From contig CACZCK010000001.1 of the NCBI GenBank assembly GCA_902779675.1, positions 1 through 64,000 on the forward strand: a DNA stretch of 64,000 nt, read 5' to 3'. Each line of letters starts with the position of its first letter. Within the stretch, counting starts at the first letter, position 1. Both the position numbers and the translations under genes were made by a program. This document shows, in pieces, positions 1 through 64,000 of the stretch. Source of the stretch: an uncultured Coriobacteriaceae bacterium (GTDB taxonomy: Bacteria; Actinomycetota; Coriobacteriia; Coriobacteriales; Atopobiaceae). The notes beneath the pieces were generated by a model that was not told the DNA's origin, made no database searches, and saw only the letters and a list, made by a program, of their open reading frames with translations.

Positions 1-1521
1 GGTGATTGCCTGCCGGTGCTCCCACCAGTCCATCACCGGCGCGAAGTGCTCCAGGCGCATGGGCTTGGTCTTGGAGAAATGCTTGTAGCCCTCCGGCATG
101 TCCAGGCGGTAGAACCAGGTCTGCTTCGTGGGGCCGGTGCGGTCGAAGAAGAGTATGTTGGTGGTGATGGAGGTATAGGGCGAGAACACGCTGCCCGGCA
201 GGCGCACCACGGTGTGCAGGTTGAATTCCGTGAGCAGCTTCTTCTTGATGTTCAGCTTGGCGTTGTCCGTGCCGAACAGGAAGCCGTCCGGCAGCACCAC
301 CGCCGCCCGTCCGCCGGGCTTCAGGCGGTACATCATCACGTCCAGGAAAAGGTCCGCCGTCTCGCTGCTGGCCAGGTCCGGCGGGAAAAAGTTCTTGACC
401 TCGGCCTTCTCGTTGCCGCCGTAGGGCGGATTCATCAGCAGCACGTCGAAGCCCTCGTCCTCGCCATAATCCAGCAGGTCGTGGACGGTCAGGGCGTTGC
501 CGTGGTAGACGTTGGGCTCGTCGATGCCGTGCAGCAGCAGGTTGGTGACGCAGAGGATGTAGGGAAACTGCTTCTTCTCGATGCCGTAGATGCAGCGGGC
601 ATACTTCTCCTGATCGTCGGTGGTCTGGATCTGCGGCTCCAGTTCGTTCAGCCAGCTGGTGATGAAGCCGCCCGTGCCGCAGGCCAGGTCCGCCATGGTC
701 TCGCCGATCTTCGGCCTGATCATCTTCGCCATGAACTGCGTGACCGCGCGGGGCGTGTAGAATTCGCCCGAGGAACCGGCGGATTGCAGCTCGTGCAGCA
801 GGATCTCGTAGATCTCGCCGAAGGCGTGGCTTTCATCGTAATCGGCCAGGTCGAGCTCGTCGATGACGTCCTCGGTGCCCGCCAGACGCGGCAGGCGACA
901 GAGCGCCCGCTCGGCCGCAGGCTCGAGGCCTGCCGCGGAGACATACTCGTCGAGACCCACCAGGTCGGACTGATGCACCAGCTCGAGCACGCGGCTGCGG
1001 AAGGCGTCGCTTGGTGCGCAGGCGTCGAGGAGCGCCGTGAGCGGTGTGACCGACCCGCACACGATGCGCCAGTCGGGGACGTCGAGGGCGCGAAGCGCCT
1101 CAGCCAGCAGGGCGATGACCTCAGCCTCGCCACTCACGCCCTCCCCTCCCACGAGCTCGACGCCGAGCTGGGTAAACTGCCGCGGCTGGCCGGAGAGCGT
1201 CGACTCCTCGCGCACCACCGGCGCGCTGTAGCGCAGGCGCACCGGCAGTGTCGCGTCGCCCATGCGCCCGGCGACCATGCGCGCAATGGCGAGCGTGATG
1301 TCGGGGCGCATGACCAGCAGGCTGCCGTCGGAGTCAAAGAGCTGGAAGGGAGACTCGGGCACGCGGCCTCCCCGCTCCAAAGACGACTTGATCTCGAGCA
1401 TCGGCGTCTCGACAGGCAGGTAGCCATGCGACGAGAAGCACTCCTTGACCTTGTCGGATATGCGCTCGCGAGCCACCGCCTCGGTGGGCAGTATGTCGCG
1501 GAATCCGCTGGGGGTTGCCAT
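1..1521 (-). CDS. HisZ-HsdM chimeric open frame (partial, runs off left edge)
   Basis: The ATG at 1521 opens a frame with no stop to base 1 (507 codons in the window). Residues 1 to about 225 read as HisZ, the HisRS-like regulatory subunit of ATP phosphoribosyltransferase, starting ATPSGFRDILPTEA and containing the class II synthetase-like FQLFDSDGSLLVMRPD stretch. From about residue 228 (YDESHAFGEIYE) the same frame reads as a type I restriction-modification DNA methyltransferase: the GEFYTPRAVTQFM motif, SAM-binding ACGTGGF (280-286) and catalytic NPPYGG (364-369). The HsdM part lacks its usual N-terminal helical region and the HisZ part lacks its C-terminal third. HisZ alone is normally followed by hisG. 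Frame continuity across 780-900 was checked codon by codon. Whether this is a real fusion, an in-frame recombination or an assembly join cannot be decided from the sequence. Confidence 0.75.
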   Translation of the reverse strand, partial: MATPSGFRDILPTEAVARERISDKVKECFSSHGYLPVETPMLEIKSSLERGGRVPESPFQLFDSDGSLLVMRPDITLAIARMVAGRMGDATLPVRLRYSAPVVREESTLSGQPRQFTQLGVELVGGEGVSGEAEVIALLAEALRALDVPDWRIVCGSVTPLTALLDACAPSDAFRSRVLELVHQSDLVGLDEYVSAAGLEPAAERALCRLPRLAGTEDVIDELDLADYDESHAFGEIYEILLHELQSAGSSGEFYTPRAVTQFMAKMIRPKIGETMADLACGTGGFITSWLNELEPQIQTTDDQEKYARCIYGIEKKQFPYILCVTNLLLHGIDEPNVYHGNALTVHDLLDYGEDEGFDVLLMNPPYGGNEKAEVKNFFPPDLASSETADLFLDVMMYRLKPGGRAAVVLPDGFLFGTDNAKLNIKKKLLTEFNLHTVVRLPGSVFSPYTSITTNILFFDRTGPTKQTWFYRLDMPEGYKHFSKTKPMRLEHFAPVMDWWEHRQAIT

Positions 1522-1707
1522 CTGCACGTAGTTTCCTTTCTGTTATGCCGCATGGGCAGTATGGGTCATCGGGCCCAGGCTGCACGGCACAAGCGGGGAT
1601 TCTTTCCGATGCTGTTACATCATGTGTCGGAGCTACTTTAGCATGCTAAAGTGCCCGCCGACGCAATCCACCCATCCGTTAACAACGGCGAAACGACATG
1701 GGACCGC

Positions 1708-3396
1708 CTAGCGACGGCGCGTGATGCGAGCCAGAAGGCGCTCCATGACGGCGACCTCGGGCACGTGCATGACAAAGGCCAGGCCAAAGGTGACCAGCAC
1801 CGAAGGAATGCCGCCAAGGACCACGGTGGCCAGCGCCCTGACCGTGGAGGAGGGAATCGACCCCAGCACATACGGAGCGAAGCGCACCACCAGTGCGCCA
1901 ACCACGGCACCCGCCACACCAAAGACGCAGGCTCTCAGCAGGGCCGCCACGACGGCACCGAGCCCAAGCGGCCCCAGCGAGCGACGCAGGAAGACGAAGG
2001 TCACGACATCGACCACGAGCATGTAGATGGTGCTGCTGAACGCCACGATCCACAGGCCGAGGCGCTGTGCCAGCGTTAGGCAAACGATGGTCTGGAACAC
2101 GGCAGCCACCACGTGCGCGCCAGCGTAGAGGCCCATGCGGCGGATGGAGGAGCACACCTTCTGCAGGTAGGTGCAGATGCCGTAGACCGGCAGCGACACG
2201 GAGAGCGCCATGAGGTAGGTGGCCGTCATAGCGATCTCATCGTCGGCAAAGCGACCGGCGGCGAGCAGCCTGATGAGAGGCGTGGAAAACACGATGAGGT
2301 ACAGGGCGAACGGAACCATCATGAACACGATCTTCGACGAACCCGACGAAACGCCGCGGCGGAATGACGCCATGTCGCCCTGCGAGACGCTGTCGGAGAG
2401 CTCGGTGAACATGGCCGTGGTGATGGGCACCACCAGGATCGCGTACGGCAGGGTGTACCACAGGCGCGCGTAGTAGGACACCGACGCTCCCACCGCCGTG
2501 ACCGACAGCGAGGCGCTGTTCATGACCGATACCGTCTCGAACGAGCAGAGCATGACCACCAGCGAGGGGATGCCAATGGACAGCGTGTCCTTGAGATAGG
2601 GATCGCGCAAGTTGATGCGCGGCGTGAGCCTGATGCCATGCTTGCGCAGGCTGGGCATCTGCATGATCACCTGAACCGCCACGCCGAGCGGGTTGCCCAG
2701 CGCAAGGATGACCAGCGCAAGCTGCGGGTTGGTGTCGACGAGCCTGGCGTAGGCGATGAAGGAGGCCGTGGTCACGAAGTTGTTGAAGATGGGTGCGGCG
2801 CTGCTCCAGAAGTAGTCCCGCTCGGCGTTGAGAACGCCCGAGAAGATGGACGACAGCGCGTAGAGCACCACCTCGATGGCAAAGAACCTGAAGAAGTATA
2901 TGGCGAGGTCGGAGTCGAACTCCTCGGTAGCCGTAAACGACTGCGTCCAGACGACCTGCCGGGCAAAGACGAAGCCCAGTAGCGTGACGGCACCCATCAG
3001 CACCAGCACGATGGACACGAGGTTGGAGGTGTAGGCGCTCGCGCCCTTGGTGCCCTCCCGCTGCTTGACCGAGAGGTACACCGGCAGGAAGGCTGTGACC
3101 AGCATGCCGCCGATCACGATCTCGTAGAGCTGGTTGGGCAGGTTGTTGGCCACCGAGTAGCAGCTTGCCGTGACCGTGACGCCCAGGGCGTAGGCCTGGC
3201 CCCAAGTGCGCAAGAAGCCCGTGAGGCGGCTCACGATAACCAGTGCGCTCATCAGGGCCGTCGAACGGCCCACCTGGGCGTCGCGCGCCTCGTCGGATCC
3301 CTCCTCCTGTGGCGCGGGAGCTTCCGCCGTGACAGCCGGGGCCTCGAGGGACTCCGGCGCCAGACGCTCGTCCTCACTCGCCAAGTGCTTAGCCAT
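1708..3396 (-). CDS. murJ: MurJ/MviN family lipid II flippase
   Basis: The 562-residue protein belongs to the MviN/MurJ branch of the MOP superfamily, which flips the peptidoglycan precursor lipid II across the cytoplasmic membrane. After a charged, Ala/Pro/Glu-rich cytoplasmic tail of about 45 residues come repeated hydrophobic segments; the first contains the family hallmark SRLTGFLRTWGQAYALG, followed by the NNLPNQLYEIVIGGML region. The ATG at 3396 was chosen because GGGAGA lies 9 nt upstream and it falls just after the ybaK stop at 3401; a frame extension to 3441 would overlap ybaK. It is probably cotranscribed with ybaK and uvrA. MurJ proteins usually run about 500-550 residues, so the N-terminal tail explains the slight excess. 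Confidence 0.93.
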   Translation of the reverse strand: MAKHLASEDERLAPESLEAPAVTAEAPAPQEEGSDEARDAQVGRSTALMSALVIVSRLTGFLRTWGQAYALGVTVTASCYSVANNLPNQLYEIVIGGMLVTAFLPVYLSVKQREGTKGASAYTSNLVSIVLVLMGAVTLLGFVFARQVVWTQSFTATEEFDSDLAIYFFRFFAIEVVLYALSSIFSGVLNAERDYFWSSAAPIFNNFVTTASFIAYARLVDTNPQLALVILALGNPLGVAVQVIMQMPSLRKHGIRLTPRINLRDPYLKDTLSIGIPSLVVMLCSFETVSVMNSASLSVTAVGASVSYYARLWYTLPYAILVVPITTAMFTELSDSVSQGDMASFRRGVSSGSSKIVFMMVPFALYLIVFSTPLIRLLAAGRFADDEIAMTATYLMALSVSLPVYGICTYLQKVCSSIRRMGLYAGAHVVAAVFQTIVCLTLAQRLGLWIVAFSSTIYMLVVDVVTFVFLRRSLGPLGLGAVVAALLRACVFGVAGAVVGALVVRFAPYVLGSIPSSTVRALATVVLGGIPSVLVTFGLAFVMHVPEVAVMERLLARITRRR

Positions 3397-3400
3397 GTGC

Positions 3401-3901
3401 TCACATCTCCCTTGTGATGTCTGCGAAGGTCGCGCCCACAAACGCGGCGAGCGCCAGCGGGTCGACGCGCAGGCTCAACCCGCGACGTCCACCCGAGATG
3501 CCGATCTGGTCAAAGAGCTGCGCAGTCTCGTCGATGAGCGTCGGGAACTGCCGCTTCATGCCCACCGGAGAGCACCCGCCACGGATGTAGCCGGTCGTGG
3601 CCTCGAGGTCCTTCATGGGCAGCATGGCCAGCGACTTCTCCCCCGCCGCCGCGGCCGCCTTCTTGAGGTCGAGCTCGAAGGCCACCGGAATGCAGCACAC
3701 CACGTGCGCACCCGACGGCGCAACGGTGACGAGCGTCTTGTAGGCTGTGTCAGGGTCCTCTCCCAGGGCCTCGGCCACGTGCACACCGTAGCCGGTCGCG
3801 TTGCTGCCGTCGTCCTCGTAGGCCTGGGCCTCGAAGGCGACGCCCCCTCGCTCCAGCTCGCGCATTGCGTTGGTCTTTGCCAGCTTCTCCTTGCGCGCCA
3901 C
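3401..3901 (-). CDS. ybaK: YbaK/EbsC-type Cys-tRNA(Pro) deacylase
   Basis: A 166-residue YbaK/EbsC (INS-like editing domain) protein. Family members hydrolyse Cys-tRNA(Pro), removing an error of prolyl-tRNA synthetase in trans. The sequence begins MARKEKLAKTNAMRELE, has the GEDPDTAYKTLVT segment with the family's conserved lysine, and a KDLEATTGYIRGGCSPVGMK block matching the family's G-x-x-x-G-G-x-SP core. The start is GTG at 3901, 2 nt after the uvrA stop, with AGGAGG 8 nt upstream overlapping the end of uvrA, so translation is probably coupled. YbaK, EbsC and ProX-type proteins are hard to separate by motif alone; the length and Cys-Ser-Pro core favour YbaK. Confidence 0.9.
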   Translation of the reverse strand: MARKEKLAKTNAMRELERGGVAFEAQAYEDDGSNATGYGVHVAEALGEDPDTAYKTLVTVAPSGAHVVCCIPVAFELDLKKAAAAAGEKSLAMLPMKDLEATTGYIRGGCSPVGMKRQFPTLIDETAQLFDQIGISGGRRGLSLRVDPLALAAFVGATFADITREM

Positions 3902-3903
3902 GG

Positions 3904-6774
<2,871 letters not shown>

Positions 6775-6931
6775 GACCGACCTCGTCCTTCGTTCGTGAG
6801 ACGGATGGGGCACAGCTCCCCCACCCCAATGGCCTGATGCTCTAGTCTAGCCCTGCGAACACGGAACATCTGTTCTCATGCCGGGAATCACAGGGAGTGC
6901 AGAATCTGTTCGGTGGCCTGACACGACCGCG

Positions 6932-8113
6932 CTAGGACCACTGGATCTGGGCTGCCAGCTCGATGGCGCAGGCCAGCGAGAGCTGCTCCATCTGCTCGGG
7001 GACGCGCCAGTCGAGCCCGCAGATGCCCGCGATCTGGCCGAGGCGGTACCGCACGGTGTTGGGGTGCGTTCCCAGCCGCACGGCCGCATCGCCCACGGAG
7101 CGCCCGCACTCCAGGTACGCCTCGAGCGTGCGCGTCACCTGCGCGTTGTTCTCTGCGTCAAAGTCGCGGAGCGGCCCGGTGATGGCGCCTGAGAACCGCT
7201 GCATGGCGTCCGAGGTGGCGTGTGGCAACACGGCCCGCAGCACGCCGAGCGCCTCGTAGCGCACCAGGTCGTGCCCGCTGCGCTGGGCCATGCGCTGCGC
7301 GTGGATGGCCTCGAGGATGGCCTGCCCGAGCTCGTCGAGCGACCGATGCGCGAGGCTCACCCCGATGGGGCCCGACATGCCGAGCGCGAGCATCTCGGCG
7401 CGCAGCGCGTCGGCCGCCTCGTCCACGCGGGCGTCGGTCAGCACGTCGGCCGAGACGACCAGCAGCAAGCCCTCGTCGAAGGGACACAGCAGGCTCCGCA
7501 CGCCCACGCGCGCGTCGTCGACGTCGCGGCTCCCGAAGGCGGCAACGACGTCCTGCGCGTACTCGTCGCTCGCCTGGGCGAAGAGCGCCACGTGCTCCTC
7601 CTCGAAGGACGGGTTGAGGCGCAGGGCATGCGTGCGCACGCCGGTCGAGTCTCCCTCGGTGCGCAGCAGCGCGTCGATCGTACGCTGCGCAAAGGAGGAG
7701 TCGGAGAGCTCCCGCACGCGCAGGCCCACGTCGATGATCACCTGGTCGAAGAAGAGCTCCTCGTCGGAGACCACCATCAGAGGCAGGTTGCGCGCGTTGG
7801 CAAAGCGCAGGGCGGCATCCGGTAGCTCGAGATGGAACACGTTCTTTATGACCAGCCCCGATGCCCCCACCGACGCCAGGTAGCGCACCGCCTCGGTGAT
7901 GAGGTAGGGGCTTTCGCGCGCATAGAGGAACGTCGAGAGCACCAGCTGCCCCTCGTAGAAGTTGTTCCGCTGGTAGCGCGACGTGAGGCCGGGCACCAGC
8001 TCGTAGTCGAGGATGCCCACCTCGCTGACGGGACGCGCGAGGCCGCCCTGCCCGGCAAGCAGACGCACCTGGTGCTCGTGCGTGTTGAGGAAGTCCGAAA
8101 CGGTGAAATGCAT
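6932..8113 (-). CDS. PucR family transcriptional regulator
   Basis: A 393-residue PucR/CdaR-type activator. The N-terminal PucR ligand-sensing domain spans about residues 1-125 (MHFTVSDFLNTHEHQVRLLAGQ...), a degenerate GGDEF-like middle region follows, and the C-terminus holds a PucR-type helix-turn-helix (GDAAVRLGTHPNTVRYRLGQI). The ATG at 8113 was preferred to 8176 because AAAGGG lies 8 nt upstream and the PucR domain begins exactly there. It is transcribed divergently from the OCD-SDR-aminotransferase set with a 220-nt AT-rich intergenic region between them, the usual arrangement for a local regulator. The effector cannot be read from the sequence; family members respond to purine-catabolic or amino-acid ligands. 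Confidence 0.88.
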   Translation of the reverse strand: MHFTVSDFLNTHEHQVRLLAGQGGLARPVSEVGILDYELVPGLTSRYQRNNFYEGQLVLSTFLYARESPYLITEAVRYLASVGASGLVIKNVFHLELPDAALRFANARNLPLMVVSDEELFFDQVIIDVGLRVRELSDSSFAQRTIDALLRTEGDSTGVRTHALRLNPSFEEEHVALFAQASDEYAQDVVAAFGSRDVDDARVGVRSLLCPFDEGLLLVVSADVLTDARVDEAADALRAEMLALGMSGPIGVSLAHRSLDELGQAILEAIHAQRMAQRSGHDLVRYEALGVLRAVLPHATSDAMQRFSGAITGPLRDFDAENNAQVTRTLEAYLECGRSVGDAAVRLGTHPNTVRYRLGQIAGICGLDWRVPEQMEQLSLACAIELAAQIQWS

Positions 8114-8333
8114 CTTGTGACCCTTTGGTTTGAATTCCAGTCTTATAGTCATTCTATTGTAATTGTACACAGTCACAAGTTAGATTTGAGCCATCTATTA
8201 CGTTTGTTGGTCAATTGTTGCCGCATGCTTTTATAGGTCCACACAAACAATGACCCTTTTCTTTGGAAGCCTGCCTTCGTAGAGTTAGGGTGCACACCAA
8301 CAGGACCGCCAATGGCGGACGAAGGAGGAATCC
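8114..8333. promoter_or_regulatory. Divergent promoter region between pucR-like gene and OCD operon
   Basis: This 220-nt stretch is clearly more AT-rich than its flanks. On the + strand TTGGTC (about 8210) and TTATAG/TATAGG (about 8233) make a plausible -35/-10 pair for the OCD gene set. On the - strand TTGTGA (about 8180) and TAGAAT (about 8155) suit the regulator gene. A PucR operator is expected here but I see no unambiguous dyad. Assignments are by eye only. Confidence 0.45.
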
Positions 8334-9356
8334 ATGGCAAGCATCCGCATTCTATCGGCACAGGACATCGCGCAGGTCTTTACCATCACCGACGCCATCG
8401 AGGCCGTCGAGGACGCCTACCGCCAGAAGGCCGAGGGCAACGGCGTCGCATGGCCCATGGTGTATGCGGCCTTCGAGCCGGGCGTGGCCGACATGGACAT
8501 TCGCTCCGGCGAGCTGGCCGCCTCGGGCCTCTTTGGCCTCAAGCTGACTGCCTGGTTCTCGGGCAACCCCGCCCAGGGTCTGCCCGAGATCTATGGCACC
8601 ACGCTCATCTGCGACAACGCCAACGGTGCCCCGCTGGCGCTTCTCAACGCCTCTGCCATCACTGGCCTGCGCACCGGAGCGGCCGGCGCGCTGGGCATCA
8701 AGTGGCTTGGCCGCAAGGACGCCAAGAACCTGCTGGTGGCGGGAGTCGGTCACCAGAGCGCCTTCCAGGTTGCCGCGGTGCTGGCAGCCTGCCCGGGCAT
8801 CGATCATGTGGAGATGTGGGACCCGCGCAAGGACGAGGCGCCCGAGGCCCGCGTGGCAGGCATCCGCGAGAAGGTGGACGCGATGCTGAAGGCCGCGGGC
8901 ATCGACCGCAGCTACGAGATCGTTGCCGTCGCCGACGGTGAGGCCGCCTGTGGCCGCGCCGACGCCATCATCACCATCACCCCCGCCACCAAGCCCGTCA
9001 TCAGACGCGACTGGGTCCGCCCGGGCACGCACATCAGCTGCGTGGGCGCCGACATGGAGGGCAAGCAGGAGATCGAGTCCGCACTCGACGCCGCTGCCCG
9101 CCTGTACGTCGACGACCGCGCCCAGTCCATCACCTCCGGCGAGCTGGAGGTGGCCGTCAAGGAGGGCGCCATCGCCGAGGCGGACATCGTTGCCGAGCTT
9201 GGCGAGGTCATTGCAGGCAAGGCGGAGGGTCGCACGAGCGACGACCAGATCACGGTCTTCGACACCTCGGGCATCGCCGTGCAGGACCTGGCCAGCTCCA
9301 AGGTAGCTTACGAGCGCGCCGTCGAGGCGGGCCTGGGCGTCGCGGTGGAGCTGTAG
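8334..9356 (+). CDS. Ornithine cyclodeaminase / mu-crystallin family protein
   Basis: A 340-residue NAD(P)-dependent enzyme of the OCD/mu-crystallin family, which includes ornithine cyclodeaminases, alanine dehydrogenases, cyclic-imine reductases and SbnB-like enzymes. The family core is visible: GLKLTAWFSGNPAQGLPEIYG, the TGLRTGAAGALGIKWL helix, then a Rossmann start (LLVAGVGHQSAFQVAAV) and ITITPATKPVI. An AGGAGG lies 5 nt before the ATG. It is first of four same-strand genes (spacings 77, 54 and 85 nt). Family members differ widely in substrate, so no reaction is assigned; the two downstream aminotransferases and the dehydrogenase point to amino- or imino-acid interconversion. Confidence 0.85.
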   Translation: MASIRILSAQDIAQVFTITDAIEAVEDAYRQKAEGNGVAWPMVYAAFEPGVADMDIRSGELAASGLFGLKLTAWFSGNPAQGLPEIYGTTLICDNANGAPLALLNASAITGLRTGAAGALGIKWLGRKDAKNLLVAGVGHQSAFQVAAVLAACPGIDHVEMWDPRKDEAPEARVAGIREKVDAMLKAAGIDRSYEIVAVADGEAACGRADAIITITPATKPVIRRDWVRPGTHISCVGADMEGKQEIESALDAAARLYVDDRAQSITSGELEVAVKEGAIAEADIVAELGEVIAGKAEGRTSDDQITVFDTSGIAVQDLASSKVAYERAVEAGLGVAVEL

Positions 9357-9433
9357 CCCATCTACGACAGGTAGCAGGAAACCAAGGGTATTCATGCGGG
9401 CCTGACGGCCTGGCAGAGAAGAAAGGAAGCATC

Positions 9434-10210
9434 ATGGACCGCAACTACTTCGACCTCACCGGACGCGTCGCCATCGTCACGGGCGCCTCGGGCGGCCTGG
9501 GCGTGCAGATGGCCAAGGCACTCGCAAGCCAGGGCGCGAACATCGTCGTGATGGCCCGCCGCCAGCAGCAGATCGACGAGGTGGCCGCCCAGATCGCCGA
9601 GGAGTTCGGGGTGGAGACGCTGGCCATCCGCTGCGACATCACCGACACCGCCAACGTCGACGCCGCCGTGGCGCAGGTCGTCGAGCGCTTCGGCCGCATC
9701 GACGTGCTGATCAACAACGCCGGCACCGGAGCGGTGGCCCCCGCAGAGGACATCACCGACGCCCAGTTCGACGGCGAGATGCAGATCGACCTCTTCGGCA
9801 CCTTTAAGGTCGCCCGCGCCGTGGCCAAGCAGGCCATGATCCCCGCCAAGTACGGCCGCATCATCAACATCGCCAGCATGTACGGCCTCGTGGGCAACAA
9901 GGTCGCCGGCTCCGCGCCGTACCACGCGGCCAAGGGCGGCGTCGTGAACCTGACCCGCGCGCTCGCCGCCGAGTGGGGCAAGTACGGCATCACCGTCAAC
10001 TCCATCTGCCCGGGCTACTTCTACACCCCGCTCACCAAGGAGACGCTCGACAGCGACTTCTTCCAGGCCAACGCCCGCACCATGATCCCCGAGGAGCGCT
10101 ACGGCAACGAGGGCGAGCTCGACACCGCCGCCATCTTCCTGGCCTCCCCCGCCTCGAGCTACGTGACCGGCGTGCAGCTGCCCGTGGACGGCGGCTATAC
10201 CTGCATGTAG
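9434..10210 (+). CDS. SDR family oxidoreductase
   Basis: A 258-residue classical short-chain dehydrogenase/reductase. The Rossmann nucleotide motif TGASGGLG is near residue 17, followed by NNAGTG, the catalytic Ser in INIASMYGL, and Tyr-Lys in APYHAAKGG (YxxxK); the C-terminal ASSYVTGVQLPVDGGYT is typical. The general layout resembles gluconate 5-dehydrogenase and 3-oxoacyl-ACP reductase relatives. The ribosome binding site GAAAGGAAG lies just before the ATG at 9434. Its position between the OCD-family gene and the two aminotransferases suggests it oxidises or reduces an intermediate of the same pathway; the substrate is unknown. Confidence 0.88.
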   Translation: MDRNYFDLTGRVAIVTGASGGLGVQMAKALASQGANIVVMARRQQQIDEVAAQIAEEFGVETLAIRCDITDTANVDAAVAQVVERFGRIDVLINNAGTGAVAPAEDITDAQFDGEMQIDLFGTFKVARAVAKQAMIPAKYGRIINIASMYGLVGNKVAGSAPYHAAKGGVVNLTRALAAEWGKYGITVNSICPGYFYTPLTKETLDSDFFQANARTMIPEERYGNEGELDTAAIFLASPASSYVTGVQLPVDGGYTCM

Positions 10211-10264
10211 GCGGAGACAACCAGACAGGCAACCAAGCGACACGCATAGCAAGAGGAGCACACC

Positions 10265-11398
10265 ATGCAGATCAAGGACTTCAAGGTAGAGCAGTGGATG
10301 AACGAGTGGGAGACAAAGTGCCGCTACAACGTGGCCGAGACCTGCACCTACTCGGTGACGCTGGACCAGCTGTTTGACATCTGTGGCGGCAGCCGCGAGG
10401 AGTTCATGCAGCAGTTCGCCGCACGCCGTCTGACCTATGGCGACATCGAGGGCAACCCCGAGTTCCTCAAGGGCGTCTGCGGCCTGTACCAGACGGTCAA
10501 GCCCGAGCACGTCATCCCCACTCACGGTGCGGCAGGCGCCAACTACCTGGTGCTCTCCACGCTCGTCAACCCCGGCGACCACGTGGTCTCGATCATGCCC
10601 ACCTACCAGCAGCTCTACTCCATCCCCGAGATGTGCGGCGCCGAGCTCAAGCTCCTGCACCTGGAGAAGGAGGACCACTACCACGTGGACCCCGCCAAGC
10701 TCGAGGCCCTGTGCGACGAGAACACCAAGCTCATCTGCATCAACAACCCCGACAACCCCACCGGCGCGCTGCTCTCCGCCGAGGAGCTGCAGGTCATCGT
10801 GGACATCGCCCGCAAGTATGACGCCTGGCTCATGTGCGACGAGGTCTACCGCCTGCTCGTCCAGGACGACGACGCCTTTACCACCAGCCCCATCGACCTC
10901 TACGACAAGGCAGTGGTCACCAGCTCGATGTCCAAGGTGTGGAGCCTGGCCGGCATCCGCCTGGGCTGGTGCATCACCAAGAGCGAGGAGCTGCGTCACG
11001 AGCTGCTCTCCCATCGCGACTACGACCTGATCAGCTGCGGCATGTTCGACGAGGCCGTGGCGGCCTACGCCCTGGCGCACTACGACAAGATCCTGGCCCG
11101 CAGCCGCCGCATCGTGCGCGAGAACCTGGCCGTGCTGGAGGAGTGGGTCGAGAGCGAACCGCACCTCTCCTTCGTCAAGCCCGAGGCAGGCACCACCGCG
11201 CTGGTCTACTATGACTACGACCTCGACTCCTACGACTTCTGCGTCCGCATGATGGAGACCGAGGGCGCGCTGGTCACGCCGGGCGACGCCTTCGAGGAGC
11301 CCAAGAGCATGCGCATCGGCTACGCTTACAGCGACAACACCGACGACCTGCGCGAGGGTCTGGCTGCCATCAGCCGCTTCCTGCGCACCCTGGAGTAG
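10265..11398 (+). CDS. Class I/II PLP-dependent aminotransferase
   Basis: A 377-residue fold-type I aminotransferase. The PLP lysine is in TSSMSKVWSLAGIRLGW, the PLP-phosphate/ring contacts lie in NNPDNPTGALLS and MCDEVYRLL, and an Arg-rich C-terminal region (SMRIGYAYSD) provides the usual carboxylate-binding arginine. AGAGGAG lies 6 nt upstream of the ATG. Overall layout resembles the capreomycidine-synthase/aspartate-aminotransferase-like branch, but this is only a motif-level impression. It is adjacent to a second aminotransferase that is not a close duplicate, so the pair may use different substrates in one pathway. Confidence 0.85.
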   Translation: MQIKDFKVEQWMNEWETKCRYNVAETCTYSVTLDQLFDICGGSREEFMQQFAARRLTYGDIEGNPEFLKGVCGLYQTVKPEHVIPTHGAAGANYLVLSTLVNPGDHVVSIMPTYQQLYSIPEMCGAELKLLHLEKEDHYHVDPAKLEALCDENTKLICINNPDNPTGALLSAEELQVIVDIARKYDAWLMCDEVYRLLVQDDDAFTTSPIDLYDKAVVTSSMSKVWSLAGIRLGWCITKSEELRHELLSHRDYDLISCGMFDEAVAAYALAHYDKILARSRRIVRENLAVLEEWVESEPHLSFVKPEAGTTALVYYDYDLDSYDFCVRMMETEGALVTPGDAFEEPKSMRIGYAYSDNTDDLREGLAAISRFLRTLE

Positions 11399-11483
11399 CA
11401 CAGCGCCCCAGCACACCATCCGGCGCGGCTCGTCGCATGACGCGACGGGCCGCGCCATACCGCATCAGACGGGAGAACACACA

Positions 11484-12548
11484 ATGAGCGAGTTCCTTGC
11501 CTCCAAGTACGCGGGCCTCAGCCCCTATGTTCCCGGCGAGCAGCCCAAGGACCGCACCTACGTCAAGCTCAACGCCAACGAGACCAGCGTTCCTCCCTGT
11601 CCGGGCGTGGCTGCAGCCCTTGCCGACCCCAAGCTGGCCGAGGGGCTGGGCCGCTATGCCGACCCGCACTGCATGCCCCTGCGCGAGGCGGTGGCGCGCA
11701 CCCTCGACCTCACGCCCGAGGAGGTCTTCTGCGGCAACGGTTCCGACGAGGTCCTGGGCTTCTTGCTGCTCACCTTCTGCGAGCCCGGCAGCCGCATCGC
11801 CTTCCCCGACGTCACCTACGGCTTCTACCGCGACTTCTCCATGACCCAGGGTCTGGACGGCCACCAGATTCCGCTGCGCGAGGACTTTACCCTCGACGTG
11901 GACGCCTTCGCGGCCTTCGACGGCACGGTGGTGTTCCCCAACCCCAATGCCCCGACCGGCCTGGCCATCGCCCCGAGCGACGTGGAGCGCATCTGCGCGG
12001 CGCACCCCGAGCGCCTGGTGATCGTGGACGAGGCCTACGTGGACTACGGCAGCACCTCCTGCGCACCGCTCGTGCGCACGCATCGCAACCTGGTGGTGGT
12101 GCACACCATGAGCAAGTCGCGTAACCTCGCCGGCGCGCACATCGGCTGGTGCGTGGCACAGGCCGACCTCATCCGCGACCTCAACGACATCAAGTTCAGC
12201 TTCAACCCGTTCAATCTCTCGGCGCCCACCATGGCCATTGGCATCGCAGCGCTCGAGGACGAGGCCTACTTTGAGCGGTGCACCAGCGCCATCTGCCAGA
12301 CGCGCGCTCAGACGACCGCCGCGCTCGAGGACCTGGGCTTTACCGTGCTGCCGAGCATGACCAACTTCGTCTTTGCCACGCATCCCACGCTGGAAGCCGC
12401 CACGTGGTGCGCGCGCCTGCGCGAGGAGGGCGTGCTCACCCGCTACTACGACGCCCCGCGCATCGCCAACTGGCTGCGCATCACCATTGGCACGCCGCAG
12501 GAGATGGACGTCTTCCTCGACAAGACCCGCCTGATTCTCGGACGCTAG
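11484..12548 (+). CDS. HisC-like aminotransferase (histidinol-phosphate aminotransferase family)
   Basis: A 354-residue fold-type I aminotransferase with HisC-like features: the N-terminal KLNANETSVPP, the CGNGSDEVLGFLLLTF segment, PNPNAPTG, VIVDEAYVDYG and the PLP lysine in TMSKSRNLAGAHIGW. HisC converts imidazole acetol phosphate to histidinol phosphate, but many relatives act on other amino acids. Its place as last gene of the PucR-linked cluster, away from hisZ, leaves both roles open. GGGAG sits 8 nt before the ATG. The gene ends 24 nt from the convergent gene at 12573 and no terminator hairpin is visible between them. Confidence 0.82.
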   Translation: MSEFLASKYAGLSPYVPGEQPKDRTYVKLNANETSVPPCPGVAAALADPKLAEGLGRYADPHCMPLREAVARTLDLTPEEVFCGNGSDEVLGFLLLTFCEPGSRIAFPDVTYGFYRDFSMTQGLDGHQIPLREDFTLDVDAFAAFDGTVVFPNPNAPTGLAIAPSDVERICAAHPERLVIVDEAYVDYGSTSCAPLVRTHRNLVVVHTMSKSRNLAGAHIGWCVAQADLIRDLNDIKFSFNPFNLSAPTMAIGIAALEDEAYFERCTSAICQTRAQTTAALEDLGFTVLPSMTNFVFATHPTLEAATWCARLREEGVLTRYYDAPRIANWLRITIGTPQEMDVFLDKTRLILGR

Positions 12549-12572
12549 CCCACTTCCGGCAGACTCCGCACG

Positions 12573-13778
12573 TCAGCGACCGCCCGTCAGGCGCTCCAGC
12601 TTGGCGAGGTGGTCGTTTGCCCTCGCGGAGAGGTCTTCGATCTTGCGCGCCGCAGCACTGGCCGCAGCCGCAGGCGTGTCGTCGTCGGTGATGCCGTGCT
12701 CCTGCCGCGAGCCCAGCAGCACCGTGGCCACCAGGTCGTCCATGGTCTGCTCGAACAGCGCACGGTCGTCGGCGGGCGCCGCGGCAAGGGCTGCGCGCAT
12801 GGCGTTGCGGTTGGTCGACCAGCGGCGCAACAGCGACGAGAACGACGGCTCGGCCGTCACGTCCACCAGCCATCCGAGCAGCTCGGCAAAGCGTTCGCAG
12901 CGCTCCGCCGACATGTCGCAGAGCCAGTCGTTGAGGCGCTGCGCCAGCTTCCAGGCGTCGTAGTCCATGCCCTGTTCGCACACGAAGTCGGTTCCGCCGA
13001 CCTCCCACGAGAGTGGAGCGTGCTGCATCACGCCTGCGGCGGAGCTCCGCACCACCGTGATGCCCTGCTGGCTGCGCTCGAAGAGCATCCCCACCAGCGC
13101 CGCGCGTGGGACGGTCTTGTGCACGGGCACGTCGTCATGCCAGCCCTCGTCCGCGCGCACCTCGGCCCGAAAGCCCGGCCCATCGTGCGTGTAGCAGGCC
13201 ACGATGCGCTCGCGCACCTCATCGGTGGCCATGCGGCATGCGTACTCAGCCAGGTTGCCGCCCTTGGAGTGGCCACCCGCCCACAGCGGCCCGTCGACCA
13301 CATAGGCCAGCTGGTCCAGATAGCTCAGTGCGCGGCGCTGCGCGGGTACGGCGGTGGCGCAGGCCAGGCGGAAGTTCTCCTTCCATCCCACCAGCGAGTC
13401 GTCCGTCCCCCGGTACGCCACATAGGTCCCCAGGCCGTCGGGCAGGCGGAAGGCCGTTGCCGAGAACTGCTTGCCCTCTTCCTCGTCCGACTCGCTCGCA
13501 TGCAGATATGCGCGCACCTCCCCAAAGCGCGGCGACGCCGCCACTGCGCGCACAAGCTGCTCGGACCGCTCCGTGTCGTGCAACGACGAGAGCTCGAGGG
13601 GCAACAGCGCCGGATCGGCAAGGTCGGCCAGCCGCACGCCCTCGAACGAGTCGGCCCCCAAGGTCGCGAGATAGCGTAGGTAGGCAAGCCAACTGAGGCA
13701 CAGGGAGTCGACACGGCACAGCGGGCGCTGCGCAAACGAATCCGTCGCCTGGCGCGCGTAGTCGATGATGTTGGCCAT
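12573..13778 (-). CDS. Mbeg1-like (DUF2974) alpha/beta-hydrolase, paralogue 1
   Basis: A 401-residue member of the Mbeg1-like/DUF2974 family, an alpha/beta-hydrolase fold with a lipase-type nucleophile elbow GGHSKGGNLA, preceded by TYVAYRGTDDSLVGWKENF and followed by THDGPGF, with a conserved late H/D region. No signal peptide is visible, so it appears cytoplasmic; no substrate is known for the family. The start at ATG 13778 has GGAGGG 7 nt upstream. About a quarter of the protein (C-terminus) is Ala-rich and absent from the paralogue at 18091-19182. It is divergent from the Mrp-type ATPase gene, with 78 nt between the two starts. Confidence 0.85.
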   Translation of the reverse strand: MANIIDYARQATDSFAQRPLCRVDSLCLSWLAYLRYLATLGADSFEGVRLADLADPALLPLELSSLHDTERSEQLVRAVAASPRFGEVRAYLHASESDEEEGKQFSATAFRLPDGLGTYVAYRGTDDSLVGWKENFRLACATAVPAQRRALSYLDQLAYVVDGPLWAGGHSKGGNLAEYACRMATDEVRERIVACYTHDGPGFRAEVRADEGWHDDVPVHKTVPRAALVGMLFERSQQGITVVRSSAAGVMQHAPLSWEVGGTDFVCEQGMDYDAWKLAQRLNDWLCDMSAERCERFAELLGWLVDVTAEPSFSSLLRRWSTNRNAMRAALAAAPADDRALFEQTMDDLVATVLLGSRQEHGITDDDTPAAAASAAARKIEDLSARANDHLAKLERLTGGR

Positions 13779-13856
13779 GGTCTTTCCCTCCGCATGCGAA
13801 TCGGTGCCATTGGGTAGAATCATATGCGTTGCACGCGACTTTGGAGAGGGGAACCC

Positions 13857-14714
13857 ATGACACCCGAAGAGGAAGAGGCCATTCGCCGCGAGTTCGAGGC
13901 CTCACGCAAGCAGGCCCACAAGACCCAGCCCAACCACGGCATCAGCCAGTTCGAGCTCAACGACTACTCGCGCATCAAGCATGTGCTCGGCGTGGTCTCG
14001 GGCAAGGGCGGCGTTGGCAAGTCGCTGGTCACCGGCATCATTGCCATCGAGCTGCAGCGCGCCGGCTACAAGGTGGGCATCCTGGACGGCGACATCACCG
14101 GCCCGTCCATTCCCAAGATGTTCGGCCTGTCCGACGTCCGCGCCCGTGGCATGAACGACCTGATCATGCCGGCAGAGACCTCCACCGGCATCAAGATGAT
14201 GAGCACCAACCTCGTGCTCGAGAACGAGACCGACCCCGTCGTGTGGCGCGGCCCGGTGCTGGGCAACGCCCTGCAGCAGTTCTACGAGCAGACCATGTGG
14301 GGCGACCTCGACTACCTGCTGGTCGACATGCCCCCGGGAACGGGCGACGTGGCGCTGACCGTGTTCCAGAGCCTGCCCATCGAGGGCGTGGTCATCGTCT
14401 CCACCCCGCAGGACCTGGTGCAGATGGTGGTCGGCAAGGCCGTCAACATGGCCGCCATGATGAACATCCCCGTGGTGGGCCTCGTGGAGAACATGGCCTA
14501 CTTCAAGTGCCCCAGCTGTGGCGAGCGCCACCAGCTCTTTGGCCCCAGCCGCGCGGGCGAGACCTGCCTGCTCTATGGCATCGATATGCTGGGTCAGCTG
14601 CCCATCGACCCAAAGATCGCAGAGGCCTGCGACAGGGGCGACATCGAGCAGAGCCTGCCGGAGGGCATGCTGCCTGACGCCGTGGCCATCATCGTGGACC
14701 ACGACGCGGAGTAG
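13857..14714 (+). CDS. Mrp/NBP35 family iron-sulfur carrier ATPase
   Basis: A 285-residue P-loop protein of the Mrp/ApbC/NBP35 family, which transfers Fe-S clusters to apoproteins. The deviant Walker A KGGVGKS is near residue 47, the DGDITGPS and DYLLVDMPPGTGD blocks are characteristic, and CPSCG supplies the CxxC pair that bridges a cluster in the dimer. The start at ATG 13857 follows GGAGAGGGG; an upstream ATG at 13824 would add a basic, non-conserved stretch. A strong terminator follows at 14739. No dedicated cluster-assembly genes are adjacent. Confidence 0.9.
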   Translation: MTPEEEEAIRREFEASRKQAHKTQPNHGISQFELNDYSRIKHVLGVVSGKGGVGKSLVTGIIAIELQRAGYKVGILDGDITGPSIPKMFGLSDVRARGMNDLIMPAETSTGIKMMSTNLVLENETDPVVWRGPVLGNALQQFYEQTMWGDLDYLLVDMPPGTGDVALTVFQSLPIEGVVIVSTPQDLVQMVVGKAVNMAAMMNIPVVGLVENMAYFKCPSCGERHQLFGPSRAGETCLLYGIDMLGQLPIDPKIAEACDRGDIEQSLPEGMLPDAVAIIVDHDAE

Positions 14715-14738
14715 GCATCAGACACAGACGCATACCGC

Positions 14739-14778
14739 AGGGGCGCAGGCGACGATGTATCGCCTGCGCCCCTTTCTT
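14739..14778 (+). terminator. Rho-independent terminator after the Mrp-type gene
   Basis: Perfect 14-bp arms (14739-14752 and 14760-14773, aggggcgcaggcga/tcgcctgcgcccct) around a 7-nt loop, followed by TTTCTT. Confidence 0.9.
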
Positions 14779-15058
14779 GCCTCGCCAGCAGAATCGACGT
14801 TTATTGCGCTTTTGGGATGCGTCTTGTTGCCGCGCCTTCGATTGTCTGCGTTTAGAGGGTGGCCGATGAGCCCATTCGCGCACCCACCACCGTCAAAACG
14901 CATACAACACGTGTTGTCTGTGCTTGTTAGACCATGACAAAAGCGGAAACCGCAGACAACGTGCGGGCACGTTCGTGGAGACCCGGGTCACCTCCGCAAC
15001 CCGCCCCTCACGCCTCCGTGCGGTAAAATCGAAGGCCGACGACATCAGGGAGGATGCG
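14779..15058. promoter_or_regulatory. AT-richer intergenic region with a 14-bp palindrome
   Basis: No gene is visible between the terminator and the flavoprotein start at 15059. The segment is lower in GC than its surroundings. It contains a perfect palindrome ACAACACGTGTTGT (14904-14917) and, 35 nt further, CAGACAACGTG, an inverted partial copy of CACGTTGTCTG-like bases. This could be an operator for the downstream flavoprotein pair. Confidence 0.4.
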
Positions 15059-16405
15059 ATGGCCAAGAGGGAATCACGCGCCGCCAGGCGCGAGCGGCTG
15101 CTGCGCGACGCAGCGGCGGTCGACCAGCCCATGGACTGCGACGTCACCGTGATCGGCGGCGGCGCGGCGGGTCTGGTGGCCGCAATCGTGGCGGCCGAGG
15201 CGGGCGCCTCGGTGGTGGTCCTCGAGCGCGACCTGGAATGCGGCCGCTCCATCTTGGCCACAGGCAACGGAAGGTGCAACTTCGCCAACATCGCCCTCGA
15301 CCCCCGCCGCTTCAACGATCCCGAGTTCGTGGCAGCCGTCTGCGGCACGCGCTGGCTCGATGACGTGCTCTCCTTCTTCCGCGAGAGCGGGTTGCGCTGG
15401 AGTCTGGAAGACGACCGCCTCTATCCGCTGAGCCGCCAGGCCGCAAGCGTGCGCAACGTGCTTCTGGCCCGCGCCCGCAGGGCGGGTGTGGTGCTTGCCC
15501 CGGCACGCGAGTTCCACGACGTCTGCTGGATCAAGGCTGAGTGGCTGGGAGAGCTTGGCCCCGCCACCCACTACGACCCGTCTGGCAGCTCCACCTTACC
15601 CGCCGGCATGGCCGAGCTGTCCTTTACTCAGGCCTTCGACGAGTCGGGCGCGTTTCTGCTGCCCGGTTCGCGCGCCGTCATCCTCGCCAGTGGCGGCGAG
15701 CCCCAGCCCTTCATCGGCAACGTTGGCCTCATCACCACGCCGCGCAGGCCCGTCCTGTGCCCGCTGGCCTGCAAGCCTTCGCCCGTGCTTGCGCTCGATG
15801 GCCGCCGCGTGCACGCGGAAGCGCGTCTGACCAAGGCAGACTCGTTCTTTCCCAGCTGGAAGGAGCGCGGCGAGGTGCTGTTCCGCTCCTATGGCATCTC
15901 GGGCATCGTGACCTTCGACCTCTCGCGTCGTGCCGAGGCCGGCGACCTGGTGGAGCTCGACCTCGTTCCCGACGTGACCGCCTCCGACCTGCAGCGTCTG
16001 GTAGATCCCTTTGGCACAGGATCGTTCGATACGGGATGCCTCGACGGCATCCTCGACCCGCTCATCGCTGCCGAGCTCGAGCTGCTGGCACGCAGGCGCT
16101 GGCACGTCGAGTGGCCCGAGCGCAAGCCCGCCGAGACCGACTCGGCCGCCCTCATGGCACTTGTGAAGTCCCTTCCCCTGGTGGTGACCGGCCCCGCCGA
16201 GACCGAGCATGCACAGGTCACACGTGGCGGCCTTTGCAACGACCAGTTCGACCCGGCAACGCTGGCAGCGCGCGAGTTGCCTTGGCTCTATGCCTGTGGC
16301 GAGGCGCTGGACGTGGACGCGGACTGCGGCGGCTACAACCTCGGCTGGGCTTGGAAGAGTGGCATGGTGGCCGGAGAGGCCGCCGCCAGATGGGCGCTGT
16401 CATGA
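15059..16405 (+). CDS. BaiN/HI0933-family NAD(P)/FAD-dependent oxidoreductase
   Basis: A 448-residue flavoprotein of the HI0933/BaiN/YhiN family. The FAD dinucleotide motif VIGGGAAGLVAAIVAAEAG begins near residue 32, followed by LATGNGRCNFAN, which is diagnostic of the family; the C-terminal GGYNLGWAWKSGMVAGEAAA completes the FAD site. The ATG at 15059 has GGGAGG 5 nt upstream. BaiN acts in bile-acid 7-dehydroxylation in gut clostridia, but most relatives are uncharacterised, so no substrate is assigned. The stop overlaps the next start (ATGA), indicating coupled translation. Confidence 0.88.
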   Translation: MAKRESRAARRERLLRDAAAVDQPMDCDVTVIGGGAAGLVAAIVAAEAGASVVVLERDLECGRSILATGNGRCNFANIALDPRRFNDPEFVAAVCGTRWLDDVLSFFRESGLRWSLEDDRLYPLSRQAASVRNVLLARARRAGVVLAPAREFHDVCWIKAEWLGELGPATHYDPSGSSTLPAGMAELSFTQAFDESGAFLLPGSRAVILASGGEPQPFIGNVGLITTPRRPVLCPLACKPSPVLALDGRRVHAEARLTKADSFFPSWKERGEVLFRSYGISGIVTFDLSRRAEAGDLVELDLVPDVTASDLQRLVDPFGTGSFDTGCLDGILDPLIAAELELLARRRWHVEWPERKPAETDSAALMALVKSLPLVVTGPAETEHAQVTRGGLCNDQFDPATLAARELPWLYACGEALDVDADCGGYNLGWAWKSGMVAGEAAARWALS

Positions 16406-18066
16406 TCGAAGTCTCGGGCATCAAAATCGCGCTCGACGGCCTCGACGGAAGCGACGGCGCCGAACTGCGGGCGGTGCGCGGCGCCGTGCTGCGCATGCTG
16501 CGCCTCGCACTCGACGACCTGGTCTCCGTCGAGCTGCGCAAGCGCTCCGTCGACGCACGCAAGAAGAGCGACGTGCATCTGACCTGCACCGCACGCATCG
16601 CCCTGCGAGGCGGCGTCAACGCGGAGCGGGCGCTCTTGGCAAAGGCGCGCAAGCGCCGCGCAGGCAAGCAGCTGAAACAGGTCGACGACCAGCCCTTCGG
16701 CTGGCCGCAAGCCTCCACGTCGACAGGCAGCAGACCTGTGGTGGTGGGTGCCGGATGCGCGGGGCTCTTCTGCGCGCTGGCCTTGGCCGAGGCGGGCCTC
16801 TCCCCCCTCCTGGTGGAGCGCGGCGACGGCTCTCGCGAGCGCACCACGGCAATCGAGACCTTCAATCAGACGGGTGTGCTGGACCCCGAGTGCAACATCC
16901 AGTTCGGGCTCGGCGGGGCAGGCACCTTCTCCGACGGAAAGCTCTCCACCGGCACCAAGAGCCCCTCGCACCGGCTCATCCTGCAGACGCTGGTGGACGC
17001 CGGCGCACCGCAGCGCATCCTCTGGGACGCCAAGCCCCACGTAGGCAGCGACATCCTGCCCAAGGTAGTGCACAACGTGCTGGCGCGCATCGACGAGCTC
17101 GGAGGCGAGGTGCGCCTGCGTACCCGCATGGTCGACCTCGACGTGACAGGTGGCCACGTGCGCGCCGTCACGCTCGCCTCGCGCGATGAGGCGACAGGTG
17201 ACGTGCACGAGGAGCGCGTGGCCACCACGCAGCTGGTGCTCGCGTGCGGGCATTCGGCTCGGGACGTCTACCAGCTTCTGCGCGATCGCGGCGTATTCCT
17301 CGAGCGCAAGACCTTTGCCATGGGCGTGCGTATCGAGCACCTGCAGCGCGACATCGACCGCGCCCAGTACGGCTCGGCCGCGGGCCACCCCGCACTGGGT
17401 GCCGCCCCCTACAAGCTAGCCGTGCACCTGCCCTCCGGACGCGGCGCCTTCAGCTTCTGCATGTGCCCGGGCGGCTACGTGGTCGCGGCCGCCAGCGAGG
17501 AGGGCGGCGTGGTGACCAACGGCATGAGCCTCTCCGACCGAGCCGGCACCAACGCCAACTCCGGCCTGCTCGCCAACGTCCTCCCCACCGACCTGCCGGG
17601 CGACGACGTGCTTGCGGGCATCGCCCTGCAGCGCTCGTGCGAGCGTGCTGCCTTCGCGGCGGGTGGCGGCGGCTACGTGGCGCCCGCCCAACTGGTCGGT
17701 GACTTCTTGCAGGGAGTCCCGTCGAGCGCCGGCGGAGCGGTGGCGCCCACCTATCCACGCGGCGTGGCCTGGGGCTCGGTGGAGGGATGCCTTCCCGACT
17801 ACGTTGCCGAGACCCTGCGCGGCGGCATCGCGCTCATGGGTCGTCGGTTGCGGGGCTTCGATGCGACTGATGCCGTGCTCACGGGCGTAGAGACGCGCTC
17901 GAGCTCGCCGGTTCGTGTCACGCGCGACCAAGACGGCCAGGCGCTGGGCATCTGCGGCCTGTACCCTTGTGGCGAGGGCGGCGGCTACGCTGGCGGCATC
18001 ATGAGTGCCGCAGCGGACGGCATCCGCTGCGCCCAGTGGCTCATCGGCGCACGCGACGGACGCTAG
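16402..18066 (+). CDS. FAD-dependent dehydrogenase (COG2509-like)
   Basis: A 554-residue flavoprotein whose ATG at 16402 overlaps the preceding stop by 4 nt. Residues 1-105 form a basic N-terminal domain (YFGE-like region rich in Arg/Lys); the FAD motif VVVGAGCAGLFCALALAEAG starts near 112; NIQFGLGGAGTFSDGKL and GVFLERKTFAMGVRIEH are family blocks, and the C-terminal CGEGGGYAGGIMSAAADG is the second FAD contact. Related proteins are annotated as uncharacterised FAD-dependent dehydrogenases. Together with the BaiN-like gene it forms a two-gene flavoprotein unit of unknown substrate. Confidence 0.85.
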   Translation: MIEVSGIKIALDGLDGSDGAELRAVRGAVLRMLRLALDDLVSVELRKRSVDARKKSDVHLTCTARIALRGGVNAERALLAKARKRRAGKQLKQVDDQPFGWPQASTSTGSRPVVVGAGCAGLFCALALAEAGLSPLLVERGDGSRERTTAIETFNQTGVLDPECNIQFGLGGAGTFSDGKLSTGTKSPSHRLILQTLVDAGAPQRILWDAKPHVGSDILPKVVHNVLARIDELGGEVRLRTRMVDLDVTGGHVRAVTLASRDEATGDVHEERVATTQLVLACGHSARDVYQLLRDRGVFLERKTFAMGVRIEHLQRDIDRAQYGSAAGHPALGAAPYKLAVHLPSGRGAFSFCMCPGGYVVAAASEEGGVVTNGMSLSDRAGTNANSGLLANVLPTDLPGDDVLAGIALQRSCERAAFAAGGGGYVAPAQLVGDFLQGVPSSAGGAVAPTYPRGVAWGSVEGCLPDYVAETLRGGIALMGRRLRGFDATDAVLTGVETRSSSPVRVTRDQDGQALGICGLYPCGEGGGYAGGIMSAAADGIRCAQWLIGARDGR

Positions 18067-18090
18067 CAGCACGCGGTATCGCCACACCCG

Positions 18091-19182
18091 TCACTCGCCG
18101 CCCGGTGCGAGCTCCTTGAGCAGCCCGAGCAGCTCCCCCACCATGACGTCGCGCATCTCTGGCTCGAGGTCCATGGCCGCACGCGCCATGCGCGGCACCG
18201 TGGTACGCCAGTCGGTGCGGATCTCGTGGGTGTACTTCTTGTCGCCCGCGGTCATGATGGAGAACACGGCTTCCACAAAGCGCTGACGCTCTGCCAGAGT
18301 CGCCTGGTCGATCCATGCGTTGAGCGAGTTGTCCAGATACGCGGCCGTGCGACCGAGCCGGTCCACGATCACGAAGTCGCAGCCGTCGACCTCCCAGCTC
18401 AGCGGGTCGTGCTGTGCAAAGCCGCTGCTGGCGCTGCGCACCACGTCGGCTCCCTGCTCTCCCTGCTCGAACAGCATGCCAAAGATGGAGGACTTGGGCA
18501 CCGTCTTGTCGACCGCCACCTCCTCGCCGCGGCTGTCGAGCTCTGCCAGCATCGTCGAAGTGAAGCCGGGGCCATCGTGCGAGAAGCAGCACGCCAGCCG
18601 CTTGCGTATCTCGGGCTGGCAGGTCATGCCCACGTATATGGCCAGGTTGCCGCCCTTGGAATGGCCGCCGACCCACAGCCTGCCCGGAACACGGTTGGCC
18701 ACGCGCTCAAAGTAGCGCAGCGCCTGCGCCTGTGAGGGCACCTGCACCTGGAAGGCCATGTTCAGGTTCTCCTTCCAGCCCACCACCGTGTTGTCGGTAC
18801 CGCGAAACGCCACGTAGGTCTCATCGGGAGTGAGGCCAAACGACATGGCCGAGAACTGCATCTGGGTCTGCTGGTCCAGCTGCATCACGTAGCCAAAGAT
18901 CCGCACGTCCCTAAAGCGCGGGCTCGCGGCGAGGGCCGCGGCCAGACGGCGCGCTCCGGGCGGGTCGTACATGTGGTCGGTCATCTCGTCGAGCCAGTCG
19001 CTGCGCCACAGGTCGTGGATGGGTATGCCCTGCCAGCCCCATGCGGCCACGGCAACAGACGGCAGTTGGAAGTAGCTGAGCTGCGAGAGCACCAGGCTGT
19101 CCACGCGACACAGCTGCCGCTCGGAGAACGGCTCGGGATGACTCCAGACATAGTCGATGATGTTCTTGAACGCCTCGGGCAT
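18091..19182 (-). CDS. Mbeg1-like (DUF2974) alpha/beta-hydrolase, paralogue 2
   Basis: A 363-residue paralogue of the protein at 12573-13778. Shared blocks run in the same order: LCRVDSL near the N-terminus, TYVAFRGTDNTVVGWKEN, the nucleophile elbow GGHSKGGNLAIY, CCFSHDGPGF, KTVPKSSIFGMLFEQ and HDPLSWEVDG. It lacks the long Ala-rich C-terminus of paralogue 1. The ATG at 19182 is preceded by GAAGGAG at a short spacing; an ATG 15 nt upstream is less likely. It is convergent with the flavoprotein pair and shares no signal peptide. Confidence 0.83.
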   Translation of the reverse strand: MPEAFKNIIDYVWSHPEPFSERQLCRVDSLVLSQLSYFQLPSVAVAAWGWQGIPIHDLWRSDWLDEMTDHMYDPPGARRLAAALAASPRFRDVRIFGYVMQLDQQTQMQFSAMSFGLTPDETYVAFRGTDNTVVGWKENLNMAFQVQVPSQAQALRYFERVANRVPGRLWVGGHSKGGNLAIYVGMTCQPEIRKRLACCFSHDGPGFTSTMLAELDSRGEEVAVDKTVPKSSIFGMLFEQGEQGADVVRSASSGFAQHDPLSWEVDGCDFVIVDRLGRTAAYLDNSLNAWIDQATLAERQRFVEAVFSIMTAGDKKYTHEIRTDWRTTVPRMARAAMDLEPEMRDVMVGELLGLLKELAPGGE

Positions 19183-19294
19183 GGGGCTCCTTCGCATGGG
19201 CGTGCCTCGTCCCCCTTCGGCGAGGCAGCGCCAACGATTCTACCATGGCTTCCTGCGAAAAGACTGCTGTGCGCCTCCACGTGCCAAAGGCTGC

Positions 19295-21535
19295 CTACTT
19301 CTTGTGCTTGCGATAGCGTCGGCGGGTGGCATGCGCGCTGCCCTTGCGGTCGGTCCGCTTGAGACGCGCAATCACGTCTTCCTCGCTCTCGCCCTCCAGG
19401 GCTCCGCGCAGCGCCACCACCTGGTCGCGCAGTTGGGCGGCACGTTCGAAGTCCATGCTTGCAGCCGCAGCCGTCATCTCCTCCTCGAGCGAGGCGAGCA
19501 CCTCCTGGACCTCCTCTGGCGGCAGCTGAGCGAGCTCGTCTGCCACGCTGCGCACCGTCTGCTCGCGCTCGGCTGCGGCGTCTGCTGGCGCGCCGTCGGA
19601 CCCGCTGTAAAACGCGCCATGGCCCAACGAGTCACCCCGACTGCGTCCCTTGCCCTCCAGTGTGGCATCGGCCTCGGCGATGAAGCTGGCTACGTCGGTG
19701 ATCGACTTCTTGATGGTCTTGGGCACGATGCCGTGCTCCCGGTTAAAGTCCTCCTGGATACGCCTACGCCGTGCCGTCTCGTCGATGGCCTCGCGCATGC
19801 TGTCGGTGATGGTGTCGGCGTACATGATGACCTCGCCGCCGGCGTTGCGCGCCGCGCGACCCATGGTCTGAATCAGCGAGCGCCGGTTGCGGAGGAATCC
19901 CTCCTTGTCGGCATCGAGGATGGCTACCAAGCTTACCTCGGGGATGTCGAGGCCCTCACGCAGCAGGTTGATGCCCACCAGCACGCTGATCTTGCCCACG
20001 CGCAGATCACGTATGATCTCCACGCGATCGAGCGTGGCGGTGTCGGAGTGCATGTAATTGACCTTGACCCCCTCGTCGAGCAGGTGGTCGGTGAGGTCCT
20101 CGGCCATGCGCTTGGTGAGCGTAGTCACCAGCACGCGCTCTCCCCTGTCGGTGCGGACCTTGATCTCGTCCATGAGGTCGTCGATCTGTCCGCGCACCGG
20201 ACGCACGTCGACCTTGGGGTCGAGCAGGCCGGTGGGCCGGATCACCTGCTCCACGGCCTGCTGGCTCACGCGCTCCTCGTAGTCGCCAGGCGTGGCAGAG
20301 ACGTAGATGTACTGCGGGATGCGCTGCTCAAACTCATCGAAGCGCAGCGGGCGGTTGTCGAGCGCCGATGGCAGGCGGAAGCCGTGCTCCACCAGCGTGA
20401 CCTTGCGGGAACGGTCGCCCTCGTACATGCCTCGGATCTGCGGCACCGTCACGTGGCTCTCGTCGATGATGCAGAGCATGTCGGAGGGAAAGTAGTCAAT
20501 CAGCGTGTAAGGCGCCTCACCGGGGGCGCGGCCATCCAGGTGACGCGAGTAGTTCTCGATGCCCGAGCAGAAGCCCATGGTCTCCAGCATCTCGAGATCG
20601 TACGCCGTACGCTGCGAGAGGCGCTGGGCCTCGAGCAGGCGGTCGGCCGCCTTGAGCTCGGCCACGCGGGCCTCGAGCTCGTCGCTGATGGTCTTGAGGG
20701 CATGGGCCACCTTGGGCCGCTCCGTCACATAGTGCGACGCAGGCCAGATGGGGATGGCATCGTACTCGCGCACCAGCTCACCTGTGACCACGTCGATCTC
20801 GGCTATCAGCTCGACCTCGTCGCCAAAGAAGCTGATGCGCAGCGGGTTCTCGGCGTAGGGCGGGAAGACGTCCACGGTGTCGCCACGCACGCGGAAGTGC
20901 CCGCGCTGGAGGTCGTAGTCGTTGCGGTCGTACTGGATGTCAATGAGGTCGCGGATGAGGTCGTCGCGCTCGAGTGGCACGTCCTTGCTCACCGAGGGCG
21001 CCAGGCCCGCGTAGTCCTGCGGGCTGCCGATGCCGTAGATGCAGGAGACCGAGGCCACCACAATGACGTCGCGGCGCGAGAGGAGACTCGAGGTGGCCTG
21101 GTGGCGCAGCTTCTCGACCTCCTCGTTGATGGAGGCGTCCTTCTCGATGTAGGTGTCGGTCTGCGGCACGTAGGCCTCGGGCTGGTAGTAGTCGTAGTAG
21201 CTCACGAAGTAGACCACGGCGTTGTTGGGAAAGAGCTCCTTCATCTCGCTCGCCACCTGCGCGGCCAGCGTCTTGTTGGGCTCCATGATGAGCGTGGGGC
21301 GCTGCACGGCCTCGATGGTCTTGGCCATGGTGAAGGTCTTGCCCGAGCCCGTAACACCCAGCAGCGTCTGGTAACGCAGGCCGTCCTCGACGCCCTTCGC
21401 GAGCTTGGCGATAGCCTGGGGCTGGTCGCCTGCCGGCTCGTAGGGGCTCACCACCTCGAGCCGCTCGTCGCCATCCTCGCGCCCAAAGCGCCTGAGTTCG
21501 CCGCCAAAGCGCTCGACCTGTCGATCCTGTGCCAT
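19295..21535 (-). CDS. uvrB: Excinuclease ABC subunit UvrB
   Basis: UvrB (746 residues) is the helicase-like subunit that receives damaged DNA from UvrA. Walker A GVTGSGKT lies at 60-67; the beta-hairpin [21 protein letters not shown], motif IDESH, and SATPGDYE are clear, and a C-terminal UVR domain ([23 protein letters not shown]) can bind UvrC. It is longer than the usual 660-690 residues because of an extra N-terminal 25-30 residues and an Ala/Asp/Glu-rich linker before the UVR domain. AAGGAGGG precedes the ATG. uvrA lies 12 kb away on the same strand. Confidence 0.97.
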
Positions 21536-21722
21536 GTCCCTCCTTCGTTCGGTAGAACGAGTGTACTACCTCCCCTCGCGTCACACCAGCCATCCCCAGA
21601 AACGCCCATGGTGCGTCACACAGCGCGAGCGTCGTCTTCCCGTCTCCGCCGTGGCCCCTCTTGTCGCATCTACACGATAGAATCATGGGTACGCACTACC
21701 GCACCAGACGTTTGGAGCACGC

Positions 21723-24170
21723 ATGACCGCACGCAGGACCCCCCTCGACACCATCCTTTCCAGCCAGCGCGGCAGCACCTTTGGCCGCGTGCTGCTCATC
21801 ATCCTCGGGTCGATCCTCATCTTGTCGGGCCTCATTCTCTCCATCGCCACCTTTGGCATCACTCTCGAGGGCGACGCATCCATCCTGATTCTGCTGCCCT
21901 TCGCCCTGAGCTCCATTGCTGGCGGTATCTACATCATCGCCACGCAGGCCCACAACATGAAGGCCATCGAGCCCACGTCGGGCAAGGCGAGGGCGGCACG
22001 GATCGAGGCTGGCGGCGGCGATGACCGCATCGTCTCGTCCGTCCCGCTCACCGAGACACCCACCTTCCCGCTCACCCCCACCCCCGAGCCGAGTGCAAGC
22101 GCCAGCGGCGAGGCACCCAAGGACGACATCACGCAGCTTGTCTTCCGCTCGTCCGACCTCTTTGCCACCCTGCGCGACCTCGTCCGCCACGAGGAGGCCG
22201 CTACGACCCCCAGCAGCAAGGGACACCTCGCCTCCATGCTCGAGGCAGCCGGCGTCATGGACTGGACCGACGCTCCTGCTTGCGAGGGCGGGCGCCTCTC
22301 GCGCAACGGGCGCTTCTGGGTCCGCCTCGGTGTCGACGGGCTCGATGAGCGCCAGTACGACACGCTAGTCTCCGCCGAGGCCGCGCTCGGCATCAACCAG
22401 GACCTTCCCGCTGTGCGTACGCGCTCGGTCGACGACCCCAAGGCGCAGGACGCCTGCCTCGAGCTGATGCGCTCCATGGTCACGCAGGACATCAAGCGTG
22501 GCGACCTCACCGACGAGGGCCTGCGCACCTGCTACCACACCACCGACCCCTCGGGCACCACGCAGGACTGGCTGGTACGCTCGGTCGTGTGCAACGCGGC
22601 CGAATGTGCCGTCGTGCCCTTCCGTGTGGTGTACGACCTGCGCCTCAACATCCAGACGGGCCTCGCGCTGCTCTCCCTCGAGATTCCGCGCCGCGCCTGC
22701 ATGGCCATCTTTACGCCCGACGCCTCGTTACAGGCGGGCCTTGCCCGCGCTTACGCCCTGAGGCTTGCGGTTCTGCTCGCCTCGCAGGCACTCGATGCCT
22801 CCGAGCGCGTCAGGCGCGTGGTGGTCAACTGCCATGAGCACGCCAAGGACGAGACCCTCGTCTCGCTCGACATCGACCGCACGATTATAGGCCGGTTGAA
22901 GGAGGTGGCCTCCGGCACCGCCATCGAGGGAGGCTTCCCCACCGACGAGCATATCCGCGCCGCCTTCGACGGCTCCTGGTTTGCCCCCGTCGAGCCCTTC
23001 GCCAGCCTTAGCGACGAAGCCCTCACGCCCGAGGAGTCCCGCATCCTGCCCGAGCTCGACACGCGTATCGCAACCGAGGCCATCGCCCGCACCTGCCATG
23101 CCAAGCGCATCTGCGACTTGGGCATCAACGAGAGCGCCGCGCGCGTGGCCACGTGGGAGTCGCTACGCAAGGAGCTCGGCGGCACCACCGAGCAGGCGGT
23201 CTCCAAGCTCATGGCCGCGCGCAACACCGCGACCGACATCACGGTGGCCGAGGCCTGCAACCGCACGGCGCAGGCGCTGGTCGATGGCAAGGTGGAACTC
23301 GACGACCTCGACGCGATCGGCGACCTCTTCCGCTATGGCTCGGCCCTCGACCGTGCCGTGGCCCGTGCCAGCCAGCTGCTCGACGAGGCCGACGGCCCCG
23401 AGGACCCCGAGGCGGCCGTCAAGATTCTGGAGGAGGCCCTTGCCCCCATCGAGGACATGGGTGCCTACCTCGACGACGAGACCACCGTCTACCGCTACTT
23501 TGGGTCCGTAGCAGAGCGCATCGAGCACAACGCCGTCATCGACGAGGACGGACGCGACATCCGCCTGGTGCCCGACTCCTACTTCAACGCCCACAGCAAC
23601 GCCTCCATCGCGCTGGGCATGCTCGACCGCTACGACGAGGCCCTTGCGCACGCAGAGATCTGCATGCGCCTGGCCCCCACCTCCACCTATGCAACCATGC
23701 GCAAGGTGCGCATCCTCGAGGACCAGTCGCGCATCTATGAGGCAGCCGACCTCATCATCGCGGCACTCAAGCACGCCGTCACCCCGCGCGACGCCGCCAT
23801 CTGCCACTACCGCTTGGCCTACATGGAGTGGAAGCTGGGCCGCGAGGACCTGGCAGCCGCCTGCTACCAGCGCTCCCTGACCTGGGACACCGAGATGGCC
23901 TCCCAGGCGCGCGAGGAGCTCGACGACCTGCTCGCCAACACGCCCAACCTCAAGCGTCCCACCGACGAGCAAGCCGACGCCTTGCTCGCCCGCGAGGGCA
24001 TCCCGCTGGGCTGCGTCCGCACCGACGGCGAGAACACGCTCGCAGCGGCGGTTGCCTGCATGGACGGCGGCGCGCTCATCACGGCCAGGCCTCTGATGGC
24101 CGTGCTCTTTGGCATGAACAGCGATGATGTGGTCATGGGCGTCTACCGCTCGCTGAACGTGCTCGCATAG
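21723..24170 (+). CDS. Large membrane-anchored TPR protein, function unknown
   Basis: An 815-residue protein not assignable to a named family. Two adjacent hydrophobic segments (about 22-45 and 53-72) anchor it; a Pro/Thr/Ser-rich linker (about 105-130) follows. The middle has no motif I recognise. From about residue 540 helix-turn-helix repeats with TPR-like spacing occur (AVKILEEALAPIEDMG; SNASIALGMLDRYDEALAHAEICMRLAP; CHYRLAYMEWKLGREDLAAACYQRSL). It is divergent from uvrB and ends in front of a strong bidirectional terminator. It may be a scaffold or envelope-associated protein; no enzymatic residues are evident. Confidence 0.75.
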   Translation: MTARRTPLDTILSSQRGSTFGRVLLIILGSILILSGLILSIATFGITLEGDASILILLPFALSSIAGGIYIIATQAHNMKAIEPTSGKARAARIEAGGGDDRIVSSVPLTETPTFPLTPTPEPSASASGEAPKDDITQLVFRSSDLFATLRDLVRHEEAATTPSSKGHLASMLEAAGVMDWTDAPACEGGRLSRNGRFWVRLGVDGLDERQYDTLVSAEAALGINQDLPAVRTRSVDDPKAQDACLELMRSMVTQDIKRGDLTDEGLRTCYHTTDPSGTTQDWLVRSVVCNAAECAVVPFRVVYDLRLNIQTGLALLSLEIPRRACMAIFTPDASLQAGLARAYALRLAVLLASQALDASERVRRVVVNCHEHAKDETLVSLDIDRTIIGRLKEVASGTAIEGGFPTDEHIRAAFDGSWFAPVEPFASLSDEALTPEESRILPELDTRIATEAIARTCHAKRICDLGINESAARVATWESLRKELGGTTEQAVSKLMAARNTATDITVAEACNRTAQALVDGKVELDDLDAIGDLFRYGSALDRAVARASQLLDEADGPEDPEAAVKILEEALAPIEDMGAYLDDETTVYRYFGSVAERIEHNAVIDEDGRDIRLVPDSYFNAHSNASIALGMLDRYDEALAHAEICMRLAPTSTYATMRKVRILEDQSRIYEAADLIIAALKHAVTPRDAAICHYRLAYMEWKLGREDLAAACYQRSLTWDTEMASQAREELDDLLANTPNLKRPTDEQADALLAREGIPLGCVRTDGENTLAAAVACMDGGALITARPLMAVLFGMNSDDVVMGVYRSLNVLA

Positions 24171-24197
24171 CATCGGGCACGCAACCCATCTCACCAG

Positions 24198-24239
24198 AAG
24201 GGCCGCCTCTTCCCCAGTGCGAGGGAGAGGCGGCCCTTC
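24198..24239. terminator. Bidirectional terminator between TPR gene and lytic transglycosylase
   Basis: Inverted repeat with arms aagggccgcctct / agaggcggccctt and a mostly matched inner stem, in the 94-nt convergent gap; T-rich flanks suit either direction. Confidence 0.85.
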
Positions 24240-24264
24240 GTTTGGACTTTCTGTTGCTGCGTTC

Positions 24265-24855
24265 CTAGCGCGGGTCGAGCGTCTCGGTGTAGAGCTGCTG
24301 GTAACGCTCGTAGGTCTCGTTGACGCGCTTAAGGTACAGCGCCGTCTCGGGGAAGTCGATGACGTCGGCGATGTCGCCCCCACCCGAAAGCCACTGCTCG
24401 ACCGAGCCCGGCCCCGCGTTGTAGGCAGCAACGACCTCGTCGAGCGAGCCAAGACGCAGCTGGAGCTGACCGAGGTAGGCGCATCCATACTCGATGTTGG
24501 TCGTAGGGTCGGTGAGGTTGGACGGGTCGTACGACCACACGTCCACCACGCCCCATTCGGCGAGCTCCGCCGACGTGGCAGGCATCATCTGCATGAGCCC
24601 CACGGCACCCGCGTCCGAGACGGCCGCCTCGTTCCAGTTGGACTCGCATTTTATGATCGCGCAGGTCAGCAAGGGGTCTACACCGTGACGAATCGATGAC
24701 TCCACGATGGCAGACTCATGGTGCACCGGAAGGATATAGCGGCGCACGGCCTCCTGCGGCAGCCCCACAAGGCCGAAGCTCAGCGCACTGGCAAGGGCCA
24801 TGGCGAGGATGGGCACCGTGCGGTACCAGCGCCAGAAGCGCACCTTGTCACCCAT
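24265..24855 (-). CDS. Lytic transglycosylase, SLT domain
   Basis: A 196-residue membrane-anchored lytic transglycosylase that would cleave peptidoglycan glycan strands. An N-terminal hydrophobic segment (about 13-32) is followed by an SLT (GEWL-like) domain: the catalytic glutamate lies in CAIIKCESNWNEAAVS, followed by GAVGLMQMMPATSAELA, NIEYGCAYLGQL and VVAAYNAGPGSV. The ATG at 24855 overlaps the end of coaE by 8 nt and has GGGAGG 6 nt upstream inside coaE, so the pair are translationally coupled. Confidence 0.9.
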   Translation of the reverse strand: MGDKVRFWRWYRTVPILAMALASALSFGLVGLPQEAVRRYILPVHHESAIVESSIRHGVDPLLTCAIIKCESNWNEAAVSDAGAVGLMQMMPATSAELAEWGVVDVWSYDPSNLTDPTTNIEYGCAYLGQLQLRLGSLDEVVAAYNAGPGSVEQWLSGGGDIADVIDFPETALYLKRVNETYERYQQLYTETLDPR

Positions 24856-25465
24856 GCGCCACCTCCCCGACATGCGTGTCGAACCAGATGCGCACCTGCG
24901 CCTCCAGTTCCTCCGGTCCCGCGGCATTTTCGATGACGCAGGTGGCATGATCACGCAGCCACTCGTCGGTCGGCTGGTTGGCCACGCGTGCGTCAAAGTC
25001 CTCGGCCGTCATACCGCGCTTCACGGCGCGAACGCGGCGCGTCTCGAGTGGACAGCACACCACCACGATCTCGTCGGCAAGCGAGAGCATCTCGCCCATA
25101 CGGTCGAGCAGCGGAACCTCCACCACGCACAGGCGGGGGGCATCGTCTGCAGCAGCGAGGCACTGCAGACGCTCGCGCAGAAGCGCGCCGATGGCAGGCA
25201 GCTCGAGCGCCTCGAGACGCGCGGCATCCTCGGGCGTGGCAAACGCCCGCTGCGCCAGCAGGCGTCGGTCGAGCTCCCTGGTCTCCTGCGAAAGCAGGTC
25301 GGCACCAAAGACCTCAGCGATGCGCTCATTGAGAGGCGACCCTGCCGCCAGCACCTCGCGCGAGAGCTGGTCAAGGTCTATGCGGCAGGCACCCAGCTCC
25401 TCGAGCTGGGCGGCCACCGTCGACTTGCCGGAGCCAATGCCCCCGGCCAGGAAGACCGTCAACAC
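24848..25465 (-). CDS. coaE: Dephospho-CoA kinase
   Basis: CoaE (205 residues) phosphorylates the 3'-hydroxyl of dephospho-CoA, the last step of CoA synthesis. Walker A GGIGSGKST is at residues 8-16, the LDQLSREVL segment binds substrate, and VVEVPLLDRMG and VCCPLETRRVRAVKRGM match the family's lid/core motifs. The start is GTG at 25465 with GGAG about 6 nt upstream. It lies 11 nt downstream of a zinc-ribbon membrane protein gene and overlaps the lytic transglycosylase gene. Confidence 0.95.
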   Translation of the reverse strand: MLTVFLAGGIGSGKSTVAAQLEELGACRIDLDQLSREVLAAGSPLNERIAEVFGADLLSQETRELDRRLLAQRAFATPEDAARLEALELPAIGALLRERLQCLAAADDAPRLCVVEVPLLDRMGEMLSLADEIVVVCCPLETRRVRAVKRGMTAEDFDARVANQPTDEWLRDHATCVIENAAGPEELEAQVRIWFDTHVGEVAHG

Positions 25466-25476
25466 AGGCGGCTCCG

Positions 25477-25887
25477 CTATGAGCGAGCGTCAAACTTCTG
25501 ATGGCACTTGGGGCAGGTCACGCGCATCTTGCCCTTGCCGCGGGGAACGCGCATCTGCTGGCCGCACGACGGGCAGGTAAGATGGCGATAGGTACGATGC
25601 TCGTCGATGGCGCCCTTGGGGTTCCTGAGCAGGCGCGCAGCAGGACCGATAAGCTTGAGGAAGGCGCGGTTCTCGGCTCGACGCTTGGCGATGCCCTTGG
25701 ACGACATGCGCCAGCAAGAGTAGATTGCCATCGCGAGGGCGATCACGCTCAAGACGCGCGTGTGCGCGAAGGCATTGATCACCAGCAGGACGATCGAGAT
25801 GCCCACGGCAACGTTGCCCAGCTCGTCGGCACCGTAGCGTCCGCGCATCCAGGCCGTTAGGCGTTCGGAGAATGATTGATTGGACAT
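25477..25887 (-). CDS. Small membrane protein with C-terminal zinc ribbon
   Basis: A 136-residue protein of unknown function. Two closely spaced hydrophobic stretches (about 27-62) form one hairpin or two membrane spans; a basic segment (KRRAENRAFLK) follows, and the C-terminus holds two CxxC pairs (CPSCGQQMRVP and CPKCHQKFDA), a zinc-ribbon layout found in RNA- or protein-binding modules. Leading sequence MSNQSFSERLTAWMRGRYG and a following coaE 11 nt away suggest one transcript. Confidence 0.78.
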   Translation of the reverse strand: MSNQSFSERLTAWMRGRYGADELGNVAVGISIVLLVINAFAHTRVLSVIALAMAIYSCWRMSSKGIAKRRAENRAFLKLIGPAARLLRNPKGAIDEHRTYRHLTCPSCGQQMRVPRGKGKMRVTCPKCHQKFDARS

Positions 25888-26068
25888 GTGACCACCTAAG
25901 ACTCGCGTGCCCGACGCGCCTCAGCGCGTCCTTGGCGACATATTGCCAGACGGAACTATACATTATCCCACTTTTATCCGTATTGTATCGAGCGAGTGCC
26001 AAACTCGACAAAAGGGCGAGAAAGCGAGGAAGGAAAGGCCGCTCTCGCGACACCGCCTGCAGTCGTGC

Positions 26069-26818
26069 CTAGCGCGCAGCGTCCACCAAGCTCTTGAACA
26101 GCAGCCGGTCGTGTCCGAAGAGCTCCCAGGTGTACTCGGGATGCCACTGGACGCCCAGGCAGTAGCGCTTGGCCGGCACCTCGATGGCCTCCACGATGCC
26201 ATCGGTTGCTCGCCCAGAGACGCGCACCCCCTCGCCCAGGCGTCCCACGCACTGGCCATGGCTGGAGTTGACCTTGACGAGGCTCTCGCCACCCAGGCAT
26301 TGCTGCAGAAGGGATCCCTCCTCTACCCTTACGGGATGGGCGGCGCTATCGAGGATGGTCGTGTGAGGCCAGAGCCGGCTGCGGCCCTGCGGCTCGAGGG
26401 TGGTGAGATCCTGCACCAGCGTGCCACCGAGCACTACGTTGAGCACCTGCATGCCGCGGCAGATGCCCAAGAAGGGCTTGTCGGCCTGCAGGATCTCCTC
26501 CATCAGCGGCACCTCGAGGCCATCGCGCTCCGGGCAGCGCATGTCGGGCACCTCCAGTGACGCCCCCCACAGGGCAGGGTCGACGTTGTGTCCGCCCGGA
26601 AAGATGAAGCCGTCGCAGAGCTCCACGTACTGGCGAATGAGGCCGCGGTCGCTGGTGATCGGCATCATGACGGGCATGGCACCCACATCGAGCAGGGCAT
26701 TCATAAACACGTCGCCAATGGACTCGCCCGCGCAGAAGATGTCGTGTGGGGCGAACCAGCGCGGGGTCACGCAGATGAGCGGCCTGCGCACCGCAAATGC
26801 CTCACCAACAGCAGCCAT
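26069..26818 (-). CDS. Class I glutamine amidotransferase-like hydrolase (peptidase C26, PuuD-like)
   Basis: A 249-residue member of the gamma-glutamyl-gamma-aminobutyrate hydrolase (C26) family. The nucleophile cysteine is in the elbow GICRGMQVLN and the catalytic His-Glu in VQWHPEYTWE; FPGGHNVDPALWG is the family's glycine-rich oxyanion region. Relatives hydrolyse gamma-glutamyl bonds, as in putrescine/GABA degradation or gamma-glutamyl peptide turnover. The ATG at 26818 has TTGAGG 6 nt upstream; a TTG at 26830 is a weaker alternative. No polyamine genes are adjacent, so the true substrate is open. Confidence 0.88.
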   Translation of the reverse strand: MAAVGEAFAVRRPLICVTPRWFAPHDIFCAGESIGDVFMNALLDVGAMPVMMPITSDRGLIRQYVELCDGFIFPGGHNVDPALWGASLEVPDMRCPERDGLEVPLMEEILQADKPFLGICRGMQVLNVVLGGTLVQDLTTLEPQGRSRLWPHTTILDSAAHPVRVEEGSLLQQCLGGESLVKVNSSHGQCVGRLGEGVRVSGRATDGIVEAIEVPAKRYCLGVQWHPEYTWELFGHDRLLFKSLVDAAR

Positions 26819-26945
26819 GTAGAACCTCAATCGTGTGTCGCGGTTATCATGACCACTTTACTGGTTCTTTGCGCCGCACCGTCGTCGATTGCAATCATTT
26901 CTTATGTTGTTTACGCAATACGCCCGACACGACTGCATATGAGAA

Positions 26946-26973
26946 AGCGGGGCCGCCCTCAGGCGGCCCCGCT
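26946..26973 (-). terminator. Terminator after rpsA
   Basis: Perfect 12-bp arms (agcggggccgcc/ggcggccccgct, 26946-26957 and 26962-26973) with a 4-nt loop; on the minus strand it is followed by TTTCTC. Confidence 0.9.
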
Positions 26974-27001
26974 CATGCGACCCTAGAGTCTAGCCGTTTG
27001 G

Positions 27002-28171
27002 CTACTCCTCGACGGGAGCTTCCTCGGCCTCCTCGGGCTTGTCCATGGGCTTGACCTCGACCTCGACGCCCAGCGTCTCGGCAGCGGCCTTCATGGACAG
27101 GGAGATGCGACGACGGTCGAGGTCGATCTCCATGACCTTGACCTGCACGGTGTCGCCCACAGCGCAGACCTGCGCGGGAGCGTCGACGTGCTGCTTGGCC
27201 ATCTCGGAGATGTGGACCAGGCCCTCGACGCCGTCGCCCAGGTCGACGAAGGCACCGAAGGTGACCAGCTTGGTGACGACGCCCTCGACGATGGCGCCCA
27301 CGGGGTACTTCTTGACCAGCGTGCGCCAAGGATCCTCGGTGGTCTGCTTGAGACCGAGGGAGATGCGCTCGCGGTTGAGGTCGACATCCAGAACCTGCAC
27401 CTCGACCTCCTGGCCGACCTTGACGACCTCGGAGGGATGGTTGACGTGGTTCCAAGAGAGCTCGGAGATGTGGATGAGGCCGTCGATGCCACCGAGGTCG
27501 ACGAAGGCGCCGAAGTCGACGATGGAGGAGACGGTGCCCTTGAGCCTCATGCCGCTCTGCAGCTTGGAGAGGATCTCGGAGCGCTCGGCCTTGCGGGCCT
27601 CCTCGAGCACGACGCGACGGGAAAGCACGACGTTGTTGCGGTTGCGATCCATCTCGATGACGCGGGCCTCGATGCGGGTGCCCATGTAGGCGGTGAGGTC
27701 CTTGACGCGACGGAGGTCGACCAGGGAAGCGGGCAGGAAGCCGCGCAGGCCGATGTCCAGGATGAGGCCGCCCTTGACAACCTCGATGACCTCGCCCTCG
27801 ACGTTCTCGCCAGCGTTGAACTTCTCCTCGACGCGGTTCCAGGCGCGCTCGTACTCGGCACGCTTCTTGGAGAGGATCAGGCGACCCTCCTTGTCCTCCT
27901 TCTGCAGGACGAGCGCCTCAATCTCGTCGCCCAGGGCAACGATCTCGGACGGATCGACGTCCTTGCGGATGGAGAGCTCGCGCGAGGGGATGACGCCCTC
28001 GGACTTGAAGCCGATGTCAAGCAGGACCTCATCATGCTCGATCTTGACGACGGTGCCGGTGACCAGATCTCCCTCGTCAAAGGCGGTGATGGTGCCGTCG
28101 ATGAGTTGGTTCATCTCCTCATCGGACACGTCGTCCAGGGAGAAGATGGACGAGTTCTGAATCTCACTCAA
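27002..28171 (-). CDS. rpsA: 30S ribosomal protein S1
   Basis: A 389-residue, four-domain S1, typical of actinobacteria (shorter than the six-domain enterobacterial form). The four S1 repeats begin around DLVTGTVVKIEHDEVLLDIG, NVEGEVIEVVKGGLILDIG, RLKGTVSSIVDFGAFVDLG and IVEGVVTKLVTFGAFVDLG; each ends in a conserved (I/L)SLSxK-like strand. An acidic tail (EEAEEAPVEE) closes it. The start is TTG at 28171 (LSEIQNSS), 7 nt after AAGGGG; no in-frame ATG upstream is available. The leader upstream is described separately. Confidence 0.94.
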   Translation of the reverse strand: MSEIQNSSIFSLDDVSDEEMNQLIDGTITAFDEGDLVTGTVVKIEHDEVLLDIGFKSEGVIPSRELSIRKDVDPSEIVALGDEIEALVLQKEDKEGRLILSKKRAEYERAWNRVEEKFNAGENVEGEVIEVVKGGLILDIGLRGFLPASLVDLRRVKDLTAYMGTRIEARVIEMDRNRNNVVLSRRVVLEEARKAERSEILSKLQSGMRLKGTVSSIVDFGAFVDLGGIDGLIHISELSWNHVNHPSEVVKVGQEVEVQVLDVDLNRERISLGLKQTTEDPWRTLVKKYPVGAIVEGVVTKLVTFGAFVDLGDGVEGLVHISEMAKQHVDAPAQVCAVGDTVQVKVMEIDLDRRRISLSMKAAAETLGVEVEVKPMDKPEEAEEAPVEE

Positions 28172-28489
28172 AGGTGGACCCCTTTCGGAAACGGGGCCCC
28201 GATCACCATGATGGCTGCCTGGGCGTTGGGCGGGTTGCCCGGTCGCGGTTGGAAACGTACATGCTTCTCGGGGGCCGACAGATACGGTTGCATGAGCTTC
28301 CTACTCATGCGCTCTTAAGAGTACTAGTTTCAGCCGCCACATTTCAAGCATGAACCGCGGATTTCTTCAAGTTGTGTCGCTTATTGGCACAAGGTTGGCG
28401 CAGGTAAATTGACCACGGTTCGAAACGACATACCAGTGCGTCAAGAGGGCAACACCTTCGAGCTAGGCGTCAGGAAAAGCGACGCCTGC
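28172..28489 (-). promoter_or_regulatory. rpsA leader with short upstream open frame and hairpin
   Basis: On the minus strand TTGAAA (about 28350) and TACTCT (about 28325) resemble a promoter. The dyad GCATGAG/CTCATGC (28290-28310) lies in the leader. A 46-codon open frame starts at ATG 28308 inside that dyad and ends in TGA overlapping the rpsA TTG start by 2 nt; its ribosome binding site is weak. Bases 28432-28489 include a weak hairpin (28465-28487) downstream of the orphan gene. No other gene is visible. Confidence 0.4.
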
Positions 28490-29041
28490 CTAGGCGATGA
28501 ACACCGTGAGCGAGACGAGCCTGAAGTTCCACTTGCCGTTTGCCCACCAGTAGTCGACGATCGCCGTGCCGTAGCCATTGGGCCCACGCACCCCCAGCAA
28601 CCTGTTGAGCTGGTCCTCGGTCATACTGTACTGACTGCCGTCGCCCACCGAATAGCCCGTCTGGCTGTTGTCATAGTAGTAGCCGTCAAACCCCACGCGC
28701 AGGTATCCGTCTCCGTTGTCGCGCGCATAGACTGCCACGGCAGGGCCGCACATCCACTTTCCGCCAGTGACCTGCGTGTACACGTAGCCCTTCTTGTAGC
28801 GGTACCACCCATCGGTGCTGTTGAGGTTGGACCAGCTCTTTACTACGCGATCGGTCAGGTAGTCGGTAGCGGCATCGAGCTTGGTAGCCTTGACGCGCGC
28901 GTTGCCAAGCTTCCAATTGCCAAACTCGACCTTGCCGCCGTTCTGGTAGATGTGCCAGAAGGCCAGATTGGCGTATTCCTGCGTGCTGGCGCGATAGCGG
29001 TTGAACAACGAGGGGTCAGGCAAACACAGGATCGCGCCCAT
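28490..29041 (-). CDS. Orphan hypothetical protein, possibly a 3' remnant
   Basis: A 183-residue frame I do not recognise. It is Tyr/Trp/Gly-rich (SDGWYRYKKGYVYTQVTGG, DGYYYDNSQTGYSVGDG, IVDYWWANGKWNFRLVSL) and has no N-terminal signal peptide. The ATG at 29041 lacks a good ribosome binding site; a GGAAGGAG lies about 23 nt away and sits in another frame. The frame stays open upstream of 29041 to about 29127 with no better start. Base composition is slightly less GC-biased than its neighbours, which with the missing start suggests a truncated or imported gene. It is divergent from the desulfidase gene. Confidence 0.5.
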   Translation of the reverse strand: MGAILCLPDPSLFNRYRASTQEYANLAFWHIYQNGGKVEFGNWKLGNARVKATKLDAATDYLTDRVVKSWSNLNSTDGWYRYKKGYVYTQVTGGKWMCGPAVAVYARDNGDGYLRVGFDGYYYDNSQTGYSVGDGSQYSMTEDQLNRLLGVRGPNGYGTAIVDYWWANGKWNFRLVSLTVFIA

Positions 29042-29176
29042 TCTAGATGAGGGCGCTCCCAGCTCCTTCCATGCGCCTGACGAACGGAACGCAGCTGCTC
29101 CCCCACCGCGGCTTTGTCCGCGCCATCATGCTTGCATTATCATGAATGCGACCCTTTTCGCACGTGAGGAGCCCCC

Positions 29177-30469
29177 ATGGACGCCACCGCCTACGCCAAC
29201 CACATCGCCATTCTCCGAGAGGAGCTGGTCTGCGCACTTGGCTGCACCGAGCCCATCGCCGTGGCCTATGCCGCAGCCCTCGCACGCGCGGCGCTGGGCA
29301 CCATGCCCGAGCACCTCACGGTGGCCTGCAGCGGCAACATCGTCAAGAACGTCAAAAGCGTGACGGTACCCAACTCGGGCGGGATGCGCGGCATCGAGGC
29401 GGCTGCCCTGCTCGGCGCCGTCGGCGGCGACGAGACCCGTGCGCTCGAAGTGCTCGAGGCCGCGGACGAGGCCGCCCGCGCCAAGACGGCGCAGCTCGTT
29501 TCGGCCGGCGCGTGCTCCGTCGAGCTCGTCGAGGAGGTTCCCAACCTCTATGTTCGCGTCGTGGCCACGGCAGACGGCCACGACGCCATCGCACGTCTCG
29601 AGGAGCGCCACACCAACGTGACCGAGCTCACCCTCGACGGTGCACCCGTCACCGTGGCAGGCGTCTCGGCCCATGAGGCAGACCCCACCGTCCACGTAGC
29701 CGATCCGCGCGAGGGACTCTCCCTCGCCTCGGTGTGGGAGTTTGCCACCACCTGCGATCTCGCCGACATAGACGAGCTCATCAGCGGGCAGATAACCACC
29801 AACAAGGTCATCTCCGACGAGGGCCTGCGCAACGACTGGGGCGCCAACATCGGGCGCACCCTGCTGCGCAGCCGCTCCAACGACATCACCTGCAAGGCCC
29901 GTGCCAGCGCTGCCGCAGGCTCTGACGCTCGCATGAGCGGCTGCGCCATGCCTGTGGTCATCTGCTGCGGCAGTGGCAACCAGGGCATCACCTGTTCGAT
30001 GCCCGTGCTCGAGTACGCCCATGAGCTGTGGGCGAGCCACGAGCAGCTCGTACGCGCGGTGGCTCTCTCCGACCTGACCGCCGTGCACGTCAAGTACTAC
30101 ATCGGCGAGCTCTCGGCCTTCTGCGGCGCTGTGAGCGCGGCCTGCGGCGCCGGGGCGGGCATCTGCCTGCTGCGGGGCGGAAACTTCGACCAGTTCGAGG
30201 CCACCGTCGTCAACACGCTGGTCAACGTGGGCGGCATCGTGTGCGACGGCGCCAAGCCCAGCTGTGCGGCCAAGATCAGCGCTGCGGTGGACGCGGCCAT
30301 CCTCGGCTGCGACCAGGCGCTCACGGGCGTGAGCTTCAAGCCCGGCGACGGTCTTGTTGGCGATACGCCCGAAGAATCCATTCGCGCCATGGGCTACGTG
30401 GGCCGCGTGGGCATGCAGCCCACCGACATCGAGATCCTCAACATCATGATTGGCAAGACCGAGGTGTAG
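29177..30469 (+). CDS. UPF0597-family L-cysteine desulfidase/serine dehydratase-like
   Basis: A 430-residue UPF0597 (CyuA/YhaM-type) protein. Members are [4Fe-4S] enzymes that split L-cysteine to pyruvate, ammonia and sulfide. Diagnostic blocks are ALGCTEPIAVAYA near residue 20 with the first cluster cysteine, SGNIVKNVKSVTVPNSGG, CAMPVVICCGSGNQGIT, GAGICLLRGGNF and VCDGAKPSCAAK; the last two supply the remaining conserved cysteines. The ATG follows GTGAGGAG at a good spacing. No adjacent transporter or regulator is seen. Confidence 0.88.
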   Translation: MDATAYANHIAILREELVCALGCTEPIAVAYAAALARAALGTMPEHLTVACSGNIVKNVKSVTVPNSGGMRGIEAAALLGAVGGDETRALEVLEAADEAARAKTAQLVSAGACSVELVEEVPNLYVRVVATADGHDAIARLEERHTNVTELTLDGAPVTVAGVSAHEADPTVHVADPREGLSLASVWEFATTCDLADIDELISGQITTNKVISDEGLRNDWGANIGRTLLRSRSNDITCKARASAAAGSDARMSGCAMPVVICCGSGNQGITCSMPVLEYAHELWASHEQLVRAVALSDLTAVHVKYYIGELSAFCGAVSAACGAGAGICLLRGGNFDQFEATVVNTLVNVGGIVCDGAKPSCAAKISAAVDAAILGCDQALTGVSFKPGDGLVGDTPEESIRAMGYVGRVGMQPTDIEILNIMIGKTEV

Positions 30470-30478
30470 GAGCCTTGG

Positions 30479-30496
30479 GGCCGCAACGACGCGGCC
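30479..30496. terminator. Short hairpin between desulfidase and rnhA genes
   Basis: GGCCGC AACGAC GCGGCC, a 6-bp stem in a 35-nt convergent gap; no strong T-run, so a weak terminator at most. Confidence 0.45.
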
Positions 30497-30504
30497 GCAG
30501 TCCC

Positions 30505-31011
30505 CTATCCCGCGAACCCCTCGTCCTCCAGAAGGGGCCCGGCCAGGCCATCGGCCGCCTCGGTGGCCAGCTGGTCGCAGCGCTCGTTGAGCTCGTGGCC
30601 GGCGTGCCCCTTGACCCACACCCAGCTCACCCGGTGCGGCTCCATGGCCACGAGCAGACGCTTCCACAGATCGACGTTCTTGACCGGCTGCTTTTGGGAG
30701 TTCTTCCAGCCCTTCTTGAGCCAGCCCTGCACCCAATGCTGGTTGAAGGCGTTGACCACGTACTGCGAGTCGCTGTGCACTTCTACCTCGCAAGGCCGCA
30801 GCAGCGCCTCGAGCGCCACGATCACGGCCAAAAGCTCCATGCGGTTGTTGGTGGTTGTGAGATATCCGCAGCTCAGCTCACGCCGATGCTCCACACCTGC
30901 GGGATCGGTGTAGAGCAGCACCGCTCCGTAGCCGCCTGGCCCGGGGTTGCCCCGCGAGGATCCGTCGGTGTAGACCGTCACGCGCATCATGGCGCCGTCC
31001 GCTGCCGCCAC
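30505..31011 (-). CDS. rnhA: Ribonuclease HI
   Basis: A 168-residue RNase HI that degrades RNA in RNA-DNA hybrids. The catalytic acidic residues are seen in [17 protein letters not shown] (Asp), [13 protein letters not shown] (Glu), [10 protein letters not shown] (Asp) and [11 protein letters not shown] (Asp). I chose the GTG at 31011 because GGAGG lies 9 nt upstream and the stop of polA ends 2 nt before it, so it is cotranscribed and probably coupled. The alternative ATG at 30990 has no such site. Confidence 0.9.
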
Positions 31012-31012
31012 G

Positions 31013-33712
31013 CTACTTTGCCTCCGCCCAGTTGGCGCCTACGCTCACGTCGGCGAGCAGCGGCACGCGCAGGTCGGCCACGCCCTCCATGGTTTCGCGC
31101 ACCAGCGCCGAGAGCGCCTCCACCTCGGCCTCGGGCACCTCGAAGTCCAGCTCGTCGTGGATCTGCAGCACCAGCTTGGCGTGCAGGCCCTCCTGCCGCA
31201 GGCGCTCGGCAACGCGCACCATGGCGATCTTGATAATGTCGGCCGCAGTGCCCTGCATGGGATGGTTCATGGCCGTTCGCTCGGCAAAGGAGCGCAGCTG
31301 GAAGTTGCGGTTGTCGATGTCCTTGGTATGGCGCTTGCGCCCGTACAGGGTGGTCACGTACTTGTGCGCCTTGGCAAAGGCCACCTGCTCGTCGAGGAAC
31401 GCACGCACGCCCGGGTACGCCTCGAAGTAGCGATCGATCATGGACTGCGCCTCGGCTCGGCCGATCTTGAGCGAGCTGGCCAGGCCAAAGGCCTGCTGGC
31501 CGTACACGATGCCAAAGTTGACCGCCTTGGCGCGGCTGCGCAGCTGCGGGGTCACCTGGTCGACCGGCACGCCAAAGACACGCGCCGCCGTGGCCGCATG
31601 AAAGTCCTCGCCCTCGTTGAAGGCAGCCACCAGATGCTCGTCGGCAGAGAGGTGCGCCAGCAGACGCAGCTCGATCTGCGAGTAGTCGCAAGCCAGAAAC
31701 ACGCTGCCCTCGGGTACCGTGAACGCCGTGCGCACGCGATGACCCAGCGCCGAGCGCGTGGGGATGTTCTGCAGGTTGGGCTCGGAGCTGGAGAGGCGTC
31801 CCGTGGCCGCGACCGTCTGGTTGAGCGAGGTGTGGATGCGGCCGTCGCCCCTGATCAGGGCGGGCAGGGCGTCGAGATAGGTGCTGCGGATCTTGGCACG
31901 CTCGCGGTAGTCGAGCACGTCACGCACGAGCGGATCGTACGAGAGGTCGTCGAGCACCTTGGCATTGGTGGAGTAGAAGCCCGTGCGCGTCTTCTTGAGG
32001 CCCGCGGTGGGCAGGTGGCGCACGTCAAAGAGCACGTGCGAGAGCTGCATAGGCGAGTCGATGTTGAACTCCTCCCCCGCCGCCTCGTGGATGCGCGCCA
32101 CCATCTGGTCGATCTCGGCGCCGAGCTCGGCGGACTGCTCGCGCAGGATGGCCGGGTCGGCGTTGAGGCCCGTGCGCTCCATGGCCAGCAGCACCGGCAG
32201 CAACGGCATCTCGATCTGGTCCATGAGCTTTGCGGAGCCATCCTTCTCGAGCACGTCGGCAAGCACCTGGCGCAGCACCGCTGCCGCAGCAGCCTCGAGG
32301 GCCGCCTGCGGAAGATCGTCGGTCGGCTCGGGAAGCGACGTCTGCAGGTAGTGCTCCACCAGATCGGGCACGGCAAACGACTTGACCTGCACGTGGTCGG
32401 AGTCGACGAGGTAGGCTGCCACGCCCGCGTCAAAGATGCGCGCTGGGTCGACCTCATGGGGCTCGACCAGCGCGGGTTCGGACGAGTCGACCGGGCACAG
32501 CTCGTGGAGCAGCGCCTTGACGTCGCCCGACACCAGACAACCCAAGCGCACGATGCGCTCCAGCAGCCCCAAGGCCTCGTCGCCCTCCAGACGCATCATC
32601 ACCCGTGGCGTTGCGAACCAGAACGCCTTGGGCTCCTCAGGCTCCACGTCCAGAAGCAGGCTCATCTGGCCCCGCTTCTTGGGCGCCTCCTTGGTCTCGC
32701 GTGCCACGCCTACCCACGTCTTGTTGATGACTGCCGCACGCAGCTCGGTGACATCGTCGATGACCGCAGGCAGCGAGAACGTGGGGGCGCTCTCCTCCGC
32801 AGCGGCGAGCGCATCCTCGCCACCCAGGCGCACCAGGCGCTTGGTCATGCCCGTGAAGCCCAGCGCGCTGAAGGCCTCCACCACCTGGGCGGGGTCGAAC
32901 GTGGGAAACTTGGCGTCGGCAAGGTCGAGATCGATCGGCGCGTCGGTGCGAATCGTGGCCACCTTGCGCGAGAGCAGGGCATCGTCGATGTGGGCACGCA
33001 GGTTCTCGCCCATCTTGCCCTTGACCTCGTCGGCATGCGCGATGACCTCGTCGAGCGAGCCATACTGCACGATGAGCTGCGAAGCCTTCTTGGGGCCGAT
33101 GCCCGGCACGCCGGGGATGTTGTCGGAGGTGTCGCCCTTGAGGCCATAGAAGTCGGGCACGAGCTCGGGCGTAATGCCGTGATAGAGGTCGTCCACGCTC
33201 TCGGGCGTCATGATGACCACGTCGCTGACGCCCTTCTTGGTGCTCACGATCTTGACGTTGTCGGTGGCCAGCTGATACATGTCACGGTCGCCCGTGAAGA
33301 GGTACATCTCGTAGCCGGCCGCCTCGCCACGGCGCGCCAGCGTGCCCAGGATGTCGTCACCCTCCCAGCCCTCGAGCTCGCACACCGGCACGTCGAGGGA
33401 GCGCAGCAGCTCCTTGACCATGGGAAACTGCTCGTGCAGTGACGGGTCCATGGGTGGGCGCTGCGCCTTGTACTGGGGCAGCATCTCCATGCGCACAGCG
33501 GGCTTGCCCTTGTCGAAGGCGCAGATCACGCCATCGGGCTGGAAGGTCTCCACCAGCTTGATAAACATGTTGAAGAAACCAAAGAGCGCGTTGGTGGCGC
33601 GTCCATCCGGCGCGCTCATGGGCTGGCGGATGGCATGGAACGCGCGATGCATGAGGGAGTTGCCGTCGATGACGGCGATGGTGCGGCGCGCGGGCGTGGA
33701 GGTGTCTGCCAT
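31013..33712 (-). CDS. polA: DNA polymerase I
   Basis: An 899-residue Family A polymerase. The 5'-3' exonuclease (FEN) domain occupies about residues 1-300 ([42 protein letters not shown]). The polymerase domain has motif [15 protein letters not shown], motif [21 protein letters not shown] and motif [12 protein letters not shown]. In the 3'-5' exonuclease-like middle the carboxylates that bind metal in E. coli Pol I are not visible, so proofreading is probably absent, as in many Gram-positive forms. GAGAGG precedes the ATG at 33712. Confidence 0.96.
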
Positions 33713-33843
33713 GGATGGTCCTCTCGTGTCGGGTGCCCCCGATTGTACCGCGCACGCCCGACAAGAGGGCGGGCACCTTGCGGGGGCGCGGGAGCCATCA
33801 CTCGCACGCCACGTCGGATCGCGTGCGACCTCGGCATACGCAA

Positions 33844-33883
33844 CGGGACGCCGCCCCGCTCGCCAGAGCGGTGCGGCGTCCCG
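33844..33883 (-). terminator. Terminator upstream of polA (downstream of small membrane peptide)
   Basis: Perfect 11-bp arms cgggacgccgc/gcggcgtcccg with a nested inner stem, 31 nt after the stop of the 50-residue peptide. Confidence 0.8.
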
Positions 33884-33913
33884 TCCGAGTCGGCCGATCT
33901 ATGTGGTACGGGG

Positions 33914-34066
33914 CTACTTGCCAGAGCTGGCGCCAAAGACGGCGCCGACGCCGGGGGCAAAGTGGTAGTCGTACTCGCCCGCCATGCCATTGCCTGCGAT
34001 GGTGGAGACGAGCTCGTTGACGACACCCGCGAGGGTGATGGCGATGATGATGTACAAGGCGCCCAT
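33914..34066 (-). CDS. 50-residue single-span membrane peptide
   Basis: A short gene from ATG 34066 with AGGAG about 7 nt upstream. Residues 3-15 (ALYIIIAITLAGV) form one hydrophobic segment; the rest (NELVSTIAGNGMAGEYDYHFAPGVG) is polar and Gly-rich. It ends at 33914 and is followed by a terminator, so it is a free-standing unit rather than part of polA. A 47-bp dyad with GlnR-like spacing lies 21 nt upstream of the start. I do not recognise a family. Confidence 0.72.
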   Translation of the reverse strand: MGALYIIIAITLAGVVNELVSTIAGNGMAGEYDYHFAPGVGAVFGASSGK

Positions 34067-34086
34067 GACTGCTCTCCTATAGGATA

Positions 34087-34133
34087 CGAAACACTTCTGT
34101 AACATCTGAAATTAATGTTACCACCGTGTTTCG
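34087..34133. promoter_or_regulatory. 47-bp dyad with GlnR-box-like spacing
   Basis: Left arm CGAAACAC-n4-GTAACAT (34087-34105), 9-nt centre, right arm ATGTTAC-n4-GTGTTTCG (34115-34133). Each arm reads GAAAC-n6-GTAAC, the element order and spacing of actinobacterial GlnR half-sites. It lies 21-67 nt upstream of the 50-residue peptide. Confidence 0.65.
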
Positions 34134-34410
34134 CCCTGTCAACACCCTGCTAGATGGCTTTATTTGCTTATCCGTAAGTGTGGCATAAAGCAATCAACAC
34201 ACAAATTGCATTGCATAAACTTGGCAAAACACTCGGAAAACAAATGTGAATTGGCCTCCTTTGTCGGCCGCATCCGTACCCGCGCGCACACCGGACGCCT
34301 CTCCCAGCGACCTCGCATACCAGGGCGGCCAGGGGGACGTGGTAACGAGTGCGTTTCGCCCGTGCGCGCATTTGCCGCACTTCACCCCTGCGTAACAATG
34401 TGCGGATAAG

Positions 34411-34426
34411 GTTTGAAGGGTGTCAC
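34411..34426 (-). promoter_or_regulatory. Candidate GlnR site before glnN
   Basis: On the minus strand GTGAC-n6-CAAAC, one base from GTnAC-n6-GAAAC, 67 nt upstream of the glnN start. Confidence 0.4.
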
Positions 34427-34492
34427 AGGTTTTCACATCTCTGCTAACGTACGCATGGAGACACCACACGCCAACTGCGAAACGGAAGTGCC

Positions 34493-36583
34493 ATGGCCAA
34501 GGACAAGGTAAGCGCCGAGTGGGGCGAGCTGCTCTTCACCGACGCCGACATGCAGGAGCGCCTGCCCAAGCCCACCTACAAGGAGCTCATGCGCGTCATC
34601 AAGGACGGCAAGCCGCTCGACCTCGACATCGCAAACGAGGTGGCCCATGCCATGAAGGAGTGGGCGCTGGAGAAGGGCGCCACCCACTTCACGCACTGGT
34701 TCCAGCCCCTCACGGGCATCACCTCCGAGAAGCACGACAGCTTCCTCACGCCCAACGGCGACGGCACGATCCTGATGGCCTTCTCGGGCAAGGAGTTGGT
34801 GCAGGGCGAGTCCGATGCCTCCAGCTTCCCCAACGGCGGCCTGCGCGCCACCTTCGAGGCGCGCGGCTACACCGTGTGGGACCCCATGAGCCCCGTGTTC
34901 ATCAAGGACGAGGTGCTGTGCATCCCCACGGCCTTCATCAGCTACACCGGCGAGGCGCTCGACAAGAAGACTCCCCTGCTGCGCAGCCAGAACGCCCTCG
35001 AGGTCCAGGCCAAGCGCGTGCTCGAGCTCTTTGGCCGCACGCCGAGCCGCGTGACCACCTCCATCGGCCCCGAGCAGGAGTACTTCCTGATCCGCGAAGA
35101 GGACTACAAGGCGCGCCCCGACCTCGTGCTTGCTGGCCGCACGCTCTTTGGCTGCCCGCCCGCCAAGGGCCAGGAACTGGAGGAGCACTACTTCGGCGCC
35201 ATCCGCCCCACCGTCAACGAGTTCATGAAGGAGCTCGACGACGAGCTGTGGAAGCTCGGCATCCCCGCCAAGACCAAGCACAACGAGGTGGCACCCTGCC
35301 AGCACGAGCTCGCACCCGTCTATGAGGACGGCTCCACCGCCATCGACGACAACCTCCTGACCATGGAGAAGATGAAGCTGCTGGCCAGCCACCACGGCCT
35401 GGTGTGCCTGCAGCACGAGAAGCCCTTCGAGTACGTCAATGGCTCGGGCAAGCACAACAACTGGTCGCTCGCCGCCGACGGGAGGAACCTGTTGGAGCCT
35501 GGCCCCCACCCTGAGGACAACCTGCAGTTCCTGCTGTTCCTCTCGTTCTTGATCGCCGCGGTCGACGAGCACGCCGACCTGCTGCGCATGAGCGTGGCAT
35601 CGGCCGGCAACGACCATCGCCTGGGCGCCAACGAGGCGCCCCCGGCCATCATTTCGGTCTTTCTGGGCGACGCCCTCTCGCCGGTGGTCGAGGCGCTCAT
35701 CAACAAGGAGCATGCGGAGGCTGCCGACCGCGAGGTCATGGACCTAGGCGTGCCACAGCTGCCGGCCATCCTGCGGGACAACACCGACCGCAACCGCACG
35801 AGCCCCTTCGCCTTCACCGGCAACAAGTTCGAGTTCCGTATGCCCGGCAGCCAGCAGAACCTCTCCGACCCCAACGTGGTCATCAACACCGCGGTGGCCG
35901 AGCAGTGCGAGCGCTTCTGCGACTACGTGGCCGCCCGCTCCGACGAGGACCTGCTCACGGTGGCAATGCGCTTCGTGCGCCACACCTTCCGCGACCACCA
36001 GCGCATCATCTTCGACGGTAACGGCTACTCCGACGAGTGGGAGGCCGAGGCCGAGCGCCGCGGCCTGCCCAACCTCAAGACCACGCCCGATGCCCTGGGC
36101 GCCCTCATGGAGTCCGACAACATCAAGTTCTTCGAGCGCTACGGCGTGCTCAACGAGGCCGAGTGCCACGCTCGCTACGTGGCCAAGGCCGAGCAGTACG
36201 CCAAGCTCATCAACATCGAGGCCAACACCATGGCCTACATGGTTCGCCACATGTACCTGCCGGCACTCATGAGCTATTCCGGCGACCTCGCCACGAGCGT
36301 GGCCACCAAGGCCGAGCTGGGCATCATCAGCCGCGCCGAGAAGGACATCATCGAGCGGCTGACCGACGGCATCGATGCCATCTACGACCTCACCGCACGG
36401 CTCGAGGAGCTGGCCGCCAACGCCAACAGCAAGACCAACCCCACCGAGCAGGACGCGCTCTGCCGCGACGAGGTGATTCCCGCAATGGCCGAACTGCGCC
36501 AGGAGGTCGATGCCATGGAGCGCCTCTGCGGCGAGGACTACTGGCCCGTGCCCAGCTACAACCAGATGCTCTTCTACGTCTAG
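34493..36583 (+). CDS. glnN: Glutamine synthetase type III (GlnN-like)
   Basis: A 696-residue GSIII, much longer than GSI. It makes glutamine from glutamate and ammonia with ATP. GSIII signatures include [18 protein letters not shown], the ATP/glutamate-site [51 protein letters not shown] and GKHNNWSL. A second synthetase of the GSI type lies at 59237-60577, so the organism has two isoforms, as do some Bacteroidetes, cyanobacteria and actinomycetes. A terminator follows at 36614. Confidence 0.95.
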
Positions 36584-36613
36584 CAGCCTGACGCAAAAGC
36601 TCCCCGCAAAACA

Positions 36614-36650
36614 GCGCGCCATCCAGCCACGTGTTGGATGGCGCGCATTG
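36614..36650 (+). terminator. Terminator after glnN
   Basis: Perfect 12-bp arms gcgcgccatcca/tggatggcgcgc with a 9-nt loop, followed by ATTGTATT. Confidence 0.88.
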
Positions 36651-36746
36651 TATTCGGGAGTCCCTGTTCCCCAGGCGGCCAGACCGCCATGACGGCGCTT
36701 CTGATACCATGCTCTGGTTGGCCGTGATCAGGCATGGGAGGGATGC

Positions 36747-38129
36747 ATGGCGGCACGCGGAACATCGGCTTCGCTCGACGTCACGCAGGGCGTCATCTGG
36801 CGCCAGCTCGTGTCCCTCTTCGTCCCGGTGCTCGCCGGTGCGGTGTTCCAGGAGCTCTACACGCTGGCCAACACCTTCATCGTGGGACGCTACGCCAGCC
36901 TCGAGGCGCTCGGCGCCATCCAGGCGACCGCCACCCTCACCGACCTCACCATCAGCCTCACCATGGGCATGGGCATGGGCTGCTCGGTGATCGTGAGCCA
37001 GTACTTTGGTGCCGGAGACGACCGTCGGCTCCGGCAGGCCGTGCACACTGCCGTTGCGCTCGCGCTGGCGCTGGGCGTGGCGGCCGCAGTGGTAGGCGTC
37101 ATGGGCGCCGGACCGCTCCTGCGCCTGATAGGCACCCCGCAAGAGCTGCTCGCCGAGTCGCTCGACTTCTCCTACGTGTACTTTGGGTCCGCCTTCCTAC
37201 CGGTATTGCTCAACATGGGCGCTGCCCTACAGCGCGCCGTGGGCGACACACGCACCCCAGCGCGCATCATCGCCCTCACCTGCCTGATCAACGTGGGACT
37301 CGACGTGGCGCTCGTTGCCAAGCTGGGCATGGGAGCGCGCGGCGCGGCGCTGGCCACGGCAGGGTCGTACCTCGTAGGCACGGTGCTCACCTACGCCTCG
37401 CTCATGCGTGCCAAAGGCGCATGGCGCCTACACCCCGGACAGGTGCGCATCAACGCCTCCATCGCGCGCGACATGCTGGCCTGCGCGCTGCCCCTCGCGG
37501 CGCAAAACGCCGTCTTCCCGCTCTCCAACATGGTCGTCCAGTCGACGGTCAACTCCTTTGGCTCCGAGACAGTCATCGCCTGGGGCCTGTGCAGCCGCAT
37601 CGGGTCGGTCGCCTGGCTGGTGTCCGACGCCTTCGCCATGGCGGCGACCACCTTCTCGGCACAGAACTTTGGCGCGGCGCAGTACGCGCGCATGCGCCGC
37701 GGCATGCACGTCTCACTGGGCATGGCGGCACTGGGCATGGGCCTTACCGAGGCACTCATCTGCCTGTTTGCCCCCGACCTCGCGCGGCTCTTTGCCACGG
37801 ACGCCACCGTGATCGACCTCACCGCCTGGCTGGTGCTGCTCACCGTGCCGTTCTATGTCATCTTCTGCTTCATGGACGTCATTGCGGGCACGATCCGCGG
37901 CACCGGCGAGAGCCTGCGGCCCATGGCCATCATCGTGCTAGGCACCTGCGTGCTGCGTATTGCGTGGATGCTTTTGGCAGTGCCCTGCTACCACTCCATC
38001 ATCACCGTGGTGGTCTCCTATCCGCTGACCTGGACCATCACCACCATGATGTTCATCGTCTACTACCGGCACGGCCGCTGGCTCACCCGCAGTCTGCGCA
38101 CCGCACGGCACCGCCGCAAGGACGTGTGA
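36747..38129 (+). CDS. MATE family efflux transporter
   Basis: A 460-residue multidrug and toxic-compound extrusion type transporter with about 12 membrane segments in two homologous halves. Family motifs include the N-terminal QGVIWRQLVSLFVPVLAGAVFQELYTLANTFIVGRY and LNMGAALQRAVGDTRTPARI in the first half, and FPLSNMVVQSTVNSFGSETVIAWG in the second. Members couple export to Na+ or H+. GGGAGG lies 5 nt upstream of the ATG. Substrate cannot be inferred. Confidence 0.92.
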   Translation: MAARGTSASLDVTQGVIWRQLVSLFVPVLAGAVFQELYTLANTFIVGRYASLEALGAIQATATLTDLTISLTMGMGMGCSVIVSQYFGAGDDRRLRQAVHTAVALALALGVAAAVVGVMGAGPLLRLIGTPQELLAESLDFSYVYFGSAFLPVLLNMGAALQRAVGDTRTPARIIALTCLINVGLDVALVAKLGMGARGAALATAGSYLVGTVLTYASLMRAKGAWRLHPGQVRINASIARDMLACALPLAAQNAVFPLSNMVVQSTVNSFGSETVIAWGLCSRIGSVAWLVSDAFAMAATTFSAQNFGAAQYARMRRGMHVSLGMAALGMGLTEALICLFAPDLARLFATDATVIDLTAWLVLLTVPFYVIFCFMDVIAGTIRGTGESLRPMAIIVLGTCVLRIAWMLLAVPCYHSIITVVVSYPLTWTITTMMFIVYYRHGRWLTRSLRTARHRRKDV

Positions 38130-38173
38130 GGCCACAGCCGGCCATGTCCCGCTGGCTCGGAAGCTCGAGCGTG

Positions 38174-38464
38174 TTACTCCTGCGGATGCGAGGTGAGGTG
38201 CCATCCATGGCAGTACGTGCAGCGGTAGCAGCGCAAGCCGGTGGTACCGTGCTCGGCACACAGCGCGATGGCCTCCTCGGCATCGGCGCGCGTGGCGTAG
38301 CGGTTCTTGCGCTCGCAGCCGCGGGCTCGTCGAGCGGCCTCCCTGCGCTCGTCGGCGCCGTCGTTGCGGCGCCGCTCGCGACCGTACAGGTTGTCGAGCC
38401 CACCCAGCCCGGCCTTGAACTCCGCAATCCTGCGCTGTTGCGCCGACCTCTTCCTGCTGCCCAT
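38174..38464 (-). CDS. Small protein with C-terminal CxxC...WH zinc-ribbon-like motif
   Basis: A 96-residue basic protein of unknown function. The first half is Arg/Lys-rich (GSRKRSAQQRRIAEF...RRRNDGADERREAARR), and the C-terminus has CYRCTYCHGWHLTSH, where two Cys and His could bind zinc. The ATG at 38464 has AGGGGG 4 nt upstream, 8 nt after the mntP stop. Similar small CxxC-WHLT proteins occur singly in actinobacteria and phages. A role in RNA binding is only a guess. Confidence 0.6.
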   Translation of the reverse strand: MGSRKRSAQQRRIAEFKAGLGGLDNLYGRERRRNDGADERREAARRARGCERKNRYATRADAEEAIALCAEHGTTGLRCYRCTYCHGWHLTSHPQE

Positions 38465-38472
38465 GCGACCCC

Positions 38473-39039
38473 CTAGGACAAAAAGGCCCGCAGGCCGATG
38501 CCAATGAGCACGAGGCCACCCACTACCTCGGCACGGTCTCCCAGCAGGCGCCCAAGCCGCCTGCCGATGGCAAGGCCCACAACACAGCACGCCGCGGTGG
38601 TGCAGCAGATGAGCGCCGAGGCCCCTAGGATCTCGACCGACTGTGCGCGGAGGCTCACGCCCACCGCAAAGGCGTCGATGGCGGTCGCAATGGCCTGGAA
38701 GATCAGCAGTCCCACCGTGAGACGCGCGGCGGGGGCTTCGTCCTCGACGTCACCTGGGTGCAGCAGCGCCTCAGCGCCTTCGCGCACCATGTTGCCGCCA
38801 ATAAGCCCCAGGATGACGAGCGTCACGATACCCGCGTATTGCTCGATGAGCGTCGCGGCCAGCCCTCCCAGCACATAGCCGACAAGGGGCATGAAGCCCT
38901 GGAACAGCCCAAAGAACAGGGGCATGAGCATAAGCCGCCGCCTGCTCTCGGAACCATAGACAAAGGAGTTGGAGATGGTCACCGAGAAAGCGTCGGCCGA
39001 CAGGGCCAGGCCCAGCAGCAGAATCTCCCCTATGCCCAT
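38473..39039 (-). CDS. mntP: MntP-type manganese efflux pump
   Basis: A 188-residue member of the MntP (DUF204) family with six membrane segments. The family motifs are visible: GLALSADAFSVTISN with the metal-binding Asp in segment 1, GLFQGFMPLVGYVLGG, and AIATAIDAFAVGVSLRA with the second Asp. Members export Mn2+. The usual Mn riboswitch (yybP-ykoY) is not evident upstream. Confidence 0.92.
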   Translation of the reverse strand: MGIGEILLLGLALSADAFSVTISNSFVYGSESRRRLMLMPLFFGLFQGFMPLVGYVLGGLAATLIEQYAGIVTLVILGLIGGNMVREGAEALLHPGDVEDEAPAARLTVGLLIFQAIATAIDAFAVGVSLRAQSVEILGASALICCTTAACCVVGLAIGRRLGRLLGDRAEVVGGLVLIGIGLRAFLS

Positions 39040-39180
39040 GACGGACTCCTCTCCTCAACAAGTTTCAGAGTGTAACGCATCGCATTGCCGCCAACCAAAC
39101 TGTCGACCATGCGCTACCCTAAAACCTACGAAAGGACCACGGCGATCGGTGCCGCGGCCGCACGACCGAAGGGCTCACGC

Positions 39181-40104
39181 ATGCCTGCCATCATCACCCA
39201 TCACCTCTTTGGCGAGGACGCCTCGCGTCGCCTGCCAGACGAGACCGCCTACGAGGGCGAGGAGCTGCTTGCCTTCCTGCTGGGCAATCAGGGTCCCGAC
39301 CCCTTCTACTTCTGCTTCACCGCCACCCCGACCGCCATCCAGACCTGTCACGCCTTCGCCGAGGCCATGCACCAGGACCACGTGGTGGAGAGCCTGCTGT
39401 CGGCGCGCCAGGCAGTCACCCACATTCCTGCTGGCGACCAAGGTGTCGCCCGCGCCTTTGTGATGGGGCTCTTGGCTCACTACCTGCTCGACAGCGAGGC
39501 GCATGCCTTCATCTACGCCCAGGAGAAGGCCATTTGCGAGGCGGGCGTGGGCCTTGAGGACGCACACGACGAGGTGCACGCGCTCATCGAGAGCGAGCTT
39601 GACACCTGGATGCTGTGGAGCGCCCGTCAGCAGACCATCTCCGACGCGCCTGCGCACGCCAACCTCGCGCGCACCGAGCGCGTGAGCCGCGTCGCCGGGA
39701 CGATCTTCTCGCAGATTGCCTGGCAGAACTTTGGCATCACGCTCGGACCGGACCGCTACGAGGGCTGCCTGCGCGACTACGAGCTGGTCTACCGCGCCAT
39801 CGACCCGACGGGCAATCCGCGTGGCCGCATGATCGCTGGGGCCGAGCGCCTAGGGTCGCGCTACTCGCGCCTCGACGCGCTCTCGCATGCCGCCGAACCG
39901 ACCGAGGACTGCCCCGCTGCCAACCTCGCCTGCCATCCCTGGTGCGACCCGCTAACCGGCGAGGCTCAGACCACGAGCTTCCCGGACATCTTCTACGATT
40001 CGCTCGACAAGTGGCCGCCGCTCGCCTGTGCCTACGCGCACGGCGACGATGCGGCGCTCACCGCACTCGTGAGCCGTGGCTATGACGGCGAACCCCTCGC
40101 CTAG
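39181..40104 (+). CDS. Zinc-dependent phospholipase C-like protein
   Basis: A 307-residue protein of the Zn-dependent phospholipase C/S1-P1 nuclease fold. Family histidines occur in MPAIITHHLFGEDAS and in GLLAHYLLDSEAHAF, with further acidic residues in the LTGEAQ/DIFYDSLD region. No signal peptide is visible, so it is probably cytoplasmic. The ATG at 39181 has GAAGGG 6 nt upstream and starts at the conserved block; earlier ATGs give basic, non-conserved leaders. Substrate unknown. Confidence 0.78.
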   Translation: MPAIITHHLFGEDASRRLPDETAYEGEELLAFLLGNQGPDPFYFCFTATPTAIQTCHAFAEAMHQDHVVESLLSARQAVTHIPAGDQGVARAFVMGLLAHYLLDSEAHAFIYAQEKAICEAGVGLEDAHDEVHALIESELDTWMLWSARQQTISDAPAHANLARTERVSRVAGTIFSQIAWQNFGITLGPDRYEGCLRDYELVYRAIDPTGNPRGRMIAGAERLGSRYSRLDALSHAAEPTEDCPAANLACHPWCDPLTGEAQTTSFPDIFYDSLDKWPPLACAYAHGDDAALTALVSRGYDGEPLA

Positions 40105-40138
40105 TCTGCCTGCACGACGACACTATTCGCCCAAACAA

Positions 40139-40179
40139 GGAGAGGCGGAGGACCTTTTGGCCCTCCGCTTCTCGCCTTA
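40139..40179. terminator. Bidirectional terminator between Zn-PLC-like and DUF4956 genes
   Basis: Arms gagaggcggagg/cctccgcttctc (one G-T wobble) around ACCTTTTGGC in the 95-nt convergent gap. Confidence 0.78.
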
Positions 40180-40199
40180 CGTACGATTTCTGCGACGCG

Positions 40200-40895
40200 C
40201 TACAGCTCGTCGACGTTGGCCTCCTGGTAGGAGATTGCGATCTCGAGGTTGCCGTTGCGGCAGCGCAGTTCGTCCATCAGCTCGCGTACGCAGCGTGCAT
40301 CACGCAGCTGCACGTTGTACGCCAGCTTGTAGAGGCTGCCCATGTTGGCAGTCTTGACCTGCGTCAACTCGTGACTAGTGGCGTAGCGGTCGAGCACCTC
40401 GTCGAACAGTCCCACAAAGTCGAGGTCCTCGGGCACGGTAATGCGGACGGTGCGGTCCAGGCGCCCCCGTGCCCCACCAAAGTCGAGCAGCTGCAGGACG
40501 AGGTTGGCGCCACCCAGCACTGCGCAGATAAGCAGCGCGTACCCAAGGTAGCCCATGCCGCAGACCAGGCCCACGGCCATGGCGAGAAAGATGAAGGCGA
40601 TATCGCGGGCCTGACCGGGCACGCTGCGGAAACGCACCAGACTGAAGGCGCCGGCAACGGCCACGCCCGCCCCGAGGTTGCCGTTGACCATCATGATGAC
40701 CACCGCCACGATGGACGGCAGCGTAGCGAGCGTGACCACGAAGCTCTTGGTGTACCTGCTGCGATAGCAGTAGATGAGTGCCAGGGCGAGGCCCAGGCCA
40801 AGGGCAGCCGCTACGCAACCCATAAACGGCGCCAGCGAGAGCTGGGTTGTGGTCGTGGCGGTCGTGTCTACGGACGAGAAGATCGAGTCGAACAT
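40200..40895 (-). CDS. DUF4956 membrane protein
   Basis: A 231-residue protein with four hydrophobic segments followed by a cytoplasmic C-terminal domain, the DUF4956 layout (ALIYCYRSRYTKSF, NGNLGAGVAVAGAFSLVRFRSVPGQARDIAFIF). DUF4956 genes commonly accompany VTC-domain polyphosphate polymerases, as here. The start at ATG 40895 lies 17 nt downstream of the VTC gene on the same strand. Function is unknown; regulation or membrane insertion of the polymerase is plausible. Confidence 0.85.
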   Translation of the reverse strand: MFDSIFSSVDTTATTTTQLSLAPFMGCVAAALGLGLALALIYCYRSRYTKSFVVTLATLPSIVAVVIMMVNGNLGAGVAVAGAFSLVRFRSVPGQARDIAFIFLAMAVGLVCGMGYLGYALLICAVLGGANLVLQLLDFGGARGRLDRTVRITVPEDLDFVGLFDEVLDRYATSHELTQVKTANMGSLYKLAYNVQLRDARCVRELMDELRCRNGNLEIAISYQEANVDEL

Positions 40896-40911
40896 GGTGC
40901 ATTGGTCCCTT

Positions 40912-41712
40912 CTAGGCGATGGCGGCGACGCGTGCAAGCGCGGTCGGTCTGGTTGCGATTCTGATGCCCTCCGGTCTGGGGGCCTGACGCTTGGTACGCG
41001 AAAGGGCGGGCAGCGAGCCAAAGGCGCGCTCGCGCTCGAGCCTCCATGCCACCGCGGCGCCGTACTTGGAGAAACGCCCCTTGTAGATGCCCTCGGCGCT
41101 GAGGAAGTCGACGAGCCACAGCGGCATGCCGGCGGCGCACTTGACCTCGAGCAGACTCTGATCGGCAGGCGTCAGCACGTGCCCCTGCGAAGAGCCCGCC
41201 AACGAGAGGTCGGCACACCGACAGCGGATGGCGCGGTCGAAGGTCATACGGAACTCGTGGTCGTCGCGGGCATAGAACGCCTCGCGGTCGTAGGCCACCA
41301 TCATCGCGGGCGCCAAACCCTTGTAGCGGCTCGCCGCGAACGCGATCTCTCGCTCAATCTGACCCTCGGGCGCGCGGGTACCCCCGAGCAGGGCATCGGC
41401 GTCTTGCAGGGCGAGCGTGCAGCGTCGCTTGTACACCACGCCGTCGCACTTCTTCTTGAGTTCCAGGAAGACGGGCGTGTCGGACTCTGCCGGAGCATAG
41501 CTGCGTACGCGGATCTTCTCCTTGTAGTAGGGGTGCTCGGCCGAACGGCGGGCGAGCAGGTACGTTGGCGTGTCGTAATAGACGTTGCGCACGGTGGAAG
41601 GGCCGTACTCGTCAGGCCTCATGTGCGTCTCCATGACGCGCTCGAGTCGCGCGCGCTGGTCCTCGGTCAGCTGGTACTTGATCTCGTAGCGCTTGAATAC
41701 CATCTGTGGCAT
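40912..41712 (-). CDS. VTC-domain polyphosphate polymerase
   Basis: A 266-residue VTC domain. In the yeast VTC complex this domain makes polyphosphate from ATP. The tunnel residues are visible: VFKRYEIKYQLTEDQ, TVRNVYYDT, KIRVRSYAPAESDTPVFLELKKKCDGVVYKRR and VAYDREAFYARDDHEFRMTFD. The ATG at 41712 has GGGAGG 8 nt upstream. It shares a unit with the DUF4956 gene. The CotH kinase often linked to this pair is absent in the window. Confidence 0.86.
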   Translation of the reverse strand: MPQMVFKRYEIKYQLTEDQRARLERVMETHMRPDEYGPSTVRNVYYDTPTYLLARRSAEHPYYKEKIRVRSYAPAESDTPVFLELKKKCDGVVYKRRCTLALQDADALLGGTRAPEGQIEREIAFAASRYKGLAPAMMVAYDREAFYARDDHEFRMTFDRAIRCRCADLSLAGSSQGHVLTPADQSLLEVKCAAGMPLWLVDFLSAEGIYKGRFSKYGAAVAWRLERERAFGSLPALSRTKRQAPRPEGIRIATRPTALARVAAIA

Positions 41713-41838
41713 GTGCGTCACCTCCCTGTGACGCGTACCACGATACGAGGCGAACCTGAAACGACCCTGAGGTCTCCCGCACGCAAGCGCGCCACAACGA
41801 GCTCGCCACACAGCTCAAGGCAAGCTGAAAGCGCACAA

Positions 41839-41873
41839 GGTGCCCCGGGCCGTTCACGACGACCCGGGGCACC
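41839..41873 (-). terminator. Terminator after ligA
   Basis: Perfect 11-bp arms ggtgccccggg/cccggggcacc, 35 nt after the ligA stop. Confidence 0.8.
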
Positions 41874-41907
41874 ACTCGGTCTCAATGTGGCCAGCGTTCC
41901 TTGCCGC

Positions 41908-44193
<2,286 letters not shown>

Positions 44194-44982
44194 TCAGCCC
44201 ACTGTGAGCAGTGCCGTCGTCGGCTCCGCCCAGGAATACTGGTGCATGTACTCGCCGCGGAACTGGTTGATGGCATCGGGATCGCCCGCCACAAAGCCAT
44301 AGTAGTCGCATTGCGCGGTATCGAGCCTGATGGCCACCCCTCCCCTACGCTTGTGGACGGCATTGGGATACCCCAGTCCCTCGAGCGTGCGGCGCAGATC
44401 CGATATGAGCGTGCGCAGCTGTGACCTGCGCGAGGGCGTGTCCGGCTTGCCCTCCCACAGCACCGTCAGCAGCTCGCCCGTCGTCACCAGGGCGCCCCGT
44501 CGGTCGACCAGGTAGGCCATCAGCTCCTTGGTGAGATGCCGCTCGAACTGGACGGGACGGCCGTCGCAGAAGACTTCAAAGTTGCCGAAGCAGCGTACGA
44601 ACAGACCCTTCTCGGTATCCTCGCTCGGTCGGACGCGTAGCGACGAGAGGGCACGGCTCACATCTGCGGCATCGACAGGCTTCACCAGAAAGGCGCTCGC
44701 CTGGGTGTTCCAGGCGTCCAGGGCGTACTCGGGGTAGCCCGTGACAAAGACGACGTTGGTCCGCGGTGCCCGGATCTTCAGACGCCGCGCGAACTCCAGA
44801 CCGTTGATGCCAGGCATCTCGATGTCGAGGAAGACCACGTCGACCCCGTTGCCCGAGCAGATGGTCAAGGCCTTGGCCGCGTCGAGGCATGCCGCATGCG
44901 CACCGCTGGGGTCGACGCCGTCCAGCGTCTTGAGCAGCGACGATGCCGCCAACCTGCTGTCATCCACGATCAACGCCCTCAC
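44194..44982 (-). CDS. Response regulator with SARP/OmpR-type output domain
   Basis: A 262-residue response regulator. The receiver domain has the acidic pair (IVDDSRLA), phosphoacceptor Asp in DVVFLDIEMPG and the lysine in FLVKPVDAA. The C-terminus has an OmpR/SARP-like winged-helix (LFVRCFGNFEVFCDGRPVQF, TKELMAYLVDRRGALVTTGELLTVLWEG) and ends in a short GEYMHQYSWAE tail seen in SARP-type response regulators. The ATG overlaps the kinase stop by 4 nt, so the two are one operon. Confidence 0.88.
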   Translation of the reverse strand: MRALIVDDSRLAASSLLKTLDGVDPSGAHAACLDAAKALTICSGNGVDVVFLDIEMPGINGLEFARRLKIRAPRTNVVFVTGYPEYALDAWNTQASAFLVKPVDAADVSRALSSLRVRPSEDTEKGLFVRCFGNFEVFCDGRPVQFERHLTKELMAYLVDRRGALVTTGELLTVLWEGKPDTPSRRSQLRTLISDLRRTLEGLGYPNAVHKRRGGVAIRLDTAQCDYYGFVAGDPDAINQFRGEYMHQYSWAEPTTALLTVG

Positions 44983-46274
44983 AGGTCCCCACCTCTCGGA
45001 ATCGTCAGAGTCACCGTCGTGCCCTGCGGGGTGCTCGCAACCTCAAGCGACCCGGAGCACTGCCTCTCGATGCGCTCGCGCACGTTGTCGATGCCCACCT
45101 TTCGCCGGTGCTCCTGCCGTTCGGTCACCGAAGAGACGCCCTTGCCGTCATCGCGCACGATCACCAGGATGCCCGAATCCGCGAGCCTCGTGCGCACCTC
45201 CACCGTGCCGCCATTCTCGCGCATGCGCACCCCATGGCGAATGGCGTTCTCGACCAGCGGCTGCACCGTAAGCGGCGGCACCATGAAGTCTTCCGTCTCG
45301 AAGTCGTACGTCACCTGCATGGGTCGCGACGGGTCCGCCATCTCGAGGGACACATAGTGACTCACGTGCCCCATCTCCTCGGCGAAGGGCACCAGTCGCG
45401 ACGACGACATGACGTCCAGATGGCTGCGCAGGTAGTCGGAGAAGTCCTGGATGGCCTGCTCGGCAAGCTCCACATCCTCGCTCACGAGGGCCTTTATGGC
45501 GCTGAGCGAGTTGAAGATGAAGTGCGGGTGGATCTGTCCGGACAGTAGGCGCACGCGGCTCTCGGCAAGCTCCGCACGCGTCTGCGCCAGGTCTTCCTCG
45601 AGGCGCGTCTGCACGCCCACGCTCAAGAGCACCAGGGTGAGCGACACCGCTGGCACGGTAGTCTTGACCTGCGCAAAGACCATCTCGGCCACAATGCCCG
45701 ATATGACCAGCAGACCGCAGAGCAACAGGCGGACCGTGGTCATGGTCCCGTGGCGATGCCGAAGGCGCAGGACGACGGGGATCATCAGCGTGGCCTGGAC
45801 GAGCAGAAGGACGCTGTACAGCGTGCGACAGGGACCCCTCACATAGGTGTTGTCCGCGCCATAGTGGTAATAGAGGTGCGTGATGGGATTGGAGAGCAGC
45901 AGCCCCATGTTGATCACGTTGATGGCAAAGAGGAAGCTGATCAATGGGTCGGAAAGATGCTCGCCGACGCGCATGGCGTGCGAGTCGGTGTGGATGTAGA
46001 CCATGATCGCCACGCCTGTGACGATGCCGAAGTTCGCGGCCGTCATGGTGAGGACCTCGAGCGCCATACGGATGAAGGGCCCAGGCATGCCGGACAAAGC
46101 CTCGACGGCCACGTCGCAGGTGACGCCCGCAAGCTGGCACCAGAGGGCGACCATCAGCAGGAAGCGCTTCTTGCGCATGGAGCGATTGGCCAGGCTGATG
46201 ATGAGCGTCAGTATGAGCGCAAGCGAGAAGCAGCTGAGAGAGAGGTTGAGCACCCGTAGGCTCCGAACGTCCAA
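44979..46274 (-). CDS. LytS/YehU-type sensor histidine kinase
   Basis: A 431-residue kinase of the His_kinase (PF06580) family. Six to seven hydrophobic segments in the first ~220 residues form an N-terminal membrane sensor; the H-box is SGQIHPHFIFNSLSAIKAL, and the ATPase domain has PPLTVQPLVENAIRHGV (N-box) and VIVRDDGKGVS. The start is TTG at 46274 with AAGGGAG 9 nt upstream. Its partner regulator overlaps by 4 nt. Signal unknown. Confidence 0.87.
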   Translation of the reverse strand: MDVRSLRVLNLSLSCFSLALILTLIISLANRSMRKKRFLLMVALWCQLAGVTCDVAVEALSGMPGPFIRMALEVLTMTAANFGIVTGVAIMVYIHTDSHAMRVGEHLSDPLISFLFAINVINMGLLLSNPITHLYYHYGADNTYVRGPCRTLYSVLLLVQATLMIPVVLRLRHRHGTMTTVRLLLCGLLVISGIVAEMVFAQVKTTVPAVSLTLVLLSVGVQTRLEEDLAQTRAELAESRVRLLSGQIHPHFIFNSLSAIKALVSEDVELAEQAIQDFSDYLRSHLDVMSSSRLVPFAEEMGHVSHYVSLEMADPSRPMQVTYDFETEDFMVPPLTVQPLVENAIRHGVRMRENGGTVEVRTRLADSGILVIVRDDGKGVSSVTERQEHRRKVGIDNVRERIERQCSGSLEVASTPQGTTVTLTIPRGGDL

Positions 46275-46339
46275 CTTGCGCGTCTCCCTTCACGAACGGC
46301 GCGACACCTTGCCGGCCATTGGCGACGCCCAGCATAGAG

Positions 46340-46373
46340 CGCGGGGCCATGCGCGTCAACGCATGGCCCCGCG
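46340..46373 (-). terminator. Terminator after copA
   Basis: Perfect 14-bp arms cgcggggccatgcg/cgcatggccccgcg with a 6-nt loop, about 180 nt downstream of the copA stop. The rest of the 282-nt gap (46275-46556) holds no gene. Confidence 0.8.
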
Positions 46374-46556
46374 ACCGAGGAGAGGCCTGGGTCGGGCTAC
46401 CCAGGCACTCGCCCTCCACCCGGTGAGGGGCCGAATGGAGGGGTGGCATCCGTGCCATGTCAGATGCCAACGGCAGGGTATCAGCATGAGTGCACCAATA
46501 GCGCACCTAATCTGTCAATACAGAGCATTCCGTAAAAGCCAGCCCTTGCCGCGAAC

Positions 46557-46766
46557 CTATGCGATGCTCGCCTTGTAGCCAGCCTCCTCGACTGCCGTCA
46601 CCAGGGCCTTGTCACTCACCAGCAGTCCGGCGTCGACGACCGCCGTTCCCTCGTCCAAGCTCACGCGTACGTTCTTGACGCCCTTGACGCCCTCGAGTGC
46701 CTTGGTGACATGCGCCACGCAGTGCTCGCACATCATGCCTTCGACGTTGAGCTTCTTCTCCTTCAT
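46557..46766 (-). CDS. Candidate internal start giving a free CopZ-like chaperone
   Basis: The frame is the C-terminus of copA. The internal ATG at 46766 has GGGAG-acgaggac upstream and yields [20 protein letters not shown]..., 69 residues, the normal length of CopZ. This is an in-frame overlapping product, not a separate gene. It is only a candidate. Confidence 0.4.
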
Positions 46767-49127
46767 GTCCTCGTCTCCCTCCGCCTCTCGCGAGGCATCG
46801 TCCAACTCTGTCGTGACCAGCGCCGCGGGAACGTCTCGCGACGCAGCGTGTTCGGCCGGCTTCCAGGTGCGCAGCCGCAAAGCATTGCTCACCACAAACA
46901 CCGACGAGAATCCCATGGCTGCGGCCCCGATCATGGGGTTGAGCGTAATGCCCAGCGGGCTGAGCACGCCCATGGCGACCGGTATGCAGATGGCGTTGTA
47001 GAACAGCGCCCAGAACAGGTTCTGGCGGATGGTGCGCATGGTGGCGCGACTCAGCTCGACGGCCGTGGCAACGTCGCGCGGATCCGAGTGCATGAGCACG
47101 ACATCGGCCGACGAGATGGCCACGTCGGTGCCCGCCCCGATGGCAACGCCCACGTCGGCTCGGGCGAGCGCCGGCGCATCGTTGATGCCGTCGCCGACCA
47201 TGGCCACCTTCTCGCCAGCCTCCTGCAGTTGGCGCACGTGCCGCTCCTTCTGATCGGGGAGCACGCCGGCCACCACCTCGTCCACACCGCAGGCACGCGC
47301 CACCACAGCGGCCGTGCGCTGCTGGTCACCGGTCAGCATCACGGTGCGGATGCCCATGGAGCGCAGCCGCGAGATGGCCTCGGCACTGGTGGGCTTGATG
47401 GCGTCCGCCACTGCGACCACTCCCAGCAGCCGCTCATCCTCGGCAATGAACAGCGGAGTCTTGGCCTCGTCCGCCAGGGCAGCTGCCTGCACGCTCAGCG
47501 CCGACGTGTCGATGCCACGGGCGTGCATGAGCCCCTCGTTGCCTGCGAGCACGCGGCTGCCATTGACTTGCGCCACGAGGCCCCCACCTGCCACCTGCTC
47601 GAAGTCGCGCACCTCGGCACCGACATCGATGCCCGGCGCCTGCTCATCAGCGTAGGCCACGAGCGCCAGCGCCAGCGGATGCTCGCTCTTGCGCTCCAGA
47701 GCGGCGACGTCAAACAGCAGCTCCACGTCGGTGGCCCCAGGGGCGAGCAGCACGTCGGTGACGCGAGGCGAGCCCTCAGTCACGGTGCCGGTCTTGTCGA
47801 GCACCACCGTGGTGAGCCCGCAGGCCGTCTCGAGTGCCTCGGCGTCCTTGATGAGGATCCCATTTGCCGCACCGCGCCCGGTGCCCACCATAATGGCGGT
47901 GGGCGTCGCCAGGCCCAAGGCACACGGGCAGCTGATGACCAGCACGGAGATGGCATGGGTGAGCGCTGTGGCAAAGTCGTGCGACATGGCCAGCCAAGCC
48001 ACGAGCGTGACAGCTGCGATGACCAGCACGACAGGCACGAAGACGCCGGCTATGGCGTCAGCCTGCCGCTGGATGGGAGCCTTTGACCCCGTGGCCTCGT
48101 CGACCAGACGAATGATCCCCGCAAGCGTGGTGTCGTCGCCCACGGCGCGCGCCTCCATGGCAAACCAACCATGGCTGCTCACCGTGGCCCCGGTCACGCG
48201 GTCGCCCACGATTTTCTCCACGGGCACCGACTCACCGGTGATGGCACTCTCGTCGATCAGGGCGCTGCCCTCGACCACCACGCCATCCACGGGAACCGCC
48301 TCGCCGGCACGTACGATGACACGGTCTCCCACCCGCACGTCCTCGCTCGGCACCACCTGTTCGCGGCCGTCGCGCACCACCGTGGCGGTCTTGGGGGCCA
48401 GGTCCATGAGTGCCGTGATGGCACTGGTGGTGCGGCCCTTGGCACGGGCCTCGAAGAACTTGCCCAGCGTGATGAGCGTGAGGATCATGCCAGCGGAGTC
48501 GAAGTAGAGCGAGTGTAGGGCCTCGTGAGCCGTCTGCATGTTGCCGGCGCCCATGGCGAGCGCCACGCGGTAGGTCTGCACGATGCTCCACACGGCGCTC
48601 GCGGCCGACCCGATGGCAATGAGCGAATCCATGTTGGGAGCACCGTGCGCGAGCGTCTTGAAGCCCATGACAAAGTAGCGCCGATTGACGAAGAGGATGG
48701 GTAGGCACAGCAGCAACTGAGTAAGCGCGTTGGCCATCATACCTTGCATGCCGGCAAGTCCCGGCAGCTCCGGCCAGCCGAACATGGGCCCCATGGCCAC
48801 GTAGAACAACGGCACCGAGAGGATGCCCGAGGCGATGAGCTGCCTGCGCCGCTCCTCGATCTCCCGCTGCGCGACGTCACCCACACCCGCCTGCTCGCCG
48901 CGAGCAGAGGCACGCTGGGCGCGCGGGTGCGCGCCGTAGCCCGCCCTGTCAATCGCGGCGCACACGGCCTCGACAGTGGCCTGGTCGCCATCGTAGACCA
49001 GCTCCATGCTGTTCTTGAGCAGGTTGACGTTAGCCTCGGTGACGCCTGCCACCTCGCCAGCCGCCTTCTGCACGCGCGCCGAGCAAGCAGCGCAGGTCAT
49101 ACCCGTTATGTCAAAAGTCTCTTTCAT
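46557..49127 (-). CDS. copA: Copper-exporting P1B-type ATPase with C-terminal CopZ-like domain
   Basis: An 856-residue Cu+-transporting ATPase. Residues 1-70 form an N-terminal heavy-metal domain (GMTCAACS). The core has the membrane CPC motif ([11 protein letters not shown]), phosphorylation motif [16 protein letters not shown] and the family SEHPLA. The last 69 residues are a second heavy-metal domain (GMMCEHC), unusual at the C-terminus. An ATG at 46766 (within [10 protein letters not shown]) is preceded by GGGAG at 8 nt and would make a free 69-residue CopZ. It follows csoR by 26 nt. Confidence 0.95.
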
Positions 49128-49152
49128 GGCGTGGCCTTTCGTGCACAGTGGG

Positions 49153-49446
49153 TCAGGAGAACTGCTTGAGGAGCGTCATGAGCTCGTCGACCACCTCGGT
49201 GTCGCCCTGCTGGACCCGCTCGACCACACAGGTCTCCAGATGGTCCTGCAGCACCAGGCGTCGCACCGAGCGTATGGCGCTCTCGGCAGCCGCGAGCTGC
49301 GTGAGCACGTCGCCACAGTAGCGGTCCTCCTCAACCATGGTCTTCACGCCGCCCAGCTGGCCGATGGCCCGGTTGAGACGGCGCTCCACGCTCCTCTTGA
49401 GCTCGTCCGAACGTGGTGTGTGCTTGGTGTGGCAGCAGTCCGACAT
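49153..49446 (-). CDS. csoR: CsoR family copper-responsive repressor
   Basis: A 97-residue four-helix CsoR/RcnR-type repressor. The metal ligands are recognisable: Cys in RYCGDVLTQ, His and Cys in LQDHLETC. CsoR releases its operator on Cu+ binding. The ATG at 49446 has AAGGG 6 nt upstream; the longer frame from 49500 runs into the operator. The operator lies 30 nt upstream, and copA follows on the same strand. Confidence 0.92.
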
Positions 49447-49473
49447 CTTGGTCCCTTCGTTGTCTTTCCCGAC

Positions 49474-49500
49474 AGTATACCCATGGGGGGTATATGTCAA
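49474..49500 (-). promoter_or_regulatory. csoR-copA promoter and CsoR operator
   Basis: The dyad TATACCC-n5-GGGTATA spans 49476-49494. On the minus strand it lies between a -35 TTGACA (49495-49500) and a -10 TATACT (49474-49479); the 15-nt spacer is short. The operator therefore overlaps the core promoter, the usual place for repression. Confidence 0.82.
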
Positions 49501-49614
49501 TCAATCGGCTCCGTGTTCCATGAGGGGCAGCCCCTTTTGGTACGGAGACGCCGACTGAGCCAGAGCACCCTCCCGTGCAGCGTGTCACAGTCTGGTTTCG
49601 GTATCGCGCTGACG

Positions 49615-49644
49615 TTGACGCAGAGGCTTTGATACGGCTATGGT
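49615..49644 (+). promoter_or_regulatory. Promoter for metNIQ leader
   Basis: TTGACG (49615-49620), 18-nt spacer, TATGGT (49639-49644). A start 7-8 nt downstream would fall at 49651-49652, on the ATG of the leader peptide. Confidence 0.6.
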
Positions 49645-49651
49645 TTCAACC

Positions 49652-49762
49652 ATGATTTACGCGTCCGCACATACGATGATGATGGCCATGATGGAGATGC
49701 CCAAGCCCGGGCAGCTTGCCATGACTCATGCGCATGGCAGGACCGGGCGCCTCCACGGATAG
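49652..49762 (+). CDS. Met-rich leader peptide upstream of metNIQ
   Basis: A short frame, 36 codons from ATG 49652 to TAG 49762, reading MIYASAHTMMMAMMEMPKPG and continuing Q-L-A-M-T-H-A-H-G-R-T-G-R-L-H-G. Residues 9-16 hold six Met in eight. No ribosome binding site precedes it; a promoter (49615-49644) places the transcript start at or next to the ATG, so it is probably leaderless. An in-frame ATG at 49640 would add four residues but lies inside the -10 box. This is the layout of an attenuator peptide for methionine. Confidence 0.65.
   Translation: MIYASAHTMMMAMMEMPKPGQLAMTHAHGRTGRLHG
49712..49755 (+). promoter_or_regulatory. Hairpin within leader coding region
   Basis: GCCCGG...TTGCCATG (from about 49704) pairs with CATGGCAG...CCGGGC (to about 49748), leaving a small loop. 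A second copy of TGGCAG at 49767-49772 could pair instead with TTGCCA, giving a mutually exclusive fold. The GGGGGTTTTAT at 49772-49782 is a weak T-rich terminator-like tail. Boundaries are approximate. Confidence 0.4.
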
Positions 49763-49817
49763 CCTCTGGCAGGGGGTTTTATCCACACCCCTTTCACTCA
49801 TCGAGCGGAGTAACTCA

Positions 49818-50561
49818 GTGATTTCCCTTCAGAACATCACGAAGGTCTATGACGGCAGCGATGTGCCCGCACTCGACGGCGTCTCCATCGACATCCCCGA
49901 TGGCGACATCTTTGGCATCATCGGCATCTCTGGCGCCGGCAAATCGACCCTCGTACGTTGCATCAACCTCCTCGAGCGCCCCACGTCGGGCCACGTCATC
50001 GTGGACGGAACCGACGTGACCGACCTTACGGGCGCCGAGCTGCGCGCATACCGCCGCCGCGTGGCCATGATCTTCCAGGGCTTCGGCCTGCTCGCGCAGA
50101 AGACCGCACTCGACAACGTGTGCTTCCCCTTCCTGGCAAGCAACGGTCGCGTGACGGCCGACGACCGCGCCAAGGCATCAGAGCTGCTCGCACGCGTCGG
50201 GCTCGCCGACAAGGCCGACAGCTATCCCGCACAGCTCTCCGGCGGTCAGCAGCAGCGTGTGGCCATCGCCCGCGCACTGGCCTGCGACCCGGAGTACATC
50301 CTGTGCGACGAGGCCACCTCGGCACTCGACCCGGCAAGCACCCAGCAGATCCTCGACCTGCTGCGCCAGATCAACGAGGAGACCGGCACCACCATCCTTG
50401 TCATCACCCACTCCATGGACGTGGTGGAGCGCATCTGCAAGAACGTGACCGTGCTGGTGCACGGCAAGGTGGTCGAGCAGGGACCGGTGGAGCAGGTCTT
50501 CGCCGACCCGCAGGACGAGACCACCAAGGCGCTGCTGGGAAGGGTGAGCTGGAATGCCTAA
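49818..50561 (+). CDS. metN: Methionine ABC transporter ATP-binding protein
   Basis: A 247-residue ATPase of the methionine (MUT) uptake family. Walker A GISGAGKST, signature [15 protein letters not shown] and Walker B ILCDEATSALDP are intact. The GTG at 49818 has GGAG 8 nt upstream. MetN usually carries a C-terminal NIL domain that inhibits transport when methionine binds (total about 340 residues); this one ends soon after VLVHGKVVEQGPVEQVFADPQ, so that control is missing. The stop overlaps metI by 8 nt. Confidence 0.93.
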   Translation: MISLQNITKVYDGSDVPALDGVSIDIPDGDIFGIIGISGAGKSTLVRCINLLERPTSGHVIVDGTDVTDLTGAELRAYRRRVAMIFQGFGLLAQKTALDNVCFPFLASNGRVTADDRAKASELLARVGLADKADSYPAQLSGGQQQRVAIARALACDPEYILCDEATSALDPASTQQILDLLRQINEETGTTILVITHSMDVVERICKNVTVLVHGKVVEQGPVEQVFADPQDETTKALLGRVSWNA

Positions 50562-51228
50562 CGTCACCGAGTTCGTTTCCGAGTACGGCGGGCTGCTGGC
50601 GCAGGGTACCGTCGACACCCTCGCCATGCTGTTCGTCTCAACGGCACTGGCCTACGTGCTGGGCATCGCCATCGGCGTGGTGCTCTACGTGACCTCGCCC
50701 ACGGGCCTGCGTCCCATGCCCGCGTTCAACGCCGTCCTCGGGTGGATCGTCAACATGACCAGGTCCATCCCCTTCATCATCCTGCTCGTAGCACTCATGC
50801 CCTTCACCAGGGCCATCGTGCACACCACCATCGGCGTGGTAGGCGTCACGCCGCCTCTGGTGGTGTCAGCCGCCCCGTTCGTGGCGCGCATGATCGAGCA
50901 GTCGCTCGCCGAGGTGCCGCGCGACGCCATCGAGGCCGCCGAGGCCTGTGGCGCCTCGATTCCGCGCATCGTGCGCAGCGCGCTGCTGCCCGAGGCACTG
51001 CCTTCCATCGTCCGTGGCGTGTCCATCACGCTCATCTCGGTGCTGGGCTACACCGCCATCGCCGGCGCCGTCGGCGCGGGCGGCCTGGGCGACATCGCCA
51101 TCCGCTACGGCTACTACCGCTACGAGGACGAGGTCATGGTCGTGACCGTCATCCTCCTCGTCGTTTTGGTGCAGGTCATCCAGAGCACCTGCGACGTCAT
51201 CGCAAACCGCATCGACCACCGCAAGTAA
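50554..51228 (+). CDS. metI: Methionine ABC transporter permease
   Basis: A 224-residue permease of the BPD_transp_1 type with about five membrane segments and the EAA loop (EAAEACGASIPRIVRSALLPEALP). The start overlaps metN by 8 nt and metQ follows 42 nt later. MetI forms the channel through which methionine is imported. Confidence 0.93.
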   Translation: MPNVTEFVSEYGGLLAQGTVDTLAMLFVSTALAYVLGIAIGVVLYVTSPTGLRPMPAFNAVLGWIVNMTRSIPFIILLVALMPFTRAIVHTTIGVVGVTPPLVVSAAPFVARMIEQSLAEVPRDAIEAAEACGASIPRIVRSALLPEALPSIVRGVSITLISVLGYTAIAGAVGAGGLGDIAIRYGYYRYEDEVMVVTVILLVVLVQVIQSTCDVIANRIDHRK

Positions 51229-51270
51229 GACAAGACCCGTCATCGGGCACCCGCAGATTGGAGAAGAACC

Positions 51271-52110
51271 ATGCTGACCCGTCGCAACTTCGTCACCTCC
51301 ACCCTCGGCCTCGCCGCAACCGCCACCCTCGCTGCCTGCGGCGGCAGCAGCGAGCCCGCCAGCGATGGCGCCGCCGAGAGCCAGACGCTCTCCGTGGCCG
51401 CCACGCCCGAGCCCCATGCCAAGATCCTCACCGAGTTCGCCGCCCCCAAGCTCGCCGAGCAGGGCATCGAGCTCGAGGTCAAGGAGTTCACCGACTACGT
51501 GCAGCCCAACGAGGTCGTCTACAACGGCGAGATCGACTGCAACTACTTCCAGCACATCAACTACCTGCGCGACTACGACGAGCAGAACGGCGAGGACCTG
51601 GTGTCGGTTGCCAAGATCCACTACGAGCCCTTTGGCATCTACGCCGGCAAGTCCGACGACCTGGCCAACATCGCCGACGGCGCTGTGGTGGCCGTGCCCA
51701 ACGACCCCACCAACGAGGCGCGCGCCCTGCTCCTGCTGCAGCAGGAGGGCCTGATCACCCTCAAGAACCCCGAGGATCTGGGCGCAACCCCCAACGACAT
51801 CTCCGAGAACCCCCACAACATCGAGTTCCGCGAGATCGAGGCCGCTGCCACCCCGCGTGCCCTCGAGGACGTCGACTTTGCTGCCATCAATGGCAACTAC
51901 GCCATCGAGGCCGGCCTGCACGCCACCGACGCGCTCGTGCTCGAGGAGGCGAGCGGCATCGCCTTCGAGGAGTACGCCAACATCATCTGCACCAGCGCCG
52001 ACAAGGAGAACGACGAGCGCATCGCCGCGCTGGTTGCCGTGCTGCAGACCGACGAGTTCAAGGCCTACCTCGAGGAGAACTTCGGCGAGGATGTGCTGCC
52101 CGCATTCTAG
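51271..52110 (+). CDS. metQ: Methionine-binding lipoprotein
   Basis: A 279-residue substrate-binding lipoprotein. The signal ends in a lipobox LAACGG (Cys near residue 23) with an N-terminal RRNF twin-arginine-like pair. Conserved MetQ blocks follow: ATPEPHAKILTEFAAPKLAEQGI, EFTDYVQPNEVV and YNGEIDCNYFQHINYL. It delivers methionine to MetNI. It is anchored on the outer face of the membrane. Confidence 0.92.
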   Translation: MLTRRNFVTSTLGLAATATLAACGGSSEPASDGAAESQTLSVAATPEPHAKILTEFAAPKLAEQGIELEVKEFTDYVQPNEVVYNGEIDCNYFQHINYLRDYDEQNGEDLVSVAKIHYEPFGIYAGKSDDLANIADGAVVAVPNDPTNEARALLLLQQEGLITLKNPEDLGATPNDISENPHNIEFREIEAAATPRALEDVDFAAINGNYAIEAGLHATDALVLEEASGIAFEEYANIICTSADKENDERIAALVAVLQTDEFKAYLEENFGEDVLPAF

Positions 52111-52124
52111 GATCTTTTGAGAGG

Positions 52125-52216
52125 GGGCGGCTCCCGGCCATCCCTTCCCGCTCAGTCCTCGGCCGCAAAGAGCGCGGCCTGCGGAAATCGCGGGAAGGGA
52201 TGGCCGGGAGCCGCCC
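52125..52216. repeat. 92-nt near-perfect stem-loop downstream of metQ
   Basis: Two 26-nt perfect arms: 52125-52150 (gggcggctcccggccatccc...) and 52191-52216, its reverse complement. The 40-nt centre folds into GGCCGC...GCGGCC. It is far longer than an ordinary terminator. Confidence 0.85.
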
Positions 52217-52273
52217 TCAGCAGTCCTCGAAAGCCCAGTTGGTTGTCCTTGTTGAGAGTGAGACTCATCCCAT

Positions 52274-52312
52274 GACGGAAGGCCCCCCGCCTTTGGCGAG
52301 GGGCCTTCCGTC
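52274..52312. terminator. Bidirectional terminator between metQ and htrA
   Basis: Perfect 13-bp arms gacggaaggcccc/ggggccttccgtc around a 13-nt centre (CGCC-TTT-GGCG) in the convergent gap. Confidence 0.92.
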
Positions 52313-52336
52313 ACTCTTCGTTGGTTGGGGCTTTAC

Positions 52337-53752
52337 CTAGTTATTGTGGTTGTTGAACAGGTAGTCGATGACGTCCTCGTAGGAGATGTCCTCGCCGTAG
52401 TCGCGACGCTGGCCGAAGGGGCTGTCGATGAGGTACTGCTCCTCCTGCTGCTGCATCTGCTGCTGTTGCTGCTCGTACTGCTCCTGCTGGAGCTTCTGCA
52501 GCTCAGCGTCGTCGCCAAAGGTCACCTGGGCGGTCATCTCCTCGTCGCCGCGCATGAAGGTGATGTCGACGGTCTCGCCGATCTTGTGGCTGCGCACTGC
52601 CAGGATCATGCCGTCTGCAGAAGTGATCTCCTGGCCGTCGAGCGCGATGATGATGTCGCCTTCCTTGAGGCCGGCCGCCTCGGCGGGGCCACCCTCGGCG
52701 ACCTCGGCCACGTAGGCGCCCTGGTTAACCGACAGGTGGTTCTCCTGCGCGTTCTGAGCGTTGACCGTCTGCATGGACAGGCCGATGTAGGCGTGGGTCA
52801 CGGGCTCGCCGGCAATGATCTTGTTGGCGATCTCGATGGCGTAGTTGCCCGGGATGGCAAAGCCGATGCCCGCGAAGGACTGCGTGTCGCTCTGGAACAG
52901 CGTGTCGATACCCACCAGCTTGCCCTCCTCGTTGACCAGCGGGCCACCCGAGTTGCCAGGGTTGATGGACGCGTCGGTCTGGATGAGGTTGGTATAGAGC
53001 GTATTGCCCGAGGCGGACTGCATCAGCTGGTTGCGCGAGAGCGAGCTCACGATGCCTGCGGAGACAGACTGGTCGAGGCCGAAGGGGCTACCGATAGTCA
53101 TGACCCAGTCGCCCACCACCAGCTGATCGGAGTCGCCGATCTCGATGGGAGTGACCTCGTCGCCCTCGAGCTCGGCGTGCACCACAGCCAGGTCAGACGA
53201 GGCGTCGGTACCCACCACGGTGGCGTCGTAGCTCTTGCCGGAGATGGTAACCGACACGGTCTCGGCACCCTCGACCACATGGTAGTTGGTAATGACGTTG
53301 CCGTCGGTATCGAGCACGGCACCCGAACCAATGCCTGCGCCTTCGGCGCTGGTCACATAGACCGAGACCACCGACGGCAGGGCCTTGGCGGCTACGGCCT
53401 TGGCCACGGTTGCGTCCTGCGTGTTGGCCTCGATGCTGATGGTCGGACCAGCAGCGCTCTCGGTGGTCCTGACCACCTTGGTAGTGCCGGTGACGCCCGC
53501 CGCATTGAGCGCAAGCGAGACCGCCACGGCGCCCACTGCGCCGCCAACCAAGCCGCTCACCAGCGACTTGATGGTGCCACCGGAGCTCTTGGCCTTCTGC
53601 TGGGGAATCTGGGCCGCGGTGCTCGCCGCGGCATGGGAGGCGTCGTTATACCCCATCGTCGGTACGCTCTCGACCACCGGCACCTGGGCCGTCTGGTCGT
53701 TCGGCTCGTCCGCGAACGGATACGGAGGACGTCCGGTCGTGTTGTCGTCCAT
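52337..53752 (-). CDS. HtrA/DegP-like serine protease with PDZ domain
   Basis: A 471-residue envelope protease. A cytoplasmic Pro/Asn-rich N-terminus is followed by one membrane span (about 62-85), then a trypsin-like domain with triad His (NYHVVEG), Asp (SDLAVVHAE) and Ser (INPGNSGGPLV), and a PDZ domain (GPAEAAGLKEGDIIIALDG). The C-terminal ~60 residues are unusual: Gln/Glu-rich (LQKLQQEQYEQQQQQMQQQE) and ending in LFNNHNN, likely a coiled coil. AAGGAAGG lies just before the ATG. Confidence 0.92.
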   Translation of the reverse strand: MDDNTTGRPPYPFADEPNDQTAQVPVVESVPTMGYNDASHAAASTAAQIPQQKAKSSGGTIKSLVSGLVGGAVGAVAVSLALNAAGVTGTTKVVRTTESAAGPTISIEANTQDATVAKAVAAKALPSVVSVYVTSAEGAGIGSGAVLDTDGNVITNYHVVEGAETVSVTISGKSYDATVVGTDASSDLAVVHAELEGDEVTPIEIGDSDQLVVGDWVMTIGSPFGLDQSVSAGIVSSLSRNQLMQSASGNTLYTNLIQTDASINPGNSGGPLVNEEGKLVGIDTLFQSDTQSFAGIGFAIPGNYAIEIANKIIAGEPVTHAYIGLSMQTVNAQNAQENHLSVNQGAYVAEVAEGGPAEAAGLKEGDIIIALDGQEITSADGMILAVRSHKIGETVDITFMRGDEEMTAQVTFGDDAELQKLQQEQYEQQQQQMQQQEEQYLIDSPFGQRRDYGEDISYEDVIDYLFNNHNN

Positions 53753-53933
53753 GGCTCTCGCCTTCCTTTCGCATGGGCTGTGCCCATGCCCTTGGGTACG
53801 TTGGAACTGTACCCGTTATAACGCTTGGCGATTCAGACGCAACCTTCGTCATGCAAGCTGAACAAGCCTCATAGTTTCCTGAAAGCCATCCTTGTCACCA
53901 TACGCAAACGAGCCCCGAAGGGCTCGCGTCAAG

Positions 53934-54608
53934 CTAGAGCTTGAAGAGGTATCCGACGCCACGCACCGTAACGATGTGGGCAGCCACCTGCGGTCCAACC
54001 TTGGAGCGCACGCGCCTGATGTGCACGTCGACGGTACGAGTGCCACCGCAGTACTCGAAGCCCCACACGCGGTGGAGCAGCGTCTCGCGCGAATAGGCAC
54101 GCGAGGGGTGCGTGGCCAAAAACGAAAGCAGCGAGTACTCCATAAGGGTGAGGTCGACGGGATTGCTGTCGATGTAGACCTGGTAGGTAGCCAGGTTGAT
54201 GGTCATGTTATCGACCGTAACGATGTCGGCAGAAGCACTCTCCTCGCCCGGCCACAGCAGCAACGCGCAGCGTACGGCAAACTCGGCCTTACCCGCGGAT
54301 GCCAGAACGAAGTCGTTGCGGCCCTGGGCAGGCATGTGCAGGTTGGAAAGCTTGTCCTCGTCCTGGATGAACAGCGTGGGGATGAAGCCATTGTCTGCGA
54401 CGTAGGAATCGACGGCGTTGAGCGTGTCCTGCTCGAGCCCGTCGAGGTCCAAGATCACCAGGTCAAAGTCCTGACCGGTCGAAATAGCCTGCTGAAAGGT
54501 CTGGGGAGTGGCCGGCAGGATAGAGGCGTCGAGGGCATGCTTGAGCTCGCCCATGCGCTCGTAGAAGCGCGATGTACGGGCTATAAGCAGGATGTTCTTA
54601 TGATGCAT
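53934..54608 (-). CDS. GlnR-like orphan OmpR-family regulator
   Basis: A 224-residue regulator with no kinase gene beside it. The receiver lacks the paired acidic residues (NILLIART instead of VDDE) but keeps an Asp in LVILDLDG, as in actinobacterial GlnR, which works without phosphorylation. The winged helix (YSRETLLHRVWGFEYCGGTRTVDVHIRR) is nearly the GlnR/RegX3 recognition helix. glnA, with an exact GlnR-type box, an amino-acid ABC operon and a second glutamine synthetase are in the same window, which supports nitrogen control. RegX3-like is the alternative. Confidence 0.8.
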   Translation of the reverse strand: MHHKNILLIARTSRFYERMGELKHALDASILPATPQTFQQAISTGQDFDLVILDLDGLEQDTLNAVDSYVADNGFIPTLFIQDEDKLSNLHMPAQGRNDFVLASAGKAEFAVRCALLLWPGEESASADIVTVDNMTINLATYQVYIDSNPVDLTLMEYSLLSFLATHPSRAYSRETLLHRVWGFEYCGGTRTVDVHIRRVRSKVGPQVAAHIVTVRGVGYLFKL

Positions 54609-54754
54609 CCTTGGCTCCTTGCCATCTGGTCAGCCGCTGATACAACGCATTACAACTAACAGAGACTAGCACAAATCGACCAGCGGCTTGCAAGTCACAC
54701 ATTTCTGGGGCATCTCCTTCACAGGCAGACCAAAGCACGCACACGCAGAAATAC

Positions 54755-54792
54755 CGCCACTCCCCAGACGGTCGACCCGCTGGGGAGTGGCG
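54755..54792 (-). terminator. Terminator of the amino-acid ABC operon
   Basis: Perfect 12-bp arms cgccactcccca/tggggagtggcg, 39 nt after the ATP-binding gene stop. Confidence 0.85.
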
Positions 54793-54830
54793 CTGACGTG
54801 CAATCGGGATGCCTGCGACTCGAAACCGCG

Positions 54831-55700
54831 CTATTTGATGGAGCCCAGGAACTGCTTGGTTCGGTCGTGCTGCGGATTGTCGAAGACCTGCTCGGGCAGA
54901 CCCTGCTCCACCACCACGCCGCCTTCCATGAAGACCACGCGGTCGCCCACGTCGCGGGCGAAGCCCATCTCGTGCGTGACCACGATCATGGTCATGTCGC
55001 CGTGGAGGGCCAGCTCACGCATGACGCCCAGGACGTCACGCACCAGCTCGGGGTCGAGCGCCGAGGTGGGCTCGTCGAAGAGGAGCACCTTGGGATGCAT
55101 TGCCACCGCGCGCGCGATAGCTACGCGCTGCTGCTGGCCACCCGAGAGCTGGGGTGGCTTGTAGTCGATGCGGTCGCCCAGGCCCACGGCCTCGAGCTGC
55201 TTGACCGCCTCGGCGCGTGCCTCGTCCTTGTTCTTCTTAAGCACCTTGGTCTGCCCGATCATGACGTTCTCGAGCGCCGTGAGATGCGGAAAGAGGTTGA
55301 AGCTCTGGAACACCATGCCCAGGTCGCGGCGGATGAGACCGACCTCCTTGGCGCTCTTGCCCGTGATCTCGTCATCGTCGATGAGGATGTGGCCGGCAGT
55401 GGGGGTCTCCAACAGGTTGATGCAGCGCAGCATGGTCGACTTGCCCGAACCCGAGGGTCCAAGCACCACCACGATCTCGCCATTCCACACGTTGAGGTTG
55501 ACGTCGCGCAGCACCTGCGTCTCGCCGTCGAAGGTCTTCATGAGGTGCTCGATACGCACCACGGGATGCTCGCCCTCGACGAAGTGGTGCTTGGAGAGCG
55601 AGAGGTCGTGGTCAAAGGCGATGCGTGCGGCCTCAGCCGCATCCATCGCGGGCGGGACGTCGAAGGTCAGGCCACCATGGCCGTGATTCTTGCCAAACAT
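54831..55700 (-). CDS. Polar amino-acid ABC transporter ATP-binding protein
   Basis: A 289-residue GlnQ/HisP-type ATPase. Walker [11 protein letters not shown], signature [15 protein letters not shown] and Walker [13 protein letters not shown] are intact. About 45 residues at the N-terminus ([22 protein letters not shown]...) precede the usual domain start at [11 protein letters not shown] and are not typical. It is 4 nt downstream of the permease gene. Confidence 0.92.
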
Positions 55701-55703
55701 CGT

Positions 55704-57107
55704 CTACACCTCCTGTACGGCGACGGGAGCCAACGGGGAGACCGAGGTGCCAAAGGCGTCGTCGCGGGCAGCCTCGAAGTGCACGCCGAGCTCGCTCGGA
55801 AGCGGCGTGGCCTCGCCGGCGCTTGCGGCCTTGACCGCCGCCTTGCCCTTGGGTCTGGGGCCGCCACCACGCTCGGAGTTGGCGATGCGCTGCTCCACGT
55901 AGCCGACTGCCTTGATGAGCGGCAGCGTCACGATGAGGTAGAAGATGGCGGCTGCCACGTACGGGGTCATGTTGCCCGACACCGAAGTCAGGTTCTTGGC
56001 GAACATCATCAGCTCCATGACACCCACCGACGAGAGCAGCGAGGTGTCCTTGTAGGAGGTGATGAAGTCGCTGGTGACCGTGGGGATGACGCGACGGATG
56101 GTCTGCGGCAGGATGATGTCGAACATGGTCTGGAAGTAGTTCATGCCCAGGCTCGAGGCCGCCTCGTACTGGCCCTGCGGGATGGACTGGATACCCGCGC
56201 GGAAGATCTCGGCAAGGTAGGCGGACGCGTTGATGGCAATGACGATCACGCCCAGCACGTTGTTGTCGATGTTGATATTCATCATCGGCAAGCCGAAGAA
56301 CATGATGTAGATCTGCAGGAACAGCGGCGTACCGCGCAGGATGTTGATGTAGACGATCGCGATGAGGCGCAGAAGCGGATTCTTGGAGATCTTCATCAGG
56401 GCAAAGATGAGACCGAGCACGATGGCGAACGGATAGGCGATCACCACGATGAGCAGGCAGAGCAGCCAGCCCGGCACCAGCGTGGCAAATGCCGTGGCCA
56501 GAAGCTGCGGTTTGAAGAACATGCCCAAGAACGGGTTGGAGTTCCATGCCTGCACCCAGGGAGCCTCGTCGAGGGTGGCCACAAGCGCCTGCAGCGGCGT
56601 GTTAGCGATGGTCTTGATGGGCTTGGACTCGGCAAGCTGCTGCTCGCCGTCCTGGTTGACGTAGCTGCCACCCACGCTGACCTCTCCGCCGTCAGCGGGG
56701 AACTTCATGCCCTCGACCTCGAGGCGCAGCAGATAGCCTGCCTCGATTGGCTCGGAGAATGTCACCTCGAGCTGCGTGTCGGCCGGTGTGGCGGTGCCCT
56801 CGACCTTTGCGCGCGAGAGCCCCTCGAGCACCGTGATCTTGGTGCTCGAGCCGTCGAAGGTGCCACCCTCGGGCAGGACCAGGGTGACGGAGGAGACCTT
56901 CTCACCCTCCTCGACCGTTCCCTCCCAGGTCAGGCGCGTGGCGAGGCCTCCGATGACCCCCGATCCGCCGTTCTCGTTGGGGCGCGCGGTTGCCTTGTTG
57001 GTGGTGAGCGCGTAGGCACTGTGCGGAGCGGCCAGGGCGAACGCCACAGCCAGCATGGCCACAAGCGCCGCAAGGCCCCACTTGGTACCCCTCCTCGTGT
57101 TGCTCAT
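55704..57107 (-). CDS. Polar amino-acid ABC permease with exported N-terminal domain
   Basis: A 467-residue permease, about 220 residues longer than usual. An N-terminal signal segment (KWGLAALVAMLAVAFALAAPHSAYA) is followed by a ~170-residue, probably extracellular beta-rich domain (residues about 35-200), then a standard HisM-type permease with an EAA loop (EAASSLGMNYFQTMFDIILPQTIRR) and five to six spans. The C-terminus has a Lys/Pro tail. GGAAGGAACGAGAG lies just upstream. Confidence 0.88.
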   Translation of the reverse strand: MSNTRRGTKWGLAALVAMLAVAFALAAPHSAYALTTNKATARPNENGGSGVIGGLATRLTWEGTVEEGEKVSSVTLVLPEGGTFDGSSTKITVLEGLSRAKVEGTATPADTQLEVTFSEPIEAGYLLRLEVEGMKFPADGGEVSVGGSYVNQDGEQQLAESKPIKTIANTPLQALVATLDEAPWVQAWNSNPFLGMFFKPQLLATAFATLVPGWLLCLLIVVIAYPFAIVLGLIFALMKISKNPLLRLIAIVYINILRGTPLFLQIYIMFFGLPMMNINIDNNVLGVIVIAINASAYLAEIFRAGIQSIPQGQYEAASSLGMNYFQTMFDIILPQTIRRVIPTVTSDFITSYKDTSLLSSVGVMELMMFAKNLTSVSGNMTPYVAAAIFYLIVTLPLIKAVGYVEQRIANSERGGGPRPKGKAAVKAASAGEATPLPSELGVHFEAARDDAFGTSVSPLAPVAVQEV

Positions 57108-57201
57108 CTCTCGTTCCTTCCCTAACTGACCATGCGGCTGCGGAGCAAAAGCGTGCGCCTCTGCCCCGCAGCCACAGACGTGACCCTCTGGATCGTTGCG
57201 G

Positions 57202-58026
57202 CTACAGCTCAGAGCCGAACCACTCGGCCTCGATGGCGGCCATCGAGCCGTCCTCCTGCATCTCGGCCAGCGCGGCGTTGATGGCCGCGGTGAGGCCGGG
57301 GTTGTCCTTGGAGATGGCGATGCCGTACTGCTCGCCGGTGGGAATCTCCTCGATGATCTCGAGGTCGGAGTAGGACATCTTGATCTGGTAGCGGGAGACC
57401 GGCAGGTCGCAGACGACGGCGTCGTAGAGGCCCGACTGCACGCCGCTCATGGCGTCGATGATGGTGGAGAGGCGCTTCTTGGTGGCGTTGGGCAGGTTCT
57501 CGTCGGCCCAGTCGGCACCCGTGGTGCCACCCTGCACCGCGATGGTCTTGGACGCGTCGTCGAGGCTCTCGGCCGTCTCGGTCGAGCCGGCCTTGACCAC
57601 GATGGACTGGTTGGAGTCGACGTAGGGGTCGGACATGTCGACCTCGGCCTGGCGGGCGTCGGTGATGGTCATGCCGGCAATGGCGATGTCGGCCTTGCCG
57701 CCGTTCTTGATGGTGGGAACCAGCGTGTCAAAATCCTGGCTGGGGAGCCAGTTGACCTCGAGGCCGAGGTGCTCGGCGAGCGACTTGGAAACGTCGATGT
57801 CAAAGCCCTCGGGGTCGCCCGTAGTCTCGTTCATCGACTCGAACGGCGGGAAGAAGAGGTTGGAGATGCAGGTGAGCTTGCCCTCGTTGACGACGGTGTA
57901 CTCGCCATCCGCGGCCTGAGGCGCGGCATCGGCCGCATCGGAGCCGGAGGAGCCGCAACCGGCAAGCAGACCTGCCGCTGCGATGGAGCCAACCTGCACG
58001 AACTGACGACGGGTGAGCATGCTCAT
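57202..58026 (-). CDS. Polar amino-acid binding lipoprotein, copy 1
   Basis: A 274-residue periplasmic-type binding protein (SBP_bac_3). It has an RR-x-F signal, a lipobox LLAGCG (Cys near residue 26), and the family core LTCISNLFFPPFESMNETTGDPEGFDIDVSKSLAEHLGL, ADIAIAGMTITDARQAEVDMSDPY and AVQGGTTGADWA. The ATG at 58026 has AGGAAGG 8 nt upstream. Copy 2 (58100-58924) is a tandem paralogue; both lie before one permease gene. Confidence 0.9.
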   Translation of the reverse strand: MSMLTRRQFVQVGSIAAAGLLAGCGSSGSDAADAAPQAADGEYTVVNEGKLTCISNLFFPPFESMNETTGDPEGFDIDVSKSLAEHLGLEVNWLPSQDFDTLVPTIKNGGKADIAIAGMTITDARQAEVDMSDPYVDSNQSIVVKAGSTETAESLDDASKTIAVQGGTTGADWADENLPNATKKRLSTIIDAMSGVQSGLYDAVVCDLPVSRYQIKMSYSDLEIIEEIPTGEQYGIAISKDNPGLTAAINAALAEMQEDGSMAAIEAEWFGSEL

Positions 58027-58099
58027 GTCAAACACCTTCCTATGCTGCCCGCAAGCGGGCGATATGGGGCACTATGCCCCGCGTTCCATTGCCGTTGCG

Positions 58100-58924
58100 C
58101 TACTCGGACACCGAGCCGAACCACTTCTCCTTGAGCTCGTCCATGGTGCCATCGGCCTGCATGTCAGCCATAGCCTGGTTGATGGCGGCGGTCAGGCCCG
58201 GGTTGTCCTTGGAGACCACGATGCCGTACTGCTCGCCCGTGGGAATCTCGACGGAGACCTCGCAGTCGGTGAAGGACACCGTGCACATGTTGCCCACCAC
58301 GGGAAGGTCGGCGCAAACCGCGTCGTAGTGGCCCGTGGAGAGGCCCGCCATGCACTCGGTGACGGTGGTGAGCGGCACGATGGTGGCAGACGCCATGTTC
58401 TCCTTGGCGTAGGCCTCGCCCGTGGTGCCGGACTGGACGGCGATCTTGATGCCGTCGGCGTTGAGGGCCTCCTCGTCCTTGGCCGTCGCGTCGGACTTGA
58501 CGGCGATGCCCAGGTTGGAATCGAGGTAGGCGTCGGTGAAGTCGATCTCGGCCTTGCGCTCCTCGGTGATCGAGAAAGCGGAGTTGCCAATGTCGGCCTT
58601 GCCGCCCTGCTTGATCATGGGAATAATCGCGTCGAAGTTGGTGGGTGGGAGATACTCGCAGGTCAGGCCCAGGCGCGAGGCGATCTCGTTGGAGAGGTCG
58701 ACGTCAAAGCCCTTGGCCTCGCCGTCCTCGAAGGAGTCCAGCGGGGGGAAGTCAAGGTCGGAGGCGACGATGAGCGTGCCCTCCTTGACCAGCGTGTAGT
58801 CGGCTGCGGCCTCGTCGGCGGCGGGGGCGGCGGAGTCGGAGGAGCCGCCGCAGGCGCTCAGCATCAGTGCGACAGCGGAGGCGGCACCAAAGAAGCCGCG
58901 ACGGGTGGTGGTGTACGTGCTCAT
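58100..58924 (-). CDS. Polar amino-acid binding lipoprotein, copy 2
   Basis: A 274-residue paralogue of copy 1 and first gene of the operon. The lipobox is MLSACGG; GTLIVASDLDFPPLDSFEDGEAKGFDVDLSNEIASRLGL and KADIGNSAFSITEERKAEIDFTDAYL are the binding-protein blocks. The ligand-contact segment differs from copy 1 (NSAF versus AGMT), which fits a different or overlapping amino-acid preference. AAGGAAGGGG lies 6 nt before the ATG. Confidence 0.9.
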   Translation of the reverse strand: MSTYTTTRRGFFGAASAVALMLSACGGSSDSAAPAADEAAADYTLVKEGTLIVASDLDFPPLDSFEDGEAKGFDVDLSNEIASRLGLTCEYLPPTNFDAIIPMIKQGGKADIGNSAFSITEERKAEIDFTDAYLDSNLGIAVKSDATAKDEEALNADGIKIAVQSGTTGEAYAKENMASATIVPLTTVTECMAGLSTGHYDAVCADLPVVGNMCTVSFTDCEVSVEIPTGEQYGIVVSKDNPGLTAAINQAMADMQADGTMDELKEKWFGSVSE

Positions 58925-59236
58925 GGAATATCCCCTTCCTTGAGGTGTGCGTGGCGGTCTGCTGGCACGGAGACGGCGGGTGTACCTATCTCCTATCGAA
59001 CCGCCTGTTACAAGAAACCCGATTGGGAACTCTCATCTTGACGCTTTATCCAACTAAAGAACCCGGAATCCCATTGTGTTTATCAATCTGATACAAATCA
59101 CGTATACGAGTACGCCTGTATTCAATTCTTTGTGCATATTTCTGTATAACTGACCTATGCTATGCGCATAAAGCAACGCCGCAGAGACGCATGCCCCTGC
59201 GGCGTTGGTCATCTCTGCCAATGAGCGTGGCTGCTG
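58925..59236. promoter_or_regulatory. Promoter region of the amino-acid ABC operon
   Basis: A 312-nt, AT-richer, gene-free stretch between two same-strand genes. It includes TTGTAACAGGCGG near 59010-59024, which only partly resembles a GlnR half-site, and the glnA terminator at 59174-59207. I saw no clear second operator. Confidence 0.4.
59174..59207 (-). terminator. Terminator after glnA
   Basis: Perfect 11-bp arms caacgccgcag/ctgcggcgttg with a 12-nt loop, 30 nt after the glnA stop. Confidence 0.85.
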
Positions 59237-60577
59237 CTACAGGCCGTTGTAGTAGCGCTTGCGCTCCCAGTCGGTAACGGTGGTGCAGTACTCGTTCCAC
59301 TCGCGGCGCTTTGCGGCAGCCAGGTACTCGAAGATGTGCTCGCCGAGCGTCTCGCGCATGAGCTCGCTCGACTCGAAGTGCTCAATGGCCTCGCCAAGCG
59401 TGTGGGGAAGGCGGGCGATGCCGCGCGATGCGGCCTCGGCCTCGCTGAGGTCGAGGTAGTTGCCGCTCATCTCCTCGGGAAGGGGCAGTCCCTCCTCGAT
59501 GCCGCGGATGCCTGCTGCCAGCGTGACGGCGAGCGCCAGATAGGGGTTGGCGGTCGGGTCGGGGTTGCGCAGCTCGACGCGAGTGGAGTTGTGCTTGCCG
59601 GGCTTGTGCGTAGGAATGCGTACCAGGGCAGAGCGGTTCTTGCGGCCCCAAGTGGCATACACCGGCACCTCGCCGTTGTTGACCAGGCGCTTGTACGAGT
59701 TGACGGTGGGGTTAGTGACCAGCGCAAACTCCGGCGCATACTTGAGCAGGCCCGCCACGTAGTGCTGGGCCACGTCGGAGAGGTGCGCGGGATGGTATTC
59801 CTTGGGTGCCCAGAACAGGTTAGTGCCCTCGTGGTCAAACAGCGACTGGTACAGGAACATGCCCGAACCGGAGTACTCGGTAAGCGGCTTGGGCATGAAC
59901 GAGGCGAACATGTCGTTGGCCATGGCCTCCTGGCGGATCACCAGACGCGCCGTCATGATGTTATCGGCGCAGCTCACGGCCTCGGCATAGCGCAGCTCCA
60001 CGGAGTTCTGCGAGGGGGCGTTGGAGTGGAAGGAGTACTCCACGGGGATGGACATGCGCTCGAGCATGAGCGTGGTCTCGCGGCGCAGGTCGGTGGAGAC
60101 ATCTGACGAGGTGAGGTCGAAGTAGCCGGCGTAGTCCAGCGGCACCGGGTCGATGTTGTTGCCGAAGTAGAAGTACTCGATCTTGGGGCCAACGTTGAGC
60201 ACGTAGCCCTTCTCGTCGACCTTACGGAAGAGGTCTCTCAGGCAGGAACGCGGGTCTCCGTCGAACGGCTCGCGCGAGGGGATCCGCACGTCGCAGAACA
60301 TGCGCGCGACGCCCTTCTCCTTGGGACGCCAAGGCAGGATGGTGAAGGTGCTCGGATCGGGGTAGGCCAGCATGTCGGACTCCTCCATGGGCGTGAAGCC
60401 CTCGATGGACGAGCCGTCGAAGCCGATGCCTTCGGTGAAGGCCTCCTCGAGCTCCTCCGACGAGATGGAGAACGACTTGAGGTTACCGAGCACATCGGTG
60501 AACCACAGCCTGATGAAGCGGATGTCGCGCTTCTCGACGGTGCGCAGAACGAAATCAATCTCGTGGTCGCCGCTCAT
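59237..60577 (-). CDS. glnA: Glutamine synthetase type I, alpha subtype
   Basis: A 446-residue GSI. Signatures include RLWFTDVLGNLKSFSIS, GFDGSSIEGF, the ATP-binding KPLTEYSGSGMFLYQSL (a variant of the usual KPxxGxxGSGMHxHxSL) and the NRSALVRIP block. The length and the segment SGNYLDLSEAEAASRGI (in place of the adenylylated Tyr loop NLYDLP) mark the GSI-alpha form, which is not controlled by adenylylation. A GTAAC-n6-GAAAC element lies 85 nt upstream. GSIII at 34493 is the second isoform. Confidence 0.95.
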   Translation of the reverse strand: MSGDHEIDFVLRTVEKRDIRFIRLWFTDVLGNLKSFSISSEELEEAFTEGIGFDGSSIEGFTPMEESDMLAYPDPSTFTILPWRPKEKGVARMFCDVRIPSREPFDGDPRSCLRDLFRKVDEKGYVLNVGPKIEYFYFGNNIDPVPLDYAGYFDLTSSDVSTDLRRETTLMLERMSIPVEYSFHSNAPSQNSVELRYAEAVSCADNIMTARLVIRQEAMANDMFASFMPKPLTEYSGSGMFLYQSLFDHEGTNLFWAPKEYHPAHLSDVAQHYVAGLLKYAPEFALVTNPTVNSYKRLVNNGEVPVYATWGRKNRSALVRIPTHKPGKHNSTRVELRNPDPTANPYLALAVTLAAGIRGIEEGLPLPEEMSGNYLDLSEAEAASRGIARLPHTLGEAIEHFESSELMRETLGEHIFEYLAAAKRREWNEYCTTVTDWERKRYYNGL

Positions 60578-60661
60578 GTGACAACCTCCCTGGACATGAC
60601 GCGGGTGCGTCCCCCTTTGTGCTAACGTGCCCTAGCGTACCAATTATCGGAGCCTCGGTGG

Positions 60662-60677
60662 GTTTCGCTTCTGTTAC
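60662..60677 (-). promoter_or_regulatory. GlnR-type box upstream of glnA
   Basis: On the minus strand GTAAC-agaagc-GAAAC, an exact match to the known GlnR half-site pair GTnAC-n6-GAAAC, 85-100 nt upstream of the glnA start. Confidence 0.7.
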
Positions 60678-60706
60678 CCCTTATAGCCATAAAAGACTGA
60701 ATGGCC

Positions 60707-60931
60707 TCAGGACGAGCCTGGGCGGCGTTCCCCCATGGCCGCCACCTTGCGTTCGGCGGCGGCGATCGCCTCGCCGGTGCGCGGGCACACCACAGGCGCA
60801 TCTGCCGCACCATGGCAGGCGGCCGACGACGAGCACGAGTCGCACGAGGAACCCTTGCGGCGTATGCCGCGCAGGGCAAAGGCGAGCAAGACGCCCACCA
60901 CGAGGAGCACCATGACGTCGGCGACGCTCAA
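60707..60931 (-). CDS. Cys-rich single-span membrane protein (FeoB-associated type)
   Basis: A 74-residue protein with one N-terminal hydrophobic segment (DVMVLLVVGVLLAFAL), then a Cys cluster (SCDSCSSSAAC) and a later Cys, the layout of FeoB-associated Cys-rich membrane proteins. The start is TTG at 60931: AAGGAGG lies 8 nt upstream. No FeoA/FeoB gene is in the window, so an iron role is only an analogy. Confidence 0.7.
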   Translation of the reverse strand: MSVADVMVLLVVGVLLAFALRGIRRKGSSCDSCSSSAACHGAADAPVVCPRTGEAIAAAERKVAAMGERRPGSS

Positions 60932-61156
60932 GTCAGCACCCTCCTTCCGCACGCCTCGGCATGCCCAGACAACCCAGGCAACACCCCTCCCGTGACCCGC
61001 ATGGCAACTCGCTGCCGCGCTAGATTACCCCGAAGACCGAATCTGTGGCACTTGTCGGCTGACTCACACTATACCGCGGGCGATTCTTCGCTGCGAGTGG
61101 TCTAGAATCCTAGCATGTACGTGCACTGCACTTGGGACAACAGAAAGGACCCACCT

Positions 61157-61924
61157 ATGGCCGAAGACAACCTGATGCACCTCGTTATCATCCGTCACGG
61201 CGAGAGCGAGTGGAACAAGGCCAACCTGTTCACCGGTTGGACCGATGTCGACCTCTCCGAGGCTGGCGTCCAGGAGGCTCTCGACGGCGGCAAGGCCCTC
61301 AAGGAGGCCGGCTACGACTTCGACATCTGCTACACCAGCTACCTCAAGCGCGCCATCCACACGCTGAACAACGTGCTGTTCGCCATGGACCGCGAGTGGC
61401 TGCCCGTCATCAAGAGCTGGAAGCTCAACGAGCGTCACTACGGCGCCCTCCAGGGCATGAACAAGGCCGAGACCGCCGCCAAGTACGGTGACGAGCAGGT
61501 CAAGATCTGGCGTCGCTCCTTCGACGTGCCCGCCAAGCCCCTCGAGGACGGCGACGAGCGCCTGCCCGAGCTCGCCGAGGAGTACCGCGGCGTTGCCATG
61601 AAGGACCAGCTGCCCCGCACCGAGTGCCTGAAGGACTGCATCGCCCGCGCGTGGCCGTACTTCCAGGACGAGATCGCCCCGCAGCTCAAGGCTGGCAAGC
61701 GCGTCCTCATCGCCGCCCACGGCAACAGCCTGCGCTCGCTGGTCATGATGTTCGACCACCTCACCCCTGAGGAGATCCTCGAGGTCAACATCCCGACCGC
61801 CATTCCGCTGGCCTACACCTTCGACCAGGACTGGAACGTCGTCGACAAGCACTACATCGGCGACCCGGACGTCATCGCCGCCAAGATCGATGCCGTCGCC
61901 AACCAGGGCAAGGCAAAGAAGTAG
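61157..61924 (+). CDS. gpmA: 2,3-bisphosphoglycerate-dependent phosphoglycerate mutase
   Basis: A 255-residue dPGM of glycolysis. The catalytic histidine is in [23 protein letters not shown], the second His in [12 protein letters not shown], and [14 protein letters not shown] is diagnostic. AAAGGA precedes the ATG at 61157. It ends at a classic terminator (61970-62003). Confidence 0.96.
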
Positions 61925-61969
61925 TCATCTGTCACAATGACTTGCCGCCACGAGCGATCCTGGCGGCAC

Positions 61970-62003
61970 AAGCCCGCTCCGCAAGGGGCGGGCTTTTCCT
62001 TTT
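61970..62003 (+). terminator. Terminator after gpmA
   Basis: Arms aagcccgc/gcgggctt followed by TTTTCCTTTTTC. Confidence 0.92.
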
Positions 62004-62264
62004 TCAGAATCCATCCTCCCCTGCCCGCTCCTCGGCGGCACGAACCTGCTCGAGGCCCAGGCGCTGCAGGGTCGCCGCCAGGTCGTGGCGGTACTGGTCG
62101 ATCTCGGCCAAGCGTTCCTCGAGGGCAGCGTCGAGGAGCTGGGAGGTCTCGAGAGCCTCCCTCGTCAGCCGCTCCTCGCGCTCGCGATTGTCCAGATGCC
62201 ATGCGAGCATGCCCAGGGCGATCATCGAGAGAAACAGCGCGACCATGGTCGTCAGGACGCTCAT
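62004..62264 (-). CDS. Small membrane protein with AgrC-type H-box
   Basis: An 86-residue protein: one N-terminal span (VLTTMVALFLSMIALGMLAW), then a charged helix (NREREERLTREALETSQLLDAALEERLAEIDQ) and QYRHDLAATLQRL. RHD followed by a short helix resembles the phosphoacceptor motif of AgrC/GHKL kinases. The ATG overlaps the stop of the 423-residue membrane protein by 4 nt. No response regulator follows. Confidence 0.7.
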   Translation of the reverse strand: MSVLTTMVALFLSMIALGMLAWHLDNREREERLTREALETSQLLDAALEERLAEIDQYRHDLAATLQRLGLEQVRAAEERAGEDGF

Positions 62265-63532
62265 GATGCGACTCCTTCGCTCATGACGTTCACCACCGTG
62301 TTTGCGCCATGGGTGTGCTCGCGCACGACCATCGTCCCGTCGATGTCATGGAACGAGAGGAACCTCCGCGCCCAGAGCTTGCCCCATCGCGCGGGCGTCG
62401 AGAGGCGCAGCACTACCTGGTTGCCCATGCCACGAACGCGCAGCTCCACGATGTCTCCCGGCATCCCACCCGTACGTTCCGCGGCCTCGCTGGCAAGGTT
62501 GAGCAGAGACAGGACCATCGTCACCGACACCACCGCACCCTCGGCCACCCCCGCAACGCTAAAGTCCGGGGTCACACCCATCGCTTGGAGGCGCTGCGCA
62601 CTGGCGGTGAGCACGACGTCGAGCGCGGGGCGATCGCAGTATGTACCGGCACGAAGCCGCTGGTAGGTCTGCTCCAGCCGGCGTATCTCCCGAGCCTCGT
62701 CCCCCTCCTTCGAACCCAGCACGCCCAGCACGCGGCCGTTGCCCTCCAAGACGGAGAGCTCCGACTCGACTGCTCGCAGGTGCTCCTCGACGGTCTCGTT
62801 GTAGGTTGCCACCAGTGTCGCACACTCCCTCACCGCCCGTTCCCGACGCGCAATATCCCGCGCGCGCAGGAGAAGCAGCACCAGTGTTATGACGACCACC
62901 GAGAACATGAGCGGATGAATGAGCGTCATATGGTTGTCGATGGTTACGAGGCGCGTCAGCCGCAGGGTTATGCCAACCGTGAACGCGATCATGCCGGCAA
63001 CGGCGGTTCCCCATGCCCAGAGGTTTCGCTGCGCCGCGTGTTGCAGCCATCGCAACAGCCGCAGCATCGGCGCACGGGCGAGCAAGGCACAGATGGCCAC
63101 CACCGAGCATGCGACGATGGTCCACAGGCCGAAGGGTCTGATATAGCCCGAATCCATGGGTTGGACAAAGACGAAGTTCGCCACGACCAGCCCGATCGAG
63201 GTACACATGCTCGCAAATATGTCGCAGAAGACCGCGCAGATGCCCACGGTAACAAGGCTGCCGCCGAACGTCGCGTATATGACCAGAAGCGACACGATTC
63301 CCAGGACGCAGGCCCAGATAGCCTGAAACGACTCCACCCAGGTGCCAGCTCCCCCATGTGCAAGCGCGTACCACAGGTAGGCGTCCACTACCGCCTTGCC
63401 CGCAAAGTAAGACCACATCAGAGCGGGCGGGCGACGGAATGGGAAGACTCCGATGAGCATGCTGTAGGTGACCGCAACCCCCGCGATGCCAAAGAGGAAG
63501 TAGTTGAGCACGTAGCTGAACGGTGCTACCAC
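62261..63532 (-). CDS. AgrC-like sensor kinase homologue lacking an obvious H-box
   Basis: A 423-residue protein. Residues 1-225 hold about seven membrane segments; a coiled region (ERAVRECATLVATYNETVEEHLRAVESEL) follows; the C-terminal part has a GHKL ATPase layout (DVVLTASAQRLQAMGVTPDFSVAG, LLNLASEAAERT). The Asn expected in LLxNAxEA is not in place and no GxGL box is clear, so ATP binding is doubtful. No His-Asp H-box is visible; one is present in the overlapping small protein. The start is GTG at 63532 with GAGGGG 6 nt upstream. Confidence 0.72.
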   Translation of the reverse strand: MVAPFSYVLNYFLFGIAGVAVTYSMLIGVFPFRRPPALMWSYFAGKAVVDAYLWYALAHGGAGTWVESFQAIWACVLGIVSLLVIYATFGGSLVTVGICAVFCDIFASMCTSIGLVVANFVFVQPMDSGYIRPFGLWTIVACSVVAICALLARAPMLRLLRWLQHAAQRNLWAWGTAVAGMIAFTVGITLRLTRLVTIDNHMTLIHPLMFSVVVITLVLLLLRARDIARRERAVRECATLVATYNETVEEHLRAVESELSVLEGNGRVLGVLGSKEGDEAREIRRLEQTYQRLRAGTYCDRPALDVVLTASAQRLQAMGVTPDFSVAGVAEGAVVSVTMVLSLLNLASEAAERTGGMPGDIVELRVRGMGNQVVLRLSTPARWGKLWARRFLSFHDIDGTMVVREHTHGANTVVNVMSEGVAS

Positions 63533-63700
63533 GGCAGTCCCCTCTCACGGCGTCGGTCGGAACGCAAATAGCCGCACGCCCCGCGCTGAAGGCGCATACG
63601 GGCCGGCAGGCCAACGCCACACAGTATCACGCCGAACGTGCCTGCAGACACCCTCCCTTCGGCCATCGGGGAAGCGTATGCCAGATGGGCATACAAGAGG

Positions 63701-63729
63701 GGCTCCCGGAAACCTTCGTCCCGGGAGTC
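63701..63729. terminator. Hairpin between flavodoxin and kinase genes
   Basis: GGCTCCCGG/CCGGGAGTC (one G-T pair) with an 11-nt loop; on the minus strand it could end the flavodoxin transcript. Confidence 0.55.
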
Positions 63730-63776
63730 CCTTGGCTCGTCTTGGCCCGTCGGCCAAGCGTCATGCGATACGGGTG

Positions 63777-64000
63777 CTACGCCAGCTTGGCGGCAGCAGC
63801 CTTGAGGGCAGCCTCGGCCTCGTCATCGGGCTCGAGGTTGGCAATGACGGTCTCCACCACGTTGACGCCGTCGCTCTCGGCAGCGTCCTTCCAGGTGTCC
63901 ATCCACTCGCCGGTGCCCCAGTCATAGGAGCCGAACAGCACGACGGCCTTGCCGTCGAGCTCGCCCTTGCACGCGTCCCACAGCTCCTCGAAGTCGGGGT
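63777..64000 (-). CDS. Flavodoxin, C-terminal part
   Basis: The 74 residues in the window belong to a flavodoxin: the segment GKAVVLFGSYDWGTGEWMDTW is the FMN-contacting 90s loop, and it ends EAEAALKAAAAKLA with a TAG at 63777. The N-terminal part with the T-x-T-G-x-T loop lies beyond the right edge. It is transcribed leftwards and separated from the kinase gene by 244 nt. Confidence 0.88.
   Translation of the reverse strand, partial: PDFEELWDACKGELDGKAVVLFGSYDWGTGEWMDTWKDAAESDGVNVVETVIANLEPDDEAEAALKAAAAKLA

Follow-up and report, generated by a model that had tools for sequence, protein, structure and literature searches.

Conserved methionine-codon leader upstream of metNIQ in two Coriobacteriales families as a candidate leader-peptide attenuator

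The window, a 64,000-nt stretch of DNA from an uncultured Coriobacteriaceae bacterium (Atopobiaceae in GTDB), carries genes of a methionine ABC transporter on its forward strand: metN, encoding a 247-aa ATPase (49818–50561), metI, encoding the permease (50554–51228; NF008049, above cut-off), and the metQ/NlpA lipoprotein gene (51271–52110; PF03180, 3.5e-84). The best NCBIfam match of MetN, TIGR02314, falls below its cut-off, probably owing to the short length of the protein, which covers only positions 1–239 of the 343-position MetN profile; the C-terminal part that it misses is presumably the regulatory domain. Upstream and divergent, on the reverse strand, lie a gene for a CsoR-type repressor (PF02583, 49156–49446) and one for an apparent copper-type P-ATPase (46557–49127); a TATACCCATGGGGGGTATA stretch near 49476–49495 might be an operator.

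Between these divergent genes and metN, a sigma-70-like promoter (49615–49644) consists of TTGACG (−35, 49615–49620), an 18-nt spacer and TATGGT (−10, 49639–49644). Only 7 nt separate the −10 box from an ATG at 49652, and a −10-like hexamer is kept 7–9 nt 5′ of the corresponding ATG in almost all relatives. This ATG opens the leader segment (49652–49817, directly 5′ of the metN GTG at 49818) and a frame of 36 sense codons plus TAG (49652–49762; stop at 49760–49762), whose predicted product is MIYASAHTMMMAMMEMPKPGQLAMTHAHGRTGRLHG. As the ATG coincides with the predicted transcript start, the frame is predicted to be leaderless, and transcription from it would make a ribosome-binding site unnecessary. 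The codons at 49676–49699 encode MMMAMMEM, six Met in eight residues; this run is kept in most relatives and is the proposed stall site. The Met-rich 36-codon frame between promoter and metN, named in a preliminary description of this DNA, is thus borne out by the sequence and its ORF reading as well as by homologous leaders in two families. An ACAUA element (49669–49673; ACAGA in some leaders) lies mostly at ATG+17 (15–20 in relatives), at a nearly constant spacing from the predicted transcript start, and its reading frame differs among genera.

The preliminary description had also seen neither a SAM riboswitch nor a Met T-box. This is true of the leader: Rfam scans of 48500–50500 returned no SAM-I (S-box) or T-box match and no other Rfam family, and scans of ten relatives' leader loci returned no SAM-I or T-box match. 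It does not extend to the genome as a whole, which carries S-box and T-box-like matches elsewhere. Two S-box matches, at C31:10247-10354 and C16:84763-84858, each precede a frame identified by eye as metK; with a cut-off of 44.4 bits, one of them (46.2 bits) passes and the other (39.5 bits) does not. Two T-box-like matches, both below the Rfam cut-off, precede frames that visual inspection assigns to trpB and pheS. A MetE-type synthase (PF01717) was found in none of the 21 genomes searched, and the MetH activation domain gave a partial match only.

Comparison establishes that the leader is conserved: it lies 5′ of metN in at least 83 genomes from two Coriobacteriales families, one represented by Olsenella and Thermophilibacter (Atopobiaceae, the window's own family) and the other by Collinsella and Enorma (hereafter Collinsella relatives). 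A DNA search of 41 genomes recovered it in relatives of the same genus, of the same family and of another family, with metN read after it in one of these genomes; three weak matches from this search lay inside or beside unrelated coding frames, with no leader seen there. MetN orthologues were found in 78 of the 140 family genomes, and 60 upstream regions were examined; 44 leaders had been collected by this stage. A covariance model run over 400 Coriobacteriia gave strong matches only in these two families, as a single copy per genome that lies beside metN wherever checked; weak matches also occurred outside them. The core of the leader was further scanned as an exact pattern through the GTDB contig collection (about 85,000 species genomes). 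Of 71 matches, 70 fall in Coriobacteriales (Olsenella, Thermophilibacter, Collinsella, Enorma and uncultured relatives), and metN was confirmed next to the core in 68. Two contigs stop short of where the gene would lie, and the sole match outside the order, in Paraburkholderia kirkii, has no adjacent metN and was taken as chance. The core is absent altogether 5′ of some metN genes of the same family. In one relative, TAG replaces the AAG codon of the core, so that the frame would stop after M-L, and a weak core remains.

The spacing of start codon and core points to a coding function. ATG-to-core distances take nine lengths (39, 42, 45, 48, 51, 54, 57, 60 and 81 nt) and are a multiple of three in 83/83 leaders; the leader frame has 292 ATGs among its 1200 codons 5′ of the core, whereas only 4 and 0 occur in the remaining two, in counts that include close relatives and are uncorrected for kinship. 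From these two observations, the comparison indicates that selection maintains the short frame, and it suggests that the frame is translated. Its end is likewise constrained. The stop codon follows strand C (see below) in 60 of the 83 leaders, and in 50 of these 60 it lies exactly 14 nt from C although the intervening hairpin P2 varies in length; in the other 23 the frame ends before C. Late-stop leaders are richer in Met (mean 4.0 versus 2.3, p = 3e-7, uncorrected for kinship). Collinsella relatives carry MMMVMEM-type runs, and in some Atopobiaceae genera only one or two internal Met codons are left, though RNA core and frame are retained. Met density is therefore not universal among the leaders.

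The frame runs into a structured RNA. The core ATGCCCAAGCCCGGGCA (49697–49713), near-invariant in the leader alignments, contains strand A (UGCCC, 49698–49702) and strand B (GCCCGG, 49705–49710); it is followed by the variable hairpin P2 (49714–49742) and by strand C (CCGGGC, 49743–49748), which pairs with B. All six B:C pairs are formed in 100% of alignment cells; the stem is invariant in an alignment of 51 closer relatives, and two distant relatives have substitutions in both partners of two of its pairs. Strand A can pair with B too, and in two relatives A:B pairs likewise have both partners substituted. A pairing C′:D5′ (GGAGAC:GUCUCC) that would link B:C to hairpin D is striking in several leaders and, overall, not significant (p = 0.11).

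Hairpin D (GGAUAGCCUCU-GGCA-GGGGGUUUUAUCC, 49757–49784; −12.6 kcal/mol in the window) has the strongest covariation: 9 of its 10 pairs are changed on both sides across the 51 leaders, and none of 500 shuffles matches the observed values. The stop codon sits within its 5′ arm here and at its foot in most leaders, as expected from the earlier claim that the end of the frame overlaps a hairpin. An alternative hairpin T (AGGGGG...CCCCU followed by UU, 49771–49793) takes the 3′ arm of D. A T-like hairpin using this arm, at −6 kcal/mol or better, is predicted in 63 of 68 leaders of very different sequence, and a leader's own downstream strand E pairs better with its D 3′ arm than the E of other species does (permutation p < 0.0005 overall and in Atopobiaceae; p = 0.08 in Collinsella relatives alone), although column-wise covariation is weak for a single fixed register of T. 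These comparisons support D and T as mutually exclusive folds. An alternative pairing had already been proposed, through a TGGCAG repeat; the repeat is present in two copies, one in CATGGCAGGACC and one at 49767–49772, but is a trait of the window's genus, and across relatives the alternative takes the form of D versus T with a common arm.

Taken as a methionine-codon leader-peptide attenuator of metNIQ, which we consider the probable function of the segment, the leader may work as follows. Transcription would begin at the leader ATG, with the ribosome initiating directly on it. When methionyl-tRNA is scarce, the ribosome would stall in the Met run, 5′ of the core, allowing B:C (with P2) and D to form. 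When methionine is ample, it would proceed to the stop codon, placed at the base of D in the majority of leaders, where its footprint would open B:C and cover the 5′ arm of D, leaving the 3′ arm to form T. Formation of T would lower metNIQ expression, so that methionine shortage would switch import on. The output we favour is premature termination, most plausible in Collinsella relatives with UUCUU after T. An untranslated leader would fold as a stalled one does, with D favoured; this would suit methionine, since starvation for it also lowers initiation.

Folding with ribosome-covered stretches masked, a model of the RNA fold and not a measurement, gave 0.00 for D and 0.51 for T with a ribosome at the stop in 55 late-stop leaders, against 0.59 and 0.22 with a stalled ribosome and 0.60 and 0.18 for free RNA. 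In the 13 early-stop leaders modelled, the terminating ribosome blocks B:C and D persists in all states, so the model fails to explain an output there, and for the window leader stalled and terminating ribosomes are not separated (T 0.57 versus 0.49). Our confidence in the attenuator is accordingly moderate. The signal after T also differs between the families: at least four U within 8 nt follow T in 15/35 leaders of Collinsella relatives, many with a UUCUU-type tail, and in 1/28 leaders of Atopobiaceae, nearly all of which lack the tail. Intrinsic termination is therefore doubtful in the window's own family. The proposal of a methionine attenuator peptide before metNIQ is nonetheless supported by conserved Met runs, frame and alternative hairpins, with Met density as the variable element; the alignment of metNIQ leaders from relatives that had been suggested as a check came out in its favour, Met-codon runs being conserved in two families and start, frame and alternative hairpins kept.

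A broader version, which we hold tentatively and as less probable than the attenuator itself, views the leaders as a previously undescribed class of methionyl-tRNA sensors limited to the two Coriobacteriales families; both the stalled and the untranslated state would be ON, and the 5′ end would additionally hide the metN ribosome-binding site. On this account the two states would share the ON fold because initiation itself requires methionine.

The near absence of a U tract after T in Atopobiaceae gives weight to a different output for the same Met-codon leader, namely control of metN translation through a long-range helix P0, though we regard this as unlikely. Its 5′ strand (UCCGC...CGAUGA, 49664–49679) would pair with UCAUCGAGCGGA (49798–49809), which covers the metN ribosome-binding site (Shine-Dalgarno CGGAG, 49806–49810; GCGGAG is conserved), so that nt 4–17 and the first Met codons would mask the site and a stalled ribosome would free it, as in erm-type translational attenuation. 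The free fold of the window leader pairs the Shine-Dalgarno sequence with the 5′ end at a probability of 0.99 (mean 0.41 over 81 leaders), and the 5′ end of a leader matches its own Shine-Dalgarno region better than those of other leaders (p = 0.0004 overall, 0.009 in Atopobiaceae, 0.13 in Collinsella relatives), with a mean z of −1.2 versus −0.4 for other leader segments. In register, 81% of cells are paired, against at most 47% when the strands are slid. Comparative support for P0 is thus moderate; however, its covariation is mostly one-sided, its register varies between genera, and the accessibility gained upon stalling is predicted to be small (0.25 to 0.36). Control through P0 would also leave the fixed position of the stop codon at D and the D/T pair unexplained.

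Far less probable is a metabolite-binding riboswitch, for methionine or SAM, with a short frame present by chance. The near-invariant core, a hairpin whose GGCR loop is conserved and the nearly fixed distance of ACAUA from the 5′ end would suit such an element, but A:B and B:C pairing accounts for the conservation of the core, the leader lacks an Rfam match, and a riboswitch would not need a frame that has been retained through many length changes. More improbable still is nascent-peptide arrest, in which MP[K/S]PGH itself would arrest the ribosome in the presence of methionine or SAM. The leaders do keep MPxPGH, and the stop codon may follow shortly after this motif, yet the x codon (AAG, TCG, ACG, CAG or TTG) varies at bases 1–2, its B:C-paired third base being G in aligned leaders, and two relatives have P replaced by L and G by E or K with the RNA pairs retained. 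Amino acids that vary while B:C holds look like the result of selection on RNA, which argues against arrest. A copper-linked role, raised by csoR and the likely copA upstream, was rejected, as the leader is followed by metN and not by copper genes in the relatives checked.

The favoured methionine-codon attenuator resembles the trp, his, ilv and leu attenuators in its short frame, where codons for the amino acid under control occur in a run, in the downstream gene for that amino acid and in a stop codon near mutually exclusive hairpins. In contrast to them, it would be methionine-specific, is predicted to be leaderless and has a weak or absent U tract. The ribosome-free fold favours D, the predicted ON state, unlike that of trp, whose untranslated leader terminates. 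S-box riboswitches and Met T-boxes also control methionine genes through RNA 5′ of the start codon, whereas the leader matches neither in Rfam and the S-box matches of this genome precede metK. A further parallel is metL of Streptomyces lividans, an attenuator predicted before metNIQ in one strain (PMC8079986), likewise with a leaderless transcript and hairpins without a typical Rho-independent terminator; its peptide MSTTSDRTPATEATTTPGARCMCRRMCAF, compared by eye at the peptide level, lacks the MPxPGH core and contains just two internal Met. No conserved RNA structures were found before methionine operons in the Actinobacteria surveyed by Seliverstov et al. 2005 (PMC1262725). Our literature search, which covered few subscription journals, returned S. 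lividans metL as the only metNIQ leader peptide and no other methionine leader peptides.

If the proposal is correct, it raises the question of how a leader that itself starts with methionine can signal methionine shortage. Common gut bacteria would then possess a conserved methionine-codon attenuator, working alongside metK SAM riboswitches in the same genome, and would have one sensor for methionyl-tRNA and another for SAM.
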